From assembly GCF_963920485.1 (NCBI RefSeq), contig NZ_OY986431.1, positions 868,001-932,000 on the forward strand: a stretch of DNA of 64,000 bases, read 5' to 3'. Positions within the stretch are counted from its first letter, which is position 1, and every line of letters starts with the position of its first letter. Shown here piece by piece: positions 1 to 64,000 of the stretch. The notes beneath the pieces are model-generated. The model ran no database searches, was not told the origin of the DNA, and was given only the letters and a program-made list of their open reading frames with translations. The stretch is from Cyanobium usitatum str. Tous (GTDB taxonomy: Bacteria > Cyanobacteriota > Cyanobacteriia > PCC-6307 > Cyanobiaceae). The translations under genes were made by a program, and so were the position numbers.

Positions 1-112
1 TACTGGTGAACAGCAGGTTGAGTCGGTTGCGGCGCAGGCCTGGGTCGAATTGCAACGGCCGTCGGTCAAACAGGGCGGTGTTGTCGTAGGTGATCGGAGA
101 GGGGTTAGCCAT
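1..112 (-). CDS. pstA: PstA, phosphate ABC transporter permease (5' part only)
   Basis: Only the N-terminal 37 codons are in the window; the gene runs off the left edge. The translation starts MANPSPITYDNTALF, followed by the basic pre-membrane stretch and the first hydrophobic residues, typical of cyanobacterial PstA. PstA is one of the two inner-membrane permease subunits of the high-affinity phosphate importer PstSCAB. It follows pstC on the same strand with a gap of about 10 bp, the usual pstC-pstA order, so the two are almost certainly co-transcribed. The identification rests mainly on this position because so little sequence is visible. Confidence 0.8.
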   Translation of the reverse strand, partial: MANPSPITYDNTALFDRRPLQFDPGLRRNRLNLLFTS

Positions 113-122
113 GGTGGTGTGA

Positions 123-1118
123 TCAGTAACGCAGGCTGAGACGACGGACGAGCCATTGAGCCGCCACATTCACCGCAAATGTGAGCAGCATCAGGATCAA
201 GGCGGCATACATAAGCGCCGATACCTGGATGCCATCGGCTTCACCAAACTGGTTGGCAAGCATCGCTGCGATCGTGTTGCCCGGGGCAAGCAGCGATAGA
301 TCGAAGTTGAGGGCGTTGCCAACAATCATCGTGACCGCCATGGTTTCCCCCATGGCCCTACCCAGGGCAAGCATCACACCGCCAGTTATGGCCGAAACGG
401 CGGCTGGCAAGATCACGCTGAAAATGGCTCCCCAGCGGGTGGTGCCTACGCCGTAGGCCCCCTGGCGCAGCTCAATCGGCACCTGGTTGAGGGCATCTCG
501 TGAGATGGCCGTGATGATCGGCAGCACCATCACCACCAGGATCAAGATGGCCGGGGCCATGCCAGGACCCTGGGGCACGGTGTTGAAGAAAGGAGTCCAA
601 CCCAAAAGGCTGTGCAGCAGATTGAGGGCTGGGCGGATAGCCGGCTCCATCACAAAGATGGCCCAAAGCCCGAGCACCACCGAAGGGATGGCGGCAAGTA
701 GTTCCACCATCAAGCCAATCGCCTCCCGCAGGAAGCTGGGGATCAGGTCTTCGGTGATGAAGATCGCCGTGCCCACACCCAAGGGAATGGCTATTGCCAG
801 CGACAGGATCGAGGTCACCAACGTGCCGTAGATGGCGATGAAGGCCCCGTATTCCTCGTTGACTGGATCCCAGCTGGAGGTAGTGAGGAAGCTGAGTCCA
901 AAGCTGGAGATCGCCTCCCGGGCCCCTTGGAACACGGTGAGAAATATGCCCAGCAGCACGATTGCTACAAAGGAGGCAAGCACCAGCGTTAACTGCCGAA
1001 AGCCGAGGTCAATCAGCTTTTCCGAGGGTGGGCGGCGACGCAGGGTGAAGGCGTCAGCAGCAGGATTGCGGTTTGGATTCACTGGGCCTGAGCCCGCTGG
1101 GCTGGAGTCCGTCAGCAT
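123..1118 (-). CDS. pstC: PstC, phosphate ABC transporter permease
   Basis: Integral membrane permease subunit of the Pst high-affinity phosphate importer, working with PstA, the ATPase PstB and binding protein PstS. The protein has six hydrophobic segments and the binding-protein-dependent transport inner-membrane signature (region ELRQGAYGVGTTRWGAIF). About 331 residues fits the family. The frame stays open to an ATG at 1187 (354 aa). I prefer the ATG at 1118 (MLTDSSPAG) because the extra N-terminus is atypical and a Pho-box-like repeat lies at 1195-1213, which would leave no leader for the longer form. Transcribed away from dnaK3 and followed directly by pstA. Confidence 0.93.
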   Translation of the reverse strand: MLTDSSPAGSGPVNPNRNPAADAFTLRRRPPSEKLIDLGFRQLTLVLASFVAIVLLGIFLTVFQGAREAISSFGLSFLTTSSWDPVNEEYGAFIAIYGTLVTSILSLAIAIPLGVGTAIFITEDLIPSFLREAIGLMVELLAAIPSVVLGLWAIFVMEPAIRPALNLLHSLLGWTPFFNTVPQGPGMAPAILILVVMVLPIITAISRDALNQVPIELRQGAYGVGTTRWGAIFSVILPAAVSAITGGVMLALGRAMGETMAVTMIVGNALNFDLSLLAPGNTIAAMLANQFGEADGIQVSALMYAALILMLLTFAVNVAAQWLVRRLSLRY

Positions 1119-1194
1119 GGGTAGGGATGGCTTTGCATCGGTCAGCGCTGAGCGGCCGATCCACCCGAAATCTACGAAGCGCTGCACTCCCCGC

Positions 1195-1213
1195 CGTTTA
1201 AGCAGTGATTAAC
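1195..1213 (-). promoter_or_regulatory. Possible Pho box upstream of pstCA
   Basis: Read on the minus strand there are two 8-bp units, GTTAATCA and CTTAAACG, separated by 3 bp, giving two TTAA cores 11 bp apart. This is the spacing of the cyanobacterial PhoB/SphR Pho box, a tandem repeat of a TTAA-containing octamer. The site sits 77 bp upstream of the preferred pstC start. The match is imperfect (a purine at position 1 of the first unit, AC instead of two pyrimidines after TTAA in the second), so this is a tentative call supported mainly by its location before a pst operon. Confidence 0.4.
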
Positions 1214-1316
1214 GTCTGGGAGCCCGTTAGTTTTGGACTTCCACAGCGCGGGGCTGAGCCGCCGTTTTCATGGGTCGACGGGGTTCCAGCCGCATGCTTT
1301 TACCTAAAGGGGTGCC

Positions 1317-3371
1317 ATGTCCCGCATAGTTGGCATCGACCTAGGCACCACAAACTCAGTGGTGGCGGTACTGGAGGGCGGCCGTCCCCAGGTGATCGCC
1401 AGCGCTGAAGGCGGCCGCACCACCCCCTCGGTGGTGGGCTTCAGTCGCGACCAGGAGTTGCTCGTCGGTCAGCTGGCCCGGCGTCAGCTTGTGCTCAACC
1501 CACGCAATACCTTCGCCAACCTCAAGCGTTTCGTTGGCCGGCAGTGGGACGAGCTCGAGGAGGACAGTCTTTCGGTGCCCTACAGCGTGCGGGCCAACGA
1601 CCAGGGCAACGTGCGGGTGGTGTGCCCAGCCACCGAACGGGAATACGCCCCTGAAGAGCTGGTTGCCAGCGTGCTGCGCAAGCTCTGTGATGACGCCGCC
1701 ACCTACCTCGGCGAACCCGTGGAGGCGGCGGTGATCACCGTGCCGGCCTACTTCAACGACGCCCAGCGCCAGGCCACCCGCGATGCCGGCCGCCTGGCTG
1801 GGATCAGCGTTGAGCGGATCCTCAATGAGCCCACCTCGGCAGCCCTGGCCTACGGCTTCGATCGCAGCACTGTCAAGCGGGTGCTGGTGTTTGACCTGGG
1901 CGGTGGCACCTTTGATGTGTCCGTGCTGCGCATCGCCCAAGGGGTGTTCGATGTGAAGGCCACCAGCGGTGACACCCAGCTGGGCGGCAACGATTGGGAC
2001 CGGCGCATTGTTGATTGGCTGGCCGATGCCTTCCTGACAAAGCACAGCATTGATCTGCGCCGGGACCGCCAGGCCCTGCAGCGGCTCACCGAAGCAGCGG
2101 AGAAAGCCAAGATCGAGCTCAGTGGTGTGCAGAGCACACCGATTTCCTTGCCTTTTATTGCCACCGGCCCCGACGGGCCGCTGCATATCGAAACCACCCT
2201 GGAGCGGCGAGTGTTTGAGGGCCTCTGCCCCGATCTGCTTGATCGGTTGCTGCGGCCGGTGCAACGGGCCCTGCGGGATTCGGCCTTCGCGGCCGAAGAC
2301 ATCGACGACGTCGTGCTGGTGGGCGGCTGCACCCGCATGCCGATGGTGCAGCAGATGGTGCGCACCCTTATTCCGCTGGAGCCCTGCCAGTCGGTGAACC
2401 CCGACGAGGTGGTGGCGATCGGTGCTGCGGTGCAGGCGGGGATCCTCACCGGTGAGCTGCGCGATCTGATGCTCAACGACGTCACGCCCCTTTCGCTGGG
2501 TCTGGAAACCATTGGCGGCGTGATGAAGGTGCTGATCCCCCGCAACACCTCGATCCCGGTGCGCAAGAGCGATCTGTTCAGCACGTCTGAGGCCAACCAA
2601 AGCTCGGTGGAGATCCACGTGCTGCAGGGGGAGCGGCAGATGGCGCTTGATAACAAGAGCCTGGGGCGTTTTCGTCTCTCTGGCATTCCGCCGGCGCCCC
2701 GGGGTGTGCCCCAGGTGCAGGTCTCCTTCGACATCGATGCCAATGGCCTGCTGCAGGTGTCGGCGACCGACCGCACCACCGGGCGTCAGCAGAGCGTCAG
2801 CATCCAGGGGGGCTCCAACCTCAGCGAGGAGGAGATCACCAAGCTGATTGAGGAGGCCGATCTCAAGGCCAGCGAGGATCGGCGCAAGCGAGCCGAGATT
2901 GATCGCCGCAACCGCGCCCAAACCCTGGTGGCCCAGGCTGAGCGCCGGTTGCGCGACGCGTCCCTTGAACTGGGCCCCTACGGCGCCGAGCGCCAGCAGC
3001 GCTCGGTGGAGATGGCCCTGCGCGATGTGCAGGATTTGCTGGCTGCCGACGACCTGGTGGAGCTGGAGCTGGCCGTGAGCCAGCTCCAGGAAGCTCTCTT
3101 TGGTCTCAACCGCCGCCTGCAGAGCGAACGCAAGGCAGAGCAGGGGCCCCTGCAGGGGCTCAAGAACACCCTGGGCTCGCTCAAAGATGAGTTGTTTGCC
3201 GATGATGACTGGGATGACTGGAACCGCCCTGGCAGTGATCCCTGGGCTGCTCCCCCCAGTCGCTACGACCGGGATCCCTACCGCGAGCCCTATCGCGAAT
3301 CTGAGCCGCTAGCCCGCGAACGGCGGCCCCGCAGCGACTCAGATCCCTGGGGGGATGGTTCTTACCGGTGA
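1317..3371 (+). CDS. dnaK3: Hsp70 chaperone, DnaK3 type
   Basis: ATP-dependent Hsp70 chaperone. The N-terminal nucleotide-binding domain carries the phosphate-1 motif VGIDLGTTNSVV (residues 5-16) and DLGGGTFDVSVL (about residue 193). The substrate-binding domain follows from about 390, then a helical lid. Instead of the short acidic end of housekeeping DnaK2, the protein has a long charged tail with repeated Asp-Trp and Arg/Tyr/Pro residues (about 620-684). At 684 aa it is longer than DnaK2 (about 635). The tail, and a dnaJ directly downstream overlapping by 4 bp, match the cyanobacterial dnaK3-dnaJ3 pair, which is membrane-associated and essential in model strains. Assignment to DnaK3 rather than DnaK1 is inferred from that context. 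Confidence 0.92.
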   Translation: MSRIVGIDLGTTNSVVAVLEGGRPQVIASAEGGRTTPSVVGFSRDQELLVGQLARRQLVLNPRNTFANLKRFVGRQWDELEEDSLSVPYSVRANDQGNVRVVCPATEREYAPEELVASVLRKLCDDAATYLGEPVEAAVITVPAYFNDAQRQATRDAGRLAGISVERILNEPTSAALAYGFDRSTVKRVLVFDLGGGTFDVSVLRIAQGVFDVKATSGDTQLGGNDWDRRIVDWLADAFLTKHSIDLRRDRQALQRLTEAAEKAKIELSGVQSTPISLPFIATGPDGPLHIETTLERRVFEGLCPDLLDRLLRPVQRALRDSAFAAEDIDDVVLVGGCTRMPMVQQMVRTLIPLEPCQSVNPDEVVAIGAAVQAGILTGELRDLMLNDVTPLSLGLETIGGVMKVLIPRNTSIPVRKSDLFSTSEANQSSVEIHVLQGERQMALDNKSLGRFRLSGIPPAPRGVPQVQVSFDIDANGLLQVSATDRTTGRQQSVSIQGGSNLSEEEITKLIEEADLKASEDRRKRAEIDRRNRAQTLVAQAERRLRDASLELGPYGAERQQRSVEMALRDVQDLLAADDLVELELAVSQLQEALFGLNRRLQSERKAEQGPLQGLKNTLGSLKDELFADDDWDDWNRPGSDPWAAPPSRYDRDPYREPYRESEPLARERRPRSDSDPWGDGSYR

Positions 3372-4315
3372 CCTCTAGCCCCGCCGCCCCGGCCGACTAC
3401 TGGTCGGTGCTGGGCCTCGAGCCTGGCGCCGATGCCAGCAACCTCAAACGGGCTTTCCGGGCCCAGGCCCGCCGCTGGCACCCCGATCTCAATGGCAACG
3501 ACCCGCTGGCGGAGGAGCGCTTCAAGCTGGTCAACGAGGCCTATGCGGTGCTCTCAGATCCGCGTCGCCGCCAGGTCTGGGAGGCCGGTGTGCCCGCTGA
3601 CGGCCCGGGTCGGGAGTCCCAGGATCCCTTTGCTTCCGGTTTCCCGGACTTCGAGGCATACCTCGAGGTGCTTTTCGGTGAGCGCCGCCGTCCCCGCCGG
3701 GCTGCCGAACCCGAGTGGCAGGAACCGGAGCCCGAGCCTCCTGAGGAAAACCCGCCTCAGGCTTCTGGATCGGTAACTGCCGCGCCGCCGCCGCCGCCAC
3801 CGGTGCGGGCTTCCAGCGACCAGGAGAGCCTGGTGGAGCTGACGCCGGAGCAGGCGTTGCAGGGGGAGCGGCTGGAGCTGGAGCTGGCTGATGGCACGGC
3901 GGTGGAGGTGTGGACCCCTCCTTTTGCCGGCGATGGCTGGCGCCTGCGGCTGGCGGGGGTGACCCCTGGCGGTGGTGACCACTTCCTGCAGTTGCGGGTG
4001 CGCACCGAGGAAGGCCTGCGCATCGACGGCCTGAGAGTGCTTTACCCCCTCGAGCTGACCCCAGCGGAAGCGGCCCTGGGCTGCCAGGTGGTGGTGCCCA
4101 CCCTGCGCGGGCCGGTGAAGCTGCGGGTGCCGGCCGGCTCCTCCAGCGGCCGCTTGCTGCGCCTGCGGGGGCGGGGCCAGGAGTGGGCTGAGCAGCGCGG
4201 CGACCAGCTGGTGGAGGTGCGGATCCTGGTGCCGGAGCAGCTGGGTGAGGCGGAGGCAGCCCTCTACAAACGGCTGCAGGAGCTCGCCGACGACCCCGAC
4301 GACCAGCACCGGTGA
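3368..4315 (+). CDS. dnaJ3: DnaJ co-chaperone, type II (DnaJ3)
   Basis: J-domain co-chaperone expected to stimulate the ATPase of the DnaK encoded just upstream. The J domain spans residues 8-70 with the HPD motif in RRWHPDLN. An acidic, proline-rich linker (about 100-150) follows, then the beta-rich C-terminal substrate-binding domains. There is no cysteine-rich zinc finger, so it is a type II / CbpA-like DnaJ. The start is a GTG whose GTGA overlaps the dnaK3 stop by 4 bp, indicating translational coupling. The C-terminus lies 22 bp before the DUF3110 gene. Confidence 0.92.
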   Translation: MTSSPAAPADYWSVLGLEPGADASNLKRAFRAQARRWHPDLNGNDPLAEERFKLVNEAYAVLSDPRRRQVWEAGVPADGPGRESQDPFASGFPDFEAYLEVLFGERRRPRRAAEPEWQEPEPEPPEENPPQASGSVTAAPPPPPPVRASSDQESLVELTPEQALQGERLELELADGTAVEVWTPPFAGDGWRLRLAGVTPGGGDHFLQLRVRTEEGLRIDGLRVLYPLELTPAEAALGCQVVVPTLRGPVKLRVPAGSSSGRLLRLRGRGQEWAEQRGDQLVEVRILVPEQLGEAEAALYKRLQELADDPDDQHR

Positions 4316-4337
4316 CACACTGGAGGGCCATTGCCCC

Positions 4338-4754
4338 ATGCCGCGACCCATGCCGGTGCATGTGCTGCTGTTTGATGCCGGAACCGATCAGGAAGGCATC
4401 CATTCGTTGGAGCTAAATGGCCGCACGGTGGTGCTGCTGTTTGAAGACAGCGACGATGCGGAGCGCTACGCCGGTCTGCTCGAAGCCCAGGATTTCCCCG
4501 TGCCCACCGTCGAGCCGCTCGACCGCGAGGAGATGGAGCTTTTTTGCGGCGAGGCTGGTTATGAGGCCCGCTTTGTGCCGGCGGGCTTCCTGCCCCAGAG
4601 CGCTGAAGACCGGCTGCTGATTGCGCCGCCTGAGCGCAACATGGACGTAACCAACTGGCAGGAGCAGCGGGAGCAGCAGGAGCAGCAGGCAGGCGACACC
4701 TCCCCTGATCCCAGCCTCGAAGCCTTCCGCCGCCAGTTGGAGGGACTGCTGTGA
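4338..4754 (+). CDS. DUF3110 domain protein
   Basis: 138-residue soluble protein conserved in cyanobacteria and plant plastids. The visible DUF3110 core is VHVLLFDAGTDQEGIHSLEL followed by a stretch on detecting chain position, and the conserved FCGEAGYEARFVPAGFLP segment near residue 75-92. The C-terminus is rich in Gln/Glu and likely coiled. The function is unknown. The gene lies between dnaJ3 and murQ, overlapping murQ by 4 bp, so it is probably part of a dnaK3-dnaJ3-DUF3110-murQ transcript. The frame is open further upstream, but the ATG at 4338 gives the family's normal N-terminus and avoids overlapping dnaJ3. Confidence 0.85.
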   Translation: MPRPMPVHVLLFDAGTDQEGIHSLELNGRTVVLLFEDSDDAERYAGLLEAQDFPVPTVEPLDREEMELFCGEAGYEARFVPAGFLPQSAEDRLLIAPPERNMDVTNWQEQREQQEQQAGDTSPDPSLEAFRRQLEGLL

Positions 4755-5695
4755 CAAGCCCTCCTGAGAGCGGGCCTGATCGCGGCCACCTGCTCACCGA
4801 GCAGGCCAATCCCCTCAGCGAGCGGCTCGACCAGCTGCCCACCGACGAGCTGGTGGGCCTTTTTTGTGCCAACGAACGGGAGCCCCAGCGGGCCCTGGAA
4901 GCGGCGGCCCCGGCCCTGGCTGCTGCCGTTGATGCCATCGCTGCCCGTTTGCAGGCCGGCGGGCGACTTTTTTACCTAGGGGCGGGCACCTCCGGCCGGC
5001 TTGGGGTGCTCGATGCGGCCGAGTGTCCGCCAACCTTCTGCACGGCGCCTGAGCTGGTGCAGGGCGTGCTCGCTGGCGGCGCCCCAGCCCTGCTGCGCAG
5101 CTCCGAGGGCCTGGAGGATCTGGCAGCTGCTGGCCGCAGCGACCTGGAGGAGCGCGGCTTTGGCCCGGCCGATTGTTTGGTGGGCATCGCCGCTGGCGGC
5201 ACCACTCCCTACGTGCTGGGGGCTCTGGAGCACGCCCAGGCGATTGGAGCCCTGGCAATCGCCATGGCCTGCGTGCCAGCCGAGCAGGTGCCGATGCCCT
5301 GCTCCATCGACATTCGCTTGCTTACGGGCCCTGAACTGCTGGCGGGCTCCACCCGGCTCAAGGCCGGCACCGCCACCAAAATGGCCCTGAACTTGCTCTC
5401 CACCGGCGTGATGGTGCGCCTGGGCAAGGTGCACGGCAACCGCATGGTGGATGTGGCCGTCACCAACAGCAAGCTGGAGGATCGGGCCCTGCGCATCCTG
5501 CGCGATCTGGCGGGGCTGGAGCGGCAGCGCGGCCGGGAACTGCTGCAGCAGAGCGGCGGCTCCGTGAAGTTGGCCCTGCTGATGGCCGCTAGCGGCCTGG
5601 ATGCGGCTTCCGCTTCAGCCCACCTGGCCAGCCATGGCCCCAGCCTGCGCCAGGCCCTGGCGGCCTGCGGCGCTCAGCTGAAGGGGCCCCAGTAG
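4751..5695 (+). CDS. murQ: N-acetylmuramic acid 6-phosphate etherase
   Basis: Cleaves the lactyl ether of N-acetylmuramate 6-phosphate to GlcNAc-6-phosphate and D-lactate in peptidoglycan recycling. The SIS sugar-isomerase fold is evident: YLGAGTSGRLGVLDAAECPP (about residues 75-94) contains the phosphate-binding Ser/Thr loop and the catalytic Glu. The segments LVGIAAGGTTPYVLGAL and LKAGTATKMALNLLSTGVMV are family hallmarks. Length 314 aa is normal. It begins with GTG overlapping the preceding stop (GTGA). The 3' end overlaps the convergent mtnP gene by 22 bp. Confidence 0.95.
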   Translation: MTSPPESGPDRGHLLTEQANPLSERLDQLPTDELVGLFCANEREPQRALEAAAPALAAAVDAIAARLQAGGRLFYLGAGTSGRLGVLDAAECPPTFCTAPELVQGVLAGGAPALLRSSEGLEDLAAAGRSDLEERGFGPADCLVGIAAGGTTPYVLGALEHAQAIGALAIAMACVPAEQVPMPCSIDIRLLTGPELLAGSTRLKAGTATKMALNLLSTGVMVRLGKVHGNRMVDVAVTNSKLEDRALRILRDLAGLERQRGRELLQQSGGSVKLALLMAASGLDAASASAHLASHGPSLRQALAACGAQLKGPQ

Positions 5696-6597
5696 GGAGC
5701 CGTAAACAGGTCGAGCTTGCGGCGGGTGGCGGCAGGCACGTGCTCCTTGGGCGTCATTAGGGCATGGCGCAGGGCCTGGTGGGCGCTGCTGGTGGGTCGC
5801 TGGGCCTCAACCCGCTGGGCAGCTAGCCGCACGATCTGCTGGGCCAGGCTGGCGTTGGCCTGCAGGTTGGCGATCACCATTTCCACTGTCACCGAGGCGT
5901 GTTCCTGGTGCCAGCAGTCGTAGTCGGTCACCATCGCCAGGGTGGCGTAGGCGATCTCCGCTTCCCGGGCCAGGCGCGCTTCGGTGTGATTTGTCATGCC
6001 GATCACTTCGCAGTCCCAGGAGCGGTAGAGCTCCGATTCGGCCCGGGTGGAGAAGGCTGGCCCCTCCATGCAGAGGTAGGTGCCGCCGCGGTGCAGCGTG
6101 CGGCCTTCGGGCATCAGGCTTTCGGCCACATCGGCCAGCAGGCGGCTCAGCGCCGGGCAGAAGGGCTCGGCGAAAGCCACATGGGCCACCAGCCCCTCGC
6201 CAAACAGCGTCAGCGGCCTTTGATGGGTGCGATCGATGAATTGATCCGGCACCAGCATGTCGAGGGGCTGAACCTGCTCCTGCAGGGAGCCCACCGCGGA
6301 CAGCGACAGGATCCAGCGCACGCCGAGGGAGCGCAGGGCCCAAAGGTTGGCCCGGTAGGGCACCTCGGTGGGGGTGTGGCTGTGATGGCGGCCATGACGG
6401 GCCAGGAACACCACCTCCAGATCGCCGATACGGCCTAGGCGCAGGGCATCGGAGTGGGCTCCGTAGGGCGTTTCGATCGTGAGCTCTTGAATGTCTTCGA
6501 GGCCCTCCATGGCGTAGAGACCGCTGCCCCCCAGGATCCCCAGGCGGGCGCGGCTGAGATCGATGCCGTTAGGGGAGTTGGGGGTGGGGCTGCTCAT
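5674..6597 (-). CDS. mtnP: S-methyl-5'-thioadenosine phosphorylase
   Basis: Phosphorolyses 5'-methylthioadenosine to adenine and methylthioribose 1-phosphate in the methionine salvage pathway. Family motifs are GILGGSGLYAMEGLE near the N-terminus, VVFLARHGRHHSHTPTEVPYRAN, GGTYLCMEGPAFSTRAESE and VIGMTNHTEARLAREAEIAYATLAMVTDYDCW, which cover the phosphate, base and ribose sites of class-2 purine nucleoside phosphorylases. 307 aa is close to the family norm. It is convergent with murQ; the stop lies inside the last codons of murQ. Confidence 0.95.
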   Translation of the reverse strand: MSSPTPNSPNGIDLSRARLGILGGSGLYAMEGLEDIQELTIETPYGAHSDALRLGRIGDLEVVFLARHGRHHSHTPTEVPYRANLWALRSLGVRWILSLSAVGSLQEQVQPLDMLVPDQFIDRTHQRPLTLFGEGLVAHVAFAEPFCPALSRLLADVAESLMPEGRTLHRGGTYLCMEGPAFSTRAESELYRSWDCEVIGMTNHTEARLAREAEIAYATLAMVTDYDCWHQEHASVTVEMVIANLQANASLAQQIVRLAAQRVEAQRPTSSAHQALRHALMTPKEHVPAATRRKLDLFTAPYWGPFS

Positions 6598-6726
6598 CGG
6601 CGGCGGGGTCTGGCGACGGGGCGTTGTAAGGGATCGGTCCGGCAGGACCGTGACCCATTCTCAGCACGGCGTTTCAGCCGGTTGGCCCTTGCCACCCCAT
6701 AAAATCGGCCTTTGTTCCCTGCCGCC

Positions 6727-7167
6727 GTGACCAAAGCCTTGATGGAGACCGACGCCGGCACCATCGAACTCGAACTGTTCGAGGCCGATGCACCCAACAC
6801 CGTGGCCAACTTCACCAAGCTCGCCAAGGAGGGCTTCTACGACGGCCTGGCCTTCCACCGTGTGATCCCCGGCTTCATGGCCCAGGGCGGTTGCCCCAAT
6901 AGCCGTGAAGCCGCCCGTGGCACCGCCGGCACCGGCGGCCCCGGCTACCAGATCAACTGCGAGATCAATAGCCAGAAGCACCAAGCGGGCAGCCTGGCCA
7001 TGGCCCATGCCGGCAAGAACACCGGCGGCTCGCAGTTTTATATCTGCCACGGAGCCCAGCCCCACCTCGATGGCGTGCACACCGTGTTTGGCCTCACCGG
7101 CAACATGGAAGTGGTCACGGCCCTCAAGAACGGCAGCCGGATCAACAAGGTGACCATTCAGGACTGA
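6727..7167 (+). CDS. Cyclophilin-type peptidyl-prolyl isomerase
   Basis: Catalyses cis-trans isomerisation of peptidyl-prolyl bonds. Single cyclophilin domain: [19 protein letters not shown], the active-site segment [13 protein letters not shown], and [20 protein letters not shown]. About 146 aa with no signal peptide, so a cytosolic enzyme. I chose the GTG at 6727 ([11 protein letters not shown]), which matches the usual picocyanobacterial start; an in-frame TTG lies 15 bp upstream. It runs divergently from mtnP and ends 22 bp before the convergent ribBA. Confidence 0.93.
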
Positions 7168-7189
7168 AAGCTGACAATCCAGGACTGAG

Positions 7190-8908
7190 TTAGCGCCAGA
7201 TCAGAAAGGCACCGGGCTGAACTATCAGGTCGGTGCCCAGATCTGCAAGGGGCCGCTGCTCTGATTCCAGGTCAGCGCTGGGGTGACTGCTGCGTTGGCC
7301 ATCAGGGGCTAATAGCAGGCTCAGCCGTTCGGTTTTGGGCCAGCCGCCCATCAGCACCAGCGCGGCAGCAACGGCCCCCACTCCACTGCCGGCATGGTCG
7401 AGGCCACTGAGTAGCAATGCCAGCTGGGGCTGGTCGAGCAGGGCCAGCAGCCTTGGATGCTCCTCTCGCTCCACCTGCAGCCCCTGCTTCAGGGCCCAAA
7501 GCTGCAGCTGCTCCAGCTGACCGCTGGTAGCCGCCTGGCCGTGCCAGGCCAGCACTGCCGTGGGTCCGCCGATCGGGCAGGAGGGACCATCACCCATCAG
7601 GTGGCCAAGTTTGATGCGCTTGGTTTGGAGGTAGGCGGCGTTGTGGCTGCCGGCATCCATCACCAGCGGCACCCGGTCTTCGACCTGCAGGCCATAACCA
7701 CCGAGGCCTGCGATTTTGCGCGGGTTGTTGGTGATCAGGCGCAGGCGCTGGATGCCTAGGTCGCTGAGAATTTGAGCGCCAACCCCGTAGTTGCGCAGAT
7801 CGGCAGCAAAGCCAAGGCGTTCATTGGCTTCTACCGTGTCGAGGCCGGTGTCCTGCAGGGAGTAGGCCTTGAGCTTGTTGATCAGGCCAATGCCGCGGCC
7901 CTCCTGGCGCAGATACACCACCACCCCAACGCCGGCGGCTTCGATCATGCGCAGGGCAGCTTCCAGCTGGGGCCGGCAGTCGCAGCGCAGCGAACCAAAG
8001 GCATCTCCTGTGAGGCACTCGCTGTGCACCCGCACCAGCACCGGCTCCTTAGCCAGCTGCGGTTGGCCTTTGATGATGGCAACGTGCTCGCTGCCATCGA
8101 GTTCGTTGCGGTAGCCGATGGCGCGGAAGTCGCCGAAGGCGCTGGGCATGGCCGCTTCCGCCTGGCGCTGCACGAAGCGCTCGGTATCGAGGCGGTAGCT
8201 GATCAGTTCGGCAATGCTGATCAGGCGTAATCCGTGGCGTTTGGCGTAGGCAGCCAGCTGGGGTAGCCGGGCCATGGAGCCGTCGCTGTTTTGAATTTCG
8301 CAGATCACCCCGGCGGGATAGAGGCCCGAAAGCCGGGCCAGATCAACGGCGGCCTCGGTGTGTCCAGCGCGCTTCAGTACGCCGCCTTGCTTGGCCCGCA
8401 GCGGAAAGATGTGGCCTGGCCGGCGCAGGTCGGCCGGACGGGTGTGGGGGTGGATCGCCACCTGGATGGTGCGGGCGCGATCGTCGGCGGAAATTCCCGT
8501 GCTGACGCCGTTTTCTGGGCCCGCATCGACGCTCACCGTGAAGGCGGTCTGGTTGCTGTCGGTGTTGCGATCCACCATCAGCGGCAGATCCAGGGCATCG
8601 AGTCGTTCACCCTCCATGGCCAGGCAGATCAGGCCCCGGGCTTCGGTGGCCATGAAGTTGATCTGCTCGGGCGTTGCAAACTGCGCGGCGCAGATCAGAT
8701 CGCCTTCATTTTCCCGATTTTCATCGTCTACCACCACGATTGATTCGCCGTTGCGGATCGCGGCGAGACCATCGGCAACTGAGTCAAAGGCGATTCGCTC
8801 TTCCCCGTTCAAAGCGGCCTCCGGGCTGGAACCGGATGGCAAGGGTGAGGAACTCGAGTCGCGCAGGAGGGTCAACGGAGTGCGGGCGGGGACTGGGCCC
8901 TGGCGCAA
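7190..8908 (-). CDS. ribBA: RibBA: DHBP synthase / GTP cyclohydrolase II
   Basis: Bifunctional riboflavin-pathway enzyme. The N-terminal half makes 3,4-dihydroxy-2-butanone 4-phosphate from ribulose 5-phosphate (acidic metal/substrate loop [16 protein letters not shown] at about 60-75). The second half opens GTP ([21 protein letters not shown] holds the zinc cysteines; [16 protein letters not shown] is the GTP-binding stretch). After the cyclohydrolase domain, about 130 further residues of Leu-rich sequence form the C-terminal extension seen in cyanobacterial RibBA. The start at 8908 is the longest ATG; the first 30 residues are poorly conserved. No FMN riboswitch was recognised in the short leader shared with divergent argC. 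Confidence 0.95.
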
Positions 8909-8951
8909 TCATCCTTTATAAAGCCCCTTCGTCCTGCCCCCGGGCCTTGCC

Positions 8952-10016
8952 ATGGCCAACAAGCGTGTTGCGGTGATCGGGGCCAGTGGCTACGGAGGCC
9001 TGCAGACCCTGCGCCTGCTCCACCAGCACCCTGCCCTGGATGTCAGCTTCTTGGGCGGCGAGCGCAGCAGCGGCAAGCGCTGGAGTGAGCTGGTGCCCTT
9101 TTTGCCCCTGGCCGGCGACCCGGTGGTGCAAACCCCAGACCCCGATGCCATCGCAGCGGCGGCCGATTTCGCGGTGCTGAGCCTGCCCAACGGACTGGCG
9201 GCCCAGCTGGTGCCGCCCCTGCTGCAGCGGGGTGTGCGGGTGGTTGATCTTTCCGCCGACTACCGCTTCAGCAGCCTCGGCCGTTGGCAGGAGGTGTATG
9301 CCAGCGAGGCCCGGGAGGTGCCCCGCAGCGATGACGACCTCTGCGCTGAGGCCGTCTATGGCCTGCCCGAATGGGAGGCGGAGGCGATTCGCACCGCCCG
9401 CTTAATAGCTGCTCCTGGCTGTTTCCCCACGGCCTCCCTGCTGGGGCTGCTGCCGTTCTTGAAGCAGGGTCTGATCGACACCACCGGCATTGTCATCGAC
9501 GCCAAAACCGGCACCTCCGGAGGTGGTCGGGCTGCCAAGGAGCACCTGCTGCTGGCGGAATGCTCCGAGGCGGTTGCTCCCTATGGGGTGGTTGGCCATC
9601 GCCACACCAGTGAGATTGAGCAGCTGGCTAGCCGGGTGGCGGGCCATGAGATCCAGCTGCAGTTCACCCCGCACCTGATGCCGATGGTGCGTGGCCTGCT
9701 GGCCACCGTCTACTGCCGTCTGCGCGACCCGGGCCTTACCGCTGAAGACTGCGCCACTCTGCTGGCGTCGGCCTACCGCCAGGCCCCCTGCGTTGAGGTG
9801 CTGCCGGTGGGCACATATCCCTCCACTAAATGGGTGCGCCAGACCAACCGGGCCCTGCTCTCGGTGCAGGTGGATCCCCGCACCGGCCAGCTGATCGTGA
9901 TGGCTGCCATCGACAACCTGGTCAAGGGCCAGGCCGGTCAGGGGGTGCAATGTCTCAACCTGATGGCCGGGCTTGAGCCCACCGCCGGCCTGCCGTTGCT
10001 GCCCTTCTATCCCTGA
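8952..10016 (+). CDS. argC: N-acetyl-gamma-glutamyl-phosphate reductase
   Basis: NADPH-dependent reduction of N-acetylglutamyl phosphate to the semialdehyde in arginine synthesis. Rossmann motif VAVIGASGYGGLQTLRLL at the N-terminus, catalytic cysteine in AAPGCFPTASLLGLLP (about residue 156), and the conserved DAKTGTSGGGR and GHRHTSEIEQ segments. 354 aa is typical. It is divergent from ribBA (43 bp gap) and its last three codons overlap the 3' end of the convergent purN. Confidence 0.96.
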   Translation: MANKRVAVIGASGYGGLQTLRLLHQHPALDVSFLGGERSSGKRWSELVPFLPLAGDPVVQTPDPDAIAAAADFAVLSLPNGLAAQLVPPLLQRGVRVVDLSADYRFSSLGRWQEVYASEAREVPRSDDDLCAEAVYGLPEWEAEAIRTARLIAAPGCFPTASLLGLLPFLKQGLIDTTGIVIDAKTGTSGGGRAAKEHLLLAECSEAVAPYGVVGHRHTSEIEQLASRVAGHEIQLQFTPHLMPMVRGLLATVYCRLRDPGLTAEDCATLLASAYRQAPCVEVLPVGTYPSTKWVRQTNRALLSVQVDPRTGQLIVMAAIDNLVKGQAGQGVQCLNLMAGLEPTAGLPLLPFYP

Positions 10017-10711
10017 GCTGCGAGGTGCTGAGCTGCGAGGTGCTGGGCGGTGAGGTGCTGGGCGGTGAGGGCTACCGCCAGGGGCAGGATGCGGTGCTCC
10101 TGGCGCTGGATGCGGGCGCTGAGGCTGGCGTGGTCGTCCGTTGCTAACACCGGCACCGCCGCCTGCACCAGGATTCGCCCTGCATCAACCTCCTCGCACA
10201 CCTGGTGGGCAGTGCAACCGGTCAGGGTGACCCCCGACGCCAGGGCCTGGCCCACCGCATCAAGGCCGCGGAAGCTGGGCAGCAGCGAGGGATGAATGTT
10301 GATCAGGCGCTCGGGGAAGGCGCCGATCAGGGTGGGCGTCACGACGCGCATCCAGCCCGCCATCACCACCACATCAACGGAGGCTGCCTGAAAAGCCGCC
10401 ACCAGGGCCTCGTCGAGGGCCTCGCGGCTGGCCACCCTGCGGTGGTCATGCACTTGGCAAGGTATGGCGAGGCGCTCGGCCCGTTGCTGGGCACCGCAGC
10501 CGGGGTTGTTGACCACCAGCAGGGCCACCTCTGCCTGGAGCCTGCCTTCAGCGCAGGCTTGCACCAGGGCTTCAAAGTTGCTGCCGGCTCCGGAAGCCAT
10601 CACCCCTAGCCGCAGGATTGGCTGGGCGCTGGCCCAATCCGCTGGCAATTCCGGTGGCAATGGCCACTGGACGCAGGTCTCTTGATCGCTAGGGTCTGAA
10701 AAAGCGGGCAT
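10007..10711 (-). CDS. purN: Phosphoribosylglycinamide formyltransferase
   Basis: Transfers a formyl group from 10-formyl-THF to GAR in purine synthesis. Motifs are LGVMASGAGSNFEALVQA, VVMAGWMRVVTP and the catalytic INIHPSLLPSFRGLDAVGQAL, followed by TGCTAHQVCEEVDAGRILVQ. The frame stays open upstream, but the ATG at 10711 (MPAFSDPSD) gives 234 aa and leaves room for the divergent gene at 10718. The C-terminus has an extra tail of four pentapeptide-like units (LTAQH/LAAQH) encoded by a 15-bp tandem repeat, beyond the normal end of the domain. Confidence 0.94.
   Translation of the reverse strand: MPAFSDPSDQETCVQWPLPPELPADWASAQPILRLGVMASGAGSNFEALVQACAEGRLQAEVALLVVNNPGCGAQQRAERLAIPCQVHDHRRVASREALDEALVAAFQAASVDVVVMAGWMRVVTPTLIGAFPERLINIHPSLLPSFRGLDAVGQALASGVTLTGCTAHQVCEEVDAGRILVQAAVPVLATDDHASLSARIQRQEHRILPLAVALTAQHLTAQHLAAQHLAAQG
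10015..10074. repeat. 15-bp tandem repeat, four units
   Basis: Four consecutive 15-bp units: two identical copies of gagctgcgaggtgct, then two of a variant beginning gggcggtgagg. The array spans the argC stop codon and encodes the LTAQH/LAAQH pentapeptides at the purN C-terminus. Because the unit is a multiple of three, copy changes would lengthen or shorten the PurN tail without a frameshift. Confidence 0.9.
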
Positions 10712-10717
10712 TGCGCC

Positions 10718-11062
10718 GTGTCCCACCTCACCATCCTGCCCACAGTGCTGCGCGATGCCGAGGGGCTCGCAGCCAGCTTGGTGGCCCTGGGCCACACCCC
10801 CATCTATGGCGGGGTGCTTAAGGGCTTTGCCGCCGAGCGCCAGCCAGTTCTTTTGCAAGTTGTTTTGCCGGGTGGTGAAAGGTTGGGCTGGCAGCGCCAC
10901 CGCGACGGCTCCCTTGCCCTGGTCGGCGACCTGCAGCGCCTCAGCCGCTCCCAGAGCCTGCAGCGCCTGCTGGGCGCCATCACCCGCCGCTACGCCGCCG
11001 AGCTGGCCCTGCGCCAGGCCGCCAGCGCCTTTCCTGGGGCCCAGGTGAGCGTGGCGTCCTGA
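10718..11062 (+). CDS. DUF1257 (Ycf35-like) protein
   Basis: 114-residue soluble protein resembling DUF1257/Ycf35, a family of unknown function in cyanobacteria and red-algal plastids. The N-terminus MSHLTILPTVLRDAEGLAAS matches the conserved 'MSH-hydrophobic-T-x-hydrophobic-R-D-hydrophobic' opening, followed by a beta-rich middle with a GWQRHRDGSLALVGD segment and a C-terminal helix. The start is GTG at 10718, seven bases from the divergent purN start, so the two genes share a very short intergenic space. The next gene begins 4 bp after its stop. Confidence 0.72.
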   Translation: MSHLTILPTVLRDAEGLAASLVALGHTPIYGGVLKGFAAERQPVLLQVVLPGGERLGWQRHRDGSLALVGDLQRLSRSQSLQRLLGAITRRYAAELALRQAASAFPGAQVSVAS

Positions 11063-11066
11063 CGCC

Positions 11067-12800
11067 GTGCCTGAGCTGCATCTCGACCTCACCGCCTGCC
11101 ACCAGCACCTGGTGCGGGTCCGCTTGCTCCACACTCCCCGCCAGCTGAGCCTGCGCCTGGCCCTGCCGGCCTGGACTCCCGGCTCCTACCTGATCCGCGA
11201 CTATGTGCGTCAGCTTGAGGGTCTGGAAATCACTCAAGCTGTACACCAGCTGGAGGCGCGCCGCACCAGCCCGAGCAGTTGGCAGCTAGAGCTGCCCAGC
11301 CTCGATCAAGTTGAAATCAGCTACGCGGTGCTGGCCGCCGAGCTCACGGTGCGCACCTGTCATCTCGACGGCGACCACGGCTTTCTTGCTTTGGCAGCCG
11401 TGGTTCTGGAGCTGGAGGGGGAGCGTTGGTCGCCCCACCGGCTGCAGCTCAGTCTTCCGCCCAGCTGGGAGGCCTTCGTGCCCCTGCCAGAGCTGCAGGG
11501 CTCGCCGCAGGGCTGGCTTGCCGCCGATTTCGACCAACTAATCGATTCGCCGGTGGAGGTCGGTCCCCATCGCCCCCATCACTTCAGCGTCGCCGGTGTG
11601 CCCCACCGCTGGGTGAGTTGGGGCCGCGATCTGCAAGGCGCTGATCTGCTCGACAGTGATCCCCAGCTGCTCAGCGATCTCGAAAAGGTTTGCCTGGCCT
11701 GCTGCCGGTTGATGGGCGTGGAGCGACCCGCGGCCGACCACTACCTGTTTGTGCTGCACCTCACTGAAAGCGGTTATGGCGGCCTGGAGCACGACTGCAG
11801 CACGGTGTTGCAGTTTGGCCGCCGGGTCCTGGCCAAGCCTGATGGGCGCCGCAAGTTGCTGCAGCTAGCCGCCCATGAATACCTGCACCAGTGGAACGTG
11901 CGCCGGCTGCGGCCCGCCGAATTAAGCCCCTATCGCTACGACCAGGCGGTGGTGGTGCCCACCCTCTGGTTTGCCGAGGGAATCACCAGCTATGTGGATC
12001 AGCTGTTGCCCCACTGCGCCGGCTGCAGCAGCGAGGCGGAGCTGCTCGAGGATCTGGGCGCGGATCTGAGCCGCTATCTGCTCAGTGCTGGGCGGCGCTT
12101 GCAGAGCCTGCGCGCCAGCAGTGAGGAGGCCTGGGTAAAGCTCTACCGCCCCGATGCCTACTCCCCCAACAGCCAGGTCAGCTACTACCTCAAGGGTGCG
12201 GTGCTGGCCCTGGTGCTGGACCTGCACCTACGCCGTGCCGGCAGCGGCCTGCCCGTGGTGCTGCGGCAGCTTTGGGCCAGCCATGGCGCCGTGGGGCGGG
12301 GTTACCAGGAGGCAGACCTGATTGCTGCCTTTGCCAGCCAGGCGCCTGATCTAGCTGAGCTTTTGCCCCGCTGGCTCAGCTCCTGTGAGGATCCGCCCCT
12401 ATTTGGCTATCTGGCCGATGTGGGCCTGCGGCTTGAACCCCGGCTGGCCTCCAGCCAGGAGCTGGGCTGCCGCTTGGAGCCAGGCAGCGGTGGCTTGGTG
12501 CTGCAGCGGTTGGGCCGCGATGGACCGGCCCAACGGGCGGGGCTGGTAGTGGGCGATGAATGGATTGCCCTCGATGGCCTGCGCCTGCGCAGCATTGACG
12601 ATTTGATGGTGCAGCTGCAGCCGGAGGCTCCCCTGATTCCGCACCAGCTGCTGTTCTGCCGGGACGGTTTGGTGCGCAGCACCGTGCTGCTGCCAACGGC
12701 ACCAGCAGTGGAGAGCTGGCAGCTTCAGCTCGATCCCGCCACTACTGATCCCGGCTGTGCTGAGCGCCGCCGCCGCTGGCTGGGCCTTGAGGCGGCATGA
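11067..12800 (+). CDS. M61-family metallopeptidase with PDZ domain
   Basis: Putative zinc aminopeptidase of family M61 (glycyl aminopeptidase-like). The N-terminal beta-sandwich (residues 1-150) is followed by a thermolysin-like catalytic domain with the zinc motif HEYLH (about residue 270) and the downstream glutamate in LWFAEGITSYVD. A PDZ domain (about 455-520, with GLVVGDEWIALDGLRLRS) closes the protein. 577 aa fits the family. No signal peptide is seen, so a cytoplasmic enzyme is likely. It starts with GTG; its TGA overlaps the ATG of the amidase gene (ATGA), indicating coupling. Confidence 0.9.
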   Translation: MPELHLDLTACHQHLVRVRLLHTPRQLSLRLALPAWTPGSYLIRDYVRQLEGLEITQAVHQLEARRTSPSSWQLELPSLDQVEISYAVLAAELTVRTCHLDGDHGFLALAAVVLELEGERWSPHRLQLSLPPSWEAFVPLPELQGSPQGWLAADFDQLIDSPVEVGPHRPHHFSVAGVPHRWVSWGRDLQGADLLDSDPQLLSDLEKVCLACCRLMGVERPAADHYLFVLHLTESGYGGLEHDCSTVLQFGRRVLAKPDGRRKLLQLAAHEYLHQWNVRRLRPAELSPYRYDQAVVVPTLWFAEGITSYVDQLLPHCAGCSSEAELLEDLGADLSRYLLSAGRRLQSLRASSEEAWVKLYRPDAYSPNSQVSYYLKGAVLALVLDLHLRRAGSGLPVVLRQLWASHGAVGRGYQEADLIAAFASQAPDLAELLPRWLSSCEDPPLFGYLADVGLRLEPRLASSQELGCRLEPGSGGLVLQRLGRDGPAQRAGLVVGDEWIALDGLRLRSIDDLMVQLQPEAPLIPHQLLFCRDGLVRSTVLLPTAPAVESWQLQLDPATTDPGCAERRRRWLGLEAA

Positions 12801-13675
12801 ATTCCAACCCCCGGCCTCTCTGGCTTGCCCTAGGCGCCGGCGCCATGCTCGCCCTGGGCGGGCTTGGCTGGCTGGCTCGCGACCTCTCAGCCCAACCGAG
12901 TGGCGGCCAGAAGCGCCCCAGCCTGCTCGAGCTGCTCCAAGAGGTGCGCCAGGCTCCTGCAGCGCCTGAGCCGGGCCGTCGGGCGGCACCGGGGCCTCCG
13001 GCCCATCGGCCCTGGCAATCCCCCCTGCGGGCGAGTTGCGCTCCCGGCGATCCAGCCCAGCGTTTAAGGCTGCAGCAATTGGCAGAAAGGGTCCAAACCT
13101 CCCCGGCTCGGGTGCAGATTCACCCCACCAACTTTGGCGAGCGTTTCAATCGTGATGCCTACGGCAATCCGGTGGATCCCACACCCCAGCTGGTGGTCCT
13201 GCACGAAACGGTTTATGGCATTGGTTCAGCCATCAACACCTTCGTGACGCCCCATCCCCGCGATGAAGATCAGGTGAGTTACCACACCTTGATTGGTGGC
13301 GATGGCTCGGTGGTGCAGGTGCTCGATCCTTCCAAACGGGCCTTCGGGGCTGGTAATTCGGCCTTCAAGGGCCGCTGGGATGTAACGAACGCCAAGGTGG
13401 GAGGTTCGATCAACAACTTCGCCCTGCACATCAGCTTGGAAACGCCCCTCGATGGCGAGGACGACGGACCAGCCCATAGCGGTTACACCTCAGCCCAATA
13501 CGACGCCCTGGCGGCCCTGCTAGCTGGCTGGATGCAGAGGTTCCCCATCCCCCCGTCAAACATCACCACCCATCGGGCCGTGGACCTGGGCGGGGAGCGA
13601 GCTGATCCCCGCAGCTTCCGTTGGTCTGAGATGCAAACCCGGCTGCAAAACCTCGGCCTGCTTTGCAAGAATTGA
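12797..13675 (+). CDS. N-acetylmuramoyl-L-alanine amidase (PGRP/Amidase_2), exported
   Basis: Cleaves the bond between N-acetylmuramate and L-Ala of peptidoglycan. An N-terminal hydrophobic signal or anchor (residues 8-28) precedes a Pro/Arg-rich linker and the Amidase_2 domain (about 120-285). Candidate zinc ligands are the His in VLHETV, the His in ITTHRAVD and the acidic residue in RADPRSFRW; YHTLIGGDGSVVQVLD is the core strand segment. 292 aa. It overlaps the M61 peptidase gene by 4 bp. A periplasmic role in wall remodelling or recycling fits the murQ gene nearby. Confidence 0.88.
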   Translation: MNSNPRPLWLALGAGAMLALGGLGWLARDLSAQPSGGQKRPSLLELLQEVRQAPAAPEPGRRAAPGPPAHRPWQSPLRASCAPGDPAQRLRLQQLAERVQTSPARVQIHPTNFGERFNRDAYGNPVDPTPQLVVLHETVYGIGSAINTFVTPHPRDEDQVSYHTLIGGDGSVVQVLDPSKRAFGAGNSAFKGRWDVTNAKVGGSINNFALHISLETPLDGEDDGPAHSGYTSAQYDALAALLAGWMQRFPIPPSNITTHRAVDLGGERADPRSFRWSEMQTRLQNLGLLCKN

Positions 13676-13693
13676 TTAAATCAGTGAACCTGA

Positions 13694-14539
13694 TTAAATC
13701 AGCGGTGCTGGAGCCTGTTTGCGGGTGGCATAAAGCAGAGCATGGAGTTCGGGATCCTGCATGGTGCGCAGGATGCGGCGGGGGTAGTCGAGCTTGCCGT
13801 TGTGCAGGTAGGCCAGGGTGGCTAGGGCCTTGGCATCCCGAGGGTTGCCGCTGGCCTGCAGGGGGCGCTGGGGCAGCTCGAGGGCGCGGCTGAGGCGGGC
13901 GAATTTGCCCACCAGCAGCATCACGTTGCGTTCCGGATCGAGCAGCTGGTTGCGGGCCTCGGTGATTTCGGCTTCGGAGGCATTGGCCGGCAGAAGGCCC
14001 TGGTGAACCATTTCGCCCAGGCTTAGCTGGGCCGGGCCATGGGTCCTGAATAAGCCTGAATGGGCCGCTAGGGGCAGATCTTCGCCCGGTTTGGCGTGCC
14101 GCATTTCGTCAAACAACACTGCCGTCACCAACAGGGGATTGATCCTCTGGCGCCGGGATTCAGCCAGGATTAGGGGACGAAGCTCGACTAGGCGCCCCAA
14201 GGTGTGGCTGCGTAGCGGCTCAAATTGGTCGAGACCACTGGTGAATAACTGGGCCAGACGGGGCTGGGGGCCGTGGACACCAAAGCGGCGCTGCAGCTCC
14301 TTCAGTTCATCTGGTGAAAATTGCAGCGGATCAGCAGGTTGCCCCGAGCCGGCAGCGGAGCTGATGCTGCCGCTGAGCCCGGGATCAATTAGCAGCAGGG
14401 GCGTTTTTGGACCTTTAGACAGGGGGAAGCTTGCAACAGCAAGCAGGACTGCTGTGAGGCCGGTGAGACGCCGAACCCCTACCAGCCGCTTGCCTAGGGC
14501 AAGCCAGCGCCGATAGCTGGTGGGGTTAAGCACAAACAA
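13694..14539 (-). CDS. Exported DUF1402-like / lysozyme-fold protein
   Basis: 281-residue protein with an N-terminal hydrophobic segment (about residues 22-42) preceded by Arg/Lys, consistent with a signal peptide or anchor. The central segment NPLLVTAVLFDEMRHAKPGE followed by GPAQLSLGEMVHQG resembles DUF1402-type lytic-transglycosylase-like proteins, where a Glu follows LL-x-A and a G-x-x-Q-L motif comes later. Catalytic activity is not established. The start is a TTG at 14539 or GTG at 14533; both lie within a perfect 24-bp palindrome. It is convergent with the amidase gene, which may hint at a cell-wall role. Confidence 0.6.
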   Translation of the reverse strand: MFVLNPTSYRRWLALGKRLVGVRRLTGLTAVLLAVASFPLSKGPKTPLLLIDPGLSGSISSAAGSGQPADPLQFSPDELKELQRRFGVHGPQPRLAQLFTSGLDQFEPLRSHTLGRLVELRPLILAESRRQRINPLLVTAVLFDEMRHAKPGEDLPLAAHSGLFRTHGPAQLSLGEMVHQGLLPANASEAEITEARNQLLDPERNVMLLVGKFARLSRALELPQRPLQASGNPRDAKALATLAYLHNGKLDYPRRILRTMQDPELHALLYATRKQAPAPLI

Positions 14540-14556
14540 TCATTGATGATTGTTTG
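14533..14556. repeat. Perfect 24-bp palindrome at a gene start
   Basis: Each arm is 11 bp, CAAACAATCAT and ATGATTGTTTG, separated by TG. The AT-rich palindrome covers the start codon region of the DUF1402-like gene and lies about 130 bp upstream of pgi. It could be an operator bound by a dimeric regulator or a hairpin that sequesters the start codon. Confidence 0.75.
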
Positions 14557-14682
14557 ATCTTAAGGAATTTTCCTGGGTTATTCCCCTGACTACGGAACGG
14601 TCTTCCGTCCGGCCCTTGTATTGGTGCTGGGGCGGGGTCAGATCTAAGTTCTGGCGACGAGAGCGGCTTGAGCCGCAAGCCC

Positions 14683-16278
14683 ATGCTTGCCAATTTTGAT
14701 GGCTCCAACGCCCAGATCCAATGGCAACGCTTCTGCGACTTGCTTTGGTATGAAAGCGATCTTGGTATCTGGCTCGATGTGAGTCGCATGGCGATCGGCC
14801 AGGCCGATCTCGATGCCTTGGCTCCCCGATTCGACCTGGCCTTTGCGGCGATGGCCGCCCTGGAGGGTGGTGTGATCGCCAATCCGGATGAACAGCGCCA
14901 GGTTGGCCACTACTGGCTGCGCACCCCAGAGCTGGCACCAGACGCCGCCACCACCGCGCACATCAACGCCGAGGTGGAGCGGATTGAAACCTTTGGCCGC
15001 GAGGTGCTCGACGGCAGCCTCTGTGCTCCCAATGGCCAGCCTTTCACCGACGTGCTTTGGATCGGTATTGGCGGTTCTGGCCTCGGCCCGCTGCTGATGG
15101 TGCGCGCCCTGCAGGAAGAGGGTCAGGGTCTCCCCTTCCACTTCTTCGACAACGTTGACCCCTCCGGCATGAGCCGCACCTTGGCGGCCCTGGACGGCCG
15201 CCTTGCCACCACTTTGGTGGTGGTGGTGAGCAAGTCGGGCGGCACCCCTGAGCCCCACATCGGCATGGAGCAAGCCCAGGCCCGGCTCGAGGCCCGGGGC
15301 GGGCAGTGGGCCGGTCAGGCTGTGGCAGTCACCATGCTCGACAGCAAGCTCGACCAGGTGGCTGTGGCCGGTCAGTGGTTGCGCCGCTTTGACATGTTCG
15401 ATTGGGTGGGCGGTCGTACCAGCATCACCAGTGCCGTTGGCCTGCTGCCGGCTGCCCTGGTGGGTGCCGATCTGCGCGGCTTTCTCGCCGGCGCCGCCCG
15501 AATGGACGCCCTGACCCGGGTGTCAGATCTACTCCGTAACCCGGCTGCCCTGATGGCTGCAGCGTGGTTTGTGGCCGGCCATGGCCAGGGCAAGCGCGAC
15601 ATGGTTGTGCTCCCCTATCGCGATCGGCTGGAGGTGTTCAGCCGTTATCTCCAACAGTTGGTGATGGAGAGCCTCGGTAAGAAGCACGACCGCGGCGGTG
15701 AGGTGGTGCACCAGGGCATTGCCGTTTACGGCAACAAGGGCTCGACCGACCAGCACGCCTACGTGCAGCAACTGCGCGATGGCATCGACAATTTCTTTGT
15801 GACCTTCATCGAGGCCTTGGAAGAGCCCAGCGATATCCCCCCCATCGGTGATGAGATCCCTGGCGACTTCCTCGATGGCTTCCTGCAGGGCACCCGTTCG
15901 GCCCTGATGGAAGGGGGCCGCCAGAGCCTCTCGATCACCCTGCGCCGCTTTGATGCCACAGCCCTCGGTGCCTTGATCGCCCTGTTTGAGCGCGCCGTCG
16001 GTCTCTACGCCGAACTGGTAAACGTCAACGCCTACGACCAGCCGGGGGTGGAGGCCGGCAAAAAGGCAGCAGCCCTGATCCTGGCCCTGCAGGAGCGGCT
16101 CGAAGCCCTGCTCAGCGATGGCCAGGAGCGCAGTTTGCAGGAGTTGCAGCTGGCCTTGGGTACGGACAGCCCAGAGAGCCTGTTCTGGATCCTGCGCCAC
16201 CTTTGCGCCAATCCCCGCGGCTATCAGGTGACTGGTGACTGGGGTTCTCCGGCGGCGATGAAGTTCGCCAAGGTCTGA
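14683..16278 (+). CDS. pgi: Glucose-6-phosphate isomerase
   Basis: Interconverts glucose 6-phosphate and fructose 6-phosphate. PGI signatures visible: WIGIGGSGLGPLLMVRAL, VVVSKSGGTPEPHIGM, the active-site region HQGIAVYGNKGSTDQHAYVQ and the Lys/Glu-rich C-terminal helix. 531 aa from the ATG at 14683 (MLANFDGSNAQIQWQRF), which matches cyanobacterial PGIs; an in-frame TTG at 14668 would add five residues. recQ starts 15 bp downstream on the same strand. Confidence 0.95.
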   Translation: MLANFDGSNAQIQWQRFCDLLWYESDLGIWLDVSRMAIGQADLDALAPRFDLAFAAMAALEGGVIANPDEQRQVGHYWLRTPELAPDAATTAHINAEVERIETFGREVLDGSLCAPNGQPFTDVLWIGIGGSGLGPLLMVRALQEEGQGLPFHFFDNVDPSGMSRTLAALDGRLATTLVVVVSKSGGTPEPHIGMEQAQARLEARGGQWAGQAVAVTMLDSKLDQVAVAGQWLRRFDMFDWVGGRTSITSAVGLLPAALVGADLRGFLAGAARMDALTRVSDLLRNPAALMAAAWFVAGHGQGKRDMVVLPYRDRLEVFSRYLQQLVMESLGKKHDRGGEVVHQGIAVYGNKGSTDQHAYVQQLRDGIDNFFVTFIEALEEPSDIPPIGDEIPGDFLDGFLQGTRSALMEGGRQSLSITLRRFDATALGALIALFERAVGLYAELVNVNAYDQPGVEAGKKAAALILALQERLEALLSDGQERSLQELQLALGTDSPESLFWILRHLCANPRGYQVTGDWGSPAAMKFAKV

Positions 16279-16292
16279 TCAGGGAAATTCCC

Positions 16293-18158
16293 ATGCCAGA
16301 GCCCGTTGCGACGAGCCCGGCCTCTCCCGGGCAGGTGCTGCGCGAGGTTTTTGGCTATGGCGCTTTTCGCGGGCCCCAGCAGGAGATTGTTGAGCATGTG
16401 GTGGCTGGTGGCTCGGCCCTGGTGCTGATGCCCACCGGTGGGGGCAAATCGCTTTGCTACCAGATCCCGGCCCTTTGCCGAGCCGGAACGGCGGTGGTGA
16501 TTTCGCCCCTGATCGCCCTGATGCAAGACCAGGTTGAGGGGCTGCTTCAGGCGGGGGTGCGGGCTGCGGCGCTGCACTCGGGCTGTAGCGCTGAGGAAAC
16601 CGCCAACACCTGGCGCTTGCTGCGGGCGGGCCAACTGGACTTGGTCTACCTATCTCCCGAGCGCTTGCTGGCGGGGGACACCCTCGAGCGGCTGGCTGCC
16701 CTACCCCTGGCCCTGTTTGCCATTGATGAGGCCCACTGCGTTTCCCAGTGGGGGCATGACTTCCGCCCGGAATACCTGCAGCTTTCGGTGCTGGCCCAGC
16801 GATTTCCCGCCGTGCCTCGGCTGGCACTCACCGCAACGGCCGATCCCCGCACCCGAGACGAGATCCGCGCCCGGCTGCAGCTGGAGCAGGGGCGGGTGTT
16901 TCTGGCCAGCTTTGATCGCCCCAACATCCGCTATTTGCTGCGCGATAAGGACGACGTCCGCCGCCAATTGCTTGAGCTGCTCGCCGATCACCGCGGCGCT
17001 TCAGGAATCGTGTATGCCCGCTCCCGCAACCGGGTGGATGGCTTCTGCCGCGATCTGCAGGCGGCGGGATATGACGCCGTTGCCTATCACGCCGGATTGG
17101 ATGGGGCGGTGCGCAGCGCCGCGCTGGAGCGCTTCCGGCGCGAAAGCGGTGTGGTGGTGGTTGCCACGATCGCTTTTGGCATGGGCATCGACAAGCCGGA
17201 TGTGCGCTTTGTGGCCCACGTGGACCTGCCCAAAAGCCTGGAGGCCTACTACCAGGAAACCGGCCGCGCCGGTCGGGATGGCCTGCCGGCCCTGGCCTGG
17301 ATGGTGCATGGCGGCGGCGATGTGCCCCAGCTGCGCCGCTTCATCGACGACTCCGACGCGGAGCAGCATCAAAAACGGGTTGAGCACGGCAAGCTCGATG
17401 CCCTGATTGGTTTCACCGAGGCGAGCGGCTGCCGCCGTCAGGTGTTGCTCAGCCACTTCGGCGAGGCCCTGCCCGAACCCTGTGGCAATTGCGATCTCTG
17501 CCTTGAGCCAGATACGGCCGTCGATGCCACCGAGTCGGTGCGCAAGGCCCTATCAGCTGTGTACCGCACGGGCAGCCGCTTTGGTGCCGCCCATTTGGTG
17601 GATGTGCTGCTGGGGGCAGATACGGCCCGAATTCGCGAGCTCGGCCACCAGCAGCTGGGTGTGTATGGCATTGGCAAGGAGCTTGATCGCGGCCAGTGGC
17701 GCAGCCTGTTTCGCCAGCTGGTGGCCCAGGGGTTGCTGCAGGCCGACTCCGAGCGCTACGGGGCTCTGGGATTCGGCGAGGACGGGCGGCTCAAGCCTTT
17801 GCTGCGGGGTGAGACCCAGCTGCTGCTGCGGCTGCCACCAGCGAAGCGAGAGCGCCGCCGCCAGCCTGGGGTGAGCCCGGCTCCTGCTGCGGCAGAGCTG
17901 AAGCCTGATGAGGCGCCCGTGTTGCAGGCGCTGAAGGATTGGCGCCGCGAGCAAGCGCGGCAGCAGGGAGTGCCGCCCTACGTGGTGTTTCACGACCGCA
18001 CCCTGGTGGAGGTGGTGGCCCGCCGGCCCCGCTCCCTGGAGCAGCTGGCCGGGATCGGCGGTGTGGGCCAGGCCAAGCTCGATCGCTATGGCGCGGCGCT
18101 ACTAGCCAGCTTGGATACTGCGCTTTTGCATCAAGAGACACAAACGCCAGCTTCATGA
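16293..18158 (+). CDS. recQ: ATP-dependent DNA helicase RecQ
   Basis: 3'-5' superfamily-2 DNA helicase in recombinational repair. Walker A PTGGGKSLCYQIPAL (about residues 49-63), DEAH box in AIDEAHCVSQWGHDFRPEY (about 143-161), helicase motif VI ETGRAGRDG. The RQC zinc cysteines are in CRRQVLLSHFGE and CGNCDLC, then a winged-helix region. An HRDC domain (about 535-612) includes the typical VFHDRTLVEVVARRP and GIGGVGQAKLDRYG. 621 aa is a full-length bacterial RecQ. Confidence 0.96.
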   Translation: MPEPVATSPASPGQVLREVFGYGAFRGPQQEIVEHVVAGGSALVLMPTGGGKSLCYQIPALCRAGTAVVISPLIALMQDQVEGLLQAGVRAAALHSGCSAEETANTWRLLRAGQLDLVYLSPERLLAGDTLERLAALPLALFAIDEAHCVSQWGHDFRPEYLQLSVLAQRFPAVPRLALTATADPRTRDEIRARLQLEQGRVFLASFDRPNIRYLLRDKDDVRRQLLELLADHRGASGIVYARSRNRVDGFCRDLQAAGYDAVAYHAGLDGAVRSAALERFRRESGVVVVATIAFGMGIDKPDVRFVAHVDLPKSLEAYYQETGRAGRDGLPALAWMVHGGGDVPQLRRFIDDSDAEQHQKRVEHGKLDALIGFTEASGCRRQVLLSHFGEALPEPCGNCDLCLEPDTAVDATESVRKALSAVYRTGSRFGAAHLVDVLLGADTARIRELGHQQLGVYGIGKELDRGQWRSLFRQLVAQGLLQADSERYGALGFGEDGRLKPLLRGETQLLLRLPPAKRERRRQPGVSPAPAAAELKPDEAPVLQALKDWRREQARQQGVPPYVVFHDRTLVEVVARRPRSLEQLAGIGGVGQAKLDRYGAALLASLDTALLHQETQTPAS

Positions 18159-18161
18159 GGC

Positions 18162-18178
18162 GTTACAATAAGTTCACC
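18162..18178 (+). promoter_or_regulatory. Possible HLR1-like site upstream of hli copy 1
   Basis: GTTACA, AT, AA, then GTTCAC: the first half matches the HLR1 half-site (G/T)TTACA bound by RpaB at high-light genes; the second half has three mismatches. The site sits 21 bp upstream of the Hli start. TTACAAT within it could also be a -10 element. A weak call on sequence alone, raised by the gene type and by a better match before the second hli copy. Confidence 0.35.
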
Positions 18179-18198
18179 TTTCCTTAAGGATTCTTTTC

Positions 18199-18342
18199 AT
18201 GGCTGACTCCGCTTCCCGCTTCGGCTTCGTTGCCTTTGCAGAAACCTGGAATGGCCGCCTGGCCATGCTCGGTTTCGTGATCGGCTTGGGCACCGAGCTG
18301 CTTACTGGCCAAGGCATCCTGGGCCAGATTGGTCTGGGCTGA
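18199..18342 (+). CDS. hli: High-light-inducible protein (Hli), copy 1
   Basis: 47-residue single-helix member of the chlorophyll a/b-binding superfamily. The transmembrane helix carries the chlorophyll-binding motif AETWNGRLAMLGFVIGL (Glu, Asn and Arg conserved). Hli/SCP proteins sit in thylakoids near photosystem II and protect against excess light during chlorophyll and photosystem assembly. It starts at ATG 18199 with an AAGGA-like ribosome site and has the same length as the copy at 25553. Only the termini and a few residues differ (QGILGQIGLG here). Confidence 0.93.
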   Translation: MADSASRFGFVAFAETWNGRLAMLGFVIGLGTELLTGQGILGQIGLG

Positions 18343-18369
18343 GTCCAGATCGGGCCTGATCAGCTGGCT

Positions 18370-18933
18370 TCAAAGCCACTGCATGCCCGGGGTTTCCAGC
18401 ATTTCCTGGCTGGGCCAGGCACCGAGACCTGCAAAGGCTGCCCCTAGGGCAGCCCAAACCCCCTTGCCGCTGGACAGCTCCTGTTCAGCGGCCCATTCGG
18501 TTTCAGTCACTTCAGATTCACTCAGGCCAAGAGCTTCCACAAGCTGCCGGTAAAGAGCTTTTTCTGCAGGGTTGATCGGCGAGCTGTCCTGAGGACGTTG
18601 GCCCACCTTGGCCATCATGTAGCTGAGCTTCAGCGCAAGAGCCCGGTCTTCCCCGCTAGTGAGCCTGGGAATCACTTCCGCCAGCACGGACGAATCCACT
18701 GTCCAAGCAGCTAGCTGACGTGCCGCTTCCTGGTTTGCCCCGGAGCCATCTCCGGAAGTGAAGTACTTGGCAACGAGTTTCTCGAGCAGCCCCTTTTCGT
18801 CTGCGGAAACATCCCCATCGGCCCAGGCCACGCAGCAAACCACCCTGAGCAGGTCAAGTTGACGGTCTCGCTGTGAGAGGCCTGACTCAGAGCTACTGAT
18901 CTCAGAGCTACTGGGCCCAGTTTCAAGGGTCAT
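18370..18933 (-). CDS. TerB-like protein
   Basis: 187-residue soluble helical protein. The segment DLLRVVCCVAWADGDVSADEKGLLEKLV (about residues 27-54) matches the TerB / tellurite-resistance B fold, in which acidic residues at the D-G-D and E positions may bind metal. A second helical half and a Trp-containing tail follow. The family occurs widely in cyanobacteria without proven tellurite function. It is convergent with hli copy 1, leaving 27 bp between stops. Confidence 0.75.
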   Translation of the reverse strand: MTLETGPSSSEISSSESGLSQRDRQLDLLRVVCCVAWADGDVSADEKGLLEKLVAKYFTSGDGSGANQEAARQLAAWTVDSSVLAEVIPRLTSGEDRALALKLSYMMAKVGQRPQDSSPINPAEKALYRQLVEALGLSESEVTETEWAAEQELSSGKGVWAALGAAFAGLGAWPSQEMLETPGMQWL

Positions 18934-19062
18934 GGCGAAGAGATGGCTTTCGCGCCATTTTGACCAGGGTTTGGCTTGCTTCTGCGGAAATCACCCCCAG
19001 ATGGGGGCATACAAAGGTCGTGATCCAGATGATGATGAATTGAACACAGAACGAGGTGGGCC

Positions 19063-19251
19063 ATGGTCCACACCACCCAAGTTTTGACAACCAGCTGCCT
19101 GGGACGCACCTGCCTCAAATGGCAGCCCGATGGCGAGCTCACCGCCCTTGATCTGCAGCTAGTGCTGGAGCGCCTTGCCCAGGTCGACGAAGATGTGGTC
19201 GCCATTCTGGATCGCACTGTCGACGAGATCCCATGTCCCTCGATCAGCTGA
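19063..19251 (+). CDS. Small unknown protein coupled to a Nif11 gene
   Basis: 62-residue ORF (MVHTTQVLTTSCLGRTCLKW...) preceded by a good ribosome site (GAGGTG, about 6 bp before ATG). No family is recognised. The middle, GELTALDLQLVLERLAQVDEDVV, looks like an amphipathic helix; there are two cysteines near the N-terminus. It overlaps the next ORF by 19 bp in another frame, suggesting a two-gene unit. Moderate confidence because it is short. Confidence 0.55.
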   Translation: MVHTTQVLTTSCLGRTCLKWQPDGELTALDLQLVLERLAQVDEDVVAILDRTVDEIPCPSIS

Positions 19252-19448
19252 AGGCCTTCCTGGGCAAGGTTCAGGATGACCAGTCGCTCCGGCAAGCCGT
19301 GCAAGCCGCTGCTACTGCTGATGATGTGGCCCAGATCGGGGCAGGCCTGGGCTTTGAATTTTCTGGCGACGAGCTGCTGCGGCTCTCGGGCAAAAAAGTA
19401 GGCCGCGTAACGGTCATTAAGCAGGACTTGCCCGGTGAATACAACTAG
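19233..19448 (+). CDS. Nif11-domain small protein
   Basis: 71-residue protein whose N-terminal half is a Nif11 domain: MSLDQLKAFLGKVQDDQSLR then AATADDVAQIGAGLGFEFSGDELL. Nif11 domains serve as leader peptides of ribosomally made natural products, but many cyanobacterial copies stand alone. Here no Gly-Gly cleavage motif and no Cys/Ser/Thr-rich core follow; the C-terminus is basic and short (GKKVGRVTVIKQDLPGEYN). No modification or export genes are adjacent. I infer a stand-alone Nif11 protein, not a precursor. Confidence 0.75.
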   Translation: MSLDQLKAFLGKVQDDQSLRQAVQAAATADDVAQIGAGLGFEFSGDELLRLSGKKVGRVTVIKQDLPGEYN

Positions 19449-19509
19449 CCGCCGTGCCGTGAACCTCGTTCGCGGTTAGACCACTTCTAGTGAACGCAGT
19501 AACAACACC

Positions 19510-20151
19510 ATGGGCAAGCGAGCGGAACTGATCTCGGCGATTGGCTTAGGGCTCGTCGTGGCAGCTGCTGGCAGCTTGGCCGCTCTGGCCCGACCCATGG
19601 GTGGCGGCGGCTTTGGCGGACCGGGCTCAGGTGCGGGGGTGCGTCCAGGGGCGGGCTGGGGTGCCCCCGGCGCCGGGGCTCGCCCTGGTGTGGGTTGGGG
19701 TGCCCCTGGCGCAGGTCTCACCCGCGCCCCAGGGGCCTCTGCCTGGAATCCGGCCTGGGGCCGCCAAGGCGGTTACTGGTCGTCGCGCACCTGGAGCACC
19801 GGCTGGTACCGGCCCTATCCAGCGGCCTGGCCCTGGTGGGGAGCCAGTTCGGTGGCCTGGGGAGTGGGCAGCTTGGCCACGGCTGCTGCGATCACCAGTG
19901 CTGTCGATGCAGCTGCTTATCAGCAGTCAACCGTGATCGTGGTGCCCCAAACCAGCCTGCAGCTCGACTACGGCTCAATCCAAGCCCTGCCACCTAGTGG
20001 AGTGCAATTTGCCTACGGCGTTGCCGGTATGCCCCTGATGACAGCAACCAGCGATTGCAAGCTGGGGCTGATCAATGGCATGGCACCGACCACGGCTGAC
20101 CAGGCCCAGGTGCTCAATGCCAGCTGCCACATCGCCTACGGCTCTAACTGA
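19510..20151 (+). CDS. Exported glycine-rich protein with tandem repeat
   Basis: 213 residues. A hydrophobic N-terminal signal (about residues 8-27) ends near LARP. The mature part opens with a Gly-rich stretch containing two tandem 13-residue units starting RPGAGWGAPG and RPGVGWGAPG (residues 45-70; DNA 19642-19719), followed by a Trp-rich region and a hydrophobic segment (about 115-135). Two cysteines near the C-terminus could form a disulfide. No known family recognised; composition suggests an envelope or surface protein. Confidence 0.7.
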   Translation: MGKRAELISAIGLGLVVAAAGSLAALARPMGGGGFGGPGSGAGVRPGAGWGAPGAGARPGVGWGAPGAGLTRAPGASAWNPAWGRQGGYWSSRTWSTGWYRPYPAAWPWWGASSVAWGVGSLATAAAITSAVDAAAYQQSTVIVVPQTSLQLDYGSIQALPPSGVQFAYGVAGMPLMTATSDCKLGLINGMAPTTADQAQVLNASCHIAYGSN

Positions 20152-20156
20152 GCGGG

Positions 20157-21035
20157 ATGGCCCCATCCCTTTTGCGGATTCGGGCCCTGGAGAAGGGCGA
20201 TCTCGCCGACGTCATCGCCTGGGCCCGCGCTGAACACTTCGCGCCGGGCCAGGGAGACGTAGCGATCTACCGCCATACCGACCGCCAGGGACTCTGGGTG
20301 GGCTGCCTAAACGGTCGTCCGATTGGCTGTATCGCAGGGGTCCGCTACAACGCCGAATACGGCTTCATCGGCATGTTTCTGGTGCAACCAGAGCACCGGG
20401 GTGAGGGATTTGGCCGCCAGCTTTGGCAGCGTGCCCTGCAGCATCTGGAGGGCCTTACTTGCATCGGCATTGAGGCCGCCCCTGATCGCATCGATGACTA
20501 CGCCAGCTGGGGGTTTGCGCCGGCGTCGCCAACCCATCGCTGGCAGCGGATCAGTGATGGCAACATCCCGCCAGCCCCTACCCCTGAGGGCCTGAGCCTG
20601 CTCGAGGGAAGTGCCATACCCGAGAGGGCCGTGCAGGCCTATGACGCCCAGCGGGAGCTCAGCCCTCGGCCCCACTTCCTCGCCGACTGGCTGCACCATC
20701 CAGCCGGCACGGTGCTAGCCCTGATTGGCCCAGATGGTTCATGCCACGGTTTCGGCCGGATCCGGCCTTGCTTGCTGCATCGAGGCGAGGGCTGGCGGAT
20801 CGGCCCCCTGCTGGCCGACACTCCCGCCCTGGCGGCCCAGCTTCTCAACGCCCTGATGGCCCGCCATGCCGGCGTGGTGCTGATCGATGCCCCTGCCGCC
20901 AATACGCAGGCAGGGCCCCTGCTGCTGCAGTTGGGCTTTGCGGTGGTCGCCGAGACGCTGAGGATGTATCGGGGCAGCCTGCCGGCGGTTCCCCTGGGCG
21001 ATGTCTACGGGTTGGCCTGCCTGGAGCTGGGCTGA
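20157..21035 (+). CDS. GNAT N-acetyltransferase, tandem-domain
   Basis: 292 residues. The N-terminal GNAT domain carries the acetyl-CoA loop FLVQPEHRGEGFGRQLWQRAL (about residues 80-100). The C-terminal half (about 150-290) resembles the second GNAT-like domain (Acetyltransf_18 type), with GFGRIRPCLLHRGEGWRIGPLLADT and the ending LGFAVVAETLRMYRG. The acceptor substrate is unknown. It follows the Gly-rich gene by 5 bp and its last 31 bp overlap a convergent membrane-protein gene. Confidence 0.85.
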   Translation: MAPSLLRIRALEKGDLADVIAWARAEHFAPGQGDVAIYRHTDRQGLWVGCLNGRPIGCIAGVRYNAEYGFIGMFLVQPEHRGEGFGRQLWQRALQHLEGLTCIGIEAAPDRIDDYASWGFAPASPTHRWQRISDGNIPPAPTPEGLSLLEGSAIPERAVQAYDAQRELSPRPHFLADWLHHPAGTVLALIGPDGSCHGFGRIRPCLLHRGEGWRIGPLLADTPALAAQLLNALMARHAGVVLIDAPAANTQAGPLLLQLGFAVVAETLRMYRGSLPAVPLGDVYGLACLELG

Positions 21036-21361
21036 GCGCGGCGGGCGGCGATGCCAGCCTCTGTGGCAGTAACAACGGCCAGTAGCAGCAGGCCGCCTAG
21101 CCCAATCAGTTGATTTTGCTGCACTAAATCAGGCATCAACACCTCATCCACGTTTTGGCCCAATACGCCTCCCGCCACAAACCAGGCCGTTGCCAGGCCT
21201 GAGCTGATCCAGTAAGCCCGCCAGCGGCGTTGATAGATGTATCCCGTACCTAAACCAGGTACCAGGTTGAGCACTACAGCCACCCAGGGACTGGAGGCGG
21301 CCAGAATTACTTCTTGGCTGATTTCCTGGCTGGCTTGATCTGGATTGCTGGTTGGGGTCAT
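21005..21361 (-). CDS. Small membrane protein of unknown function
   Basis: 118 residues from the ATG at 21361. Hydrophobic segments at about 25-42, 52-70 and 84-102 with a cytoplasmic loop GYIYQRRWRAYW resembling small 'NLVPGLGTGYIY' membrane proteins found in cyanobacteria. The C-terminus is charged and overlaps the GNAT gene. The frame continues upstream to 21490, but that would overlap the divergent TspO-like gene extensively. Function unknown. Confidence 0.6.
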   Translation of the reverse strand: MTPTSNPDQASQEISQEVILAASSPWVAVVLNLVPGLGTGYIYQRRWRAYWISSGLATAWFVAGGVLGQNVDEVLMPDLVQQNQLIGLGGLLLLAVVTATEAGIAARRAQPSSRQANP

Positions 21362-21881
21362 TTTTGGCGTGGCCTGGTTTGCTGCATCTGGGGCGTTGAA
21401 CCTGCAGGCTGGGGTGCCGCTGATTCTTTTTGCAGTGCTCGCCGCCCTGGTGATTCTGTTGGTGATTGTGGCTGTGGCGTGGAGTCTCAATCCAAGCCGG
21501 CAGGATTTTGCCTGGTTTATCCGGCTGCGCCGCCCCCGCTGGCTGGTATTTGAGGGTTTGATTCCCGTGATTTGGCTGCTGATCTACGCCTGCTTCTACA
21601 TCTCGGCCTGGCTCACCTGGCAGGCCAGCTGGAGCGGCCTGTGGATGGCGGCTTTCCTGGTGCAGCTTGTATTGGTGCAGAGCTACACGCTTGTGATCTG
21701 CCGTAGCCGCAGCCTGGGTAGGGGCACGGCCATTGGCTTTGCTGGCTGGGTGTGGGGCATGGCCCTCACCCTCGCTGTGGCTAGCGTGAGCTCGCTGGCG
21801 GCTGCTTTGCTGCTGCCTTATCTGCTCTGGAGCCCGGTGGGCACCTGGGTTACCTGGCAGATGCGTCAGCTCAACCGCTAG
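21345..21881 (+). CDS. TspO/MBR-like tryptophan-rich membrane protein
   Basis: 178 residues with five hydrophobic helices. The stretch RPRWLVFEGLIPVIWLLIYA, then WLTWQASWSGLW and the aromatic-rich helices, fits the TspO/MBR tryptophan-rich sensory protein family, known to bind porphyrins and regulate tetrapyrrole metabolism. The family-typical W-x-P-P is not intact, so this is a divergent member. The start is uncertain: TTG at 21345 overlaps the divergent gene by 17 bp, while GTG at 21369 would leave a 7-bp gap. Confidence 0.65.
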   Translation: MLVGVIFGVAWFAASGALNLQAGVPLILFAVLAALVILLVIVAVAWSLNPSRQDFAWFIRLRRPRWLVFEGLIPVIWLLIYACFYISAWLTWQASWSGLWMAAFLVQLVLVQSYTLVICRSRSLGRGTAIGFAGWVWGMALTLAVASVSSLAAALLLPYLLWSPVGTWVTWQMRQLNR

Positions 21882-21891
21882 CCCTGGTCAC

Positions 21892-22470
21892 CTATGGCGA
21901 CTCGCGAGCCACGGCCAGGGCCGCCAGTAAGCCGCCGCCAAAACCGCTGAGATGGCCGATCCAGCTCACCCCTGGTGGTGAAAAAATCGGCAGCAGGCTC
22001 GGCAGCACCCCCGCATAGGTGACCAGGGCCAGCACCGATAGGAGCAAGGAGAGGGGCCGCTTCTCCAGCCAGCCGATCAGCAGCAGGTAGCCCAGCAGCC
22101 CGTACACGACCCCGGAGAGTCCGTGACTGCCGTTGGGCCAGAGCAGCCATACGGGAATAGCCGTGGCATAAACCCCCAACCAAACAGCCAGATAGTCGCG
22201 GCGGCCCCGCAGCAATACCAGCCAGGAGAGGGGCAGAAAGGTGAGCGAATTGGCCAGGAGATGGCCAAAACCGCTATGGCTGAAGGGAGCTGTCAGCACC
22301 CCGAGGAAGGAGCCTCCGGGCGTCATCGGCAGGTTCCAGTTGCCACCGAAAACCAGCTGGTCCACCAGCTCCTGGAGCCAGGGAATCAGCAAGATCAGCG
22401 GCGGAATCAGCAGATTGAAACCGGCTCGGGCGATCCAGCGATCCAGACGTTGGGGTAGAGATTCGCTCAC
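21892..22470 (-). CDS. Rhomboid-family intramembrane serine protease
   Basis: 192 residues, six hydrophobic helices. The catalytic serine is in HGLSGVVYGLLGYL (GxSG motif) and the partner histidine in WIGHLSGFGGGLLAAL; the first loop is rich in aromatic residues as in rhomboids. It would cleave membrane-protein substrates within the bilayer. It overlaps the upstream gene by 4 bp and is part of a minus-strand set with the two genes at 22467 and 23030. It is convergent with the TspO-like gene. Confidence 0.88.
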   Translation of the reverse strand: MSESLPQRLDRWIARAGFNLLIPPLILLIPWLQELVDQLVFGGNWNLPMTPGGSFLGVLTAPFSHSGFGHLLANSLTFLPLSWLVLLRGRRDYLAVWLGVYATAIPVWLLWPNGSHGLSGVVYGLLGYLLLIGWLEKRPLSLLLSVLALVTYAGVLPSLLPIFSPPGVSWIGHLSGFGGGLLAALAVARESP

Positions 22471-23033
22471 GGCTCGCCCTTGAAGCTGCAGCGCAGCATG
22501 GCTAGGGCTTCATCGGGAAGGCCCAGCAGGCGATCCAGCCAGGGGTCGCCGCAAGGCGGCACACTCGCCACCCCCACCAGCAGTGCCGTGCCATCGGCGT
22601 CCATGGGCTGGCCCATGGCCCGGTGGCGTTGCCCCTGCGCCGAACCCGTGCTCAGCAGGGTGTCGATTAGCAGGTCGGGGGCGCGGTAGAGCCCAGCAAT
22701 GCGGAAGCGAAAGCGGGCCCGGAAGTGCAGTTGCACAGCACCAGTTGCTGAATCAATGCTGCCCGCCAGCTGCTCAGGGGCGATGACGATCTCCAGTCCC
22801 GGGGGCAGGGGCAGTCCCAGCACCCGGGTGGTGCGCCAGTTGAGCGGCGGAATCAACAGGGTTGAGGGCTCGAAGCTCACGGTTCGCGGGCCGTCAGCTG
22901 GGCCTCGGCCGAGCTCGCCGGTTCCGCCGCCGCCGCTGGCGTCGTAGCTGAAGTGGGGATAGGCGCCGATGGCCAGGCCACACCCCTTACTGGTGGCTAG
23001 CTGCAGCGTGGCAACCCCTAACTCGGGGCTCAC
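22467..23033 (-). CDS. Conserved cyanobacterial protein of unknown function
   Basis: 188 residues, no membrane segment or signal. Composition suggests a beta-rich soluble protein: repeated hydrophobic-alternating strands (VQLHFRARFRFRIAGLYRAP) and a Gly-rich loop GGGGTGELG. No known family recognised with confidence. It overlaps the upstream PPC-glutaredoxin gene (4 bp) and the downstream rhomboid gene (4 bp), so the three are probably one translationally coupled operon. Confidence 0.7.
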   Translation of the reverse strand: MSPELGVATLQLATSKGCGLAIGAYPHFSYDASGGGGTGELGRGPADGPRTVSFEPSTLLIPPLNWRTTRVLGLPLPPGLEIVIAPEQLAGSIDSATGAVQLHFRARFRFRIAGLYRAPDLLIDTLLSTGSAQGQRHRAMGQPMDADGTALLVGVASVPPCGDPWLDRLLGLPDEALAMLRCSFKGEP

Positions 23034-23635
23034 AGGCTGCGCAGCGCGTCTAATTCGCCGCGGCTGTGCAGTTCAGCCAGTTCGTTGTAGCCACCAATGG
23101 CGACGCCATCGATGTAGAGCTGGGGCACCGGACCCGTCTCGTCGGGTTCGATTTCCACGAAGGCAATGCCCAGGGTGCGCAGCATGCGCAGGGCCCGGCG
23201 CGAAAAGGGGCATTCCGGCCGGCCGGCGATTTCCACTCGCGGTTCGCTGCTGGCCGATGCAATAGGCGCTGAGCTGAGCAGGCCCACCAGCAGGTCGGCG
23301 CCGCGCAGCACCAGGGTGCCGTGCTCGAGGTGGCCACCCCAAACCTGGCAGCTGGCATCGGAGAAGCTCAGGTGCAGGTGCACCCCATCCGGGCTGATCG
23401 TGCCCTGCAGGGTGATGATCTCCAGCTCGCCAGCCAAAACCGTGGGTGCGCTTTTGCCAGGACAGGCAAAAGCGGCTTGGGAGAGGTTGCCCACCACACT
23501 CAGCACAAATCCGCCGGCGTTGTGGTCAAGGGCCAGCTGCTCCAGGCTGCGGCGCACATCACTGCCAGCTTCGAGGTGCAGCGGCACGGCACGCATGGCA
23601 GATACAGAAAAGAGCGCAAGGCTACGCCGGCCCAT
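23030..23635 (-). CDS. PPC/DUF296 - glutaredoxin fusion protein
   Basis: 201 residues in two parts. Residues 14-120 look like a PPC (DUF296) domain: RAVPLHLEAGSDVRRSLEQ, GGFVLSVVGNLSQAAF, then VHLHLSFSDASCQVWGGHLE, where the histidines may bind metal. Residues 132-201 are glutaredoxin-like: RPECPFSRRALRMLRTLGI holds a CPFS active site (142-145) and VPQLYIDGVAIGGYNEL the cis-Pro and glutathione-binding loop. PPC alone occurs in bacterial proteins and plant AT-hook factors; joining it to glutaredoxin is unusual. An internal ATG at 23596 (MRAVPLHLE) may be the true start. First gene of the three-gene set. Confidence 0.8.
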   Translation of the reverse strand: MGRRSLALFSVSAMRAVPLHLEAGSDVRRSLEQLALDHNAGGFVLSVVGNLSQAAFACPGKSAPTVLAGELEIITLQGTISPDGVHLHLSFSDASCQVWGGHLEHGTLVLRGADLLVGLLSSAPIASASSEPRVEIAGRPECPFSRRALRMLRTLGIAFVEIEPDETGPVPQLYIDGVAIGGYNELAELHSRGELDALRSL

Positions 23636-23658
23636 GCTGGTGAGGTTGCCCTGTTGCC

Positions 23659-24495
23659 ATGGCCCCGGATTCCGCCCTCGCTGCGCTCAACCTGGCGGTG
23701 GTCGGTCATGTGGAGTGGGTGAGCTTTGTGGCCGTGGAGCAGCTGCCAGTTGCTGGCTCGATCGACCGGGCCACCGCTTTTCTGGAGGAACCCGCCGGTG
23801 GGGGCGCGGTGGTGGCGGTGCAGCTGGCCCGTCTCAGTGGCAAGCGGGTGCGGTTTTTCACCTCCCTGGGCCGAGACGCTACCGGCGAGCGCTCAGCGGA
23901 GCGGCTCACTGAGCTCGGCCTTGATCTGGAGGTGGCCTGGCGGGATGCCCCAACCCGGCGGGGCGTGAGCTTTGTGGATCGGGCCGGTGACCGCAGCATC
24001 ACCGTGATCGGCGAGCGACTGGCCCCTTTGGCTAGGGATCCACTCCCCTGGGCTGATCTGGCTGGCTGCGATGGCGTCTTTGTGACCGCGGCCGACGCGG
24101 CAGCCCTGCAGCACAGCCGCCGGGCCCGGTTGCTCGGCGTTACGCCACGGGTTGGCTTGCCGCTCTTGGAGGCCAGCGGGGTGAGCTGCGATGCCTTGAT
24201 CGGCAGCGCCCTTGATCCTGGTGAGCAGGTGCCTGCTGGCGCTCTATCGCGCCCCCCGCGACTGCGAATCGCCACCGAAGGGGCTGCTGGTGGCTGGAGC
24301 GAACCCGGCGGGCGCTTCGCTGCCCAGGCCCTGGTGGCCCCGCCGGTCGACAGTTATGGCTGCGGCGACAGCTTTGCAGCCGGGGTGCTGGCGGGACTGG
24401 CGGCTGGTTGGAGCGCAGCCGCAGCAATAGGCCTGGGCGCCCGCTGCGGCGCCGAGTGCGCCGTTGCCTTTGGTCCCTACGCCCGCCCTAACTAA
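23659..24495 (+). CDS. PfkB-family carbohydrate kinase
   Basis: 278 residues. Ribokinase/PfkB fold: the N-terminal substrate segment ATAFLEEPAGGGAVVAVQLARLSGKRV (G-G-x-x-x-N-like region with Gly-Gly), FFTSLGRDATGERSAERL, and the C-terminal ATP/catalytic motif VDSYGCGDSFAAGVLAGLAAG containing the catalytic Asp (DTFxAG variant with GCGDS). Sugar or nucleoside specificity cannot be told. It is divergent from the PPC-glutaredoxin gene (23 bp) and its stop overlaps the convergent VOC gene by 8 bp. Confidence 0.88.
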   Translation: MAPDSALAALNLAVVGHVEWVSFVAVEQLPVAGSIDRATAFLEEPAGGGAVVAVQLARLSGKRVRFFTSLGRDATGERSAERLTELGLDLEVAWRDAPTRRGVSFVDRAGDRSITVIGERLAPLARDPLPWADLAGCDGVFVTAADAAALQHSRRARLLGVTPRVGLPLLEASGVSCDALIGSALDPGEQVPAGALSRPPRLRIATEGAAGGWSEPGGRFAAQALVAPPVDSYGCGDSFAAGVLAGLAAGWSAAAAIGLGARCGAECAVAFGPYARPN

Positions 24496-24901
24496 CCCGG
24501 TTCTGCACCAGCAGCAGCAGCCTGTTTGCCTCCGGATCCAGCAGCCAGGCCTCCACTCCGAAGGCCTCCTGGCGTGGACCGTCCAGTAGCGAGGCGCCCA
24601 GCCCAATGGCGCTCGCCAGCCAGGCCTGCAGCAGGGCCATGGCAGCTTCTGGGTTGTTTCCGCCAGCCACGCTGCGCTGCAGGCACGTTGCCAGTCGGCC
24701 TGGTTGCTTCGCTTGGGGCCGGCTCTGGGATGGGGCATAGATCTCCAGGAAGCCACCGGCGGGCCAGGGCACCCGCCAATGGCTGGCACCAAACCCCTGC
24801 AGGGGCTCTACCGCCAGCAAATCGGCGTAAAACCTGGCTAGCGCTGAGGGATTGTCTGCAGCCAGTACCAGAGAGCTGCTCAGGCTTGGGGTGTCTTGCA
24901 C
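24488..24901 (-). CDS. VOC-superfamily (glyoxalase-like) protein
   Basis: 137 residues arranged as two beta-alpha-beta-beta-beta halves. Starts LVLAADNPSALARFYADLLAV, the classic VOC opening, and ends AWLLDPEANRLLLLVQ, the usual 'DPdGNxxxL' motif. This superfamily includes glyoxalase I, dioxygenases and resistance proteins; the substrate is not predictable. It is preceded by the fibrillin gene on the same strand with a gap of 5 bp, so co-expression is likely. Confidence 0.82.
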   Translation of the reverse strand: MQDTPSLSSSLVLAADNPSALARFYADLLAVEPLQGFGASHWRVPWPAGGFLEIYAPSQSRPQAKQPGRLATCLQRSVAGGNNPEAAMALLQAWLASAIGLGASLLDGPRQEAFGVEAWLLDPEANRLLLLVQNRVS

Positions 24902-24906
24902 CGTTT

Positions 24907-25494
24907 TTATTGATTGTCAAAAAAGTCTGCAACGGCAAGATCGGGGCGGCGCAGCAGGGCAAAGATTGTGCCGGCGTTGCCACGGCATAGCCGCAGCTCC
25001 TGGCTGAGCACGGTGATGTCGAGCCAGGCTGGAAAGCCTTGCTGCACCGCACGTTGCAGCTGCAAGCGTGAGTTGCCAAGTAGGGGTCCGCGCCAGCCAC
25101 CCCGCTGGAAGCGCACCTGCACGCGCTGCTGGGGCGTTGGGCTGTTATCGCCGGGGCTTGATTCGAGCTGGATGCTGGCCTCTACAGCTATGCCACCCAG
25201 GCCGGCAAGCTGCCCTGGCGGCCTCAACAGATTCAGGGCACGACCCCGGGATGGAGCCAGTATCTGCAGGTTTTCCAGCCATGGCACAGCCTGGAGATAG
25301 GGCTGGCTGCTGCTGCTCCAGCGCAACTCCCAGACCCCCTCCAGCAGTTCGAGGGCACCTGGGGCGGCGAGATCTACTGGTGAGGTGCGCTCGAGCTCGA
25401 GGATCAGCTCCCGTACCCGCGGACCCTGGCGTTGGGCTTCCCCCCTAGCGCCACTACGCAACAGGGCCAGCAGCTCTTCTCTTGCTTCCAACAT
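24907..25494 (-). CDS. PAP/fibrillin family protein
   Basis: 195 residues. Plastid lipid-associated protein / fibrillin family: the signature ELLEGVWELRWSSSSQPYLQ (core G-x-W-x-L-x-W/Y-S-S) at about residues 48-67 and the C-terminal D-I-x-hydrophobic strand with LRLCRGNAGTIFALLRR, where the conserved 'RI-x-RG-x-x-G-x-xF-x-L' ending is visible. Fibrillins bind lipophilic compounds at thylakoids and contribute to photoprotection. It is divergent from hli copy 2, and the HLR1-like element lies between them. Confidence 0.88.
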   Translation of the reverse strand: MLEAREELLALLRSGARGEAQRQGPRVRELILELERTSPVDLAAPGALELLEGVWELRWSSSSQPYLQAVPWLENLQILAPSRGRALNLLRPPGQLAGLGGIAVEASIQLESSPGDNSPTPQQRVQVRFQRGGWRGPLLGNSRLQLQRAVQQGFPAWLDITVLSQELRLCRGNAGTIFALLRRPDLAVADFFDNQ

Positions 25495-25511
25495 CTGGGC
25501 CGGCCGGCGTC

Positions 25512-25529
25512 TTTACAGTTAGTTATAGT
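25512..25529 (+). promoter_or_regulatory. HLR1-like RpaB site upstream of hli copy 2
   Basis: Two half-sites, TTTACA and GTTATA, separated by four bases, matching the HLR1 consensus (G/T)TTACA-N4-(G/T)TTACA with one mismatch. In cyanobacteria RpaB binds HLR1 to control high-light genes including hli. The site is 23 bp upstream of the Hli start and 18 bp from the divergent fibrillin start, so it could affect both. TATAGT (25524-25529) may double as a -10 element. Confidence 0.55.
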
Positions 25530-25552
25530 TCTTGAAACAATCCTCAACACTC

Positions 25553-25696
25553 ATGACCGAATCCACCCCCCGCTTCGGATTTGTTGCCTTTGCCGAAACC
25601 TGGAATGGCCGCTTAGCCATGATGGGTTTCGTGATTGGCCTTGGCACCGAGCTGCTTACGGGCCAAAGCATCGCAGCACAACTGGGTCTGGGCTGA
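25553..25696 (+). CDS. hli: High-light-inducible protein (Hli), copy 2
   Basis: 47 residues, nearly the same as the copy at 18199: AETWNGRLAMMGFVIGLGTE is the chlorophyll-binding helix. The main differences are in the first residues (TESTP instead of ADSAS), the M-for-L change in the helix and the C-terminus (QSIAAQLGLG). It would be a thylakoid photoprotective protein. An HLR1-like site lies upstream, and a clear rho-independent terminator lies 144 bp downstream. Confidence 0.94.
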   Translation: MTESTPRFGFVAFAETWNGRLAMMGFVIGLGTELLTGQSIAAQLGLG

Positions 25697-25839
25697 TCGC
25701 CATGGGCGCTGGTAGTCGTGCTCACCGGCATGACTACTTATGTTCTAAATAGCCCAAGCGTTCCCACTTCTAAATTTTAATTGTCTCTAGAAGTTGTTTA
25801 ACCCTGATTAACTTCGCGGATATTTTATCTTCAATTAAT

Positions 25840-25868
25840 AGCCCGGAGCAAAAACTCCGGGCTTTTTT
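25840..25868 (+). terminator. Rho-independent terminator after hli copy 2
   Basis: Perfect 9-bp stem AGCCCGGAG / CTCCGGGCT (25840-25848 and 25855-25863) with a CAAAAA loop, followed by a run of six T residues. Orientation fits plus-strand transcription from hli copy 2. The convergent desA ends 20 bp further on. Confidence 0.92.
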
Positions 25869-25887
25869 GTGTGATTAATTGCTTGAT

Positions 25888-27045
25888 CTAGCTAGATCGT
25901 ATGGATTGATAGAAGAAGCCACCATCGATTCCTCTTTGGCTTACTACGGTGCAGCGTGTTGCAACTCGCCACAAGGCCCGATGGATGGGTGTGGGGTCAT
26001 AGCGAACTAGCTCTGGAAAACGCTGCTTGAGCAAGGCGCTGGCCCGCCAAGCGTTGTAGTGAGGAATTTTCGGGTTGATGTGATGGCACACATGGGTTGA
26101 GCCGATGCCGTGATGCAGCAGGTTGAGCAGGGGGCCATAGGGACGATCCACCGTCTGTAGAGCACCTTTTGCCCAATTCCAGTCGCTGGTGGAGAAGTGG
26201 GGAATATCGGTATCGGTGTGCTGCAGCCAGGTGTAACCAACCAGCCAAGCATTGATTACCAGATAGGGCAGGCCGTACACCAGCAGCACTCTCGCCGGGG
26301 AGAAGTGGATAGAGGCCCATACCAGGGCCGCCACCATTGCCAGCAGGCCGAGGTTGGAGATCGCCATCAGGCGACGGCAGGAGTCGGGAAATAGCTGGCG
26401 CCTACCGTTGCGAAAGGGTGCAGCTGTAGTGAAATGGGAGGTGGGGCTGCCGTACTCTTCGCCGCCGGCCACACCAAACATTATGTAGAGGGGCCAACCC
26501 AGTACCAGATGGGTAAATAGGGAGGCAACGCCGTAAATGCCATCCCCTAATTGCCGTTTTGTTTTGGCCACGAAGCGTCCCGAGCTGGAATCGGAGCGGG
26601 GCGGCACGTGGGTTTCGCCTGCCTCGAGGTGGTTGCAGTTGGCGTGGTGCACTGCATGGCTTCGCTGCCAGCTGAAGTACGGCACAAGCAGCAAGCTGTG
26701 CAGCACAAATCCCACCACCGCTTCGATGCGGGGGTTGGGATGGAAGGCACGGTGACCGCACTCATGGGCAATTACCCAGCAGCCTCCCGCCACTGTTCCA
26801 GTGACCACGGCGTAGAGCAGCCAGAGGGGTGCAGCGCTGAGCTGCAAGGGGATCAGGGTTCCCAGGCCATAGGCCAAAGCAGATAGCCCCAGGGACATGG
26901 CCAGGCTTCCCCAGGCTTTAACCGGGTTGATCTGGGTTAGCTCAGTTGGTAGGCAGGCAAGCAGCTCAGCTTTGCTGGGATAGGTGGCTGCTGGCGTGGC
27001 GACCTGCGCGGTGGCGAGGGACGGCAGGGAAACAGGTGGAGTCAA
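25888..27045 (-). CDS. desA: Acyl-lipid Delta12 fatty acid desaturase
   Basis: Introduces a second double bond at Delta12 of oleoyl chains on membrane glycerolipids. Three His clusters for the di-iron centre are present: HECGHRAFH (about 94-102), HAVHHANCNH (about 129-138) and HVCHHINPKIPHYN near the C-terminus. Hydrophobic pairs of helices flank them. 385 aa with the ordering of DesA rather than DesC (H-x4-H first box). The start ATG at 27045 yields a Pro/Thr-rich soluble N-terminus. Desaturation supports growth in cold and strong light. Confidence 0.9.
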   Translation of the reverse strand: MTPPVSLPSLATAQVATPAATYPSKAELLACLPTELTQINPVKAWGSLAMSLGLSALAYGLGTLIPLQLSAAPLWLLYAVVTGTVAGGCWVIAHECGHRAFHPNPRIEAVVGFVLHSLLLVPYFSWQRSHAVHHANCNHLEAGETHVPPRSDSSSGRFVAKTKRQLGDGIYGVASLFTHLVLGWPLYIMFGVAGGEEYGSPTSHFTTAAPFRNGRRQLFPDSCRRLMAISNLGLLAMVAALVWASIHFSPARVLLVYGLPYLVINAWLVGYTWLQHTDTDIPHFSTSDWNWAKGALQTVDRPYGPLLNLLHHGIGSTHVCHHINPKIPHYNAWRASALLKQRFPELVRYDPTPIHRALWRVATRCTVVSQRGIDGGFFYQSIRSS

Positions 27046-27186
27046 TGAAGCTGCCGCAGGACAAGGGGGAATGGAAACGGCCCTAAAAGGCCTTTGTGAC
27101 CTTAGGTATCAGCACCCTGCTGCCGTGCCTTGGCAGCCATATCCACCTCTCCTTAATGTTCAGCTTGTCTCAAGCGCATTAGGGAA

Positions 27187-28044
27187 ATGACTGGCTCAGG
27201 GCTCCGCCAGCGAGTTTGGGAGCTCCTGGATGTCAGCGAGGATCCGCAAAGCGGGGTGGACGATTGGGATTGGGTCGACGCTTTCCTGCTGGCGCTGATC
27301 CTTCTAAATGTGCTTGCGGTGATCCTGGAGACTGTCAATAGTCTGCAGCTGCGCTTCAGCACGGCTTTTTGGGCGTTTGAAGTCTTTTCGGTAGGGGTCT
27401 TCAGCGTCGAATACGCAGCGAGGATTTGGTCCTGTACGGCGGATCCGCGCTACAGGCAGCCGCTTGTGGGCCGGTTGCGCTATGTGAGCAGCTTCTTTGG
27501 CGTGGTCGATTTCTTAGCCATCTTGCCCTTTTACGTCACGCTCGCCCTACCTGCCTCCGCTCTCGATCTGCGGATACTGCGAGTCCTCCGGCTAATGAGA
27601 TTCGCACGGGTGCTGAAGTTGGGCCGTTATTCGGATTCCATCGGTCGCATGAAGCGCGTGATCGGTGCTCGGCGCGGCGATCTTGGCGTGGCTCTCGCGG
27701 CTGTTGTGGTCATACTCGTGCTTGCTTCGAGTGCTATTTACTACGTTGAGTCTGATACCCAGCCAGAGGTATTTACAAGTATTCCTGCGGCGATGTGGTG
27801 GGGAATTTCAGCACTTACGACTGTTGGCTACGGCGACATTGCTCCAGTTACACCGTTTGGTAAATTCCTGGGCGGCATAATTCAGCTGCTAGGGATTGCC
27901 ATTTTTGCGCTACCGGCTGGCATCATTGCATCCGGCTATGAAGAAGATACCCGGCGTGGCAGAACTGAGAAGGGGATTTGTAGCTCCTGCGGGCGCCCGT
28001 TCGGCCTCGAGAGTGAGTCTGACCAATGTATAGATAGCAAGTGA
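27187..28044 (+). CDS. Voltage-gated potassium channel (Kv type)
   Basis: 285 residues. Six membrane helices: S4 (about 130-150) shows the every-third-residue arginine pattern LRILRVLRLMRFARVLK of a voltage sensor, and the pore has selectivity filter TTVGYGD (about residues 211-217). After S6 there is a short cytosolic tail with CSSCGRP and a third Cys, a possible zinc knuckle. No RCK/NAD domain. Third-position GC looks lower than in neighbouring genes, a hint of horizontal origin (inference). Confidence 0.93.
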   Translation: MTGSGLRQRVWELLDVSEDPQSGVDDWDWVDAFLLALILLNVLAVILETVNSLQLRFSTAFWAFEVFSVGVFSVEYAARIWSCTADPRYRQPLVGRLRYVSSFFGVVDFLAILPFYVTLALPASALDLRILRVLRLMRFARVLKLGRYSDSIGRMKRVIGARRGDLGVALAAVVVILVLASSAIYYVESDTQPEVFTSIPAAMWWGISALTTVGYGDIAPVTPFGKFLGGIIQLLGIAIFALPAGIIASGYEEDTRRGRTEKGICSSCGRPFGLESESDQCIDSK

Positions 28045-28377
28045 ATTTTGCTAGGTTCACTCAACCCTGACGGTCACGGCTATTGCAGCAGTGATCCCTT
28101 TGGCTGCTGGCGCCCAATTATCTTCCTCAGTCTAAATTCATAGGGGTATAGAGCCTCTACGGGGCAATGCTGATTAATCTTGGTATACCATCCTTGCAAT
28201 CACTGCATATCTCTTTTGTCAATATTGTCGATGTTTCGGCTTTCATTATAATTGGCCTAATAAAAGAGATTGTATTAACATTTTGACAGCTGAACGATTA
28301 GCGCGGTCCAGTCGATCTCCCGACTCTCCTCGGCTAGGCCAATTCAGATCAGGGCCATGGCTCTTCGGGGGGCAAGT
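28045..28377. other. AT-rich intergenic stretch, no gene seen
   Basis: Between two convergent genes (channel, plus strand; GGDEF-EAL, minus strand). Distinctly AT-rich against the GC-rich background. It holds a good sigma70-like promoter (see 28225-28252) but no ORF, tRNA or clear terminator that I can see. Confidence 0.6.
28225..28252 (+). promoter_or_regulatory. Orphan sigma70-like promoter
   Basis: TTGTCG, 16-bp spacer, then a consensus TATAAT. It points rightwards into the 3' end of the minus-strand GGDEF-EAL gene, where no plus-strand gene exists. It could drive a small or antisense RNA, or be chance in AT-rich sequence. Confidence 0.35.
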
Positions 28378-30618
28378 TTACGAGAGGGCTCCGTTGCCGG
28401 TGGCCTCGGCCAGCACCGCTTCAAAAGGTTCCGGGCTGTGCAGGAAGTAGCCCTGGGCATAGTCCAAGCCAATCTCGCGGAGCCGTTCTAGTACCGAAGC
28501 CGATTCTACGAATTCCGCCACGGTGGTGAGTCCGATCACTGCCGCAGCATCCACAAACGAGCGCACAACAACATTGTCGAGGGGATCATCGATCACCCCG
28601 GTCACGAACTGTCCGTCAATCTTCAGATGGGTCATCTGCAGGCTCTTCAAGGTGCTAAATGAAGCGCTACCGGCGCCGAAGTCATCGATGGCAACCGTGG
28701 CACCATGGTTACGCACCATGGAAATAAAGGTGACAGCCGACGTCACGCTGGTTATTACTGACGTTTCGGTTATCTCGAAGCAGAGGCGACGGCTGATCTC
28801 TGGGCTGGCCTGGGAGAGCAGCTGATCCACCGTCCGCAGAAAGCTCGCGTCAACTACCGACTGGCCCGAAACATTCAGGGCAATGTGACTGATGCGGTCG
28901 AGACTATTCAGCTCTCCGAGCATGGTGATAGTTTTCTCCAGAACCCACTGGTCCAGACGGGTGACGAGCTGGAAGCGCTCCGCCGGCGGTAGGAATGCAC
29001 CGGGCATTACCAGGGAGCCATCTACTTCTCGTAGACGAAGGAGCAGTTCGGCTCGCAGTGACGTATTGGCGGCCGGATCAAGGGGAACGATTTTTTGCGC
29101 ATGGAGAACCAGCCGTTCTTCATCCATAGCGCTCTGCAGCCTTGTCACCCAGCGCATTGCCTGGTTACGCCTCATCGTGTCCACATTGCCTTCAACCCAT
29201 GTGTGCCATCGGTTCCGGCCTCTCTCCTTTGCAATAAAGCAGCTGGTGTCCGCTGCCTGCATCACCGCATTCGGACGCAGGTTCTGCTCCTGCAGGGGCA
29301 CAACGCCAATACTTACACCCACCCGAAACTGCTGGTTCCGCGCCTGAAAGCGGAACACCTCGAATGTCTCGATAATGAGCTGTGCTGTCTCTTCAGCCCG
29401 CGTAACGTTGCAGTTGGGCAGGAGCAGGGCAAACTCGTCTCCCCCTAGACGGGCCAGGCTTGCCTGGTGACTCTGGAAGGGTTTCAGCAGCCCTGCAACC
29501 TCCACCAAGAGTCGATCCCCCGCCGCATGTCCGACGGTGTCATTGACGATCTTGAACTGGTCAAGATCGATATAGAGGAGAGCATGGTCTGGCCCCTCGG
29601 CTTCTCTGAGCTGGGTAACGCACTGGCTCAGGCAGATTTCAAAAGCCCGTCGATTGAACAGTCCGGTCAGGTGGTCATGGTTTGCCTGGAAGAGAATCTC
29701 GGCATTCAGGGCCACTTCGGTGGTGACGTCCTGAACGAAGCCCAGGAAGTGGGTGGTAGTGCCGGCGTCATCACGCTGGGCCTTCGCCTGGGACTGCACG
29801 TGGATGACACTGCCATCATGCCGAAGCAGCCGGAATGTCTTCTGAAATTGACGCTGTTCTTTTGCCGCTTGGATCCATTCGGCAAAGACCGCTGAGCGAT
29901 CTTCAGGATGAATAGTCTCGGTCCAACCGTTACCCAGGCTCTCCTCCAGGCTGAGCCCATAGAGATCCTGCCAACGTTCATTGGTGTAATAACAACCCCC
30001 GGCTGCATCCGTGGCGAAGAGACCAATTGGCATGTCTGCACTGATCTGTTCGGCTTCCTGGCGATACTTCGCTTCCATGCGCTCAGCGCGGCGCCCCTCC
30101 AGTAGATGGACGGCCGTTTTGCTGAGATTGCATAAGACCTTGCGCTGATCCTCGTCCAGCCGCATCGGCTGAAGGCCAATCACGCACAGGGTGCCGACGG
30201 TGGCACCGCTGGACAATCGCAGAGGTGCGCCTGCATAGAAACGGATGTGAGGATCGCCGGTGACAAGGGGATTGCCGGAGAATTCGGGATCGATCTGGGC
30301 GTCTTCAACGACGAAGAGTTCGGACTGCTTAATGGCGTGGGTGCAGAAGGAGATGCATCGGGGTGTCTCCTTTACCCCTTCGAGCCCCACGTTGGCTTTG
30401 AACCACTGTCGGTCGTGGTCTATCAGGCTGATCAGGGCAATCGGAGTTCCACAGATCGCTGAAGCGGCCTGTACCAGTCCATCGAAGGCCGATTCTGCCC
30501 CGCTGTCGACAATTTCTAGCTCGTTAAGAGCTTGCTGGCGCCATTGCTCGGTTTGCTCGGTGGGATTGGAGCGGTTTGGCAATGACCCTGCTAGAAAATC
30601 TAATTGTTGCCCGGCCAT
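28378..30618 (-). CDS. GAF-PAS-GGDEF-EAL cyclic-di-GMP enzyme
   Basis: 746 residues: GAF domain (about 35-175, with ISFCTHAIKQSELFVVEDA and VRFYAGAPLRLSSGATVGTLCVI), PAS/PAC (about 195-310), GGDEF (intact GGDEF at about residue 390 in LARLGGDEFALLLP) and EAL (about 505-740). The EAL signature is ELL within RAELLLRLRE, keeping the E-x-L-x-R form. The other metal and catalytic residues appear present (NVSGQSV, EITETSV, AIDDFGAGSASF, KIDGQFV, AEFVES). No RxxD inhibition site precedes GGDEF. Probably a dual or switchable cyclic-di-GMP synthase/phosphodiesterase regulated by its GAF ligand. A paralogous GAF occurs in the gene at 54788. Confidence 0.92.
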   Translation of the reverse strand: MAGQQLDFLAGSLPNRSNPTEQTEQWRQQALNELEIVDSGAESAFDGLVQAASAICGTPIALISLIDHDRQWFKANVGLEGVKETPRCISFCTHAIKQSELFVVEDAQIDPEFSGNPLVTGDPHIRFYAGAPLRLSSGATVGTLCVIGLQPMRLDEDQRKVLCNLSKTAVHLLEGRRAERMEAKYRQEAEQISADMPIGLFATDAAGGCYYTNERWQDLYGLSLEESLGNGWTETIHPEDRSAVFAEWIQAAKEQRQFQKTFRLLRHDGSVIHVQSQAKAQRDDAGTTTHFLGFVQDVTTEVALNAEILFQANHDHLTGLFNRRAFEICLSQCVTQLREAEGPDHALLYIDLDQFKIVNDTVGHAAGDRLLVEVAGLLKPFQSHQASLARLGGDEFALLLPNCNVTRAEETAQLIIETFEVFRFQARNQQFRVGVSIGVVPLQEQNLRPNAVMQAADTSCFIAKERGRNRWHTWVEGNVDTMRRNQAMRWVTRLQSAMDEERLVLHAQKIVPLDPAANTSLRAELLLRLREVDGSLVMPGAFLPPAERFQLVTRLDQWVLEKTITMLGELNSLDRISHIALNVSGQSVVDASFLRTVDQLLSQASPEISRRLCFEITETSVITSVTSAVTFISMVRNHGATVAIDDFGAGSASFSTLKSLQMTHLKIDGQFVTGVIDDPLDNVVVRSFVDAAAVIGLTTVAEFVESASVLERLREIGLDYAQGYFLHSPEPFEAVLAEATGNGALS

Positions 30619-31087
30619 GGTGTCAGCTTTATTGGCTTAGCAGTTGGGAGGTGTAGGTGTTTGCTAAACTGGAACGTGGCGCTTTAGCCCTTCGGCCAAA
30701 GCTTAATCATTTCGCAGCTTGCTTTCCTGATCCTTTGGCGGCGTTGGCAGGCCATGTCCCTTGTGGCTCGGCCTTTGCGCAAAAGAGTGGTTGTCAACCA
30801 TCCTTGGTTCGAGCTTATGCGGCCCCCTGGTAACCGAACCAGGGTGTCTGAGAGTTCTCGCCCGGCCAGACTGGGACAGGCTTTCAGCCATAAATCGAGT
30901 CCTTCAAGGTCCGAGCGGAACCTCCGTATGCTCCCAACCGCTGAGCGGCTGACCGATTAGGGCAATACCTTCGCCGACGTCTGCCGCACGATCGAGGTGC
31001 CCCATCCGACTTGCCATCCCTGCAAGCAGTCGTAATTGGTATGCCGGCCAAATGCGGCATACCAAGGACAGCCCGAGATAACCGCTG
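30619..31087. other. Non-coding region with hairpins, no gene recognised
   Basis: About 470 bp upstream of the GGDEF-EAL gene. It contains a 7-bp stem hairpin CCCTGGT / ACCAGGG (30825-30844) and the strong hairpin at 31036-31065. Several frames are open on both strands, but their composition looks non-coding. I could not fold it into a tRNA, tmRNA, RNase P RNA or known riboswitch. It may be an unnamed structured RNA or a dispersed intergenic repeat. Confidence 0.5.
31036..31065 (-). terminator. Strong hairpin downstream of the vWA operon
   Basis: Perfect 11-bp stem TTGGTATGCCG / CGGCATACCAA with an 8-base loop, 22 bp past the stop of the last small ORF of the MerR-vWA operon on the minus strand. 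No convincing T run follows, so it may be a weak or factor-assisted terminator or an mRNA-stabilising hairpin. Confidence 0.55.
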
Positions 31088-31291
31088 TCAGTCGAAGGGA
31101 TATTCGTAGACAAGGGTGATGCCAAGGCGCTCGGCGGTGGCCCGGTCACGGGAGATGTTTGCCTCACACTGCAGCCGGTAGGCCTCCTGCTCCTTGGTTT
31201 CACCCGCTGCCGGCGGACCCGATTCCCTCAGCGCTCGGTTGTGAATGCGGCGCTGCTCTTCCATCGAGATCCGCTCGTGATCTTCTGGCAT
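31088..31291 (-). CDS. Small acidic/charged protein, last gene of vWA operon
   Basis: 67 residues from ATG 31291 (MPEDHERISMEEQRRIHNRA). Highly charged, predicted helical, a single Cys, no signal peptide. No family recognised. It ends ...GITLVYEYPFD. The start lies 4 bp before the stop of the neighbouring 99-residue ORF, tight spacing that supports a real co-translated gene rather than chance. Confidence 0.6.
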   Translation of the reverse strand: MPEDHERISMEEQRRIHNRALRESGPPAAGETKEQEAYRLQCEANISRDRATAERLGITLVYEYPFD

Positions 31292-31295
31292 CGGT

Positions 31296-31595
31296 TTACT
31301 CCAGCTCCCCTGCGGCCACCTTCTCGCGGATGCGGCGCAGAAATTCCCTCGCCACGGGAGTTTCACCCTCGGAGCAATAGTTGTAGCGGTCCTTGCGAGA
31401 AGCAAAGAACAGCGCACAGCGAAGTTCGGTGAGGGTCGTGGCGTTCTTCTCTTGATAAAGCGCCTCACACGCCTCGAATCTGCCCGCCACCTCGTAGCCA
31501 TTGATCGTGAGCGCGAAGGCATCCCAGTGGCACGGATCAACATCGGGATCGGGAATGCGATCGAGCTTTAGTTGACGGTTGGTGAGTTCTTGCAT
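31296..31595 (-). CDS. Small unknown protein in vWA operon
   Basis: 99 residues (MQELTNRQLKLDRIPDPDVD...). Mixed helix, with the aromatic/acidic segment DPCHWDAFALTINGYEV and a C-terminal helix REFLRRIREKVAAGELE. Resembles no family I know. It starts 5 bp after the vWA stop on the same strand, so it is most likely in the same transcript. Absence of membrane segments suggests a cytosolic partner of the vWA protein (inference). Confidence 0.65.
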   Translation of the reverse strand: MQELTNRQLKLDRIPDPDVDPCHWDAFALTINGYEVAGRFEACEALYQEKNATTLTELRCALFFASRKDRYNYCSEGETPVAREFLRRIREKVAAGELE

Positions 31596-31599
31596 CGGT

Positions 31600-32859
31600 T
31601 CAGTCCTCCCGGGTGTTGTTGGTGCCGTCCCAGACGTTCAAGCTGCTGCGTAGCACGTCTTGGCGTAAGCGTTTACGGCTGAGGTTGCGGTCGCTGGCGA
31701 GCAACTGGCGTTGTTCGGCCAGGCGCTGGCGCTCGTGGCTGATGCTGCTGCTCTGGGGCATGGCCGCCAGCTCGATATCGATCGACTGCAGGCTGGCTAA
31801 GGCGGCGCCTTGATCACCGCGATCGAGGGCATCGATGACGCTGCGGCGGTCGCGGCTGGCCTGCAGCAGGGCCAGCTGTTCGGCTACATCGAGATCCACA
31901 TCCAGCTCGCGGAGTTCAGCAGCGCTCAGTACTGGCAGGATCAGCTGCTGGCGCTGCTCTTGGCGCCGCTCGATGCCCGGGCTGTCCCAGGCCAGGTGAA
32001 TGCCGGTGATCGGCTGGTTTGGCGTCCAGGCGGGCAGTTGCAGGCGCAGCCCCACCTGCAGGGTCTGGCCCTGACGCAGGTTGGGCAGCTGCAGATTGCC
32101 GGCGCTGGTGACGGTGAGGTCGTTGATCACGTCAACCAACTCGGCGCCGTGCTGGGGGCGGATGCCGATGCTGACCCGGCGTCCACTGGTGGTCGCCAGA
32201 CCCTGAAGCTCGCTGGCGTAGAGGTCGGCAAGCTGGGTGGGGCTTTCGATCTGGGCCAAGGTGCCGTCACCGGCGGCGGCGATGGCGCCCATCAGGTCTT
32301 CATCGAAACCAGCACCCAGGCCAAAGGCGCTGGTGCTGATGCCGCGCTGGTTGAGGCCAGCCACCTTCTCGGCAATGGCGGCCGCGTTTGTGAGGCCTTC
32401 GTTTGCCTGGCCGTCGGAGAGCAGCAGCACCCGGTTGAGGGAGGCACCATCGAGGTGTTCCGCCACCTGCAAGGCACCGGCCAGCCAGCCATCGAAGAGG
32501 GCGGTGGTGCTGCCGGCCTCGATCGTGTTGATCGCCTGCAGGAAGGGCAAGGCGGAGTCAACCGGCCTGGAGGGAACGACGATCTGAACCTCGTCATCGA
32601 AGCTGACGATGGCGAGTCGGTCGCGGCTTGTGAGTTCAGCGGCGAGGCTGCGCGCTGCCTTGCGGGCATGGCTGAGCTTCTCGCCGGCCATGGAGCCGGA
32701 GCGATCGATCACCAGTGCCAGGTTCAGCGGCGGCCGCTGGGGCTTTTGCAGCTCCGGTGGCGGCTGGGGTGGCTCGATGCTGATCAACAGATCAAGAGCG
32801 GTTGGCGCATCCCCCGCAACAGCGGGCCGCAGCGGACGGATGGTGATCGTGGGTTGCAT
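31600..32859 (-). CDS. vWA-domain protein (YfbK-like)
   Basis: 419 residues. The von Willebrand A domain (about 44-215) has an intact MIDAS: D52-x-S54-x-S56 in IDRSGSMAGEKL, a Thr in GSTTALFDG and the Asp in LLLSDGQANEG. A beta-rich middle (220-310) and a Gln/Arg/Leu-rich helical C-terminus (320-410) follow. No signal peptide. Cytosolic vWA proteins usually act as metal-dependent adaptors, often with MoxR ATPases, but none is adjacent. It lies directly downstream of a MerR regulator (35 bp) and upstream of two small ORFs. Confidence 0.88.
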   Translation of the reverse strand: MQPTITIRPLRPAVAGDAPTALDLLISIEPPQPPPELQKPQRPPLNLALVIDRSGSMAGEKLSHARKAARSLAAELTSRDRLAIVSFDDEVQIVVPSRPVDSALPFLQAINTIEAGSTTALFDGWLAGALQVAEHLDGASLNRVLLLSDGQANEGLTNAAAIAEKVAGLNQRGISTSAFGLGAGFDEDLMGAIAAAGDGTLAQIESPTQLADLYASELQGLATTSGRRVSIGIRPQHGAELVDVINDLTVTSAGNLQLPNLRQGQTLQVGLRLQLPAWTPNQPITGIHLAWDSPGIERRQEQRQQLILPVLSAAELRELDVDLDVAEQLALLQASRDRRSVIDALDRGDQGAALASLQSIDIELAAMPQSSSISHERQRLAEQRQLLASDRNLSRKRLRQDVLRSSLNVWDGTNNTRED

Positions 32860-32894
32860 GGGAATAACGGGCTAGTGGTAGGGGAGGTAGCGAT

Positions 32895-33521
32895 TCAGGA
32901 GAGGTCGTCGAGGTGGTCGCGGAGGCGATCGAGCAGGCGCTGCAGCCAGGCCTCACGGCGACTACCGGCTGGTGGCAGGGAGGCGCTGTCGCTCAGATGC
33001 AGCTCCACACCGGGTGCCAGGGCGAGGCGATGCCAGCGGCTGGTAGTGCGGCCACCACCGCGCGGCGTCAGGCGACGGCTGGGCTCCTCGAACGGTGCCG
33101 ACTGACAGATCGGAGCGCCCAGCATCTCCAGCAGATCCAGATCTGAGGAGCACTGCAGGGTTGGCGCGCTTTGCAGCTCCTGGAGGTAGTCGAGCGCGGC
33201 ATTGGTGGCCGGCGGCTCTTCCAGCTGGGTGAGCTGGCGCTCCAGTTCGCTGTTGTCAGCGGCCAGCAGCGGCGCAATGGCTGTGAGGCTCAGGCCGCGC
33301 CGGGCCAGGGAGCGCACCAGCAGCAGCTGCAGCAACTGACGCTGTCCGTAAACCGCGCGGCGGCCGTCCTTTCCCGGGCGATCGATCAGCCCCTCGGTGG
33401 CATACAGACGCACGGTGCGCGGTGTGACCTTCTCGCCGAGGCGCTCAGAGGCCAGGGAAAGCAACTCCTCCAGCCCGAAGACAAGAGGAGCGGCGGGAGC
33501 AGCAGCGGGGAGATCAGCCAT
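32895..33521 (-). CDS. MerR-family transcriptional regulator
   Basis: 208 residues from ATG 33521 (MADLPAAAP). The winged helix-turn-helix (about residues 15-85) reads VTPRTVRLYATEGLIDRPGK then RRAVYGQRQLLQLLLVRSLARRGLS, the MerR/HspR pattern. The C-terminal part has no Cys-rich metal site and instead has a large predicted helical/loop region, so the effector is unknown. It heads the minus-strand vWA operon. A promoter with a palindrome at its -10 lies immediately upstream, suggesting autoregulation. Confidence 0.85.
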   Translation of the reverse strand: MADLPAAAPAAPLVFGLEELLSLASERLGEKVTPRTVRLYATEGLIDRPGKDGRRAVYGQRQLLQLLLVRSLARRGLSLTAIAPLLAADNSELERQLTQLEEPPATNAALDYLQELQSAPTLQCSSDLDLLEMLGAPICQSAPFEEPSRRLTPRGGGRTTSRWHRLALAPGVELHLSDSASLPPAGSRREAWLQRLLDRLRDHLDDLS

Positions 33522-33529
33522 GTCACAAA

Positions 33530-33556
33530 CGTATACGGTTGCAGTGCAGTTGTCAA
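33530..33556 (-). promoter_or_regulatory. Promoter/operator of the MerR-vWA operon
   Basis: On the minus strand: TTGACA (33556-33551), a 15-bp spacer, TATACG (33535-33530). The -10 sits in the perfect palindrome CGTATACG (33530-33537); a related CAACGTATCGA-like sequence lies just upstream of the -35. Only 8 bases separate the -10 from the ATG at 33521, so the transcript may be leaderless. The short spacer is unlike the 19-bp MerR-activated type and fits an autorepressed promoter. Confidence 0.5.
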
Positions 33557-33615
33557 CGTATCGACAGATTGCTGGCCTCCAGGGCATGCTGAGCTAGCTG
33601 CCGCGATCTGCCCTG

Positions 33616-33903
33616 TTGGCTCTGTCCCGTCTGCTGCTGCTGGGGATCGGTGTGGCGCTGGGCGTGGCGCTCTGGCACCTGGTGCTGCCGCTGCTGGCCC
33701 TGCTGGTGATGGCTGCAGTGCTCTCCAGGGCTGGCACCAAGACGCAACCGCGCCCTCCAGCCCCTCAGGTACCTGCCGTCAGCCCACCTCCTGCAGGCCC
33801 GGTGCTGGATCCGCAGGTACGGGCCCAGGCCCTGGCGCAGGTGGAACGCATCAACACCGAGGTGCAGCGCGAACGGCTGGAGCGCGCGTTTGAACAGGAC
33901 TGA
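33616..33903 (+). CDS. Small membrane protein
   Basis: 95 residues from TTG 33616. The N-terminal third is hydrophobic (RLLLLGIGVALGVALWHLVLPL then LALLVMAAVLS), one or two membrane helices, followed by a Pro-rich linker and a charged, helical C-terminus (VRAQALAQVERINTEVQRER). Divergent from the MerR gene, about 95 bp between starts. No known family. Start codon uncertain because no ATG is available. Confidence 0.6.
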   Translation: MALSRLLLLGIGVALGVALWHLVLPLLALLVMAAVLSRAGTKTQPRPPAPQVPAVSPPPAGPVLDPQVRAQALAQVERINTEVQRERLERAFEQD

Positions 33904-33930
33904 TTACGTTGAAACCCCAGTTGGGAACCG

Positions 33931-34569
33931 ATGCCCATCACCCCCCGCTACGGCGACGCTCTGGCCTGGGCCGATGCACTACATCGCGACCAACAACGCA
34001 AGGGCAAAGCGGTGCCTTACATCTCCCACCTGATCGCCGTCAGTGGCCTGGTGTGGGAGGACGGCGGCACGGAGGATCAGGCGATTGCAGGCCTGCTGCA
34101 CGACGCGATCGAAGACGCCGGCCAGAGCCACAGCTCGATCGCTGAGCGGTTCGGGATCGCCGTAGCCGACATCGTGCGCGACTGCACCGACAACAGCGAG
34201 GAAGCACCGGCAGGCGAGAAGGAGCCGTGGCTGCTCCGCAAGACCCGCTACCTCGACGCCCTGGCGCACAAGCCCGAGACCTCCCCGCTTGTGACCGCCG
34301 CCGATAAGGCCCACAACGCCCGCGACATGGTGCTCGATGCCCGCCGCGATCCGGCGATGTGGGTCAAGTTCAATGCCGGGCTGGAGGGTTCAGCCTGGTA
34401 TCTGCTGCGCATGCATCAGCAGCTCAGCCATCGCCTGCCCCACAGCCGCTCCAGCGAACTTCTGGGGGAAGCGGTGCGCGAGATCCTGGCTAGTGCGCCT
34501 TTCCAGCGGATCGTGCCCGAGGGCATGGCGGCGGCCGTGTGGGCAGCCAGCTACGCCGAGCGTCAGTAA
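33931..34569 (+). CDS. HD hydrolase resembling small alarmone hydrolase (SAH)
   Basis: 212 residues, a single HD domain of the RelA/SpoT hydrolase type. Candidate metal ligands: H33 (YISHLIAVSGLV), H57-D58 in GLLHDAIED, the ED pair at 61-62, and D126 in TAADKAHNARDMV. FGIAVADIVRDCTD also matches the Rel hydrolase segment. There is no synthetase or TGS domain, so it would hydrolyse (p)ppGpp or a similar nucleotide (inference). About 30 bp downstream of the small membrane protein gene; no synthetase partner nearby. Confidence 0.8.
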   Translation: MPITPRYGDALAWADALHRDQQRKGKAVPYISHLIAVSGLVWEDGGTEDQAIAGLLHDAIEDAGQSHSSIAERFGIAVADIVRDCTDNSEEAPAGEKEPWLLRKTRYLDALAHKPETSPLVTAADKAHNARDMVLDARRDPAMWVKFNAGLEGSAWYLLRMHQQLSHRLPHSRSSELLGEAVREILASAPFQRIVPEGMAAAVWAASYAERQ

Positions 34570-35254
34570 GACTGGCGGACTGTGCCGGTCTCGTCAGTGC
34601 ATGCCCGCCTGGCCAGCGCATCGGCCCTGGCCCAGCAGCCGGTGCAGCCCCTCCCAAAAGTGAACGATTGCCCGCTGGGTTTCTATTTCTCCTGCAATTA
34701 TTTCGTTAAAAGCCGGTGAGGATCTACCTGCCTGCAGATCATGGTTGCTGTTCTTGCTGAGCTGCCTTGCCCCAAAGCGAGTTAGTACTGAGAGCGCTTT
34801 AGCCCGCAATCGCCACAAACAAAATAAAACCCCTGAGGAAGACCTCAGGGGCGCTGGCTAAGAACATTCCAATGGCAGTTGATAGAAGCTGCTGACGTTG
34901 GCACCTGGGGCCATGCATTCCAGGTGTGGGGCGGATGGTCCTCCTGAGGGCACCTGAGGCGGTGCGGCTGGAGTGTCGATCAGTCAGGCGCACAAGCTGA
35001 GCTGCACTGGGGAATGCTGCTCTCTTGCCCGGCTGAACGACCCGCCCACATTTAGATAAAGACTGTTGGAGCAGGGGCCTGCGGTCAGCTTGCTTCTGGA
35101 ACCTGGCGGGGTGGCGTGTCGTCCATGTTGGGCGCCTCCTGGGTTGATGGACACAGCATCGCTGAGCTAGCGGCTGAGCACAATCAGCTTTTAAACGCAT
35201 TGCCTCCAGCTGCAAATGGGAGCAGGGTGGAATTGCTTTGTGGCGTTGAGCAGC
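34570..35254. other. Long intergenic region without recognisable genes
   Basis: 685 bp between the HD hydrolase (plus) and DUF1651 (minus). It contains an intrinsic terminator on the minus strand at 34821-34851 but no convincing ORF; open frames there are short and overlap the terminator. It might hold a non-coding RNA transcribed leftwards. Confidence 0.5.
34821..34851 (-). terminator. Intrinsic terminator, minus strand
   Basis: Stem CCCCTGAGG / CCTCAGGGG (9 bp, 34830-34838 and 34843-34851) with an AAGA loop. Read on the minus strand it is followed by TTTTATTTT, the U-rich tract. The nearest gene upstream on that strand, DUF1651, ends about 400 bp away, so an untranslated RNA or a long 3' tail ends here. 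Confidence 0.85.
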
Positions 35255-35539
35255 TCAGTCCCTCCGCAATGGCGGAGGCGTCCACTGCGGCGCGCAGACC
35301 TGCCAGCCGGCTCTGCACTTCTTGGCCCAGAGCTTGATTGCTTCATCTCGCATCAGCTCCCTACAGTGTTTGAGCAGCGGTGGTTCCCCGCCGGGCATTA
35401 GTTCTCTAAAAGTCACCTCCAGGCTCTGGCTCCAGCGGTCGTAGCGGCGCGGCTGGAAATGGAGCACTTGGCGGCCATCGCTAAGCCAGCCCTCTTGCGG
35501 AGAAAGCGGCGGCCGGCCGGGCCTGTTCGTGACGTTCAT
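35255..35539 (-). CDS. DUF1651 family protein
   Basis: 94 residues. The conserved core GWLSDGRQVLHFQPRRYDRW, then PPLLKHCRELMRDEAIKLW and GWQVCAPQW, matches DUF1651, a short family largely restricted to marine and freshwater picocyanobacteria and often present in many copies. Function unknown; it is soluble and predicted alpha/beta. It lies in loosely packed accessory DNA. The ending TPPPLRRD is variable in the family. Confidence 0.82.
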   Translation of the reverse strand: MNVTNRPGRPPLSPQEGWLSDGRQVLHFQPRRYDRWSQSLEVTFRELMPGGEPPLLKHCRELMRDEAIKLWAKKCRAGWQVCAPQWTPPPLRRD

Positions 35540-35829
35540 CGAGAGCTGCTCAGGCCACCTCCGGCGCCCAGCCCCGCTGACGGCTCACTTACTCGGTCCA
35601 ACCCTGGCAGCGGCTGGTGAGCACCGGTATGCATTTCACACCGGCGTGATGCCAGAACCAGTGGCAGGTCATGCAGGCCTTGCGGCCATGGGTTCACGAG
35701 CACTTCGCTATCGCAATGGGGCCAGGGCCGGGGCAACGGAACACCCATAAACCCGTTAATGCATACTCGTGTACTAGCACGATTGCGGTGGAGGCGAGTT
35801 GTCGATGTTCCGCGGAGGCCTGCCGGCAT
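35540..35829. other. Intergenic DNA, nothing recognised
   Basis: About 290 bp between the DUF1651 gene and the small membrane protein gene. Open frames on both strands have low coding character (Pro/Arg/Gly-rich, no ribosome sites). No RNA or repeat seen. Confidence 0.4.
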
Positions 35830-36156
35830 TCAGCATCCCCCTGCTGGTGCTACTGGCAGGTCTTGCGCCTGTGGGCGGCGGCGTATGAACATCAAAAACT
35901 CCTGCCGCAATCGCTGGTGCAGCGGCGTGATGTCTACCATTTCGTCCCTGGAGGGCGAGTTGAGCGTCGCCGCAGTCCGCTCCACCTCTTTGCGGAGCTG
36001 ATGCATAACAGGAATGAGTAACAGGGCCGCCAGAAGGCTCGCGATCAGTAGCAATGGAAGGAGGCTGGCGGTCATGGCGATAAACACGACTACAGCGATG
36101 GCCTGACTATTCGCTAACAGCCATTTCGGCCTTGCCTTACCGGGCAGCTGCTTCAT
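35830..36156 (-). CDS. Small membrane protein
   Basis: 108 residues. A basic N-terminus (KQLPGKARPKW) precedes one long hydrophobic stretch (about residues 18-50, IAVVVFIAMTASLLPLLLIA then LLAALLLIP), probably two helices. A charged helical region (HQLRKEVERTAATLNSPSRDEM) follows with a basic, Pro-rich end. No family known. It is on the same strand as the DUF389 gene, 271 bp downstream of it. The hydrophobic profile supports a real gene; the C-terminal end is less certain. Confidence 0.5.
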   Translation of the reverse strand: MKQLPGKARPKWLLANSQAIAVVVFIAMTASLLPLLLIASLLAALLLIPVMHQLRKEVERTAATLNSPSRDEMVDITPLHQRLRQEFLMFIRRRPQAQDLPVAPAGGC

Positions 36157-36427
36157 GGGCCAACGCTAATAATCCTTACCGCTGCCGCTGCCCACACTGC
36201 TGGATGGATCACTCTTGCCTGAGCAAATTTTTAGCAGTAGGAGAATATTTTGAGGCAAACTTGTAAGTAGATTTATTAGTCTGATCCCGCTGGATTGTTC
36301 CCTGGAGACACGCAGGATCACGCCTAACTGCGGCATGCGCAAATGGTGGCCGCCCTGAGCGGCAAGGATGTAAGTGGAGCTTGGCCGACCCGAGGTTGCT
36401 GCAGCGCTAGAAACGACTTTTGGTTTG

Positions 36428-37549
36428 CTAATTATTTTTAGCCTGCTGCTGCTGGGGCAGCGGCGGCAGTGGTGGCGGTGGCATTAGTTCCAGACTTGGC
36501 GGGTTGGGAGCAGTCTCCGGGCCAATCAGGTCCACGGCAATGCGTTGCACTACCAGCCGGAAGCGGAGTGGTGACTGGGTCTTGTTGATGAAGGCCTGCA
36601 CGCTCGCCACCTGAGCCGAGGTAGGCAGGAAAGGATCCGTCACCCGCACTTGGGCGCGAATCAAGGGAGGATTCTTCTGCCAGTCAATCGAAAGGCCCAC
36701 CAGATCGATGGCTGGATCCCCACCGAGGGTGATCGTGCTGCTGCGCAATCGCTGCTCGATCACCTGCTCTACATCCTTGGCTTTTGACTCTTGCCGTGAT
36801 TGGTTCAGCAACCGCAAGAAGCTGCTTCCCAGTGGAATCACAAGTAATGCCGTGAGCCCAACGCTGGTGAGGCCGAGCCGGCTTCGAAATAGGCGGCTGC
36901 GGTCCACCCGCTCCAAGGCAGCCAGTGCCGCCATCGCCCCAACCATGATGCCCAGCAAGTTGGTGGCGAACAAAAGCAAAGCACCGTATGCCTCAACCCA
37001 GAGCGACGAGGCCAGCAAGATACCAATTACACACATAGGCGGCACCAAGGCCACGGCGATCGCCAGGCCGGCCAAGGCCGAGATCGCGTCCCTGCGGAGC
37101 TTTGCGAACATCGCAACCGCACCGGATACCAGCGCCACCCCCAGATCCAGCAGGTTTGGGCTGGTGCGGTTCATTACTTCGCTGCCAAAGGTAGGGAATG
37201 CCACCAGACGGCCAAGCACCATTGCCAGCAGCATGCAGATCACTACTCCAAGCAGCAGGGTGCGAAGGGCGCGTAGAAACATGGGAAGTCGCCCGCGCAG
37301 GATCTCGAAGGCCATGGCCTGCAGCGGCATGATCCAGGGGGCCACAACCATTGCGCCGATCACAACGCTGGTGCTGTTGCCCAGCAGGCCAAGGGTGGCG
37401 ATCAAGGAGGAGCCCACCGTTAGCACCACGAACACCAAATTAAAGCTGGCGTCCTGCTCGAACTCCCTGCTGAGGGCATCGAGACGGGTGTTATCTGGCG
37501 CGGTGGTTGCGGTCATTGGGCAGCCCTCACACGGGTCAGGGCCCATCAT
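36428..37549 (-). CDS. DUF389 membrane protein
   Basis: 373 residues. The N-terminal half is a bundle of hydrophobic helices with the DUF389 signature NLVFVVLTVGSSLIATLGLL and VVIGAMVVAPWIMPLQAMAF, then helices to about residue 260. A soluble C-terminal domain (about 265-345) is followed by a Pro-rich tail (PPPPLPPLPQQ). Family function is unknown; distant relation to transporters is suspected. The start could be the ATG 11 codons downstream (MTATTAPDN), typical in length. Confidence 0.85.
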   Translation of the reverse strand: MMGPDPCEGCPMTATTAPDNTRLDALSREFEQDASFNLVFVVLTVGSSLIATLGLLGNSTSVVIGAMVVAPWIMPLQAMAFEILRGRLPMFLRALRTLLLGVVICMLLAMVLGRLVAFPTFGSEVMNRTSPNLLDLGVALVSGAVAMFAKLRRDAISALAGLAIAVALVPPMCVIGILLASSLWVEAYGALLLFATNLLGIMVGAMAALAALERVDRSRLFRSRLGLTSVGLTALLVIPLGSSFLRLLNQSRQESKAKDVEQVIEQRLRSSTITLGGDPAIDLVGLSIDWQKNPPLIRAQVRVTDPFLPTSAQVASVQAFINKTQSPLRFRLVVQRIAVDLIGPETAPNPPSLELMPPPPLPPLPQQQQAKNN

Positions 37550-37891
37550 CGTTTGAGATTACGCTGAGATCACGCAAACTGAGGCCTAGATTGGAACATC
37601 AGGCTACCGGTGTAGGAATCGTAGCGGGTGCTCTGGAGCTGAAATTGGAATCAGCGTTGCGGCATTTTCGGGCGGGCGATCAGAAATAGCTCTCGCTCAA
37701 GACAGAACTGCCTAACCCAGACTTAGCAAGGCATCACCACGCTGCCTTGCTCGGCATGGAGGATGTGTCTCTTCCAGGTGTGATGGCCTAGTTTTTGTAA
37801 CTGCTGGTGGGGAAGAAAACACTGGGTGGCACGATCAGCTTGTGCAGCCCCAATGACGATTGCGAACCGGGAGTTTAATAAGCGCGGCCCC
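37550..37891. other. Intergenic DNA, nothing recognised
   Basis: 342 bp upstream of the DUF389 gene and downstream of the small secreted-protein gene. No ORF of coding character, RNA or repeat could be supported. Confidence 0.4.
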
Positions 37892-38149
37892 TCAGAAGAT
37901 CCCCAGCGTCTTCTTTTTGCAGTAGCCCGCCCCGATATTCATCCAGCCCGAGAGACAGGGCTTGCCGTTGCTGGGCTGCACCTCGTAATAAATTAGCGAA
38001 TTGCAGTGCTGCTTGAGATCATTCACATACCCCATAGGACAGTCGTCGTAGCCCGGCAGCTTGGGAATATGCTTTTGGGCCAAGGCCGGCCCAGCGCCCA
38101 GCGGCAGAATCAGAAGAGCAGTGGCTAGGGCGAGGGGTGGCTTCGGCAT
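37892..38149 (-). CDS. Small exported cysteine-containing protein
   Basis: 85 residues from ATG 38149, with a strong AGGAGG ribosome site 9 bp upstream. A clear Sec signal peptide: PKPPLALATALLILPLGAGP then ALAQ, cleavage probably after ALA. The mature part is about 60 residues with four cysteines (DDCPMGY, QHCNSL, KPCLSG, GYCKKK), which could make two disulfides. No family recognised. The IS256 element's left end lies about 50 bp upstream of the start, which may have altered its promoter. Confidence 0.8.
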   Translation of the reverse strand: MPKPPLALATALLILPLGAGPALAQKHIPKLPGYDDCPMGYVNDLKQHCNSLIYYEVQPSNGKPCLSGWMNIGAGYCKKKTLGIF

Positions 38150-38207
38150 CAATAGGTTCCTCCTTAACTCCCAATCTAAGCCAAGTAGTAGGAGCGGCGT
38201 CCCAGCA

Positions 38208-38220
38208 AGTGGTGTAACTC
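38208..38220 (+). repeat. IS256 left inverted-repeat core
   Basis: agtggtgtaactc; the same sequence occurs inverted at 39765-39777. The similarity extends imperfectly outward for about 11 bp and inward for about 10 bp. Confidence 0.8.
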
Positions 38221-38226
38221 GGGGGG

Positions 38227-38253
38227 GTCAGCCCCGGCGTAGCCGGGGCTGAC
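38227..38253. other. Strong hairpin just inside the IS left end
   Basis: Perfect 12-bp inverted repeat GTCAGCCCCGGC / GCCGGGGCTGAC with a 3-base loop, GC-rich and without a T run. Placed between the left end and the transposase start, it may block read-through transcription or translation into the transposase, as subterminal hairpins do in other IS elements (inference). Confidence 0.7.
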
Positions 38254-38342
38254 GGCTCGCCTCCCTCACGTCTGTGCTGTGGCAATGGGTGGGCCGGTCT
38301 GTGACCCTGTTCGGAGCACTACCACCGAACCGAACACAGACC

Positions 38343-39599
38343 ATGACCCTTACCCATAGTGGCGCCTCCGAGCTGGCTCAGCTCATGGAGGGCACCACCG
38401 CTGGCGCCCTGATCCCTGAGATCGTGCGCCGGGGCTTCCAGGAACTGCTGGAAGCCGAGGTCTCCGCGGCCATTGGTGCCACGCGCCATGAGCGCTGCCC
38501 TGACGAGCGCTCCACCCACCGCAACGGCTACCGCCAGCGGCTGCTCACCACCCAGGTGGGCGATCTCAGCCTGGCTATCCCCAAACTGCGTCAGGGCAGC
38601 TTCTTCCCCGACTGGCTCGAGCCGCGCCGCAGGGTCGACAAAGCTCTTTACGCCGTGGTGATGGAGGCCTACACCGGCGGCATCTCCACACGGAAGGTCG
38701 ACTCCCTGGTGGAGGCGCTGGGCGGCGCCAGCGGCATCTCCAAATCGGAGGTGAGCCGCATCTGCGCTGGACTCGACGAGCAGGTGAAGGCCTTTCTGGG
38801 CCGGCCTTTGGACCATGCCCGCTTCCCCTACCTCTACCTCGACGCCACCTACCTCCACGGCCGCCTGGGCTGCAACATGCAGGTCTGTTCCAGGGCCGTT
38901 GTCGTCGCCATCGGCATCAACGGCCTCGGTTACCGCGAGGTCCTCGGCATCGCCGTTGGCGACAGTGAGGCCGAGGGCTTCTGGCGCCAGTTCCTGGGCT
39001 CGCTCAAAGAGCGTGGTTTGACTGGCACACGACTGGTGATCTCCGATGCTCACCTGGGGCTGACGGCGGCGATCAAGCGCATGTTCCAGGGCAGCAGCTG
39101 GCAGCGGTGCCGGGTGCACTTTCTGCGCAACCTGCTCAGCCATGTGCCCAAAGCCGGCCAGGACATGGTGGCCGCTGCCATGAAAGCGGTGTTCGTCATC
39201 CAGGCCCCCGATCAGGTGCGCTCCCACTGGCAGCGAGTCACCGAGATGCTCCGCAAGCAGTTCCCGACAGCTGTGCCCGTGATGGACGCCGCCCGAGACG
39301 ACGTGCTGGCCTTCCTCCACTTTCCCCAGGAGCACTGGCGCAAGGTGTGGAGCACCAACCCGCTCGAGCGGCTCAATAAGGAGATCAAACGCCGCACCAA
39401 CGTGGTCGGCATCTTCCCCAACGACGCTGCGATCGTGCGGCTGGTGGGCAGCCAGCTGCTGGAGCAGCAGGAGGAATGGCAGCTGGAGCGCCGCCGGTTC
39501 TTCTCCGAGGCGACCATGGCCAAGATCCCGGAACCAGAAGAGCCGCTGGAGCTCACTGATGCTGATCCGACTGCCCAGCCGTCAGCAATCACCAGCTGA
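38343..39599 (+). CDS. IS256-family transposase
   Basis: 418 residues from ATG 38343; the frame is open upstream but this ATG gives the usual N-terminus. DDE catalytic residues appear as D about 166 in YLYLDATYLHGR, D about 235 in LVISDAHLGL and E about 342 in STNPLERLNKEIKRRT. The RNGYRQRLLTTQVGDLSL segment is the N-terminal domain typical of mutator/IS256 transposases. No frameshift or stop is seen, so the element looks intact. Confidence 0.95.
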   Translation: MTLTHSGASELAQLMEGTTAGALIPEIVRRGFQELLEAEVSAAIGATRHERCPDERSTHRNGYRQRLLTTQVGDLSLAIPKLRQGSFFPDWLEPRRRVDKALYAVVMEAYTGGISTRKVDSLVEALGGASGISKSEVSRICAGLDEQVKAFLGRPLDHARFPYLYLDATYLHGRLGCNMQVCSRAVVVAIGINGLGYREVLGIAVGDSEAEGFWRQFLGSLKERGLTGTRLVISDAHLGLTAAIKRMFQGSSWQRCRVHFLRNLLSHVPKAGQDMVAAAMKAVFVIQAPDQVRSHWQRVTEMLRKQFPTAVPVMDAARDDVLAFLHFPQEHWRKVWSTNPLERLNKEIKRRTNVVGIFPNDAAIVRLVGSQLLEQQEEWQLERRRFFSEATMAKIPEPEEPLELTDADPTAQPSAITS

Positions 39600-39764
39600 A
39601 GCGCAACACATCCTTCCTCGATCTACACAGAACAGATCGATCGCTGAGTTTCCAATTCAGCGATCAGGGTTCATAGTGGATAAACGGAGCTGAGTAATCA
39701 GCTTCCAAGCAGTCACCCCTTGACTGCATCTGTTCACCCTCCGGAAAGGGTCACAGGACCGCCT

Positions 39765-39777
39765 GAGTTACACCACT
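39765..39777 (-). repeat. IS256 right inverted-repeat core
   Basis: gagttacaccact, the reverse complement of the left core agtggtgtaactc (12 of 13 exact across the core, first base on the element side differing). It also encodes the last codons of the truncated sigma gene. Confidence 0.8.
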
Positions 39778-39974
39778 CGGAGGGGCGCTACCCGCACCCG
39801 ATCGCGCAGGTGATGCTGCAGGGCTTCTCTCGCTAGCTGGAACAGATCCTCGCGCTCAAACAAAGGGAAGAAGCGGCGGGCTACAGCAGAGGCAACGGCA
39901 TCAGCCAGGGGCAGGTGCTCCAGCACCAGGGCATCGCGGGCACGGAGGGCAGAGCGGGAAAGCGGGGCAGCCAT
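39768..39974 (-). pseudogene. Truncated sigma-70 family factor next to the IS
   Basis: 68 codons: RDALVLEHLPLADAVASAVA then FEREDLFQLAREALQ match sigma-70 region 2 openings (the conserved 'H-L-P-L-V' and 'D-L-x-Q' elements). The frame then jumps to HHLRDRVRV, which in intact group-3 sigma factors lies tens of residues further on, and ends inside the IS inverted repeat. I infer an internal deletion plus loss of the 3' half at the insertion. The missing part is not found on the other side of the element. Confidence 0.6.
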
Positions 39975-40144
39975 CTGGGGACGGCAGAGAACCCCACCCC
40001 CAACGGCCAGCCACAGGGATGTGACAAGGACGCCCCAACGGGGCGCATGGCCCGATCCTTGACGCAGCGCGAGGACTGGACGAGGGATTTAGGTGGGTGT
40101 TTGACGGCCTGGTGGCAAGCCAACCCTGAGCAAGCATCCCTCGT

Positions 40145-41008
40145 CTACATCAGGGCAGAGCCGTGCTTGCGAGCCAACACGGCCGGGAACATCCGCTGCT
40201 CGTCGTAGTGCACGCTGATCACCTCCAAGCCGGCCTCGGCCAGCTGTTCATGGGTGGTGGTCTCATCCCGGTGGCACATCCAGCGCACCGGCACTACATC
40301 TTGGAACAGCAGGCGCTGCTGCTCCAGGTCGGCCCGCGAGTAGGGCTTCCAGTGATCGGGCGGGGTGATGAAACTGACGATGAACACCCCCTCTGGCCGC
40401 AGGGCCTCGGCTACCTGGCGGTAAAAGGCTGTGCAGAGCTGGTCGTCGTCGACGTAGATGTTCAGGCCGTTGCTGGTGATCAGATCCCAGCGCCCCTGGC
40501 AGTCCAGTTGCCAGGCATCCCGCTGTTCGCACGCCATGGCCACGGGGGTGTGACGCTCGCGGTGGTTGTGCAGCGCAGCGTCCAGCGCCTTGGCATCGAG
40601 ATCAATGGCGGTGAGGTTGACGTCATGGCATGCCGCGTAGTCCAGTGTCAGCAGGTCGTCCATCAGCCCCGATGGCAAGGAGGCGAGTTGCATGCCGGAT
40701 CGCACCAACGGCTGGGTCAGCCCACGCATGAGACAGAAGCGCTGCTGCGTCGCCAGCAGGAGCGGACAGCGCTCCAGCAACCAAGTCTCCAGGTCACCCA
40801 GGGGCGATCCATCACTGCTGAGCCGGGTTTGTGAGCCGCGTTCGGGGTACAGCAGCACGTAGGAGGTCCACTGACCGTTCAGGCCCAGGTTGTTGAGCAG
40901 GTACCGGCCCAGCTCAAACTCGCTGAGCTCCGCCCGCAGCCGGGCCACTTCCGAGGGGGTCTCCCCAGCCGTCGAGGTGGTGCTGTGACCGTGGGAAAGG
41001 ATGTCCAT
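40145..41008 (-). CDS. SAM-dependent methyltransferase, class I
   Basis: 287 residues from ATG 41008 (MDILSHGHST); the frame is open upstream but without conserved character. Rossmann-type core: the first part (LPSGLMDDLLTLDY) and VNLTAIDLDAKALDAALHNH give the acidic SAM-ribose position, WDLITSNGLNIYVDDDQLC is motif II/III, and LRPEGVFIVSFITPP the later strand. A substrate-recognition N-terminal region of about 120 residues precedes it. Substrate unknown. Divergent from the EVE-HNH gene with a 137-bp gap. Confidence 0.8.
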   Translation of the reverse strand: MDILSHGHSTTSTAGETPSEVARLRAELSEFELGRYLLNNLGLNGQWTSYVLLYPERGSQTRLSSDGSPLGDLETWLLERCPLLLATQQRFCLMRGLTQPLVRSGMQLASLPSGLMDDLLTLDYAACHDVNLTAIDLDAKALDAALHNHRERHTPVAMACEQRDAWQLDCQGRWDLITSNGLNIYVDDDQLCTAFYRQVAEALRPEGVFIVSFITPPDHWKPYSRADLEQQRLLFQDVVPVRWMCHRDETTTHEQLAEAGLEVISVHYDEQRMFPAVLARKHGSALM

Positions 41009-41145
41009 GCGTACTGAGGCCTTGTCCGGTTGGAGGATGGAAGGTTGCTCCTGGCCATCAGAGCATTGAGCGCACCCTCGGCGGCCGTGGTCGAGGCGGC
41101 GATTGTTCGCCTGGGCTACAACAGGGCAATAGCCAGCCAGGATCA

Positions 41146-42087
41146 ATGCCCTCCTACTGGTGGGTGAACCACAAACAGACCTACCGGCAGGAGACCGACG
41201 GGGGTTACATCTGGTCGCCGAAGGCCAATGCCAACGGCGCCCGCAATGTGAGCTACGACAACCTCACCCGCTGCCAGCGGGGGGATGTGGTGTTCAGCTA
41301 TGCGAATGGGCGCATTAGCCAGTTGGGCCTGGTGGAAACGGCGGCGGTCACGGCCACTAAGCCCCCAGAGTTCGGCTCAGCAGGGGAGAACTGGAGCCAG
41401 GAGGGCTGGCTGGTGCGGGTGAACTGGCAGCCGCTGCTCCAGGCCCTGGTGCCGCAGACCTTCTTTGAGTTGCTGCAGCCGCTGCTGCCAGAACGCCACA
41501 GCCCGATCAGCACCAGCACGGGCCGAGGCAATCAGGGGGTGTACCTGGCGTGGCTGAGCGAAACCCTGGGCCTGTTGCTGCTGAAGCTGATAGAAGACCA
41601 CGCCGATGCAGCGGTGAGGGTGCACCTGGTGGTGCTGGCGGAAGAGGGCGCCTACACCGAGGCCCTGCTCGACGACATGCAGCGGCTGCGGGAGGTGCCC
41701 AGCAGCACCGAGCGCGATGCGCTCACCAAGGCGCGGCTGGGGCAGGGGTTATTTCGCCATCGGGTGTCTGAACTGGAGCCGACTTGCCGGGTCACGGGCC
41801 TGGCGCGGCAGCAGTTCCTGGTGGCGAGCCACATCAAACCCTGGCGATCCTGCGACAACAGTGAACGGCTGAGCGGAGCCAATGGCCTGCTGCTCTCCCC
41901 CCATGTGGACAAGCTATTTGATCGCCATTGGATCAGCTTCGATTCAGGCGGCGAGCTGATCTGGCAGCACGAGGCAGCAGGCGAGGCCTTGCGCTGCTGG
42001 GGCATCGAAGGATCGAACCTGATCCGGCCGTTCAGTCGCGATCAGGAGCAGTTTCTCAGCGCCCATCGGCAGGAGTTGCGGCGCTGA
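41146..42087 (+). CDS. EVE-like / HNH endonuclease (putative Type IV restriction)
   Basis: 313 residues. The N-terminus (about 1-150) resembles an EVE/PUA-like modified-base reader: YWWVNHKQTYRQETDGGYIW, GDVVFSYANGRISQLGLVE. The C-terminal part is an HNH_2-type nuclease: TCRVTGLARQQFLVASHIKPW (about 212-233) and NGLLLSPHVDKLFDRHWISF with the Asn, His and Asp of the site. EVE-HNH combinations are regarded as modification-dependent restriction systems against phage DNA (family knowledge). Stand-alone gene, no specificity partner. Methyltransferase divergent next door. Confidence 0.82.
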   Translation: MPSYWWVNHKQTYRQETDGGYIWSPKANANGARNVSYDNLTRCQRGDVVFSYANGRISQLGLVETAAVTATKPPEFGSAGENWSQEGWLVRVNWQPLLQALVPQTFFELLQPLLPERHSPISTSTGRGNQGVYLAWLSETLGLLLLKLIEDHADAAVRVHLVVLAEEGAYTEALLDDMQRLREVPSSTERDALTKARLGQGLFRHRVSELEPTCRVTGLARQQFLVASHIKPWRSCDNSERLSGANGLLLSPHVDKLFDRHWISFDSGGELIWQHEAAGEALRCWGIEGSNLIRPFSRDQEQFLSAHRQELRR

Positions 42088-42441
42088 GGTTGCCTTGCTC
42101 AATCGGTCTGGGGCCGCGGCTCAACTTGCCCTAAATCCCCCTTATTCCCGCAGGCTCCTCATCGCATCGTGGGCAACGACAATCGCAATCCCCCAGTGCC
42201 AGATCCAGGGACAGCAACCTGCCAGCCAGATAGCAGCTTTCGAAACATTGATCAGCACCCCAGGAAGGTGTTGCCGAATGCAGCGTCAGTGCAGTAGTGC
42301 CGATCGGAGCCGTGTTTCGTGCGAAAGAGTGTCCGGGCGCTCCCGCCGACAGCTTCGGCGTGACTGGCTAGTTGGATTCTCAATACATGCTTTTTATTGA
42401 TAATCCTGTTGTCGTGCGCTTATTGAGATTCCGAGTGGGCC
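42088..42441. other. Intergenic region before hipBA
   Basis: 354 bp with no supported gene. The right end holds the hipBA promoter and inverted repeat (42377-42428). The rest shows only weak ORFs and no recognised RNA or repeat. Confidence 0.45.
42377..42428 (+). promoter_or_regulatory. Possible hipBA promoter with flanking operator
   Basis: A -10-like GATAAT (42399-42404) lies 16 bp after TTCTCA (42377-42382). The inverted pair TCTCAATA (42378-42385) and TATTGAGA (42421-42428) brackets it, the first arm over the -35. HipB-type antitoxins usually bind such pairs to repress their own operon; spacing here (35 bp) is wider than the classical HipB site, so this is tentative. Confidence 0.35.
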
Positions 42442-42696
42442 ATGGTTGCGGGCGAGCAGGTGATCCGCGCCCCCGCCCAGCTGGGGGTGGCGCTCAGGGG
42501 TGTGGGGCAGCAGCAAGGCCTAAGCCGTCAGGATCTGGCGCTCAAAGTCGGCGGCACCAGCCAGGCCAGGCTGTCCCAGCTCGAGTTGCAGCCGGGGCGA
42601 CTCACCGTAGAGCGACTGCTCTTGATCCTGGCGGCCCTCGACCTTGAGCTGGTGGTGCGGCCCCGTCAGGGCGCCATCGAGACAGCCGAATGGTGA
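42442..42696 (+). CDS. hipB: HipB-like antitoxin (HTH)
   Basis: 84 residues: a single XRE/Cro helix-turn-helix (about 14-70): LGVALRGVGQQQGLSRQDLA then GGTSQARLSQLELQPGRL, ending in a basic/hydrophobic tail. Antitoxin of the HipBA pair: represses the operon and holds HipA inactive. It overlaps hipA by 7 bp, so translation is coupled. ATG start at 42442. Confidence 0.85.
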   Translation: MVAGEQVIRAPAQLGVALRGVGQQQGLSRQDLALKVGGTSQARLSQLELQPGRLTVERLLLILAALDLELVVRPRQGAIETAEW

Positions 42697-43997
42697 GGGG
42701 AAGGCCCAAGCGGGCGCGCTCCCTGGCGGTGTGGATGAACGTCGTGCGGGTCGGCACCTGGTCGCTGCCAGCCCGGGGGCCCCAGGAGTTCAGCTACGAC
42801 GAGGCCTGGCTCCGCTCGAGTCAGTTCCGTCCGTTGTCGCTGTCGCTGCCCGCTGGCATCGGGGCCACAACGCTGCGAGGCAGCGCAGTGGAAAGTTGGT
42901 TCGACAACCTCCTGCCCGATAGCGTCGCCATCCGGCGCCGAGCGCAGGCCCGTTTTCAGGCCGCCAGCACCAGGGCCTTTGATCTGCTGGCCGCCATCGG
43001 CCGCGACTGCGCCGGGGTGGTGCAGTTGCTGCCGCCAGAGCAGGAGCCCTGCGGCACCGATCGCATCGAGGCAAGGCCTCTTAGCGAGCTGGAGATCGGC
43101 CAGCGCCTGCGCGCAGAAGGCGATGAATTGCGGCTTTCGGTGGCCGGCGCACAAGAAAAGACCGCTTTCCTATGGCACAACGGCCAGTGGAGTCTGCCGC
43201 TGGGCAGTACGCCCACCACCCACCTGTTCAAGCTGCCGATGGTGATCGTCGGCGAGGGGCAGATCGACTTCAGCACCTCGGTGGAGAACGAGTGGCTGTG
43301 CAGCCGGATCCTGCAGGCCTTTGGTTTGCCGGTGGCGCCGAGCCACATCGCCAGTTTTGTCGGGCATCGCTTCCTGCTTGTTGAGCGTTTTGATCGCAAG
43401 CTCCATGCCAGCGGCAGCCATTGGTTGCGCCTGCCAACGGAAGACTGCTGCCAGGCAACCGCCACACCGGCCGCCAACAAGTACGAAAACAATGGCGGGC
43501 CTGGAATGGTGGCCATCGCAGAGCTGTTGGCGCAATCATCAGAACGCAGCGACCTCAGCACCTTTTTCAAGGCGCAGGTGCTGTTCTGGATGCTGCGCGC
43601 CATTGATGGCCACGCCAAGAACTTCAGCCTCTTCCTCAACCCCGGCGGGCGCTTTCAGCTCACCCCGCTCTACGACGTGCTCTCGGCCTGGCCGGTGATC
43701 GGTCGCCGCAGTGGCCAATGGCCACAACAGAAGCTCCGGATGGCCATGGCCTGGCACGGTGAGAAAGGCCGCTACACCAAGCCTCTGGAGATAACAGCCC
43801 GGCGCATGCTGCTCACCGCCAAACGGCTTGGGCTCGGTGATGCACAAGCCCTCCTGGACGAGTTGATCGCCCAGACTCCAGCAGTGGCGAGCGTTGTGCG
43901 CTCACAATTGCCGCAAGCCTTTCCTGCTGGCGTCGCCGATCCGGTGTTGTCGGGTCTGGCAGCTTCAGCCGCCGAGATGCGACGCCAACTGTTGTGA
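42690..43997 (+). CDS. hipA: HipA-family serine/threonine kinase toxin
   Basis: 435 residues. HipA toxins phosphorylate glutamyl-tRNA synthetase, halting translation and causing dormancy (family knowledge). The ATP-binding loop is SVAGAQEKTAFLW (about 150-162), an Ala-Gln version of the Ser150 loop, with HLFKLP supplying the ATP lysine. The catalytic loop is AIDGHAKNFSLFL (about 302-314) with Asp and Asn. LYDVLSAW is the metal-binding DFG-like element. N-terminal RGPQEFSYDEAWL is the family opening. Appears intact. Confidence 0.92.
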   Translation: MVRGRPKRARSLAVWMNVVRVGTWSLPARGPQEFSYDEAWLRSSQFRPLSLSLPAGIGATTLRGSAVESWFDNLLPDSVAIRRRAQARFQAASTRAFDLLAAIGRDCAGVVQLLPPEQEPCGTDRIEARPLSELEIGQRLRAEGDELRLSVAGAQEKTAFLWHNGQWSLPLGSTPTTHLFKLPMVIVGEGQIDFSTSVENEWLCSRILQAFGLPVAPSHIASFVGHRFLLVERFDRKLHASGSHWLRLPTEDCCQATATPAANKYENNGGPGMVAIAELLAQSSERSDLSTFFKAQVLFWMLRAIDGHAKNFSLFLNPGGRFQLTPLYDVLSAWPVIGRRSGQWPQQKLRMAMAWHGEKGRYTKPLEITARRMLLTAKRLGLGDAQALLDELIAQTPAVASVVRSQLPQAFPAGVADPVLSGLAASAAEMRRQLL

Positions 43998-44268
43998 TGC
44001 CTGCCTCTCCCCTTCGGCACCATCTTTGGCGACTTCTGATGGTCTCCATTGATGAGCGCTTTGCTCGCATGGGACTTGCCGGCGTAGCGCTGCCCCCTCT
44101 AGCAAAAACAAACTTGGTTGACCAGCAGTAAGCAGTCAGGGTTCAGCGCACCAGCTCCAACTCCTCCAGCCCGTGGCGCGAGGCGATGGCGGCGGCACAA
44201 AGGCCCTCGGGCTGAAGCCTCAATCCCTAGCCTCGACTGACCCCTGTCGGCGAGAACCCGCGAATCCC

Positions 44269-45951
44269 GTGAGCACCACTCCGATCCCATCCTTCGCTGA
44301 GTTCGCGCAACGGGCTGATTATTCGCTGCTGGAGGCCTTGCAGCCAGATCCCCAGGCCACGCTGGATGGCCACGATCACCGGCCCCGCCAGGTTTTCTCG
44401 GGCCATTACGTGCCGGTCACACCCACGCCCCTGCCCGTGCCCGCCTACCTGGCGCACAGCTCCGCCCTGTTCCAGGAGCTGGGCCTGAGCGACGCCCTGG
44501 CCCACGACGAGGCCTTCCTGCGGCTGTTTTCCGGCGATATAAGCGTGGCGCGGCAGCCGATGCGCCCCTACGGCTGGGCCACCGGCTATGCCCTCTCGAT
44601 CTACGGCGCTGAATACATCCAGCAGTGTCCGTTTGGCACCGGCAACGGCTACGGCGACGGCCGGGCAATTTCCGTCTTTGAAGGCGTGTTCAATGGCCAG
44701 CGCTGGGAGCTGCAGCTCAAGGGCGGCGGCCCCACGCCCTACTGCCGCGGCGCCGATGGTCGGGCCGTGTTGCGCTCCAGCGTGCGCGAATTTCTGGCCC
44801 AGGAGTTCATGCACGCCCTGGGGGTTCCCACCTCTCGCTCCTTGACCCTCTATGGATCTGGCGCTGAAACCGTGCGCCGGCCCTGGTACGCGCCGGGGTC
44901 CCAGTCGTTTGATCCCGACGTGCTGGTCGATAACCCCGCGGCGATCACAACCCGAGTGGCGCCATCGTTTCTGCGGGTGGGCCAGCTGGAGCTGTTTGCC
45001 CGCCGCGTCCGCCGCCAGGCCCATCCGGAGGCGCTGAACGAGCTGAGCCTGATCGTGGCCCATTTGATTGAGCGCAACTACCGGACGGAGATCGATCCGG
45101 GCCTGGCCTTCAGCGACCAGGTGCTGGAGTTGGCGCGCTTGTTTCGCACGCGGCTCATCGCCCTGGTGGCCCACTGGATGCGGGTGGGCTACTGCCAGGG
45201 CAATTTCAACAGCGATAACTGCGCCGCCGGTGGTTACACCCTCGACTACGGCCCGTTTGGTTTCTGTGAACGCTTCGATCCCGGCTTCCAGCCCTGGACC
45301 GGTGGCGGCGAGCACTTCAGCTTCTTCAACCAACCGCTGGCCGCCGGAGCCAACTACCAGATGTTCTGGTCGGCCCTGCGGCCGCTGCTGTCTGACAACA
45401 GCAAGGCCCTGGAACAGCTGGATTCCATCCGCGACGGCTTTGCCGGCGCGATGAACCAGGAGCTCGAGGCGATGTGGGCCCGCAAGCTGGGCCTGGCCGC
45501 CCCTGATGCCGCCCTTGTGAACGAGCTGCTGGAGCTGATGCTGCGCTCCGAGGCCGATTACACGATCCTGTTCCGCAGGCTCTGCGAACTGCCGGAGCAG
45601 CCATCAGCGCTGCATCAGGCCTTCTACCAGCCCAGCTCCGAGCAGCTCGATACGCAATGGCAGAGCTGGCTGCAACGCTGGCGCGACCAGATCAACGCCA
45701 ACGGCAACCTCAGCGAGACATCGGCCGCCATGAAGCGCGTCAACCCCGCGGTCACCTGGCGTGAATGGCTGATCGCACCGGCCTACGAACAGGCTGCGCA
45801 GGGAGACACCAGCCTGATCAAGAAACTGCAGGCGGTGTTCAGCCATCCCTACGAAGAGCCCTCAGCGGAGCTGGCGGCGACCTACGACCGCCTCAAGCCA
45901 AGGGAGTTCTTCAACGCCGGTGGGGTGTCGCACTACAGCTGTTCGTCTTAA
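44269..45951 (+). CDS. selO: SelO/YdiU pseudokinase protein AMPylator
   Basis: 560 residues from GTG 44269 ([12 protein letters not shown]); the frame is open further upstream. SelO transfers AMP to protein Ser/Thr/Tyr residues under oxidative stress. Signatures: [40 protein letters not shown] and the metal-binding [19 protein letters not shown] (Asp about 316). It ends HYSCSS, the conserved C-terminal redox Cys motif. Divergent from nothing recognisable; the 3' neighbour is a convergent L,D-transpeptidase gene. Confidence 0.93.
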
Positions 45952-46604
45952 ACGCACTTGCCGCCAGTGGCGTTGATCACCACCTCATCGCCGAGCATCA
46001 CGGCCGAGAGCAGGAGCTTCAATTCTGGCTCAGCCACGTTTATGCAGCCGCCGGTCACCTTCTGGCCGATGCGGTTGTCGTTGTTGCTGCCGTGAATGGC
46101 GAAGCTGTACCAGCGAAATTTGCCGTCGTAGGTGTTGAAGGCGAAGGGCTGCTTGACGCTTTCCACCGGCTCCAGGCTCACGTAGCCCCTGCCGTATTCG
46201 CCGCTTTCGCCATCGCCGTCGAAGTCGATGGCATTCATGTTGCCAAAAAGCATTTTGCGCAGCTCGGCCTCGCTCTTGCCTGATTTGGCGATCAGGGCGG
46301 GATCCATCACAAAGGTGTCGCCGCTGAGGATGGCATTCACCCGGAAGCGGCCCAGGGGTGTGTAGCCCTCCTCGATGCGGCTGCCGGCGCAGGTGATGCC
46401 GTTGCGGCCGAAGCCCACCTTGAAAATGGTGCGCTCCTCGCCCCGTGGCAACACCCCGAAGCTCCTGGAGGGATCCTTTGGGTCGAGCTCGATCCGGATG
46501 GGACCGGTAACGCCGGCCGGTACTGGTTTGGGTTGCTTGTTGGTGCCGCAGCCGAACAGCCCCGTAACCAGAGCGAGCAGAGCGAGTGTGGAGAAAGGGC
46601 GCAT
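45948..46604 (-). CDS. L,D-transpeptidase lipoprotein (YkuD)
   Basis: 218 residues from ATG 46604. A signal peptide with lipobox [13 protein letters not shown] suggests a lipoprotein. The YkuD catalytic motif is [20 protein letters not shown] with nucleophilic Cys near the end (about residue 190); [14 protein letters not shown] is the usual upstream segment. It would cross-link or attach proteins to peptidoglycan at meso-DAP. Overlaps the selO stop by 4 bp on the opposite strand; followed upstream by an NTF2-like gene. Confidence 0.9.
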
Positions 46605-46623
46605 CACGGTTCCTGCAGCTGCC

Positions 46624-47043
46624 TCAGCCCACAAAGCGCTTGTAAAGCCAGCGCACAAAGCCGCCGAGCACAGGCACCGGCCCGAAGGTGGGGCCCACGA
46701 AGTCGAAGTAGTCGCGGTGGTCGCAGATCTTGCCCTCGCTGTTGAAGAGCAGTCGGGAGGTGCCTGGATACACAAACTCGATGCCCTTGATCTTCAGACC
46801 CATCTCCCACTCCACGAAGGCCGAATCGGCTTCGATCGCGATCGCGCCGGGGGTGAGGTAGGTGTCGTCACAGCGTTTCAGCAGGCCCTCCTGGGCCTTG
46901 ATGTAGGCCGAAATGCCATCTCGCTCTTGGGTTGGATCGCTGAAGTGCACGTCCTCGGCGTAAAGCTGCCGCCATTGCGCCTCGCTCGGGCCGGGGGCGC
47001 CGTAGGGCTTGTTGAACAAGGCGCGCAGCTGGGCAGTGTCCAC
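46624..47043 (-). CDS. NTF2/SnoaL-like protein
   Basis: 139 residues; a cone-shaped NTF2-like fold is predicted from the helix-rich start (LRALFNKPYGAPGPSEAQWRQLY) then AEDVHFSDPTQERDGISAYI and strands SAFVEWEMGLKIKGIEF, SRLLFNSEGKICDHRDYFDF. The 'D-P-x-x-x-x-G-x-x-x-Y' element is typical for SnoaL-like/ester-binding proteins. Substrate unknown. Same strand as the L,D-transpeptidase (19 bp). Confidence 0.78.
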   Translation of the reverse strand: MDTAQLRALFNKPYGAPGPSEAQWRQLYAEDVHFSDPTQERDGISAYIKAQEGLLKRCDDTYLTPGAIAIEADSAFVEWEMGLKIKGIEFVYPGTSRLLFNSEGKICDHRDYFDFVGPTFGPVPVLGGFVRWLYKRFVG

Positions 47044-47267
47044 CGCGGGTAGATCGAGGGCTCACCCCAGGATGCCGCAGGCCCCGTGGTGCGCAAAGGC
47101 CCAGGGCGACATCCGGGCTGTGGGTGTTTGCGCTCAAGTTTTTGAAAGTTTGATTTGATCAGTTTCATGGTCAAATCTTTCAGCTTTTGCCTATTTAGGC
47201 AGTGAGCAACGGCCTTAGTGTCTCCAGGGTCGAGTAGGATCGAACTGTTCGCAATAATTCAACTAAT

Positions 47268-48023
47268 TTGACGACCGTTAGCGTCATTACTCCGACCAGG
47301 CTTTTGCCTGATCGATTGTCTATGCTGAGCAACCTAAATCGCAGCCTGGCTGAAAATAGCTGCAATATCGAACATGTGATTGTTGTTGATGGCAACGACC
47401 TCGAAGCCCTGCCCGCCGAGCTTGCCGCAAACGCCACAGTGATTGCTTCTGCTCGTCCGATTGGTCAGGCGGCAGCTCGCAATCTTGGCCTACTTGTTGC
47501 TCGGGGAGAGTGGATCACCAGCGCTGACGACGACGACTGGCTTTACCCCCATTCCATCGACAAGCGTCTGGTCGCAATCAATGGCCAGGCAGGGGCCCTG
47601 TGGGCAGCCGGTTATTGCACCGACGATCTCAAAAATGATCCTGCCATTGTGGCCGCTGGACCATGTCTGGCTGGTGATGTCTGGCGAGCCTGGCCATCCC
47701 CCCATGACAGCATTCCCCTAGGGCCAACCACCCTGCTTGTACAGGCTGCCCTGCTAAAGCGTGTCGGAGGCTGGATGGGCCTGCCACAAGGTGAAGATGT
47801 GGGCATGATGATCGCGGTTACAAGTAGTGCTGCAGGCGTACTTATTTCTGATTACGTCTATCACATACGCCTCCATGTTGGCCAGATGACCAAATCAGCT
47901 TGGTTTGATGATTTGGAGCTTTTGTCGCGTCGATCTGCCTGGGAGCGCGGTCAAACCATCCTCTCTCAGCAGCTTGCAAGTTCCTCAGTGCCGCTGATTC
48001 GCCAGCGCATTGCCACTCCTTGA
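47268..48023 (+). CDS. Family 2 glycosyltransferase
   Basis: 251 residues, GT-A fold: TTVSVITPTRLLPDRLSML at the N-terminus, IEHVIVVDGND, then ARPIGQAAARNLGLLVARGEW and ITSADDDDWLYP with the DxD-type acidic cluster for metal-sugar nucleotide. Likely sugar transfer in surface polysaccharide or glycolipid synthesis. A TTG start at 47268 is the only one giving the complete fold. Codon and base use seem less GC-rich than in the GH57 gene that follows. Confidence 0.82.
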   Translation: MTTVSVITPTRLLPDRLSMLSNLNRSLAENSCNIEHVIVVDGNDLEALPAELAANATVIASARPIGQAAARNLGLLVARGEWITSADDDDWLYPHSIDKRLVAINGQAGALWAAGYCTDDLKNDPAIVAAGPCLAGDVWRAWPSPHDSIPLGPTTLLVQAALLKRVGGWMGLPQGEDVGMMIAVTSSAAGVLISDYVYHIRLHVGQMTKSAWFDDLELLSRRSAWERGQTILSQQLASSSVPLIRQRIATP

Positions 48024-48036
48024 ATATCTCAAACCT

Positions 48037-49524
48037 GTGAGCAACTCCTCCCTGCCGCCTATCGCTGGCCGCGAAGCCGAAATTCTCGCCCTGGTGCAGC
48101 AGCAGCAGCCGGTATTTCTGCCCACCACCAATCTCAAGCTGGAGCAGCTTCGTTCAGGCTTCGCCTGTGCCCTGCACATGCACCAGCCCACGATTCCAGC
48201 CGGGCCGGATGGCCAGCTGATCTCCCATCTCCAGTGGATGCTCGACCATCCCGGTGTGGGCGACAACCACAATGCCGAGCCCTTCGCCCACTGCTACCGG
48301 CGGCTGGCCGACCTGCTTCCCCAGCTGATCGCCGAGGGCTCCGACCCGCGGATCATGCTCGATTACTCCGGCAACCTGCTCTGGGGCTTCGAGCAGATGG
48401 GCCGCCACGACATCCTCGACGCCCTGCGCTTCCTTGCCCGCGACACCCGCATGCAGCAGCACGTGGAGTGGCTCGGCACCTTCTGGAGCCACGCCGTGGC
48501 CCCCTCCACCCCCATCCCCGACCTGAAGCTGCAGATCCAGGCCTGGCAGCAGCACTTCGCCGCCCTGTTCGGCGACGAAGCCCTGCAGCGGGTGCAGGGT
48601 TTCTCCCCGCCGGAGATGGCCCTGCCCAACCATCCCGACACCCTGTTCGCCTTCGTGCAGGCGCTGCGGCAGTGCGGCTACCGCTGGCTGCTGGTGCAGG
48701 AGCACAGCGTCGAAAACCCCGATGGCACCCCACTCAGCCGCGAGCAGGCGCTGGTGCCCAACCGGCTGGTGGCCCGCAGCTCCAGCGGCGAGGTGGCCAC
48801 GATCACCGCCCTGGTCAAGACGCAGGGCTCCGACACCAAGCTGGTGGGCCAGATGCAGCCCTGCTACGAGGCGTTGGGATTGAACCCGGTGCCGCTGGCT
48901 GGCCGCTCCATTCCGCCGCTGGTGGTGCAGATCGCCGATGGTGAGAACGGCGGCGTGATGATGAACGAGTTCCCCTCGGCCTTCCTGCAGGCCCATCGGC
49001 GCCTGGCTGGCGAGGGGGGCGCTGCCTCGAGCACCGTCGCTCTCAACGGCAGCGAGTACCTCGATCTGCTCGCCACCGCCGGCATCACTGAGGCCGACTT
49101 CCCGCCGATCCAGGCGGTGCAGCAGCACCGGCTCTGGCAGCAGGTGGGCGAGCCCGCTGTGGGGGATGGGGGTTCCGGTGGACCCGGCCGCGCCGCGGTG
49201 GAGACCGCGATCGCCGCACTTTCCGCCGCCGATGTCTCCTTTTCGATGGCTGGCGCCTCCTGGACCAACAACCTCAGCTGGGTGGAGGGTTATGGCAACG
49301 TGCTCGAGCCGATGGAGCAGCTCAGCGCCCGCTTTCACCGGCACTTCGATCCCCTGGTGGCGGCGGACCCGGCCGTGACGGCCACAGCGGCGTATCAGCA
49401 GGCGCTACTGCCGCTGCTGCTGCTGGAGACCAGCTGCTTCCGCTACTGGGGGCAGGGCACCTGGACTGACTACGCCCGCGAGCTGCACCGGCGGGGTGAA
49501 GCCGCGCTGGCCAACCCACAGTGA
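48037..49524 (+). CDS. Glycoside hydrolase family 57-like protein
   Basis: 495 residues from GTG 48037 (VSNSSLPP); an upstream ATG at 48010 would overlap the previous gene. The (beta/alpha)7-barrel features GFACALHMHQPTIPAGPDG, then NLLWGFEQMGRHDILDALRF and LGTFWSHAVAPSTPIPDL match GH57 amylopullulanase / branching-type enzymes. GWLVQEHSVEN-like and NEFPSAFLQAHRR segments hold acidic residues. It acts probably on alpha-glucans; specificity unclear. Follows GT2 by 13 bp. Confidence 0.8.
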   Translation: MSNSSLPPIAGREAEILALVQQQQPVFLPTTNLKLEQLRSGFACALHMHQPTIPAGPDGQLISHLQWMLDHPGVGDNHNAEPFAHCYRRLADLLPQLIAEGSDPRIMLDYSGNLLWGFEQMGRHDILDALRFLARDTRMQQHVEWLGTFWSHAVAPSTPIPDLKLQIQAWQQHFAALFGDEALQRVQGFSPPEMALPNHPDTLFAFVQALRQCGYRWLLVQEHSVENPDGTPLSREQALVPNRLVARSSSGEVATITALVKTQGSDTKLVGQMQPCYEALGLNPVPLAGRSIPPLVVQIADGENGGVMMNEFPSAFLQAHRRLAGEGGAASSTVALNGSEYLDLLATAGITEADFPPIQAVQQHRLWQQVGEPAVGDGGSGGPGRAAVETAIAALSAADVSFSMAGASWTNNLSWVEGYGNVLEPMEQLSARFHRHFDPLVAADPAVTATAAYQQALLPLLLLETSCFRYWGQGTWTDYARELHRRGEAALANPQ

Positions 49525-49743
49525 CCTTCCTCTTCAAAAGTTTCCTCCTCACAGGTTTCTACGCCTTGTGGAGTGTTCCTGGTTGTTCTTGGACAGCTGG
49601 TTCTTAGGTGGCTGATACTTTTTGCTCAGGATCTTGGTGCCGCCTGGCCTCCAACCGGGCCCATTGAACGTGTCCTTGCCTGTTCTGCGCTGCTGGTTGA
49701 TGCGATGACCGTGTTGCGAGTCTTGGCCCAGGACAGATTCACC

Positions 49744-50784
49744 ATGACACCATCCACACAGCAACCCTTGCTGGTGGTTCATGCGGGTACGCATAAAACA
49801 GCCAGCAGCTACATCCAAAACCGGCTTGATGCTAACCAGCTTGCCCTTGACAGCCAAGGTGTTGTTCTTTCCTGGCCCGGACGGCCTGGACGAAAGCACA
49901 AGGGCTTGGTCAAGGCCATGCTCAAAGGCAGCCATACACCCTGGGAGAGGTATCTGTCAGCCGCGTCTCCCGCGACATGGCAATTACTTGTTAGTGCGGA
50001 GCAGTTTACTCCGGCTGTCACTGAGCCGCGACATCTTGCTTTCCTTGATGAGGTGGCGCGGCGCCATGGCAGAACACTTCGCGTTGTTGTCTTTCTTCGC
50101 GATCAGCCGGACTTCCTGAACTCCATGTATGCGCACACGGTGCGAAGGCTTTACCACCATTACGACTTTGACAGTTACGTCAGACGTAGGCTTCGCCATC
50201 CGAATTGGTTCCCGGACTATTCACGCTGGCTTGAAGCCATTCGCAGGCACCCCACGATTGAGTTGCTCGTTCTGCCCTACCGCTCTGCTGCCGTGGATCA
50301 GAAAGGCAAGGATGAGCCATTGGATGACCCATTCATGCGCCTGGCCCATGCTTTGGGTTGGGCGATGCCTGGCCAAGGCTGGCTGCCTCCCTCTCGACGT
50401 TCCATCAACACCCAGGTGGGAGCACGGGGGATCTGGTTGGCGCTGGAAGTCGGCAAAGCACTTGCGGCAAGGGGGGTCAATCCCCGATCTCTCCGCAACA
50501 CAGGAGGCTTGATTCGTGAAATCTCTGAGCGGGAAGGGTGGACTCACCCACGATTTCAGGGATTTCAACCTGCCGATTACCTCAGGCTACGGGAGACGCT
50601 TGAGGCGGCCAATGATCCCTTGGCGATGGAGGCCTGGGGTGTTCCCTGGGCTGAGGTCTTCCCATCGGTCCCTCAGCCGCGTTCGATCACCATCGGGCCT
50701 GAATCCAACCAGGACGCCCAACGGATGGACGCGTGTCTGCAAGAAGCGCTGTCACGCCTGCTGAAGCAGGTGGACTCCGCTTGA
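49744..50784 (+). CDS. Sulfotransferase-like protein
   Basis: 346 residues from ATG 49744 (MTPSTQQPLLVVHAGTHKTA). The opening LLVVHAGTHKTASSYIQNRL is a P-loop-like 5'-phosphosulfate motif of PAPS-dependent sulfotransferases; LRVVVFLRDQPDFLNSMYAH provides the 3'-phosphate (R-x7-S) part. C-terminal region with Trp/Arg-rich stretches. Acceptor probably a carbohydrate, given the GT2 and GH57 genes just upstream. Lower GC third positions hint at acquisition. Confidence 0.75.
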   Translation: MTPSTQQPLLVVHAGTHKTASSYIQNRLDANQLALDSQGVVLSWPGRPGRKHKGLVKAMLKGSHTPWERYLSAASPATWQLLVSAEQFTPAVTEPRHLAFLDEVARRHGRTLRVVVFLRDQPDFLNSMYAHTVRRLYHHYDFDSYVRRRLRHPNWFPDYSRWLEAIRRHPTIELLVLPYRSAAVDQKGKDEPLDDPFMRLAHALGWAMPGQGWLPPSRRSINTQVGARGIWLALEVGKALAARGVNPRSLRNTGGLIREISEREGWTHPRFQGFQPADYLRLRETLEAANDPLAMEAWGVPWAEVFPSVPQPRSITIGPESNQDAQRMDACLQEALSRLLKQVDSA

Positions 50785-50928
50785 TCTAACCGGATGGGCA
50801 GGCTTCTTGAGGGCGATCGCTCAGGGTCATGAACGATGCACACGCTTTGGGTTGCTGCACCGAAACCCTCCAGTCTCTGCTCTTACAACAGGACGAACAG
50901 GACGAATTCGGCGCGCGTCATCCAGTGC

Positions 50929-51594
50929 TCACCAGGGCAGCACCTCGCCGTTGGCGTGCCAGAAGGTGCCGCTGGTCTCCAGGGTGAGGGCGTCGATGCG
51001 GGCCAGCAGGCCCCGCACCGCCTCCTCGGGGCTGATGCCCTGGGGGTTGAAGTTGACCATGCGGGTGCGCACCAGCCCCGGGTGGAGCAGTGCCACGGCG
51101 ATGCAGCGGGGCCGCAGGTCGATCGCCAGGGATCGCCCCGCCATGTTTAGCGCCACCTTTGACATCCGATAGCCGTAGGAGGAGCCGGAGCTGTTGTCGT
51201 CAATCGAGCCCATGCGGCTGGTCATCAGCGCCAGCTTGGAACCGGGCTGCAGATTCGGCAGCAGGGCGGCCACGAGCCGTAGGGGCGCCAGGGCATTGAC
51301 CTCAAACTGGCGCCTGAGGCTTTCGCTGTCGAGATTCTCCAGGCGGTTGGCTTCAAGGATGCCGGCGTTGAGGATCACCCCGTCAAGGGGCTGGCCAGCT
51401 AGCCGTTGCTGCAGAGCATCAAGATCTGCTTCTGCGGTGAGCTCGATCCCCGCCTCGAGGCGAACTCCCAGCGCCTCCAGTTCCGGCGAAGGCGTTCGGC
51501 AGACGGCGATCACCTGATCGCCGCGGGCCTGGAGCTGTCTGCAGTACTCCAGGCCGATGCCGCGGTTGCTGCCGGTAACTAGGAAAGTTGGCAT
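50929..51594 (-). CDS. Short-chain dehydrogenase/reductase
   Basis: 221 residues, classical SDR. The cofactor loop is LVTGSNRGIGLEYCRQL (TGxxxGIG), the NAG-like motif VILNAGILE, catalytic Ser in MTSRMGSIDD and Tyr-x3-Lys in YGYRMSKVALN (about 152-162). VALLHPGLVRT is the PG region. NAD(P)-dependent oxidoreductase of unknown substrate. It follows after a 144-bp gap from the convergent sulfotransferase gene. Confidence 0.9.
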   Translation of the reverse strand: MPTFLVTGSNRGIGLEYCRQLQARGDQVIAVCRTPSPELEALGVRLEAGIELTAEADLDALQQRLAGQPLDGVILNAGILEANRLENLDSESLRRQFEVNALAPLRLVAALLPNLQPGSKLALMTSRMGSIDDNSSGSSYGYRMSKVALNMAGRSLAIDLRPRCIAVALLHPGLVRTRMVNFNPQGISPEEAVRGLLARIDALTLETSGTFWHANGEVLPW

Positions 51595-51639
51595 TGCTGG
51601 CCTGCGCAGTTACTCAAGACTGGCTGATTGCTGCCAGCA

Positions 51640-52449
51640 TCAGCGCCGTCCGTTGACGATCACGGAATTGCCGTTGCCCCCAGGGGTACCAGGCAGGGCA
51701 GGCACCACGGAGGTCTGGCCATCCCACTTGTCGAGGAAGAGCTTGTAGAGCACCTGGTCATCGAGGCTTGAGTTGAGCGTTTCGTAGCGCTTGGCTTCCT
51801 GCTCGGCGATCAAGACCTCGGTTTGGGCGCGCAAAAGCTGCTGTTCGGCAATCTGTTTCTGTTCGATCGCGGCCCGGTATTCCTCGGCGATTTGCAGGCC
51901 TGTGAGGTCGAGTCCCTGCACGCTCACGTAATCAAACTTGCGCAGTTCCTCCGCCACCTTCTCCTGCACCAGTTCCGAAATGGAGTTCCATTCGGTGGCG
52001 ATAGTCACCAGCTCGTACTGCGAAAAAACTGATTTGAGTGCCTTCAGTAGCGAAGGTTGGATCACCCGGGGATAGATCTGCTGGTCGTCGGTGGCGATCG
52101 TCTCGTAAATCCGCCCAGCTTCTGCAGGCTTCATGGCGTATTTCACCGTGGCGGTGGCCTGGATCACCTGGAGATCCTTGGTGAGAGTCGAAAACTGCTC
52201 CGGTCGCACCTGGGTGCGCACGTCAAACAGCGAAGTGTTCTGCACCAAGGGGGCCTTGATGTTGGCGCCGGGGCTGCGGGGGGTACCGGTGACCTTGCCC
52301 AGGGTTGTGACAACGGCCACGTTGCCCGCCGGCACGATGAAAACGGTTTGGCTGAGCAGGATCGCGATCCCCACCAAAATGGCCGCAATCAGGCTGAGGG
52401 TGGCTCCAGGACCATCGGGACTGCCAGCTGAGCGAAGGGGCGACTGCAT
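51640..52449 (-). CDS. SPFH/prohibitin-family membrane protein
   Basis: 269 residues from ATG 52449 (MQSPLRSAG). One N-terminal hydrophobic helix (about 15-38) anchors it, then the SPFH/Band 7 domain (AVVTTLGKVTGTPRSPGANI, SLFDVRTQVRPEQFSTLTKD, YPRVIQPSLLKALKS) and a C-terminal coiled coil (EEYRAAIEQKQIAEQQLLRA). Prohibitin-type proteins make large rings at membranes and control proteases such as FtsH. The ATG choice avoids overlap with the PLP racemase gene. Confidence 0.88.
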   Translation of the reverse strand: MQSPLRSAGSPDGPGATLSLIAAILVGIAILLSQTVFIVPAGNVAVVTTLGKVTGTPRSPGANIKAPLVQNTSLFDVRTQVRPEQFSTLTKDLQVIQATATVKYAMKPAEAGRIYETIATDDQQIYPRVIQPSLLKALKSVFSQYELVTIATEWNSISELVQEKVAEELRKFDYVSVQGLDLTGLQIAEEYRAAIEQKQIAEQQLLRAQTEVLIAEQEAKRYETLNSSLDDQVLYKLFLDKWDGQTSVVPALPGTPGGNGNSVIVNGRR

Positions 52450-52475
52450 GAAGGGGCCATTACCAATTGCGAACC

Positions 52476-53579
52476 CTAGGCAGGTCCTCCGATGAAACAA
52501 CGGCTCACAAATGGAGAAGTCATCGCCCGCAGCAGGGTGCTGTAGCTGACCTGGAAGCGCTGTTCATCACCCACTGCCAGCGCCGCTGCCGCTCCGCTCA
52601 CCACCAAGTGGTCGCTGGATGCGCCCTCGATGCTGATCCCAGGGGCACTAAGACCGGCCGGATCGGCATCCTGTTCGCCCAGGGCAAGTAGCGCTCGCAT
52701 GGCCATGGGTTGCTCTGGTTGCTTTTGGGGAGCGACTGGCCCTTTGGCAAAACTGGTGCAGTGACGCGTTCCCCAGGCACGGCTCGGCTTGCGCTTGGAC
52801 TCGATCACCTCTGCCACCAGGGTGATGGCATCTGTGTACAGCCCTGGTATGGCTGTGCGGGTGAGGGGCTCTCGCCCCAGTAGTAGGGCTTCGCCGAGGC
52901 GCAGGTGGTTGATACGGCCCGGATCGCCGCCACCAGTCAGCCAGGGAATATTGGCCGAATTACCTCCAGAACACCACTCGAGCCGGATGCCAAAACGCCT
53001 TTCCAGGCCATCGATCAGACTCGATAGCTCGGCCATATTGGCTTCATCTGGGGCAACGCCGTTTTGACAGCCCAGATTGGTGCCGATGCCCACCAGCAGC
53101 AGGCTTGGTAGGGCAAGGGTAAGCAACACCATCGCCTCCAGGTCTGCCGCGAGAATTCCCTCGCGCAGATCCCCTAGCTCCACCATCAGCAGCACTCCAT
53201 GGCGCACCCCTTGGCAATGCGCTGCAGCTGCCAAGGCCTTGAGCACCACCGCCTCGCTGTTGCAGCTAATCGCCGCATGGGCCACCACCCGATCCACCTG
53301 GCTGAGCATCGGTGAGCGAATTAGCAGCAGGGGCACGCCAAGTTCGCAACGGCTAAGCGATTCGATTGATTCGATTCGGGATTCACCGATGGAGTGCACC
53401 CCTGCTGCCACCCAGGTGTGCACAATTTCCGGCAGTCCCAGGGTTGCCTTGCTGACCCCGGTAACCTTGATCCCTTGGCGGGCAAGCCGATTGACCATGG
53501 TGGTGGCGTTGTGCTGCAGGTGCTCGAGATGAATCTCCAGCCGCGGTGCGCTCAAAGCAGCCCGGTAGGTGATGCGCAC
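52476..53579 (-). CDS. PLP-dependent racemase (alanine/ornithine-racemase-like)
   Basis: 367 residues; Fold-III PLP barrel of the alanine racemase N-terminal domain family. Catalytic Lys44 in IKVTGVSKATLGLPEIVHT, followed by GVHSIGESRIESI; PLP phosphate loop near WCSGGNSANIPWLTGG. C-terminal beta domain to the end. Closest in arrangement to the ornithine/alanine racemase-like clade rather than classical Alr (the order of motifs differs). Overlaps the DUF1611 gene by 28 bp, so the two are co-translated. Confidence 0.82.
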   Translation of the reverse strand: MRITYRAALSAPRLEIHLEHLQHNATTMVNRLARQGIKVTGVSKATLGLPEIVHTWVAAGVHSIGESRIESIESLSRCELGVPLLLIRSPMLSQVDRVVAHAAISCNSEAVVLKALAAAAHCQGVRHGVLLMVELGDLREGILAADLEAMVLLTLALPSLLLVGIGTNLGCQNGVAPDEANMAELSSLIDGLERRFGIRLEWCSGGNSANIPWLTGGGDPGRINHLRLGEALLLGREPLTRTAIPGLYTDAITLVAEVIESKRKPSRAWGTRHCTSFAKGPVAPQKQPEQPMAMRALLALGEQDADPAGLSAPGISIEGASSDHLVVSGAAAALAVGDEQRFQVSYSTLLRAMTSPFVSRCFIGGPA

Positions 53580-54694
53580 AACTCGGGGAAAGCCCGCAGC
53601 ACCATTGCCACCAGGGCTGAAGGTGCACGGCTCACCGCATCGGTAACAGGAATAGCGAGCTCGGCGGCATAGAGGGCGATTGCGGCACTCACCTCGGCGT
53701 CATCCATGCCCTCGTGGTTGAGGGTTAGGCCGATTACCCGCGTTGGCGCGAAGGATTCGATCAGGCGAATTTCACTGGCAGGCGTGGGCATCGGCATAAA
53801 CGGAAAGTCGCTGAGCTGCCGGCGTGCCGGCGCGTGCTGCAGCACCACCGCCTGGGGCTGGCTGCCCCGCAGGATGAAGCTGGAAGAGAGGTAGGCGGGA
53901 TGGCTGAGGGCCCCTTGGCCTTCAATCACGATCACCGCAGGTCTTTCCGTGCAGTAGGCCTCCACCACAGCGGCCTCCACCTCCCCTGAGCAAAACTGCG
54001 AAGGAATGGCATCAAGCGGAATGCCATAGCGGCCCCCTTGAATCAAGCCGGTTTGGCCCGTGCTCACCAAAACGGCGCTGATGCCGCTGGCGTTTAGGGC
54101 TTGAACCAGAAGCGTGGCGGTGGTGCGCTTACCGATGGCCCCATCGGTGCCGAGCACGGCGATTCGAATGCAGCGTGCCTTGGCGATCGAGCCATTGAAC
54201 AGGCGCAGATCCTTCAAAGCGGCTGGACGACGCACATCCCGGATTGAGACTTGGTGACGGATGGCCGCCAGGGCGAATTCACGGTCGTCGTTGAGGAATT
54301 CGCGCATGCCGCTGACCAGATTCAGGCCAGCTGCCATGGCTAGCAGCAGAGCCCGGCGATCGTCTTTGCCATAGAGGCCATCTGCAGGCGCCATGCCATA
54401 GATGAAGGTGCTGGCGCGGGGCCCAGGCAGGGCGAGAGCGCTATCTAGATCAGCCACGATGGGAATGCCGTTGCTGATGCCGTCTAGTAGAAGACCTGCA
54501 TCATTCCCTGCTGATTGGCTGTCAATAATTGCCCTGATTTCGAAGGCTTCACAGAAGCGAACGAGTCCGTGGGCGGTTTTGCCGTCGAGTCCCGCGAAGT
54601 TTCCCTCGCAGTAAACGAATGCAGCTGATTTAACCGCAACTTGATGCGGTGAAATCGAAATGGTCAAGTCATTGACCTGTTTTAAAAATGCCAA
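53552..54694 (-). CDS. DUF1611 P-loop protein (DgcN-like)
   Basis: 380 residues. N-terminal Rossmann-like domain (about 20-165) and C-terminal P-loop NTPase-fold domain: VLGTDGAIGKRTTATLLVQA with the phosphate loop at residues 182-191. Includes SGEVEAAVVEAYCTERPAVIVIEGQGALSHP. DUF1611 includes DgcN, a D-glutamate N-acetyltransferase acting with a racemase in marine bacteria (family knowledge). Here a PLP racemase gene overlaps directly, suggesting a D-amino-acid pathway (inference). ATG start at 54694. Confidence 0.85.
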   Translation of the reverse strand: MAFLKQVNDLTISISPHQVAVKSAAFVYCEGNFAGLDGKTAHGLVRFCEAFEIRAIIDSQSAGNDAGLLLDGISNGIPIVADLDSALALPGPRASTFIYGMAPADGLYGKDDRRALLLAMAAGLNLVSGMREFLNDDREFALAAIRHQVSIRDVRRPAALKDLRLFNGSIAKARCIRIAVLGTDGAIGKRTTATLLVQALNASGISAVLVSTGQTGLIQGGRYGIPLDAIPSQFCSGEVEAAVVEAYCTERPAVIVIEGQGALSHPAYLSSSFILRGSQPQAVVLQHAPARRQLSDFPFMPMPTPASEIRLIESFAPTRVIGLTLNHEGMDDAEVSAAIALYAAELAIPVTDAVSRAPSALVAMVLRAFPELCASPTGLL

Positions 54695-54787
54695 ATAAGC
54701 CAGGACCCATCATTTACCCAGGCTTGAAATAAGTCTGAGGTGGTGATTTCAGGGCTCAGAATTGGCCGCTGGAGGGCGTGGATATAT

Positions 54788-55807
54788 TTACTCTAGGGCG
54801 CTTTGTGCTTCAAGGGGGTCAGCCAGTATTTCGGCGATCTGGTTTTTGCCATTGCCCTGGGCCAGGAATAGGGCCCGTTCGGCTCGAAGCAGGGCATCGA
54901 GGGGCTGACGATCGGCTGGGGCAAGCAGGGTCAGGCCGCCGCTGGCGGTTAGCTGGTGGCCGCTGGCCGAAAAGACCCCCCTCAGCTCGCTGATGCCAGC
55001 GCGGATGGCATCGGCCCGTTCCATGGCTGTGGCCAGGTCAACATTCACCATCAGCAGGGCGAATTCTTGGTCGCCGATTTGACCCACCAGGTCCTGGTCG
55101 CATTGCTGGGAGCGCAGTAGGGCGGCGACGTCTACAACAGCTCGATCCGAGGCCTGCAGACCCCAGCGGTTCTTGATCTGGTCGAAGTGGTCGAGCTCCA
55201 GGGTCAGCACGGCAAGGTTTTCACCTGCCTGGCGCGCCCGCAGTAGCTCAGGCTCAGCTTGCTCCAAAAAGCTTTCTCGGGTGGCTAAAGCGCTCACAGG
55301 ATGGACGGTGGTAAGTCGGCGCAGTTCAAGCTCACGCAGCACCAGTTGGGCCAGATCCTCGAGCAGTCGCACCTGGCTGGAGCTGAAGTGGCGCGGCTGC
55401 CTGTCAATTACGCACAGGGTGCCCAGGTTGTGGCCGTCACGACTCTGCAGCGGGGTGCCTGCGTAGAAGCGCACCTTTGGGTCCTGAATAACCAGGGGAT
55501 TGGTGCAGAAACGGGGGTCTTGGCGGGCATCTGGCACCACCAGGGTTTCATCACCGGCAATGGCGTGGGCGCAAAAGGCCATCTTCCGCGGCGTTTCGGT
55601 GCTGTCTATGCCGTGGTGGGCAAGGAACCACTGGCGGTCGCCATCCACCAGGGAGATGAGCGCGATCGGGGTTTCCAGCACAGTTGATGCGAGCCGCACC
55701 AGCCGCTCGAAATGCTCATCGCCTGGATGGTTTAGTACCCCCAGGCGCTCTAAATCCCTTTGGCGCTGGGATTCGTCTGCCGGAATCGGGTAGTCGGGAT
55801 ACGGCAT
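54788..55807 (-). CDS. GAF-GGDEF protein with degenerate active site
   Basis: About 339 residues from ATG 55807 (MPYPDYPIPADES); a longer frame starts at 55873. The GAF domain is closely like that of the GGDEF-EAL protein at 28378 (PRKMAFCAHAIAGDETLVV, VRFYAGTPLQSRDGHNLGTL). The GGDEF domain reads GQIGDQEFALLM: the signature is GDQEF, not GGDEF, at about residue 245, so cyclase activity is doubtful. It may act as a sensor or bind c-di-GMP. No EAL domain. Confidence 0.88.
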   Translation of the reverse strand: MPYPDYPIPADESQRQRDLERLGVLNHPGDEHFERLVRLASTVLETPIALISLVDGDRQWFLAHHGIDSTETPRKMAFCAHAIAGDETLVVPDARQDPRFCTNPLVIQDPKVRFYAGTPLQSRDGHNLGTLCVIDRQPRHFSSSQVRLLEDLAQLVLRELELRRLTTVHPVSALATRESFLEQAEPELLRARQAGENLAVLTLELDHFDQIKNRWGLQASDRAVVDVAALLRSQQCDQDLVGQIGDQEFALLMVNVDLATAMERADAIRAGISELRGVFSASGHQLTASGGLTLLAPADRQPLDALLRAERALFLAQGNGKNQIAEILADPLEAQSALE

Positions 55808-55901
55808 GGACTGAGCCGATAATGCCAATTCTAGGAAGTCCACGGCCAGCCATCCGGGCTTCGCAAGGGCCATGATTTAGTTGTAACCAACAGCCCTTCC
55901 C

Positions 55902-56222
55902 ATGGCCCTAGACCAAGAAAGCTGTCTCCCCTGCCGCGATGGGGCTCCGCTCCTGGACGCAGCTGAACTAGCCGAATTGCTGGCCCAGTTGCCCGGTTGG
56001 CTGGTTGTGGATGGACACCACTTGCAAAAGGCCTGGAGCTTTGCTGATTTTCAGCAGGCTCTCGATTGGCTCAACCGGGCTGGGGCGATCTGCGAAGCAG
56101 AGGGTCACCATGCCGAATTCAGCCTTGGCTGGGGTCACGCAGGCGCTGAGGTGTACACCCACAAGGTGGATGGCCTAACCCGCGCCGACGCAGTTTTGGC
56201 CGCCAAACTCGATGGGGCCTAG
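55902..56222 (+). CDS. Pterin-4a-carbinolamine dehydratase-like protein
   Basis: 106 residues, single PCD domain: LPGWLVVDGHHLQKAWSFAD, DWLNRAGAICEAEGHHAEFSL and VYTHKVDGLTRADAVLAAKL. The catalytic E-x3-H-H-P is E-G-H-H-A here: the pair of His is kept, the Pro is replaced. In phototrophs it recycles pterins and may act in RuBisCO or carbon metabolism contexts. Overlaps the epimerase stop by 4 bp and is divergent from the GAF-GGDEF gene. Confidence 0.85.
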   Translation: MALDQESCLPCRDGAPLLDAAELAELLAQLPGWLVVDGHHLQKAWSFADFQQALDWLNRAGAICEAEGHHAEFSLGWGHAGAEVYTHKVDGLTRADAVLAAKLDGA

Positions 56223-57070
56223 CAGGCGCTAACGGCGTAACGAGTATGCAGCCGGCAGGTTTCGCTGGGCGCAATTTCAAGCTTGTCATCGCCACTGATC
56301 AGAGCCTGGCGCGGTCCAGTCCAGGGCTCCAGGCAGACCATCGGACGGGGCGGTTCGGTCCAGAGCACCACCAGGTTGAACGGGGCGCTGAGCTGCAGAT
56401 CAAGGGCCAGGCCGGCTTCCGGATCCAGCAAGCGCACGTCACCAGTGGGACGAACCAACAGGTCAATGCCGTCGTCCAGTCGCGCCATTTGTTCGGTCGT
56501 GTCGGCTTCGGCCATCGATAGGTGGTTTAGGCAGCGCTCCGGTAGCCCCTCAAAGCGTGGAGATTTGAGGTTGCTGAGGTTGAAGTAGGGGTGGAGGCCG
56601 AAGCTGAATGGCATCGCCTCCTGGCTGCGGTTCAGCACCGAGGTGTCGATTTCGAGGGCCCCTGGCACCAGGCGCAGCTCAAGCCTCAGCAGAAAGCTGA
56701 AGGGATAGCTCGTCAAGGTGGTCTCGCTGTCTTTGAGTTCAAGGGCAATGCCTTGGCCATCTTCGAGAGCTGTCAACTGCCATGGCAGCTGCCGGGCGAA
56801 GCCGTGCTGGCCTAGGGGAAAGTTCCCCTGGGGTAGGGGCAAGGTGTTGTCAGGCAGGCCGCCGCAGATCGGGAAGAGGATGGGAATACCGCCCCGCACT
56901 GATTGGGCGGGGTCGAGGAAGCGTTCAAGATCGAGGTAGATCAGTTCCTTGCCCTTGCAGCGCCAGCCGGTCACCAGACCGCCGCGCTCAGGCACCACCC
57001 TCAGCAGATCCCCTGAGTCGCTGGCGAACTCCCAGTGGGGATATGGAGTGTCGCGGTGAACTAGGGCCAC
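56219..57070 (-). CDS. Aldose-1-epimerase-like (mutarotase) protein
   Basis: 283 residues. Galactose-mutarotase fold: SVRGGIPILFPICGGLPDN (substrate-binding), QHGFARQLPWQL, PFSFGLHPYFNLSN with the His used in ring opening, and VVLWTEPPRPMVCLEPWTGP near the end. Similar to D-hexose-6-phosphate epimerases and yeast-type aldose epimerase. Acts on hexoses or hexose phosphates; exact substrate not known. Convergent overlap with the PCD gene. Confidence 0.88.
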   Translation of the reverse strand: MALVHRDTPYPHWEFASDSGDLLRVVPERGGLVTGWRCKGKELIYLDLERFLDPAQSVRGGIPILFPICGGLPDNTLPLPQGNFPLGQHGFARQLPWQLTALEDGQGIALELKDSETTLTSYPFSFLLRLELRLVPGALEIDTSVLNRSQEAMPFSFGLHPYFNLSNLKSPRFEGLPERCLNHLSMAEADTTEQMARLDDGIDLLVRPTGDVRLLDPEAGLALDLQLSAPFNLVVLWTEPPRPMVCLEPWTGPRQALISGDDKLEIAPSETCRLHTRYAVSAC

Positions 57071-57216
57071 GGAGCTCGAGCGGGATTGGCCTATTTAGGC
57101 CTGCGGCCGGCCTCTAGGCGGGTGTTCCTTCACACAATCTTCCATTGAAAAAGATCAGAACCGGTCTCGATCCCCTGATCCATTCCATAGGGTCTTGCAA
57201 TCCGCGAGTACCAGTT

Positions 57217-57393
57217 ATGAATTGCCCAGAAGACAGCGGGCCAGGCCAGGAATTATTTGAGCCTCGCAGCTTGGAATGGCAGGAAAATGGCGAGTTGGCC
57301 AGCACCGAGATGTTCGAGCTGGTCAAGCGTCTGCGAGCTGTGGAATCAGGAAAAACCGTCAACGAGCTTTGGCGGCTCAGCCAGAAAGCCTGA
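57217..57393 (+). CDS. Small unknown protein
   Basis: 58 residues from ATG 57217 (MNCPEDSGPGQELF); a TTG at 57145 would extend it by 24 residues. Acidic with a C-terminal helix ASTEMFELVKRLRAVESGKT. No family recognised and no clear ribosome site, so only moderate support. It is followed immediately by the small ORF that overlaps or abuts its stop. Confidence 0.45.
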   Translation: MNCPEDSGPGQELFEPRSLEWQENGELASTEMFELVKRLRAVESGKTVNELWRLSQKA

Positions 57394-57470
57394 GGCTGGT
57401 TTTCGCACCAACACTCCCCCTTGCCATCCCAGGCCTGCTTTGGTTGATTGCGGTGGTCGCAGTGCTTGCC

Positions 57471-57674
57471 ATGCCTGATTCTTCTGCCATAGCGGAGTGG
57501 CGACATCGCGGCTGCAGTGTGCGCTTGATTAGCCGCTGTCCAGCTGCAGAGGCCTACCGCATTCAGCACTGCAGTGGTATGCCCATGGGTTCGGTAGCCA
57601 GCCTTGAAGAGGCTCGCATTCTTATTGACGACGACATTCAATTACTAAGGCAGCGCCTTGTAGCGAGCGCTTAG
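57471..57674 (+). CDS. Small unknown protein
   Basis: 67 residues from ATG 57471 (MPDSSAIAEWRHRGC). It may begin further upstream at a non-ATG codon near 57390, which would add a hydrophobic segment (LPLAIPGLLWLIAVVAVLA) and make it a membrane or exported protein. Two or three cysteines, charged C-terminal helix SLEEARILIDDDIQLLRQRL. No family recognised. Confidence 0.45.
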   Translation: MPDSSAIAEWRHRGCSVRLISRCPAAEAYRIQHCSGMPMGSVASLEEARILIDDDIQLLRQRLVASA

Positions 57675-57677
57675 TTT

Positions 57678-57833
57678 TCAGGGCAAAACCCCCACTAAGC
57701 CGCGGCGGCGCAATTCCTGTTGGAATTCATTGCTGAGCGGATCAAGGCACCATTGCCGCTGACTCCAGTGCCACAGGGCCTGTAGCCGCCAGCCCAACCA
57801 CAGCAGGCACAGCACTAGGCCCAGCCAACGCAT
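57678..57833 (-). CDS. Very small membrane protein (possible)
   Basis: 51 residues from ATG 57833, one hydrophobic, Trp-rich helix (MRWLGLVLCLLWLGWRLQAL) and a charged tail. A longer frame starts at 57908. Convergent with the preceding small gene (3 bp between stops). No family known; kept because of the clean membrane segment. Confidence 0.4.
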   Translation of the reverse strand: MRWLGLVLCLLWLGWRLQALWHWSQRQWCLDPLSNEFQQELRRRGLVGVLP

Positions 57834-58145
57834 CGATAGGTCCACGGAGTGCACCTTGTTTAAGAACGGACCACCCTCCTGGCGAGGGGGCCGGCCATCC
57901 ATTGACACAAGTCGCCAAGGGCCATGGCCTCCACCCTGCTTGGCGGATCGGTTGATTTGCTCCCCCTGACAGAGCTGGGTCTGGGGTAGCCCTGAGCGCC
58001 CGCTGGGGAGCGCCTGGAATCAGCTCTTGCAGGTAATACCTGCCAGGGCCGCCTGCTCCCCGGGCGTGGCGATCTGCTGACACGGCTCCGGAAACAGGCC
58101 CGGAATCCCTGAAAATCAACCGAGTTTCTTCGGAAAGCAGCAGTC

Positions 58146-59273
58146 ATGACTACGTCAGGTTTTCCGATGTCAAGTGAAGACGACGCCAACGACCTGACCT
58201 TGCGTCAACTGCGCCAGATGGCCAGCAACCTCGGCATCGGCCGCTACAGCCGGATGCTGAAGGATCAGCTGCTGAAGGCTATTGAGCGCAAGTCAGACTC
58301 CCAGCCCGCAGCCAGCCAGCCAGGAGGCGATGCGCCAGAGGGTGTGGATCTGCGCAGCATTGAAGCTGAGATGAGCTCTGCTCCCCGGCCCGACTCCCAA
58401 ACGGCAGTTGTATTTCTGCCCCGCGATCCCCAGTGGGCCTACGTGTTTTGGGAGCTCTCCGACTCCGACCGTCGCCAGGCGATGGCAGACGGTGCCAGCC
58501 AGCTGGTACTTCGAGTTGTTGATGTAACCGGTCTTGGTGCTGGTGCTGCCCACCAACACACCATGCAGGAAGTTGTGGTTAACAGCCATGCCACCGAGTG
58601 GTACCTGCCTGTTCCGCTCAGCGACAGGGACTATCGGGTTGAACTTGGCTACCGGCTCGCTGGTGGCGGTTGGCGTTCATTGGCCTTCTCCTCGGTGGCT
58701 CGGGTACCTGCGCTCCATCCCAGTGAGCAGATCCTCGATCAGTTTGTGCCCTTCTCCCTAGAGGCCGCCGCTCCTGCTACAGCTAGTGGTGCAGCCGTTA
58801 TGCCGACTGCAGCTCCCGGTATTCACGAGCGGGTTTATCAGGCTGCCACCACCACTTGGCGGGCCGTAGGCCGCGGATCTGAGGCTTTCCACGAGGTGGA
58901 TGCTAACTCCGACCACAATCAGGGTCTGAATGCTTCCGGTGCCGGTCTTTGGGCCAGCGGCCGCAACGAGTCGGGTGCTGGTGGTGTGGCTACTCGTCAG
59001 CGGGCTTTCTGGCTAGTAGCCGACGCCGAATTGATTGTTTATGGCGCTACTGATCCGGCGGCAACCCTGCGGATTGGCGATGAAGTCGTGCCCCTTGGCG
59101 AAGACGGCACCTTCCGGCTTCAGGTGCCCTTCCGTGATGGACAGCAGTTGTACCCGATCACTGCCGTAGCAGCTGACGGCGAACAACGGCGCAACATCAC
59201 TCTTGAATTTGTCCGCACTACCCCGGATGCCAATGTCAACACTGCTGAGGAAGCGGTGGCTGAGTGGTTCTAG
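58146..59273 (+). CDS. DUF4912 domain protein
   Basis: 375 residues. N-terminal SAP/Rho-N-like helix pair (about 15-50: [20 protein letters not shown]) and a central DUF4912 domain (about 82-200) with [20 protein letters not shown] and [21 protein letters not shown]. The C-terminal beta-sandwich-like part (about 285-365) has [20 protein letters not shown]. Found in many cyanobacteria; function unknown, possibly carbohydrate- or nucleic-acid-binding. Convergent with leuS, 4-bp overlap of stops. Confidence 0.88.
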
Positions 59274-61900
59274 GGCACCAGATTTACCAGCTTTCCAGGC
59301 ACCACGATTACCCGGCTGGGGGGCTTGCCCTCCAGCCATTTTTGTGCGATTTCGCTTTTGAGTGCCAGCTGTTCAAGAGTTGCTTTATCAGCGTTGGCGG
59401 GCACCGCCAAGCTGCCTCGCATCTTGCCCTTGACTTGAATAACCAGGTCAATAGTTTCGCGCACTAGGGCTGCAGGGTCTGGGTGCGGCCAGCGCTGAGC
59501 GTGGATGCTGCAGTTGATGTCTGGATTGGCGCCCAAACGCAGCCAAAGCTCCTCCGCCAGGTGGGGGGCAAATGGAGCAAGCAGAACCAGCAAGGTGTGC
59601 AATGCCTCTTTGGCTATAGGCGCAGAGGCCGCCTCTAGATGTTCAGCCATCACATTGCTGAGCTTCATTAACTCAGAAATGGCGGTATTAAACTGATATT
59701 CACCATCGAGGTCCTCGCTGATCTCGGCTATGGCCGTGTGCACTGCCCGGCGCAGCTCCAGCTCTGATGCCGTCAGGGTCGTGTTGGCAAACTCGGCCGC
59801 AGTTAGCTCAATTACAGCTGACAGTTGCAGGTCCCGGGCGCAGGCCCCATCCACCAGCCGCCACAGGCGCTGCAAAAAGCGAAACTGGCCTTCCACATCA
59901 GCGTCATCCCATTCCAGATCTTTTTCCGGTGGAGCCTTGAATAGGATGAACATCCGGGCCGTATCAGCGCCATACTTATCAATTACCTGGGCAGGATCGA
60001 CGCCGTTATACTTCGACTTCGACATTTTTTCGTAAAAAGTTTCTAGTACTTCGCCACTGATTGGGTCACGGGGGTCGCTTGGGTCGGCGACATCCCCCGG
60101 AGCGATGTATTTGCCGGAGTGGGGGTTCTTGTAGGTAATGCCCTGAACCATCCCTTGGGTAAGTAGGTGGGTGAAGGGTTCATCGAAGCCCAGCAGGCCC
60201 CGGTCGCGCAGCACCTTGGTGAAGAAGCGGGCATAGAGAAGGTGGAGGATCGCGTGTTCGATCCCACCCACGTATTGATCAACCGGCAACCAGCGGTCCA
60301 CAGCCTCGCGTGTAAACGGAAGGTCTGTGTTGTGGGGATCGCTGTAGCGCAGGAAATACCAGCTGGAGCACATGAAGGTGTCCATGGTGTCGGTCTCACG
60401 CTTCGCTGGCTTGCCGCAGCGGGGGCAGTCCACGTTCACCCAGCTCTCTAATTGGGCTAGGGGCGATCCACCCTTGCCCTCAAGGTTGGCCCCCACCGGC
60501 AGCTCCACTGGCAGCTGTTCGGCCGGTACGGGCACCACACCGCAGCTCTCGCAGTGGATCACCGGGATCGGACAGCCCCAGTAGCGCTGACGCGAGATCA
60601 GCCAGTCGCGCAGTCGGAATTGCACCTTGGCATTGCCCCAACCCTGACCCGCAGCGGCCTCGGTGATCGCCCTTTTGGCTTCACCGCTTGGTAAACCATC
60701 GAAGCAACCGGAGTGGATTAAAACCCCGGCTTCTGTCCAGGCACCACCTTCGAAGGCGTGCTCGTCGCTGCCCTGGGGAATGATCACCTGCTGCACCGGC
60801 AATTCGTACTGCCTCGCGAATACGAAGTCGCGCTGGTCGTGGGCAGGGACCCCCATCACCGCGCCGGTGCCGTAGTCGGCGAGGACGTAGTCGGCGATCC
60901 AGAGGGGGATAAGGGCACCATTGGCTGGGTTCCGCACCCGAGCACCGATCGGCACACCCCGTTTGGGTTTGTCGTCGGCCGTGCGCTCAAGCTCGCTTTG
61001 GCGGCTCACCAGATCACAGAAGGCCTGCACGTGGATCGCCTGCTCGGCGGTAGTCAGCCCAGTTACCCGGGGGTGTTCGGGGGCCAACACCAAGTAGCTG
61101 ACGCCAAAGATGGTGTCCGGGCGTGTTGTGAACACGGTGATCTGTTCACCGGTGCCAACGCCAGATGAATCCACAACCTCAAAGTGCAGCTCGGCGCCCG
61201 TACTGCGGCCAATCCAGTTGGCCTGCATGGTGCGCACCCGCTCCGGCCAACCCTCGAGTTTGGGCAGATCGTCCAGCAGTTGGTCGGCGTAGGCGGTGAT
61301 CTTGAGAAACCACTGGCGCAGCTTGCGTTTCTCCACCAAGGCTCCGGAGCGCCAGGAGCGGCCCTCGCCGTCCACCTGTTCGTTGGCAAGCACCGTTTGG
61401 TCGATGGGATCCCAGTTGACGCTTGCGTCCTTCTGGTAGGCGAGACCAGCATCTAGAAACTGCAGAAATAACCACTGGGTCCAGCGGTAGTAGTCGCTAT
61501 GGCAGGTAGCCAGCTCTCGATCCCAGTCGATGGAGAGGCCAAGCCGCTTGAGCTGCTCCCGCATTGAAGCGATGTTTTGATCGGTCCAGATGCCGGGTTC
61601 AATTCCCCGCTCGATGGCCGCATTTTCGGCTGGTAAACCAAAGGCATCCCAACCCATCGGATGCAGCACCTGCTTGCCACGTAGCCGTTGCACCCGGGCG
61701 ATCACATCGGTGATCACGTAATTGCGTACATGACCCATGTGCAGGTTCCCCGATGGATAGGGGAACATCGACAGGGCGTAATAGCTTTCGCCGCAGGACC
61801 CATCCAGCTTGGCTGGCGTGCGGTGCTGAGCCGCGCTATCCCAGTGCTGCTGCCAGCGCGATTCGAGGGCCTGGGGTTGGTAGCGGGGGGCGTCGCTCAC
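59270..61900 (-). CDS. leuS: Leucyl-tRNA synthetase
   Basis: 876 residues, class I. HIGH motif in the form HMGHVRNY at about residue 55, the editing (CP1) domain about 220-415, KMSKS in [15 protein letters not shown] (about residue 627), C-terminal anticodon-binding and LeuS-specific region. Length matches bacterial LeuS. Essential gene; ATG at 61900. It follows hfq on the same strand by about 60 bp. Confidence 0.97.
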
Positions 61901-61958
61901 GGCAGCCAGGCTGGATCAGGGCTTTGATCGTGCCACAGCCCAGTTGGAAGACTGCCGC

Positions 61959-62198
61959 TCAGCCGAGCGCACGGATCGTCGCCGCAGACCCACGACTGAT
62001 CAGGGTGAGGGGGCGGTTTTCGTCCTGCTTGAGCGCCAGGTAGTGGATGTCCTGCCAATGCAGGATTCCCTCAAGCTCCCCCACACCCAGCACCTGGACC
62101 GCCACCGGGGTTTTGTGGCGAATCAGATCCTGCAAATGCCGAATGCTGGGTTGCGAGGTATCGAGGGCGGTGGTCCGCTTCTCGAAAAAGCTCTGCAT
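61959..62198 (-). CDS. hfq: Hfq-like Sm protein, cyanobacterial type
   Basis: 79 residues. Sm fold: QPSIRHLQDLIRHKTPVAVQ, VLGVGELEGILHWQDIHYLA and LTLISRGSAATIRAL match cyanobacterial Hfq, which lacks the canonical RNA-binding residues and instead acts with pilus ATPase in model strains. Its place divergent from dapF (12 bp between starts) is the conserved picocyanobacterial arrangement. Start ATG at 62198. Confidence 0.88.
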   Translation of the reverse strand: MQSFFEKRTTALDTSQPSIRHLQDLIRHKTPVAVQVLGVGELEGILHWQDIHYLALKQDENRPLTLISRGSAATIRALG

Positions 62199-62209
62199 AA
62201 GATCTAGCT

Positions 62210-63343
62210 GTGGCTGCGCTCGCCCCCATCGTGCTCCAGTTCAGCAAATATCAAGGCCTGGGAAATGATTTCCTCATGCTTGATGGCAGGGGAGCCTCCA
62301 GCACTGATGCCAGCTACGGCCTCACCTCGGAACGGATCCAGCGTCTGTGTGACCGCCGCTTCGGCGTTGGCGCTGACGGGGTGATCCTGGCCCTGCCGCC
62401 CCGGCAGGGCGGTGAGTTGCGCATGCGGATCTTCAATGCCGATGGCACGGAGCCGGAGATGTGTGGCAATGGCATGCGCTGCCTGGCCCGCTTCCTGGCC
62501 GATAGCGATGGCGATCTTCCCGGGCGGCAATGGCAGATCGAAACCTTGGCGGGCCGCATCGTTCCCGAGCTGCTTCAGGACGGCAGCATCCGAGTCGACA
62601 TGGGAGCCCCCTTTCTCGACCCTGAATCCATTCCCACCACCTTGGCTTGTGGCGAAAACGGGCTGGCCCAGGGCAACTTGGAAGTGGCTGGCAGCTCGTT
62701 TGCGGTCGGGGCGGCCGGCATGGGCAATCCCCACGTTGTGATCCCCGTTGACGACGTTGAGGCGGTGGATTTGGAGCGTTACGGCGCGGCATTCGAGGTT
62801 CACCCCGCCTTCCCCGCCCGCACCAACGTTCATTTCGTCCAGGTAATCAGTCCCACTCACCTGGTGATGCGGGTGTGGGAGCGCGGTGCGGGTCCCACCT
62901 TGGCCTGCGGCACCGGCGCTTGCGCCACCCTCGTTGTGGCCCATCTGTTGGGGCTGGCTGAGCGCTGCGCGCGCCTCGACCTCCCAGGTGGTCCCCTGGA
63001 AATTGATTGGGATCAAGCCAGTGGACATGTGTTTATGGCGGGCCCCGCTGTGGCTGTTTTTGACGGCGTCGTGACCCCCGAGCTCTGGGGTGATGAGCCC
63101 TTTGAACTCGAGGCCGCCGCTCCGGTGCAACAGCAACCAGATGCTTCGCCTGCAGTCGACTGCGCCAGCGTCTGCACCAATGGCTGCATCCGGCCTGAAG
63201 CCTGCCCTTCAGCGGAAGCCCGGGCCCGGGTTGATGCCCTGCTCAACGGCAGCTCCCTCGACGACCTGGTGGCCTTGGCCACCAATTCCCTTGAATCGCG
63301 GATTCGCTCCCGCTTTGACCGGGATGCTTCCCAGGGAAGTTAG
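62210..63343 (+). CDS. dapF: Diaminopimelate epimerase with Cys-containing C-terminal extension
   Basis: 377 residues, GTG start at 62210. Converts LL- to meso-diaminopimelate for lysine and peptidoglycan. The two catalytic Cys are in EMCGNGMRCLARFL (about 86) and TLACGTGACATLVVAHLL (about 231). The normal enzyme ends near residue 295; about 80 extra residues follow with a C-x3-C-x3-C-x5-C cluster (DCASVCTNGCIRPEAC). The cysteine desulfurase gene starts at the next base. Confidence 0.95.
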   Translation: MAALAPIVLQFSKYQGLGNDFLMLDGRGASSTDASYGLTSERIQRLCDRRFGVGADGVILALPPRQGGELRMRIFNADGTEPEMCGNGMRCLARFLADSDGDLPGRQWQIETLAGRIVPELLQDGSIRVDMGAPFLDPESIPTTLACGENGLAQGNLEVAGSSFAVGAAGMGNPHVVIPVDDVEAVDLERYGAAFEVHPAFPARTNVHFVQVISPTHLVMRVWERGAGPTLACGTGACATLVVAHLLGLAERCARLDLPGGPLEIDWDQASGHVFMAGPAVAVFDGVVTPELWGDEPFELEAAAPVQQQPDASPAVDCASVCTNGCIRPEACPSAEARARVDALLNGSSLDDLVALATNSLESRIRSRFDRDASQGS

Positions 63344-64000
63344 GTGGGTCATTCGGGCAGTCGGGTGCCAGCACTGGCTAGCTACTTCGACACAAGCGCC
63401 ACCACTCCCACCGCTACTGAGGTGCTGGAGGCAATGGCCCTTGCCCAGGCCACGGCCTGGGCTAACCCCTCAAGCCTCCACGCCCCTGGCCTTGCAGCAG
63501 CAGAGCAGCTCGAACGCTCGCGCCTGAGCCTGGCCGAGGGGCTGGGCTGCGAGCTCGATGAACTGGTGGTGACCTCCGGTGGCACCGAGGCCATTCATCT
63601 GGCCCTGCTCGGTGCTGCTGCTGGCCTCACCCCCGGCCGGTTGGTGATATCGGCGGTCGAGCATCCCGCCACGCTGGCGGCAGCTGCCCAGCTGGAGCAG
63701 CGCGGTTGGAGCGTCCAAACCGTGCCGGTGGATAGGCAGGGATTACTTGATCTCGATGCCCTCGCTGGCTTGCTAGCGCCTCCAACCCGTTTGGTCTCGG
63801 TGATCTGGGGGCAAAACGAGGTTGGCAGCCTCCAGCCGATTGAGGCGATCGGGGCACTTTGCCGGCGGGCGGGGGTGCTGCTGCATGTTGATGCGGTGCA
63901 GGTTCTGGGCCACCTGCCGATCACTTTTCGCCAGCTGCCCATTGATTTGTTGAGTGGGGCGGCTCACAAGCTGCAGGGACCAAGGGGGGTTGGCTTGCTG
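63344..64000 (+). CDS. Cysteine desulfurase (NifS/IscS-like), 5' part
   Basis: At least 219 codons, runs off the right edge. Fold-type I PLP enzyme: YFDTSATTPTATEVLEAM at the N-terminus, VTSGGTEAIHLALLGAA (PLP phosphate), WGQNEVGSLQPIEAIGALCR, LLHVDAVQVLGHLP and the PLP lysine in LLSGAAHKLQGPRGVG at the edge. It makes persulfide sulfur from cysteine for Fe-S clusters or thio-compounds. Start GTG at 63344 directly after the dapF stop, or GTG at 63365. Confidence 0.92.
   Translation, partial: MGHSGSRVPALASYFDTSATTPTATEVLEAMALAQATAWANPSSLHAPGLAAAEQLERSRLSLAEGLGCELDELVVTSGGTEAIHLALLGAAAGLTPGRLVISAVEHPATLAAAAQLEQRGWSVQTVPVDRQGLLDLDALAGLLAPPTRLVSVIWGQNEVGSLQPIEAIGALCRRAGVLLHVDAVQVLGHLPITFRQLPIDLLSGAAHKLQGPRGVGLL

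Follow-up and report, generated by a model that had tools for sequence, protein, structure and literature searches.

A PCC-glutaredoxin fusion of one cyanobacterial family with fusion-specific cysteines, a glutaredoxin half lacking helix α2 and a linked predicted β-barrel protein

Introduction

What could be the use of joining a PCC (DUF296) domain to a glutaredoxin (Grx) in a single polypeptide? This question is raised by a gene of Cyanobium usitatum str. Tous (Cyanobiaceae), located in a stretch of 64,000 nucleotides (NCBI RefSeq assembly GCF_963920485.1, contig NZ_OY986431.1, positions 868,001 to 932,000 of the forward strand), hereafter called the window. PCC domains form trimeric assemblies with bound metal. 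Our literature search found no known function for the PCC proteins of picocyanobacteria.

The architecture as such is already in print. We take class VI glutaredoxins to be the class that is fused to DUF296. In the six-class scheme (Couturier et al. 2009, via PMC3816324), class VI seems restricted to cyanobacteria, as far as the available text goes. The available part of Alves et al. 2009 (PMC2679010) describes DUF296-GRX as a bacteria-specific architecture, which has an N-terminal DUF296 and a C-terminal GRX domain in one bacterial protein in common with our fusion; it assigns the glutaredoxin of these proteins to the CPYC class and suggests DNA binding from a zinc-finger-like motif. Fusion-specific cysteines of the PCC domain, the loss of helix α2 and the neighbour that we call P2 are all unmentioned in that part of the paper. 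We describe here the helix loss, together with the thiols C45 and C83 and the linkage to P2 as testable additions. In the literature searched, no report was found of fusion-specific cysteines or, using narrow phrases only, of a glutaredoxin without helix α2.

Results

Gene, domains and predicted structure

The original prediction described a reading frame at 23030-23635, with a PCC-like region followed by a glutaredoxin-like region. The gene is real and lies on the minus strand. Frame and coordinates are correct, but translation probably begins further downstream: a start codon upstream of the conserved methionine is absent in two near relatives (L002 and L004; some other relatives have in-frame starts there), and the alignable part of the protein begins at this methionine. 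The true start is therefore probably Met14 of the longer frame (23596). Residue numbers such as C45, H73 and C129 are counted from this position, while the Pfam spans given here follow the numbering of the longer frame. All features are listed in Table 1.

Both halves were recovered by profile searches. Pfam PCC (PF03479) matched residues 16-117 with an E-value of 1.7e-20 (73.9 bits; cut-off 25), and Pfam Glutaredoxin (PF00462) matched residues 134-163 with 28.6 bits (cut-off 22.9); no other Pfam family scored above its cut-off for the fusion. The CPFS motif expected at residues 142-145 of the longer frame and the proline of VPQ in the cis-Pro loop are both present. The Glutaredoxin 3 equivalog TIGR02181 reached 40.7 bits, which is below its curated cut-off of 90.

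We predicted the structure of the fusion with AlphaFold2 from an alignment of 77 sequences, i.e., the window protein and 76 of the 80 loci described below (L083, L115, L136, and L152 were omitted). The model has a mean pLDDT of 92.4 and a pTM of 0.59, with block values of 88-96 up to residue 180 and a dip in the linker. Because the linker is modeled with low confidence and the pTM is only 0.59, the two halves have no fixed mutual orientation in the model, which shows no docking of the glutaredoxin on the PCC domain. The PCC half aligns with the PCC structure 2p6y (Z 20.1, rmsd 1.2, 107 residues), and the glutaredoxin half with E. coli Grx3 (1fov; Z 10.4, rmsd 1.9, 69 residues). In the genome from which the window was taken, the fusion is the only PCC match and one of six glutaredoxin-family matches.

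Table 1. Positions of the fusion gene, its parts and its neighbours in the window
Feature	Position	Strand	Remarks
PCC-Grx fusion gene	23030..23596	-	188 aa from conserved Met (Met14 of longer frame), stop included
13-residue N-terminal extension of longer frame	23597..23635	-	probably untranslated
PCC/DUF296 domain	23276..23596	-	residues 1-107; lacks the TGYxEL strand with which stand-alone PCC proteins usually end
Cys45, fusion-specific conserved thiol	23462..23464	-	99/99 fusions; 0/57 stand-alone PCC
His73-x-His75, presumed metal ligands	23372..23380	-	99/99 fusions; 57/57 stand-alone PCC
Cys83, fusion-specific conserved thiol	23348..23350	-	99/99 fusions; Gly in 57/57 stand-alone PCC
His89 of GGH, presumed third metal ligand	23330..23332	-	99/99 fusions; 57/57 stand-alone PCC
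Variable linker	23237..23275	-	residues 108-120, from alignment; block 111-120 averages pLDDT 60, with values under 50 at 113-115
Glutaredoxin-like domain	23033..23236	-	residues 121-188; β1-α1-β2-β3-β4-α3, no α2
Catalytic Cys129 of CPFS	23210..23212	-	99/99 fusions
Short loop at deleted helix α2	23129..23149	-	residues 150-156; from interval counts, no helix in model
Pro158, presumed cis-Pro	23123..23125	-	invariant in 77/77
P2, predicted β-barrel	22467..23033	-	188 aa; no Pfam match; conserved C18, C182; model pLDDT 91.5
Rhomboid-family membrane protein	21892..22470	-	PF01694, E 1.4e-16
Divergent pfkB-family kinase (context)	23659..24495	+	PF00294, E 2e-19; neighbour of the fusion only in a subset of close relatives

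Distribution and maintenance of the fusion

The expectation that the fusion is conserved in relatives was borne out within one family. The full fusion was found in 26 of 37 genomes of the family to which the window belongs and in none of 23 genomes from other families (60 related genomes in all). A search of 290 genomes of the class gave matches at E ≤ 1e-10 in 123 of them. Only 38 carried the fusion, all from the same family, which argues against a wide distribution; in the remaining 85 the match never extended beyond residue 139 of 188. Within the genomes searched, the fusion is restricted to one cyanobacterial family.

The five pairs compared gave whole-gene dN/dS values of 0.10-0.14 (three close relatives) and 0.25 (two more distant relatives), i.e., the fusion gene is under purifying selection. 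Together with the 26 family genomes that carry the fusion, these values rule out an assembly artefact or a pseudogene. For the survey of loci we used the best 80 of 325 relatives, ranked by likeness to the window protein; almost all are recorded as Cyanobium, Synechococcus, Vulcanococcus, Prochlorococcus, or other cyanobacteria. One locus (L119, CALPNT020000053.1) is titled as a metagenome-assembled genome of Bifidobacterium breve yet holds a cyanobacterial fusion locus, and this bin is probably mislabelled or contaminated.

Conserved residues of the two halves

We compared 99 aligned fusions, which include three second copies of contigs (L042/L145, L043/L132, and L044/L128), with 57 stand-alone cyanobacterial PCC proteins, a sample from the window's family and others rather than every match. 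The fold of the PCC half is that of the stand-alone PCC/DUF296 structures 2p6y, 2hx0, 2h6l, and 2dt4 (Z 13.6-20.1), and the HxH...GGH motif is common to both groups; E59 is found in all 57 stand-alone proteins. The two groups differ in their cysteines. Only C45, C83, and C129 form all-cysteine columns in the fusion alignment, the next-best column holding six cysteines. The first two belong to the fusions alone: position 45 of the stand-alone proteins is occupied by Phe (33), Leu (21), Tyr (2), or Trp (1), and the top three PDB relatives aligned have no cysteine at position 45 or 83. An extra row in the stand-alone comparison, L226, turned out to be a fusion itself and carries both cysteines. 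According to the DSSP string of the model, C45 and C83 sit on different turns, and they may not meet within one subunit. The TGYxEL strand, in turn, belongs to the stand-alone proteins. The strict pattern was absent from all 99 fusions, and a looser pattern matched 55 of the 57 stand-alone proteins but only two fusions, both inside the glutaredoxin C-terminus. The fusions have thus lost this strand, and the tail of the PCC domain has been replaced by the glutaredoxin.

The PCC fold also matched the metal-containing protein AF0104 (2h6l; Z 13.6) and acetolactate decarboxylase (6j92; Z 9.6). The latter is a zinc enzyme whose site has the form His-x-His...His. This likeness suggests that the invariant HxH...GGH motif probably holds a metal. 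The original prediction had proposed redox control of a metal or nucleic-acid binding function. Its metal part gains some support from the three histidines, present in every fusion, and from the fusion-specific cysteines in the same domain; for the nucleic-acid part we found no support.

In the glutaredoxin half, the active site starts with CP in 96 of the 99 fusions, and its fourth position is occupied by Ser (92), Cys (5), or Thr (2). Most of these motifs therefore have no resolving cysteine, which makes one elsewhere plausible. CPxS is replaced by CAWS in three loci (L111, L112, and L125, including Vulcanococcus). G168 and G169 of the GGY loop are invariant in the 77 aligned fusions. E. coli Grx3 (1fov/3grx) and cyanobacterial Grx A (3qmx) share the cysteine, the cis-proline and the GG motif with the fusion (Z 10.3-10.4), but they have CPYC in place of the CPxS of most fusions, and helix α2 is absent in the window's group. 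A basic residue is usual in glutaredoxins three places before the catalytic cysteine. Many fusions have Leu or Ala at this place, so that glutathione binding may be weak.

Loss of helix α2 in the glutaredoxin half

The interval between the catalytic cysteine and the cis-proline falls into two classes. It measures 42 residues in 48 of the 99 fusions and 28-30 residues in the other 51, with nothing in between; within the short class, two rows have 28, 11 have 29, and 38 have 30 residues, the window protein being one of the last. The residues that the short group lacks correspond to the position of helix α2 in ordinary glutaredoxins. Without the duplicate contig copies, this helix is absent in 51 fusions and kept in 45. 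The AlphaFold2 model has β1 at residues 121-124, α1 at 130-141, β2 at 146-149, β3 at 159-162, β4 at 165-168, and α3 at 170-178, and no helix between β2 and β3. The PF00462 profile behaves accordingly: three scanned members with the helix match positions 1-60 or 3-60, whereas the window protein and two other helix-less members match only positions 1-30 of 60. Judged by alignment and model, the glutaredoxin half of the window protein is about 12 residues short and is not a complete glutaredoxin fold but a glutaredoxin-derived variant.

A tree of 95 rows, from which the three contig copies, L033 and the columns of the trait itself had been removed, separates the 50 helix-less rows from the 45 with the helix by one change. 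The dividing branch has an SH-aLRT value of 69 in a quick search with several long branches, so a single loss of α2 is likely rather than proven. The dN/dS values of 0.10-0.25 indicate that the helix-less gene is maintained. If a glutaredoxin without α2 is conserved and under purifying selection, it would show how little of the thioredoxin fold a domain of this kind requires.

P2 and the gene neighbourhood

Based on 4-bp overlaps, the fusion had been suggested to form a possible three-gene redox/membrane unit with a protein of unknown function (P2) and a rhomboid protease. Both overlaps exist (GTGA, 23030-23033 and 22467-22470), and the order fusion-P2-rhomboid recurs, but only in 13 of the best 80 of 325 loci, i.e., it is partly conserved. 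In 18 of these 80, the fusion is followed by a rhomboid gene (13 with and five without P2 in between), which weakens the idea of a three-gene operon; the rhomboid seems to be a neighbour specific to certain lineages. P2 is the likelier partner, since it lies next to the fusion in 59 of the same best 80 loci. It is found on the same strand in 55 of them, downstream in 40 and upstream in 15, and divergently oriented in four, so that the linkage survives rearrangement, which suggests a shared job. In 57 of the 59 loci, both genes are separated by no more than about 110 bp, and in the other two by about 785 bp; these values are approximate because we set the gene starts ourselves. No P2 was seen at 21 of the best 80 loci, and some of these stretches are cut by contig ends.

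The P2 family was detected in 22 of 60 genomes searched, all from the window's family, and in none of the 23 genomes outside it. In the 37 family genomes, 20 have both genes, six only the fusion, two only P2, and nine neither (p 0.0014 in a Fisher test that makes no correction for kinship). Restricted to the 21 genomes that are at least 90% complete, the numbers are 13, five, one, and two (p 0.25, not significant), and this line of evidence for P2 is therefore moderate.

Searches of Pfam, NCBIfam, PHROGs and PADLOC returned nothing for the window's P2 at the thresholds used. A Pfam scan of 58 family members gave a single DUF7092 match (E 0.093, one member) and nothing else at E ≤ 0.1. We aligned these 58 sequences (the window's P2 and 57 of the 59 adjacent loci, without L081 and L153): C18 is present in all of them and C182 in 53, the exceptions being L111, L105, L116, L122, and L123. 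A confident structure prediction of P2 (pLDDT 91.5, pTM 0.86) consists mainly of β-strands. A Foldseek search with this model had no match at E ≤ 0.001; structural comparison aligned it with NspA (Z 11.0), OmpA entries (8.1-9.8), the polyisoprenoid-binding protein TT1927b (7.9), and PsbO entries (6.9-7.9). This likeness to barrels may reflect only a common arrangement of a generic kind.

Some further observations concern the surroundings of these genes. G029 is a genome estimated as 88% complete in which no fusion was detected; here P2 has as neighbours an ABC-3 metal permease, a FUR-family regulator and an ABC ATPase (L202:4752-7878). Three genomes in which P2 is not beside the fusion encode a small conserved protein (ALIEQ...SMPLGGKSL) at a distance of up to about 2 kb from P2 (L202:5443-5835, L203:2510-2902, and L206:4309-4713); a Pfam scan of two of these copies gave no match. 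In the window, a GNAT acetyltransferase gene (20157-21035, plus strand) has counterparts near the fusion in nine of ten more distant loci (L046-L055) and in 19 of the 97 loci used for neighbour clustering. It is overlapped by a minus-strand frame (21005-21490), which also overlaps a TspO-family gene (21345-21881, plus strand). This frame shows 66-97% identity in five close relatives that keep most of its length; an extended TspO start is the alternative. A link to phages or defence was considered and rejected: in PHROGs, the fusion weakly matched one thioredoxin-domain entry (E 2.8e-4), the rhomboid matched one entry without assigned function (E 2e-6), and P2 had no match; PADLOC had no match to fusion, P2, or rhomboid.

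Discussion

The fusion-specific cysteines C45 and C83 occur in the PCC domain only where a glutaredoxin is attached, and they are therefore best explained as its substrate or resolving partner. We tentatively favour, as a reading that still falls somewhat short of an even chance, a glutathione-linked thiol switch that acts on these PCC thiols. The PCC domain, with its presumed metal site of three histidines, would have gained the two cysteines on fusing to a monothiol-type (CPxS) glutaredoxin and shed its own last strand. The CPxS active site would imply a monothiol-type mechanism, in which Cys129 would undergo exchange with glutathione. It would most likely reduce Cys45 and Cys83 of the same or a neighbouring subunit of the presumed oligomer, or attach glutathione to them and take it off again. 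The state of the metal or ligand site would then track the glutathione redox state of the cell, and P2, with a conserved cysteine pair of its own, would be the most probable partner downstream. The glutaredoxin of the window's lineage has dropped helix α2 and retained Cys129, the cis-proline and the GGY loop.

A credible but less probable explanation leaves the PCC half with the role of an oligomerising scaffold, the glutaredoxin serving an external client. This client would most likely be P2, whose C18 and C182 would be kept reduced or deglutathionylated. The adjacency of both genes in three arrangements among the best 80 of 325 loci, the conservation of the two P2 cysteines and the confinement of both families to the same cyanobacterial family in the genomes searched all fit such a role, but it leaves the fusion-specific C45 and C83 unexplained, and of the 37 family genomes, two have P2 without the fusion and six the fusion without P2. 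We consider it unlikely that the fusion is a metal or iron-sulfur carrier, in which the PCC histidines and C45/C83, with the glutaredoxin thiol and glutathione, bind zinc, iron, or a cluster and transfer it. The three-histidine site and the additional cysteines would suit a carrier, as would the metal-uptake genes beside P2 in G029; this neighbourhood, however, was seen in one genome only, and a proline after the active-site cysteine, present in nearly all fusions, usually disfavours cluster binding. Slightly less likely still is a decaying glutaredoxin half, which after losing α2 and the second cysteine would be redox-inactive and kept for binding only. The deletion in 51 of 99 fusions and the low TIGR02181 score point in this direction. 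Against it stand the invariance of Cys129, Pro158 and the GGY loop and the low dN/dS of the whole gene.

In plant AHL proteins, which are known for DNA binding, this function is carried out by the AT-hook. We regard it as highly improbable that the fusion is a DNA-binding regulator under the control of its glutaredoxin, as proposed by Alves et al. 2009 (PMC2679010). The zinc-finger-like motif put forward in the available part of that paper and the titles of some PCC entries in the PDB ("putative DNA-binding protein") speak for this proposal, but PCC and glutaredoxin are the only Pfam domains of the fusion above cut-off, and the PCC fold aligns with acetolactate decarboxylase as well.

The thiol switch that we favour can be extended to a bolder picture, which we regard as possible but doubtful. 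Here, C45 and C83 would supply the thiol partner missing from the CPxS glutaredoxin, and nucleophile, resolving thiol and metal-site output would be combined in one polypeptide as a self-contained redox device. The glutaredoxin would have been pared down to a minimal thioredoxin fold without α2 in one large Cyanobium/Synechococcus lineage, possibly since the PCC domain or P2 covers the exposed sheet, and P2 would be a new barrel-shaped client family found in these picocyanobacteria only. Picocyanobacteria (Prochlorococcus, Synechococcus, and Cyanobium) perform much of the ocean's photosynthesis. With three conserved thiols, a presumed metal site and a linked partner, the fusion is a small protein that offers a testable handle. 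PCC domains were also seen in another fusion: G039 encodes a nucleotidyltransferase/hexapeptide (GlmU-like) protein with a C-terminal PCC domain (L028:70-1992, plus strand; E 1e-29), and PCC matches in frames of 617-648 aa in five genomes of the same family as G039 (G063, G112, G102, G077, and G142) suggest the same GlmU-like fusion.
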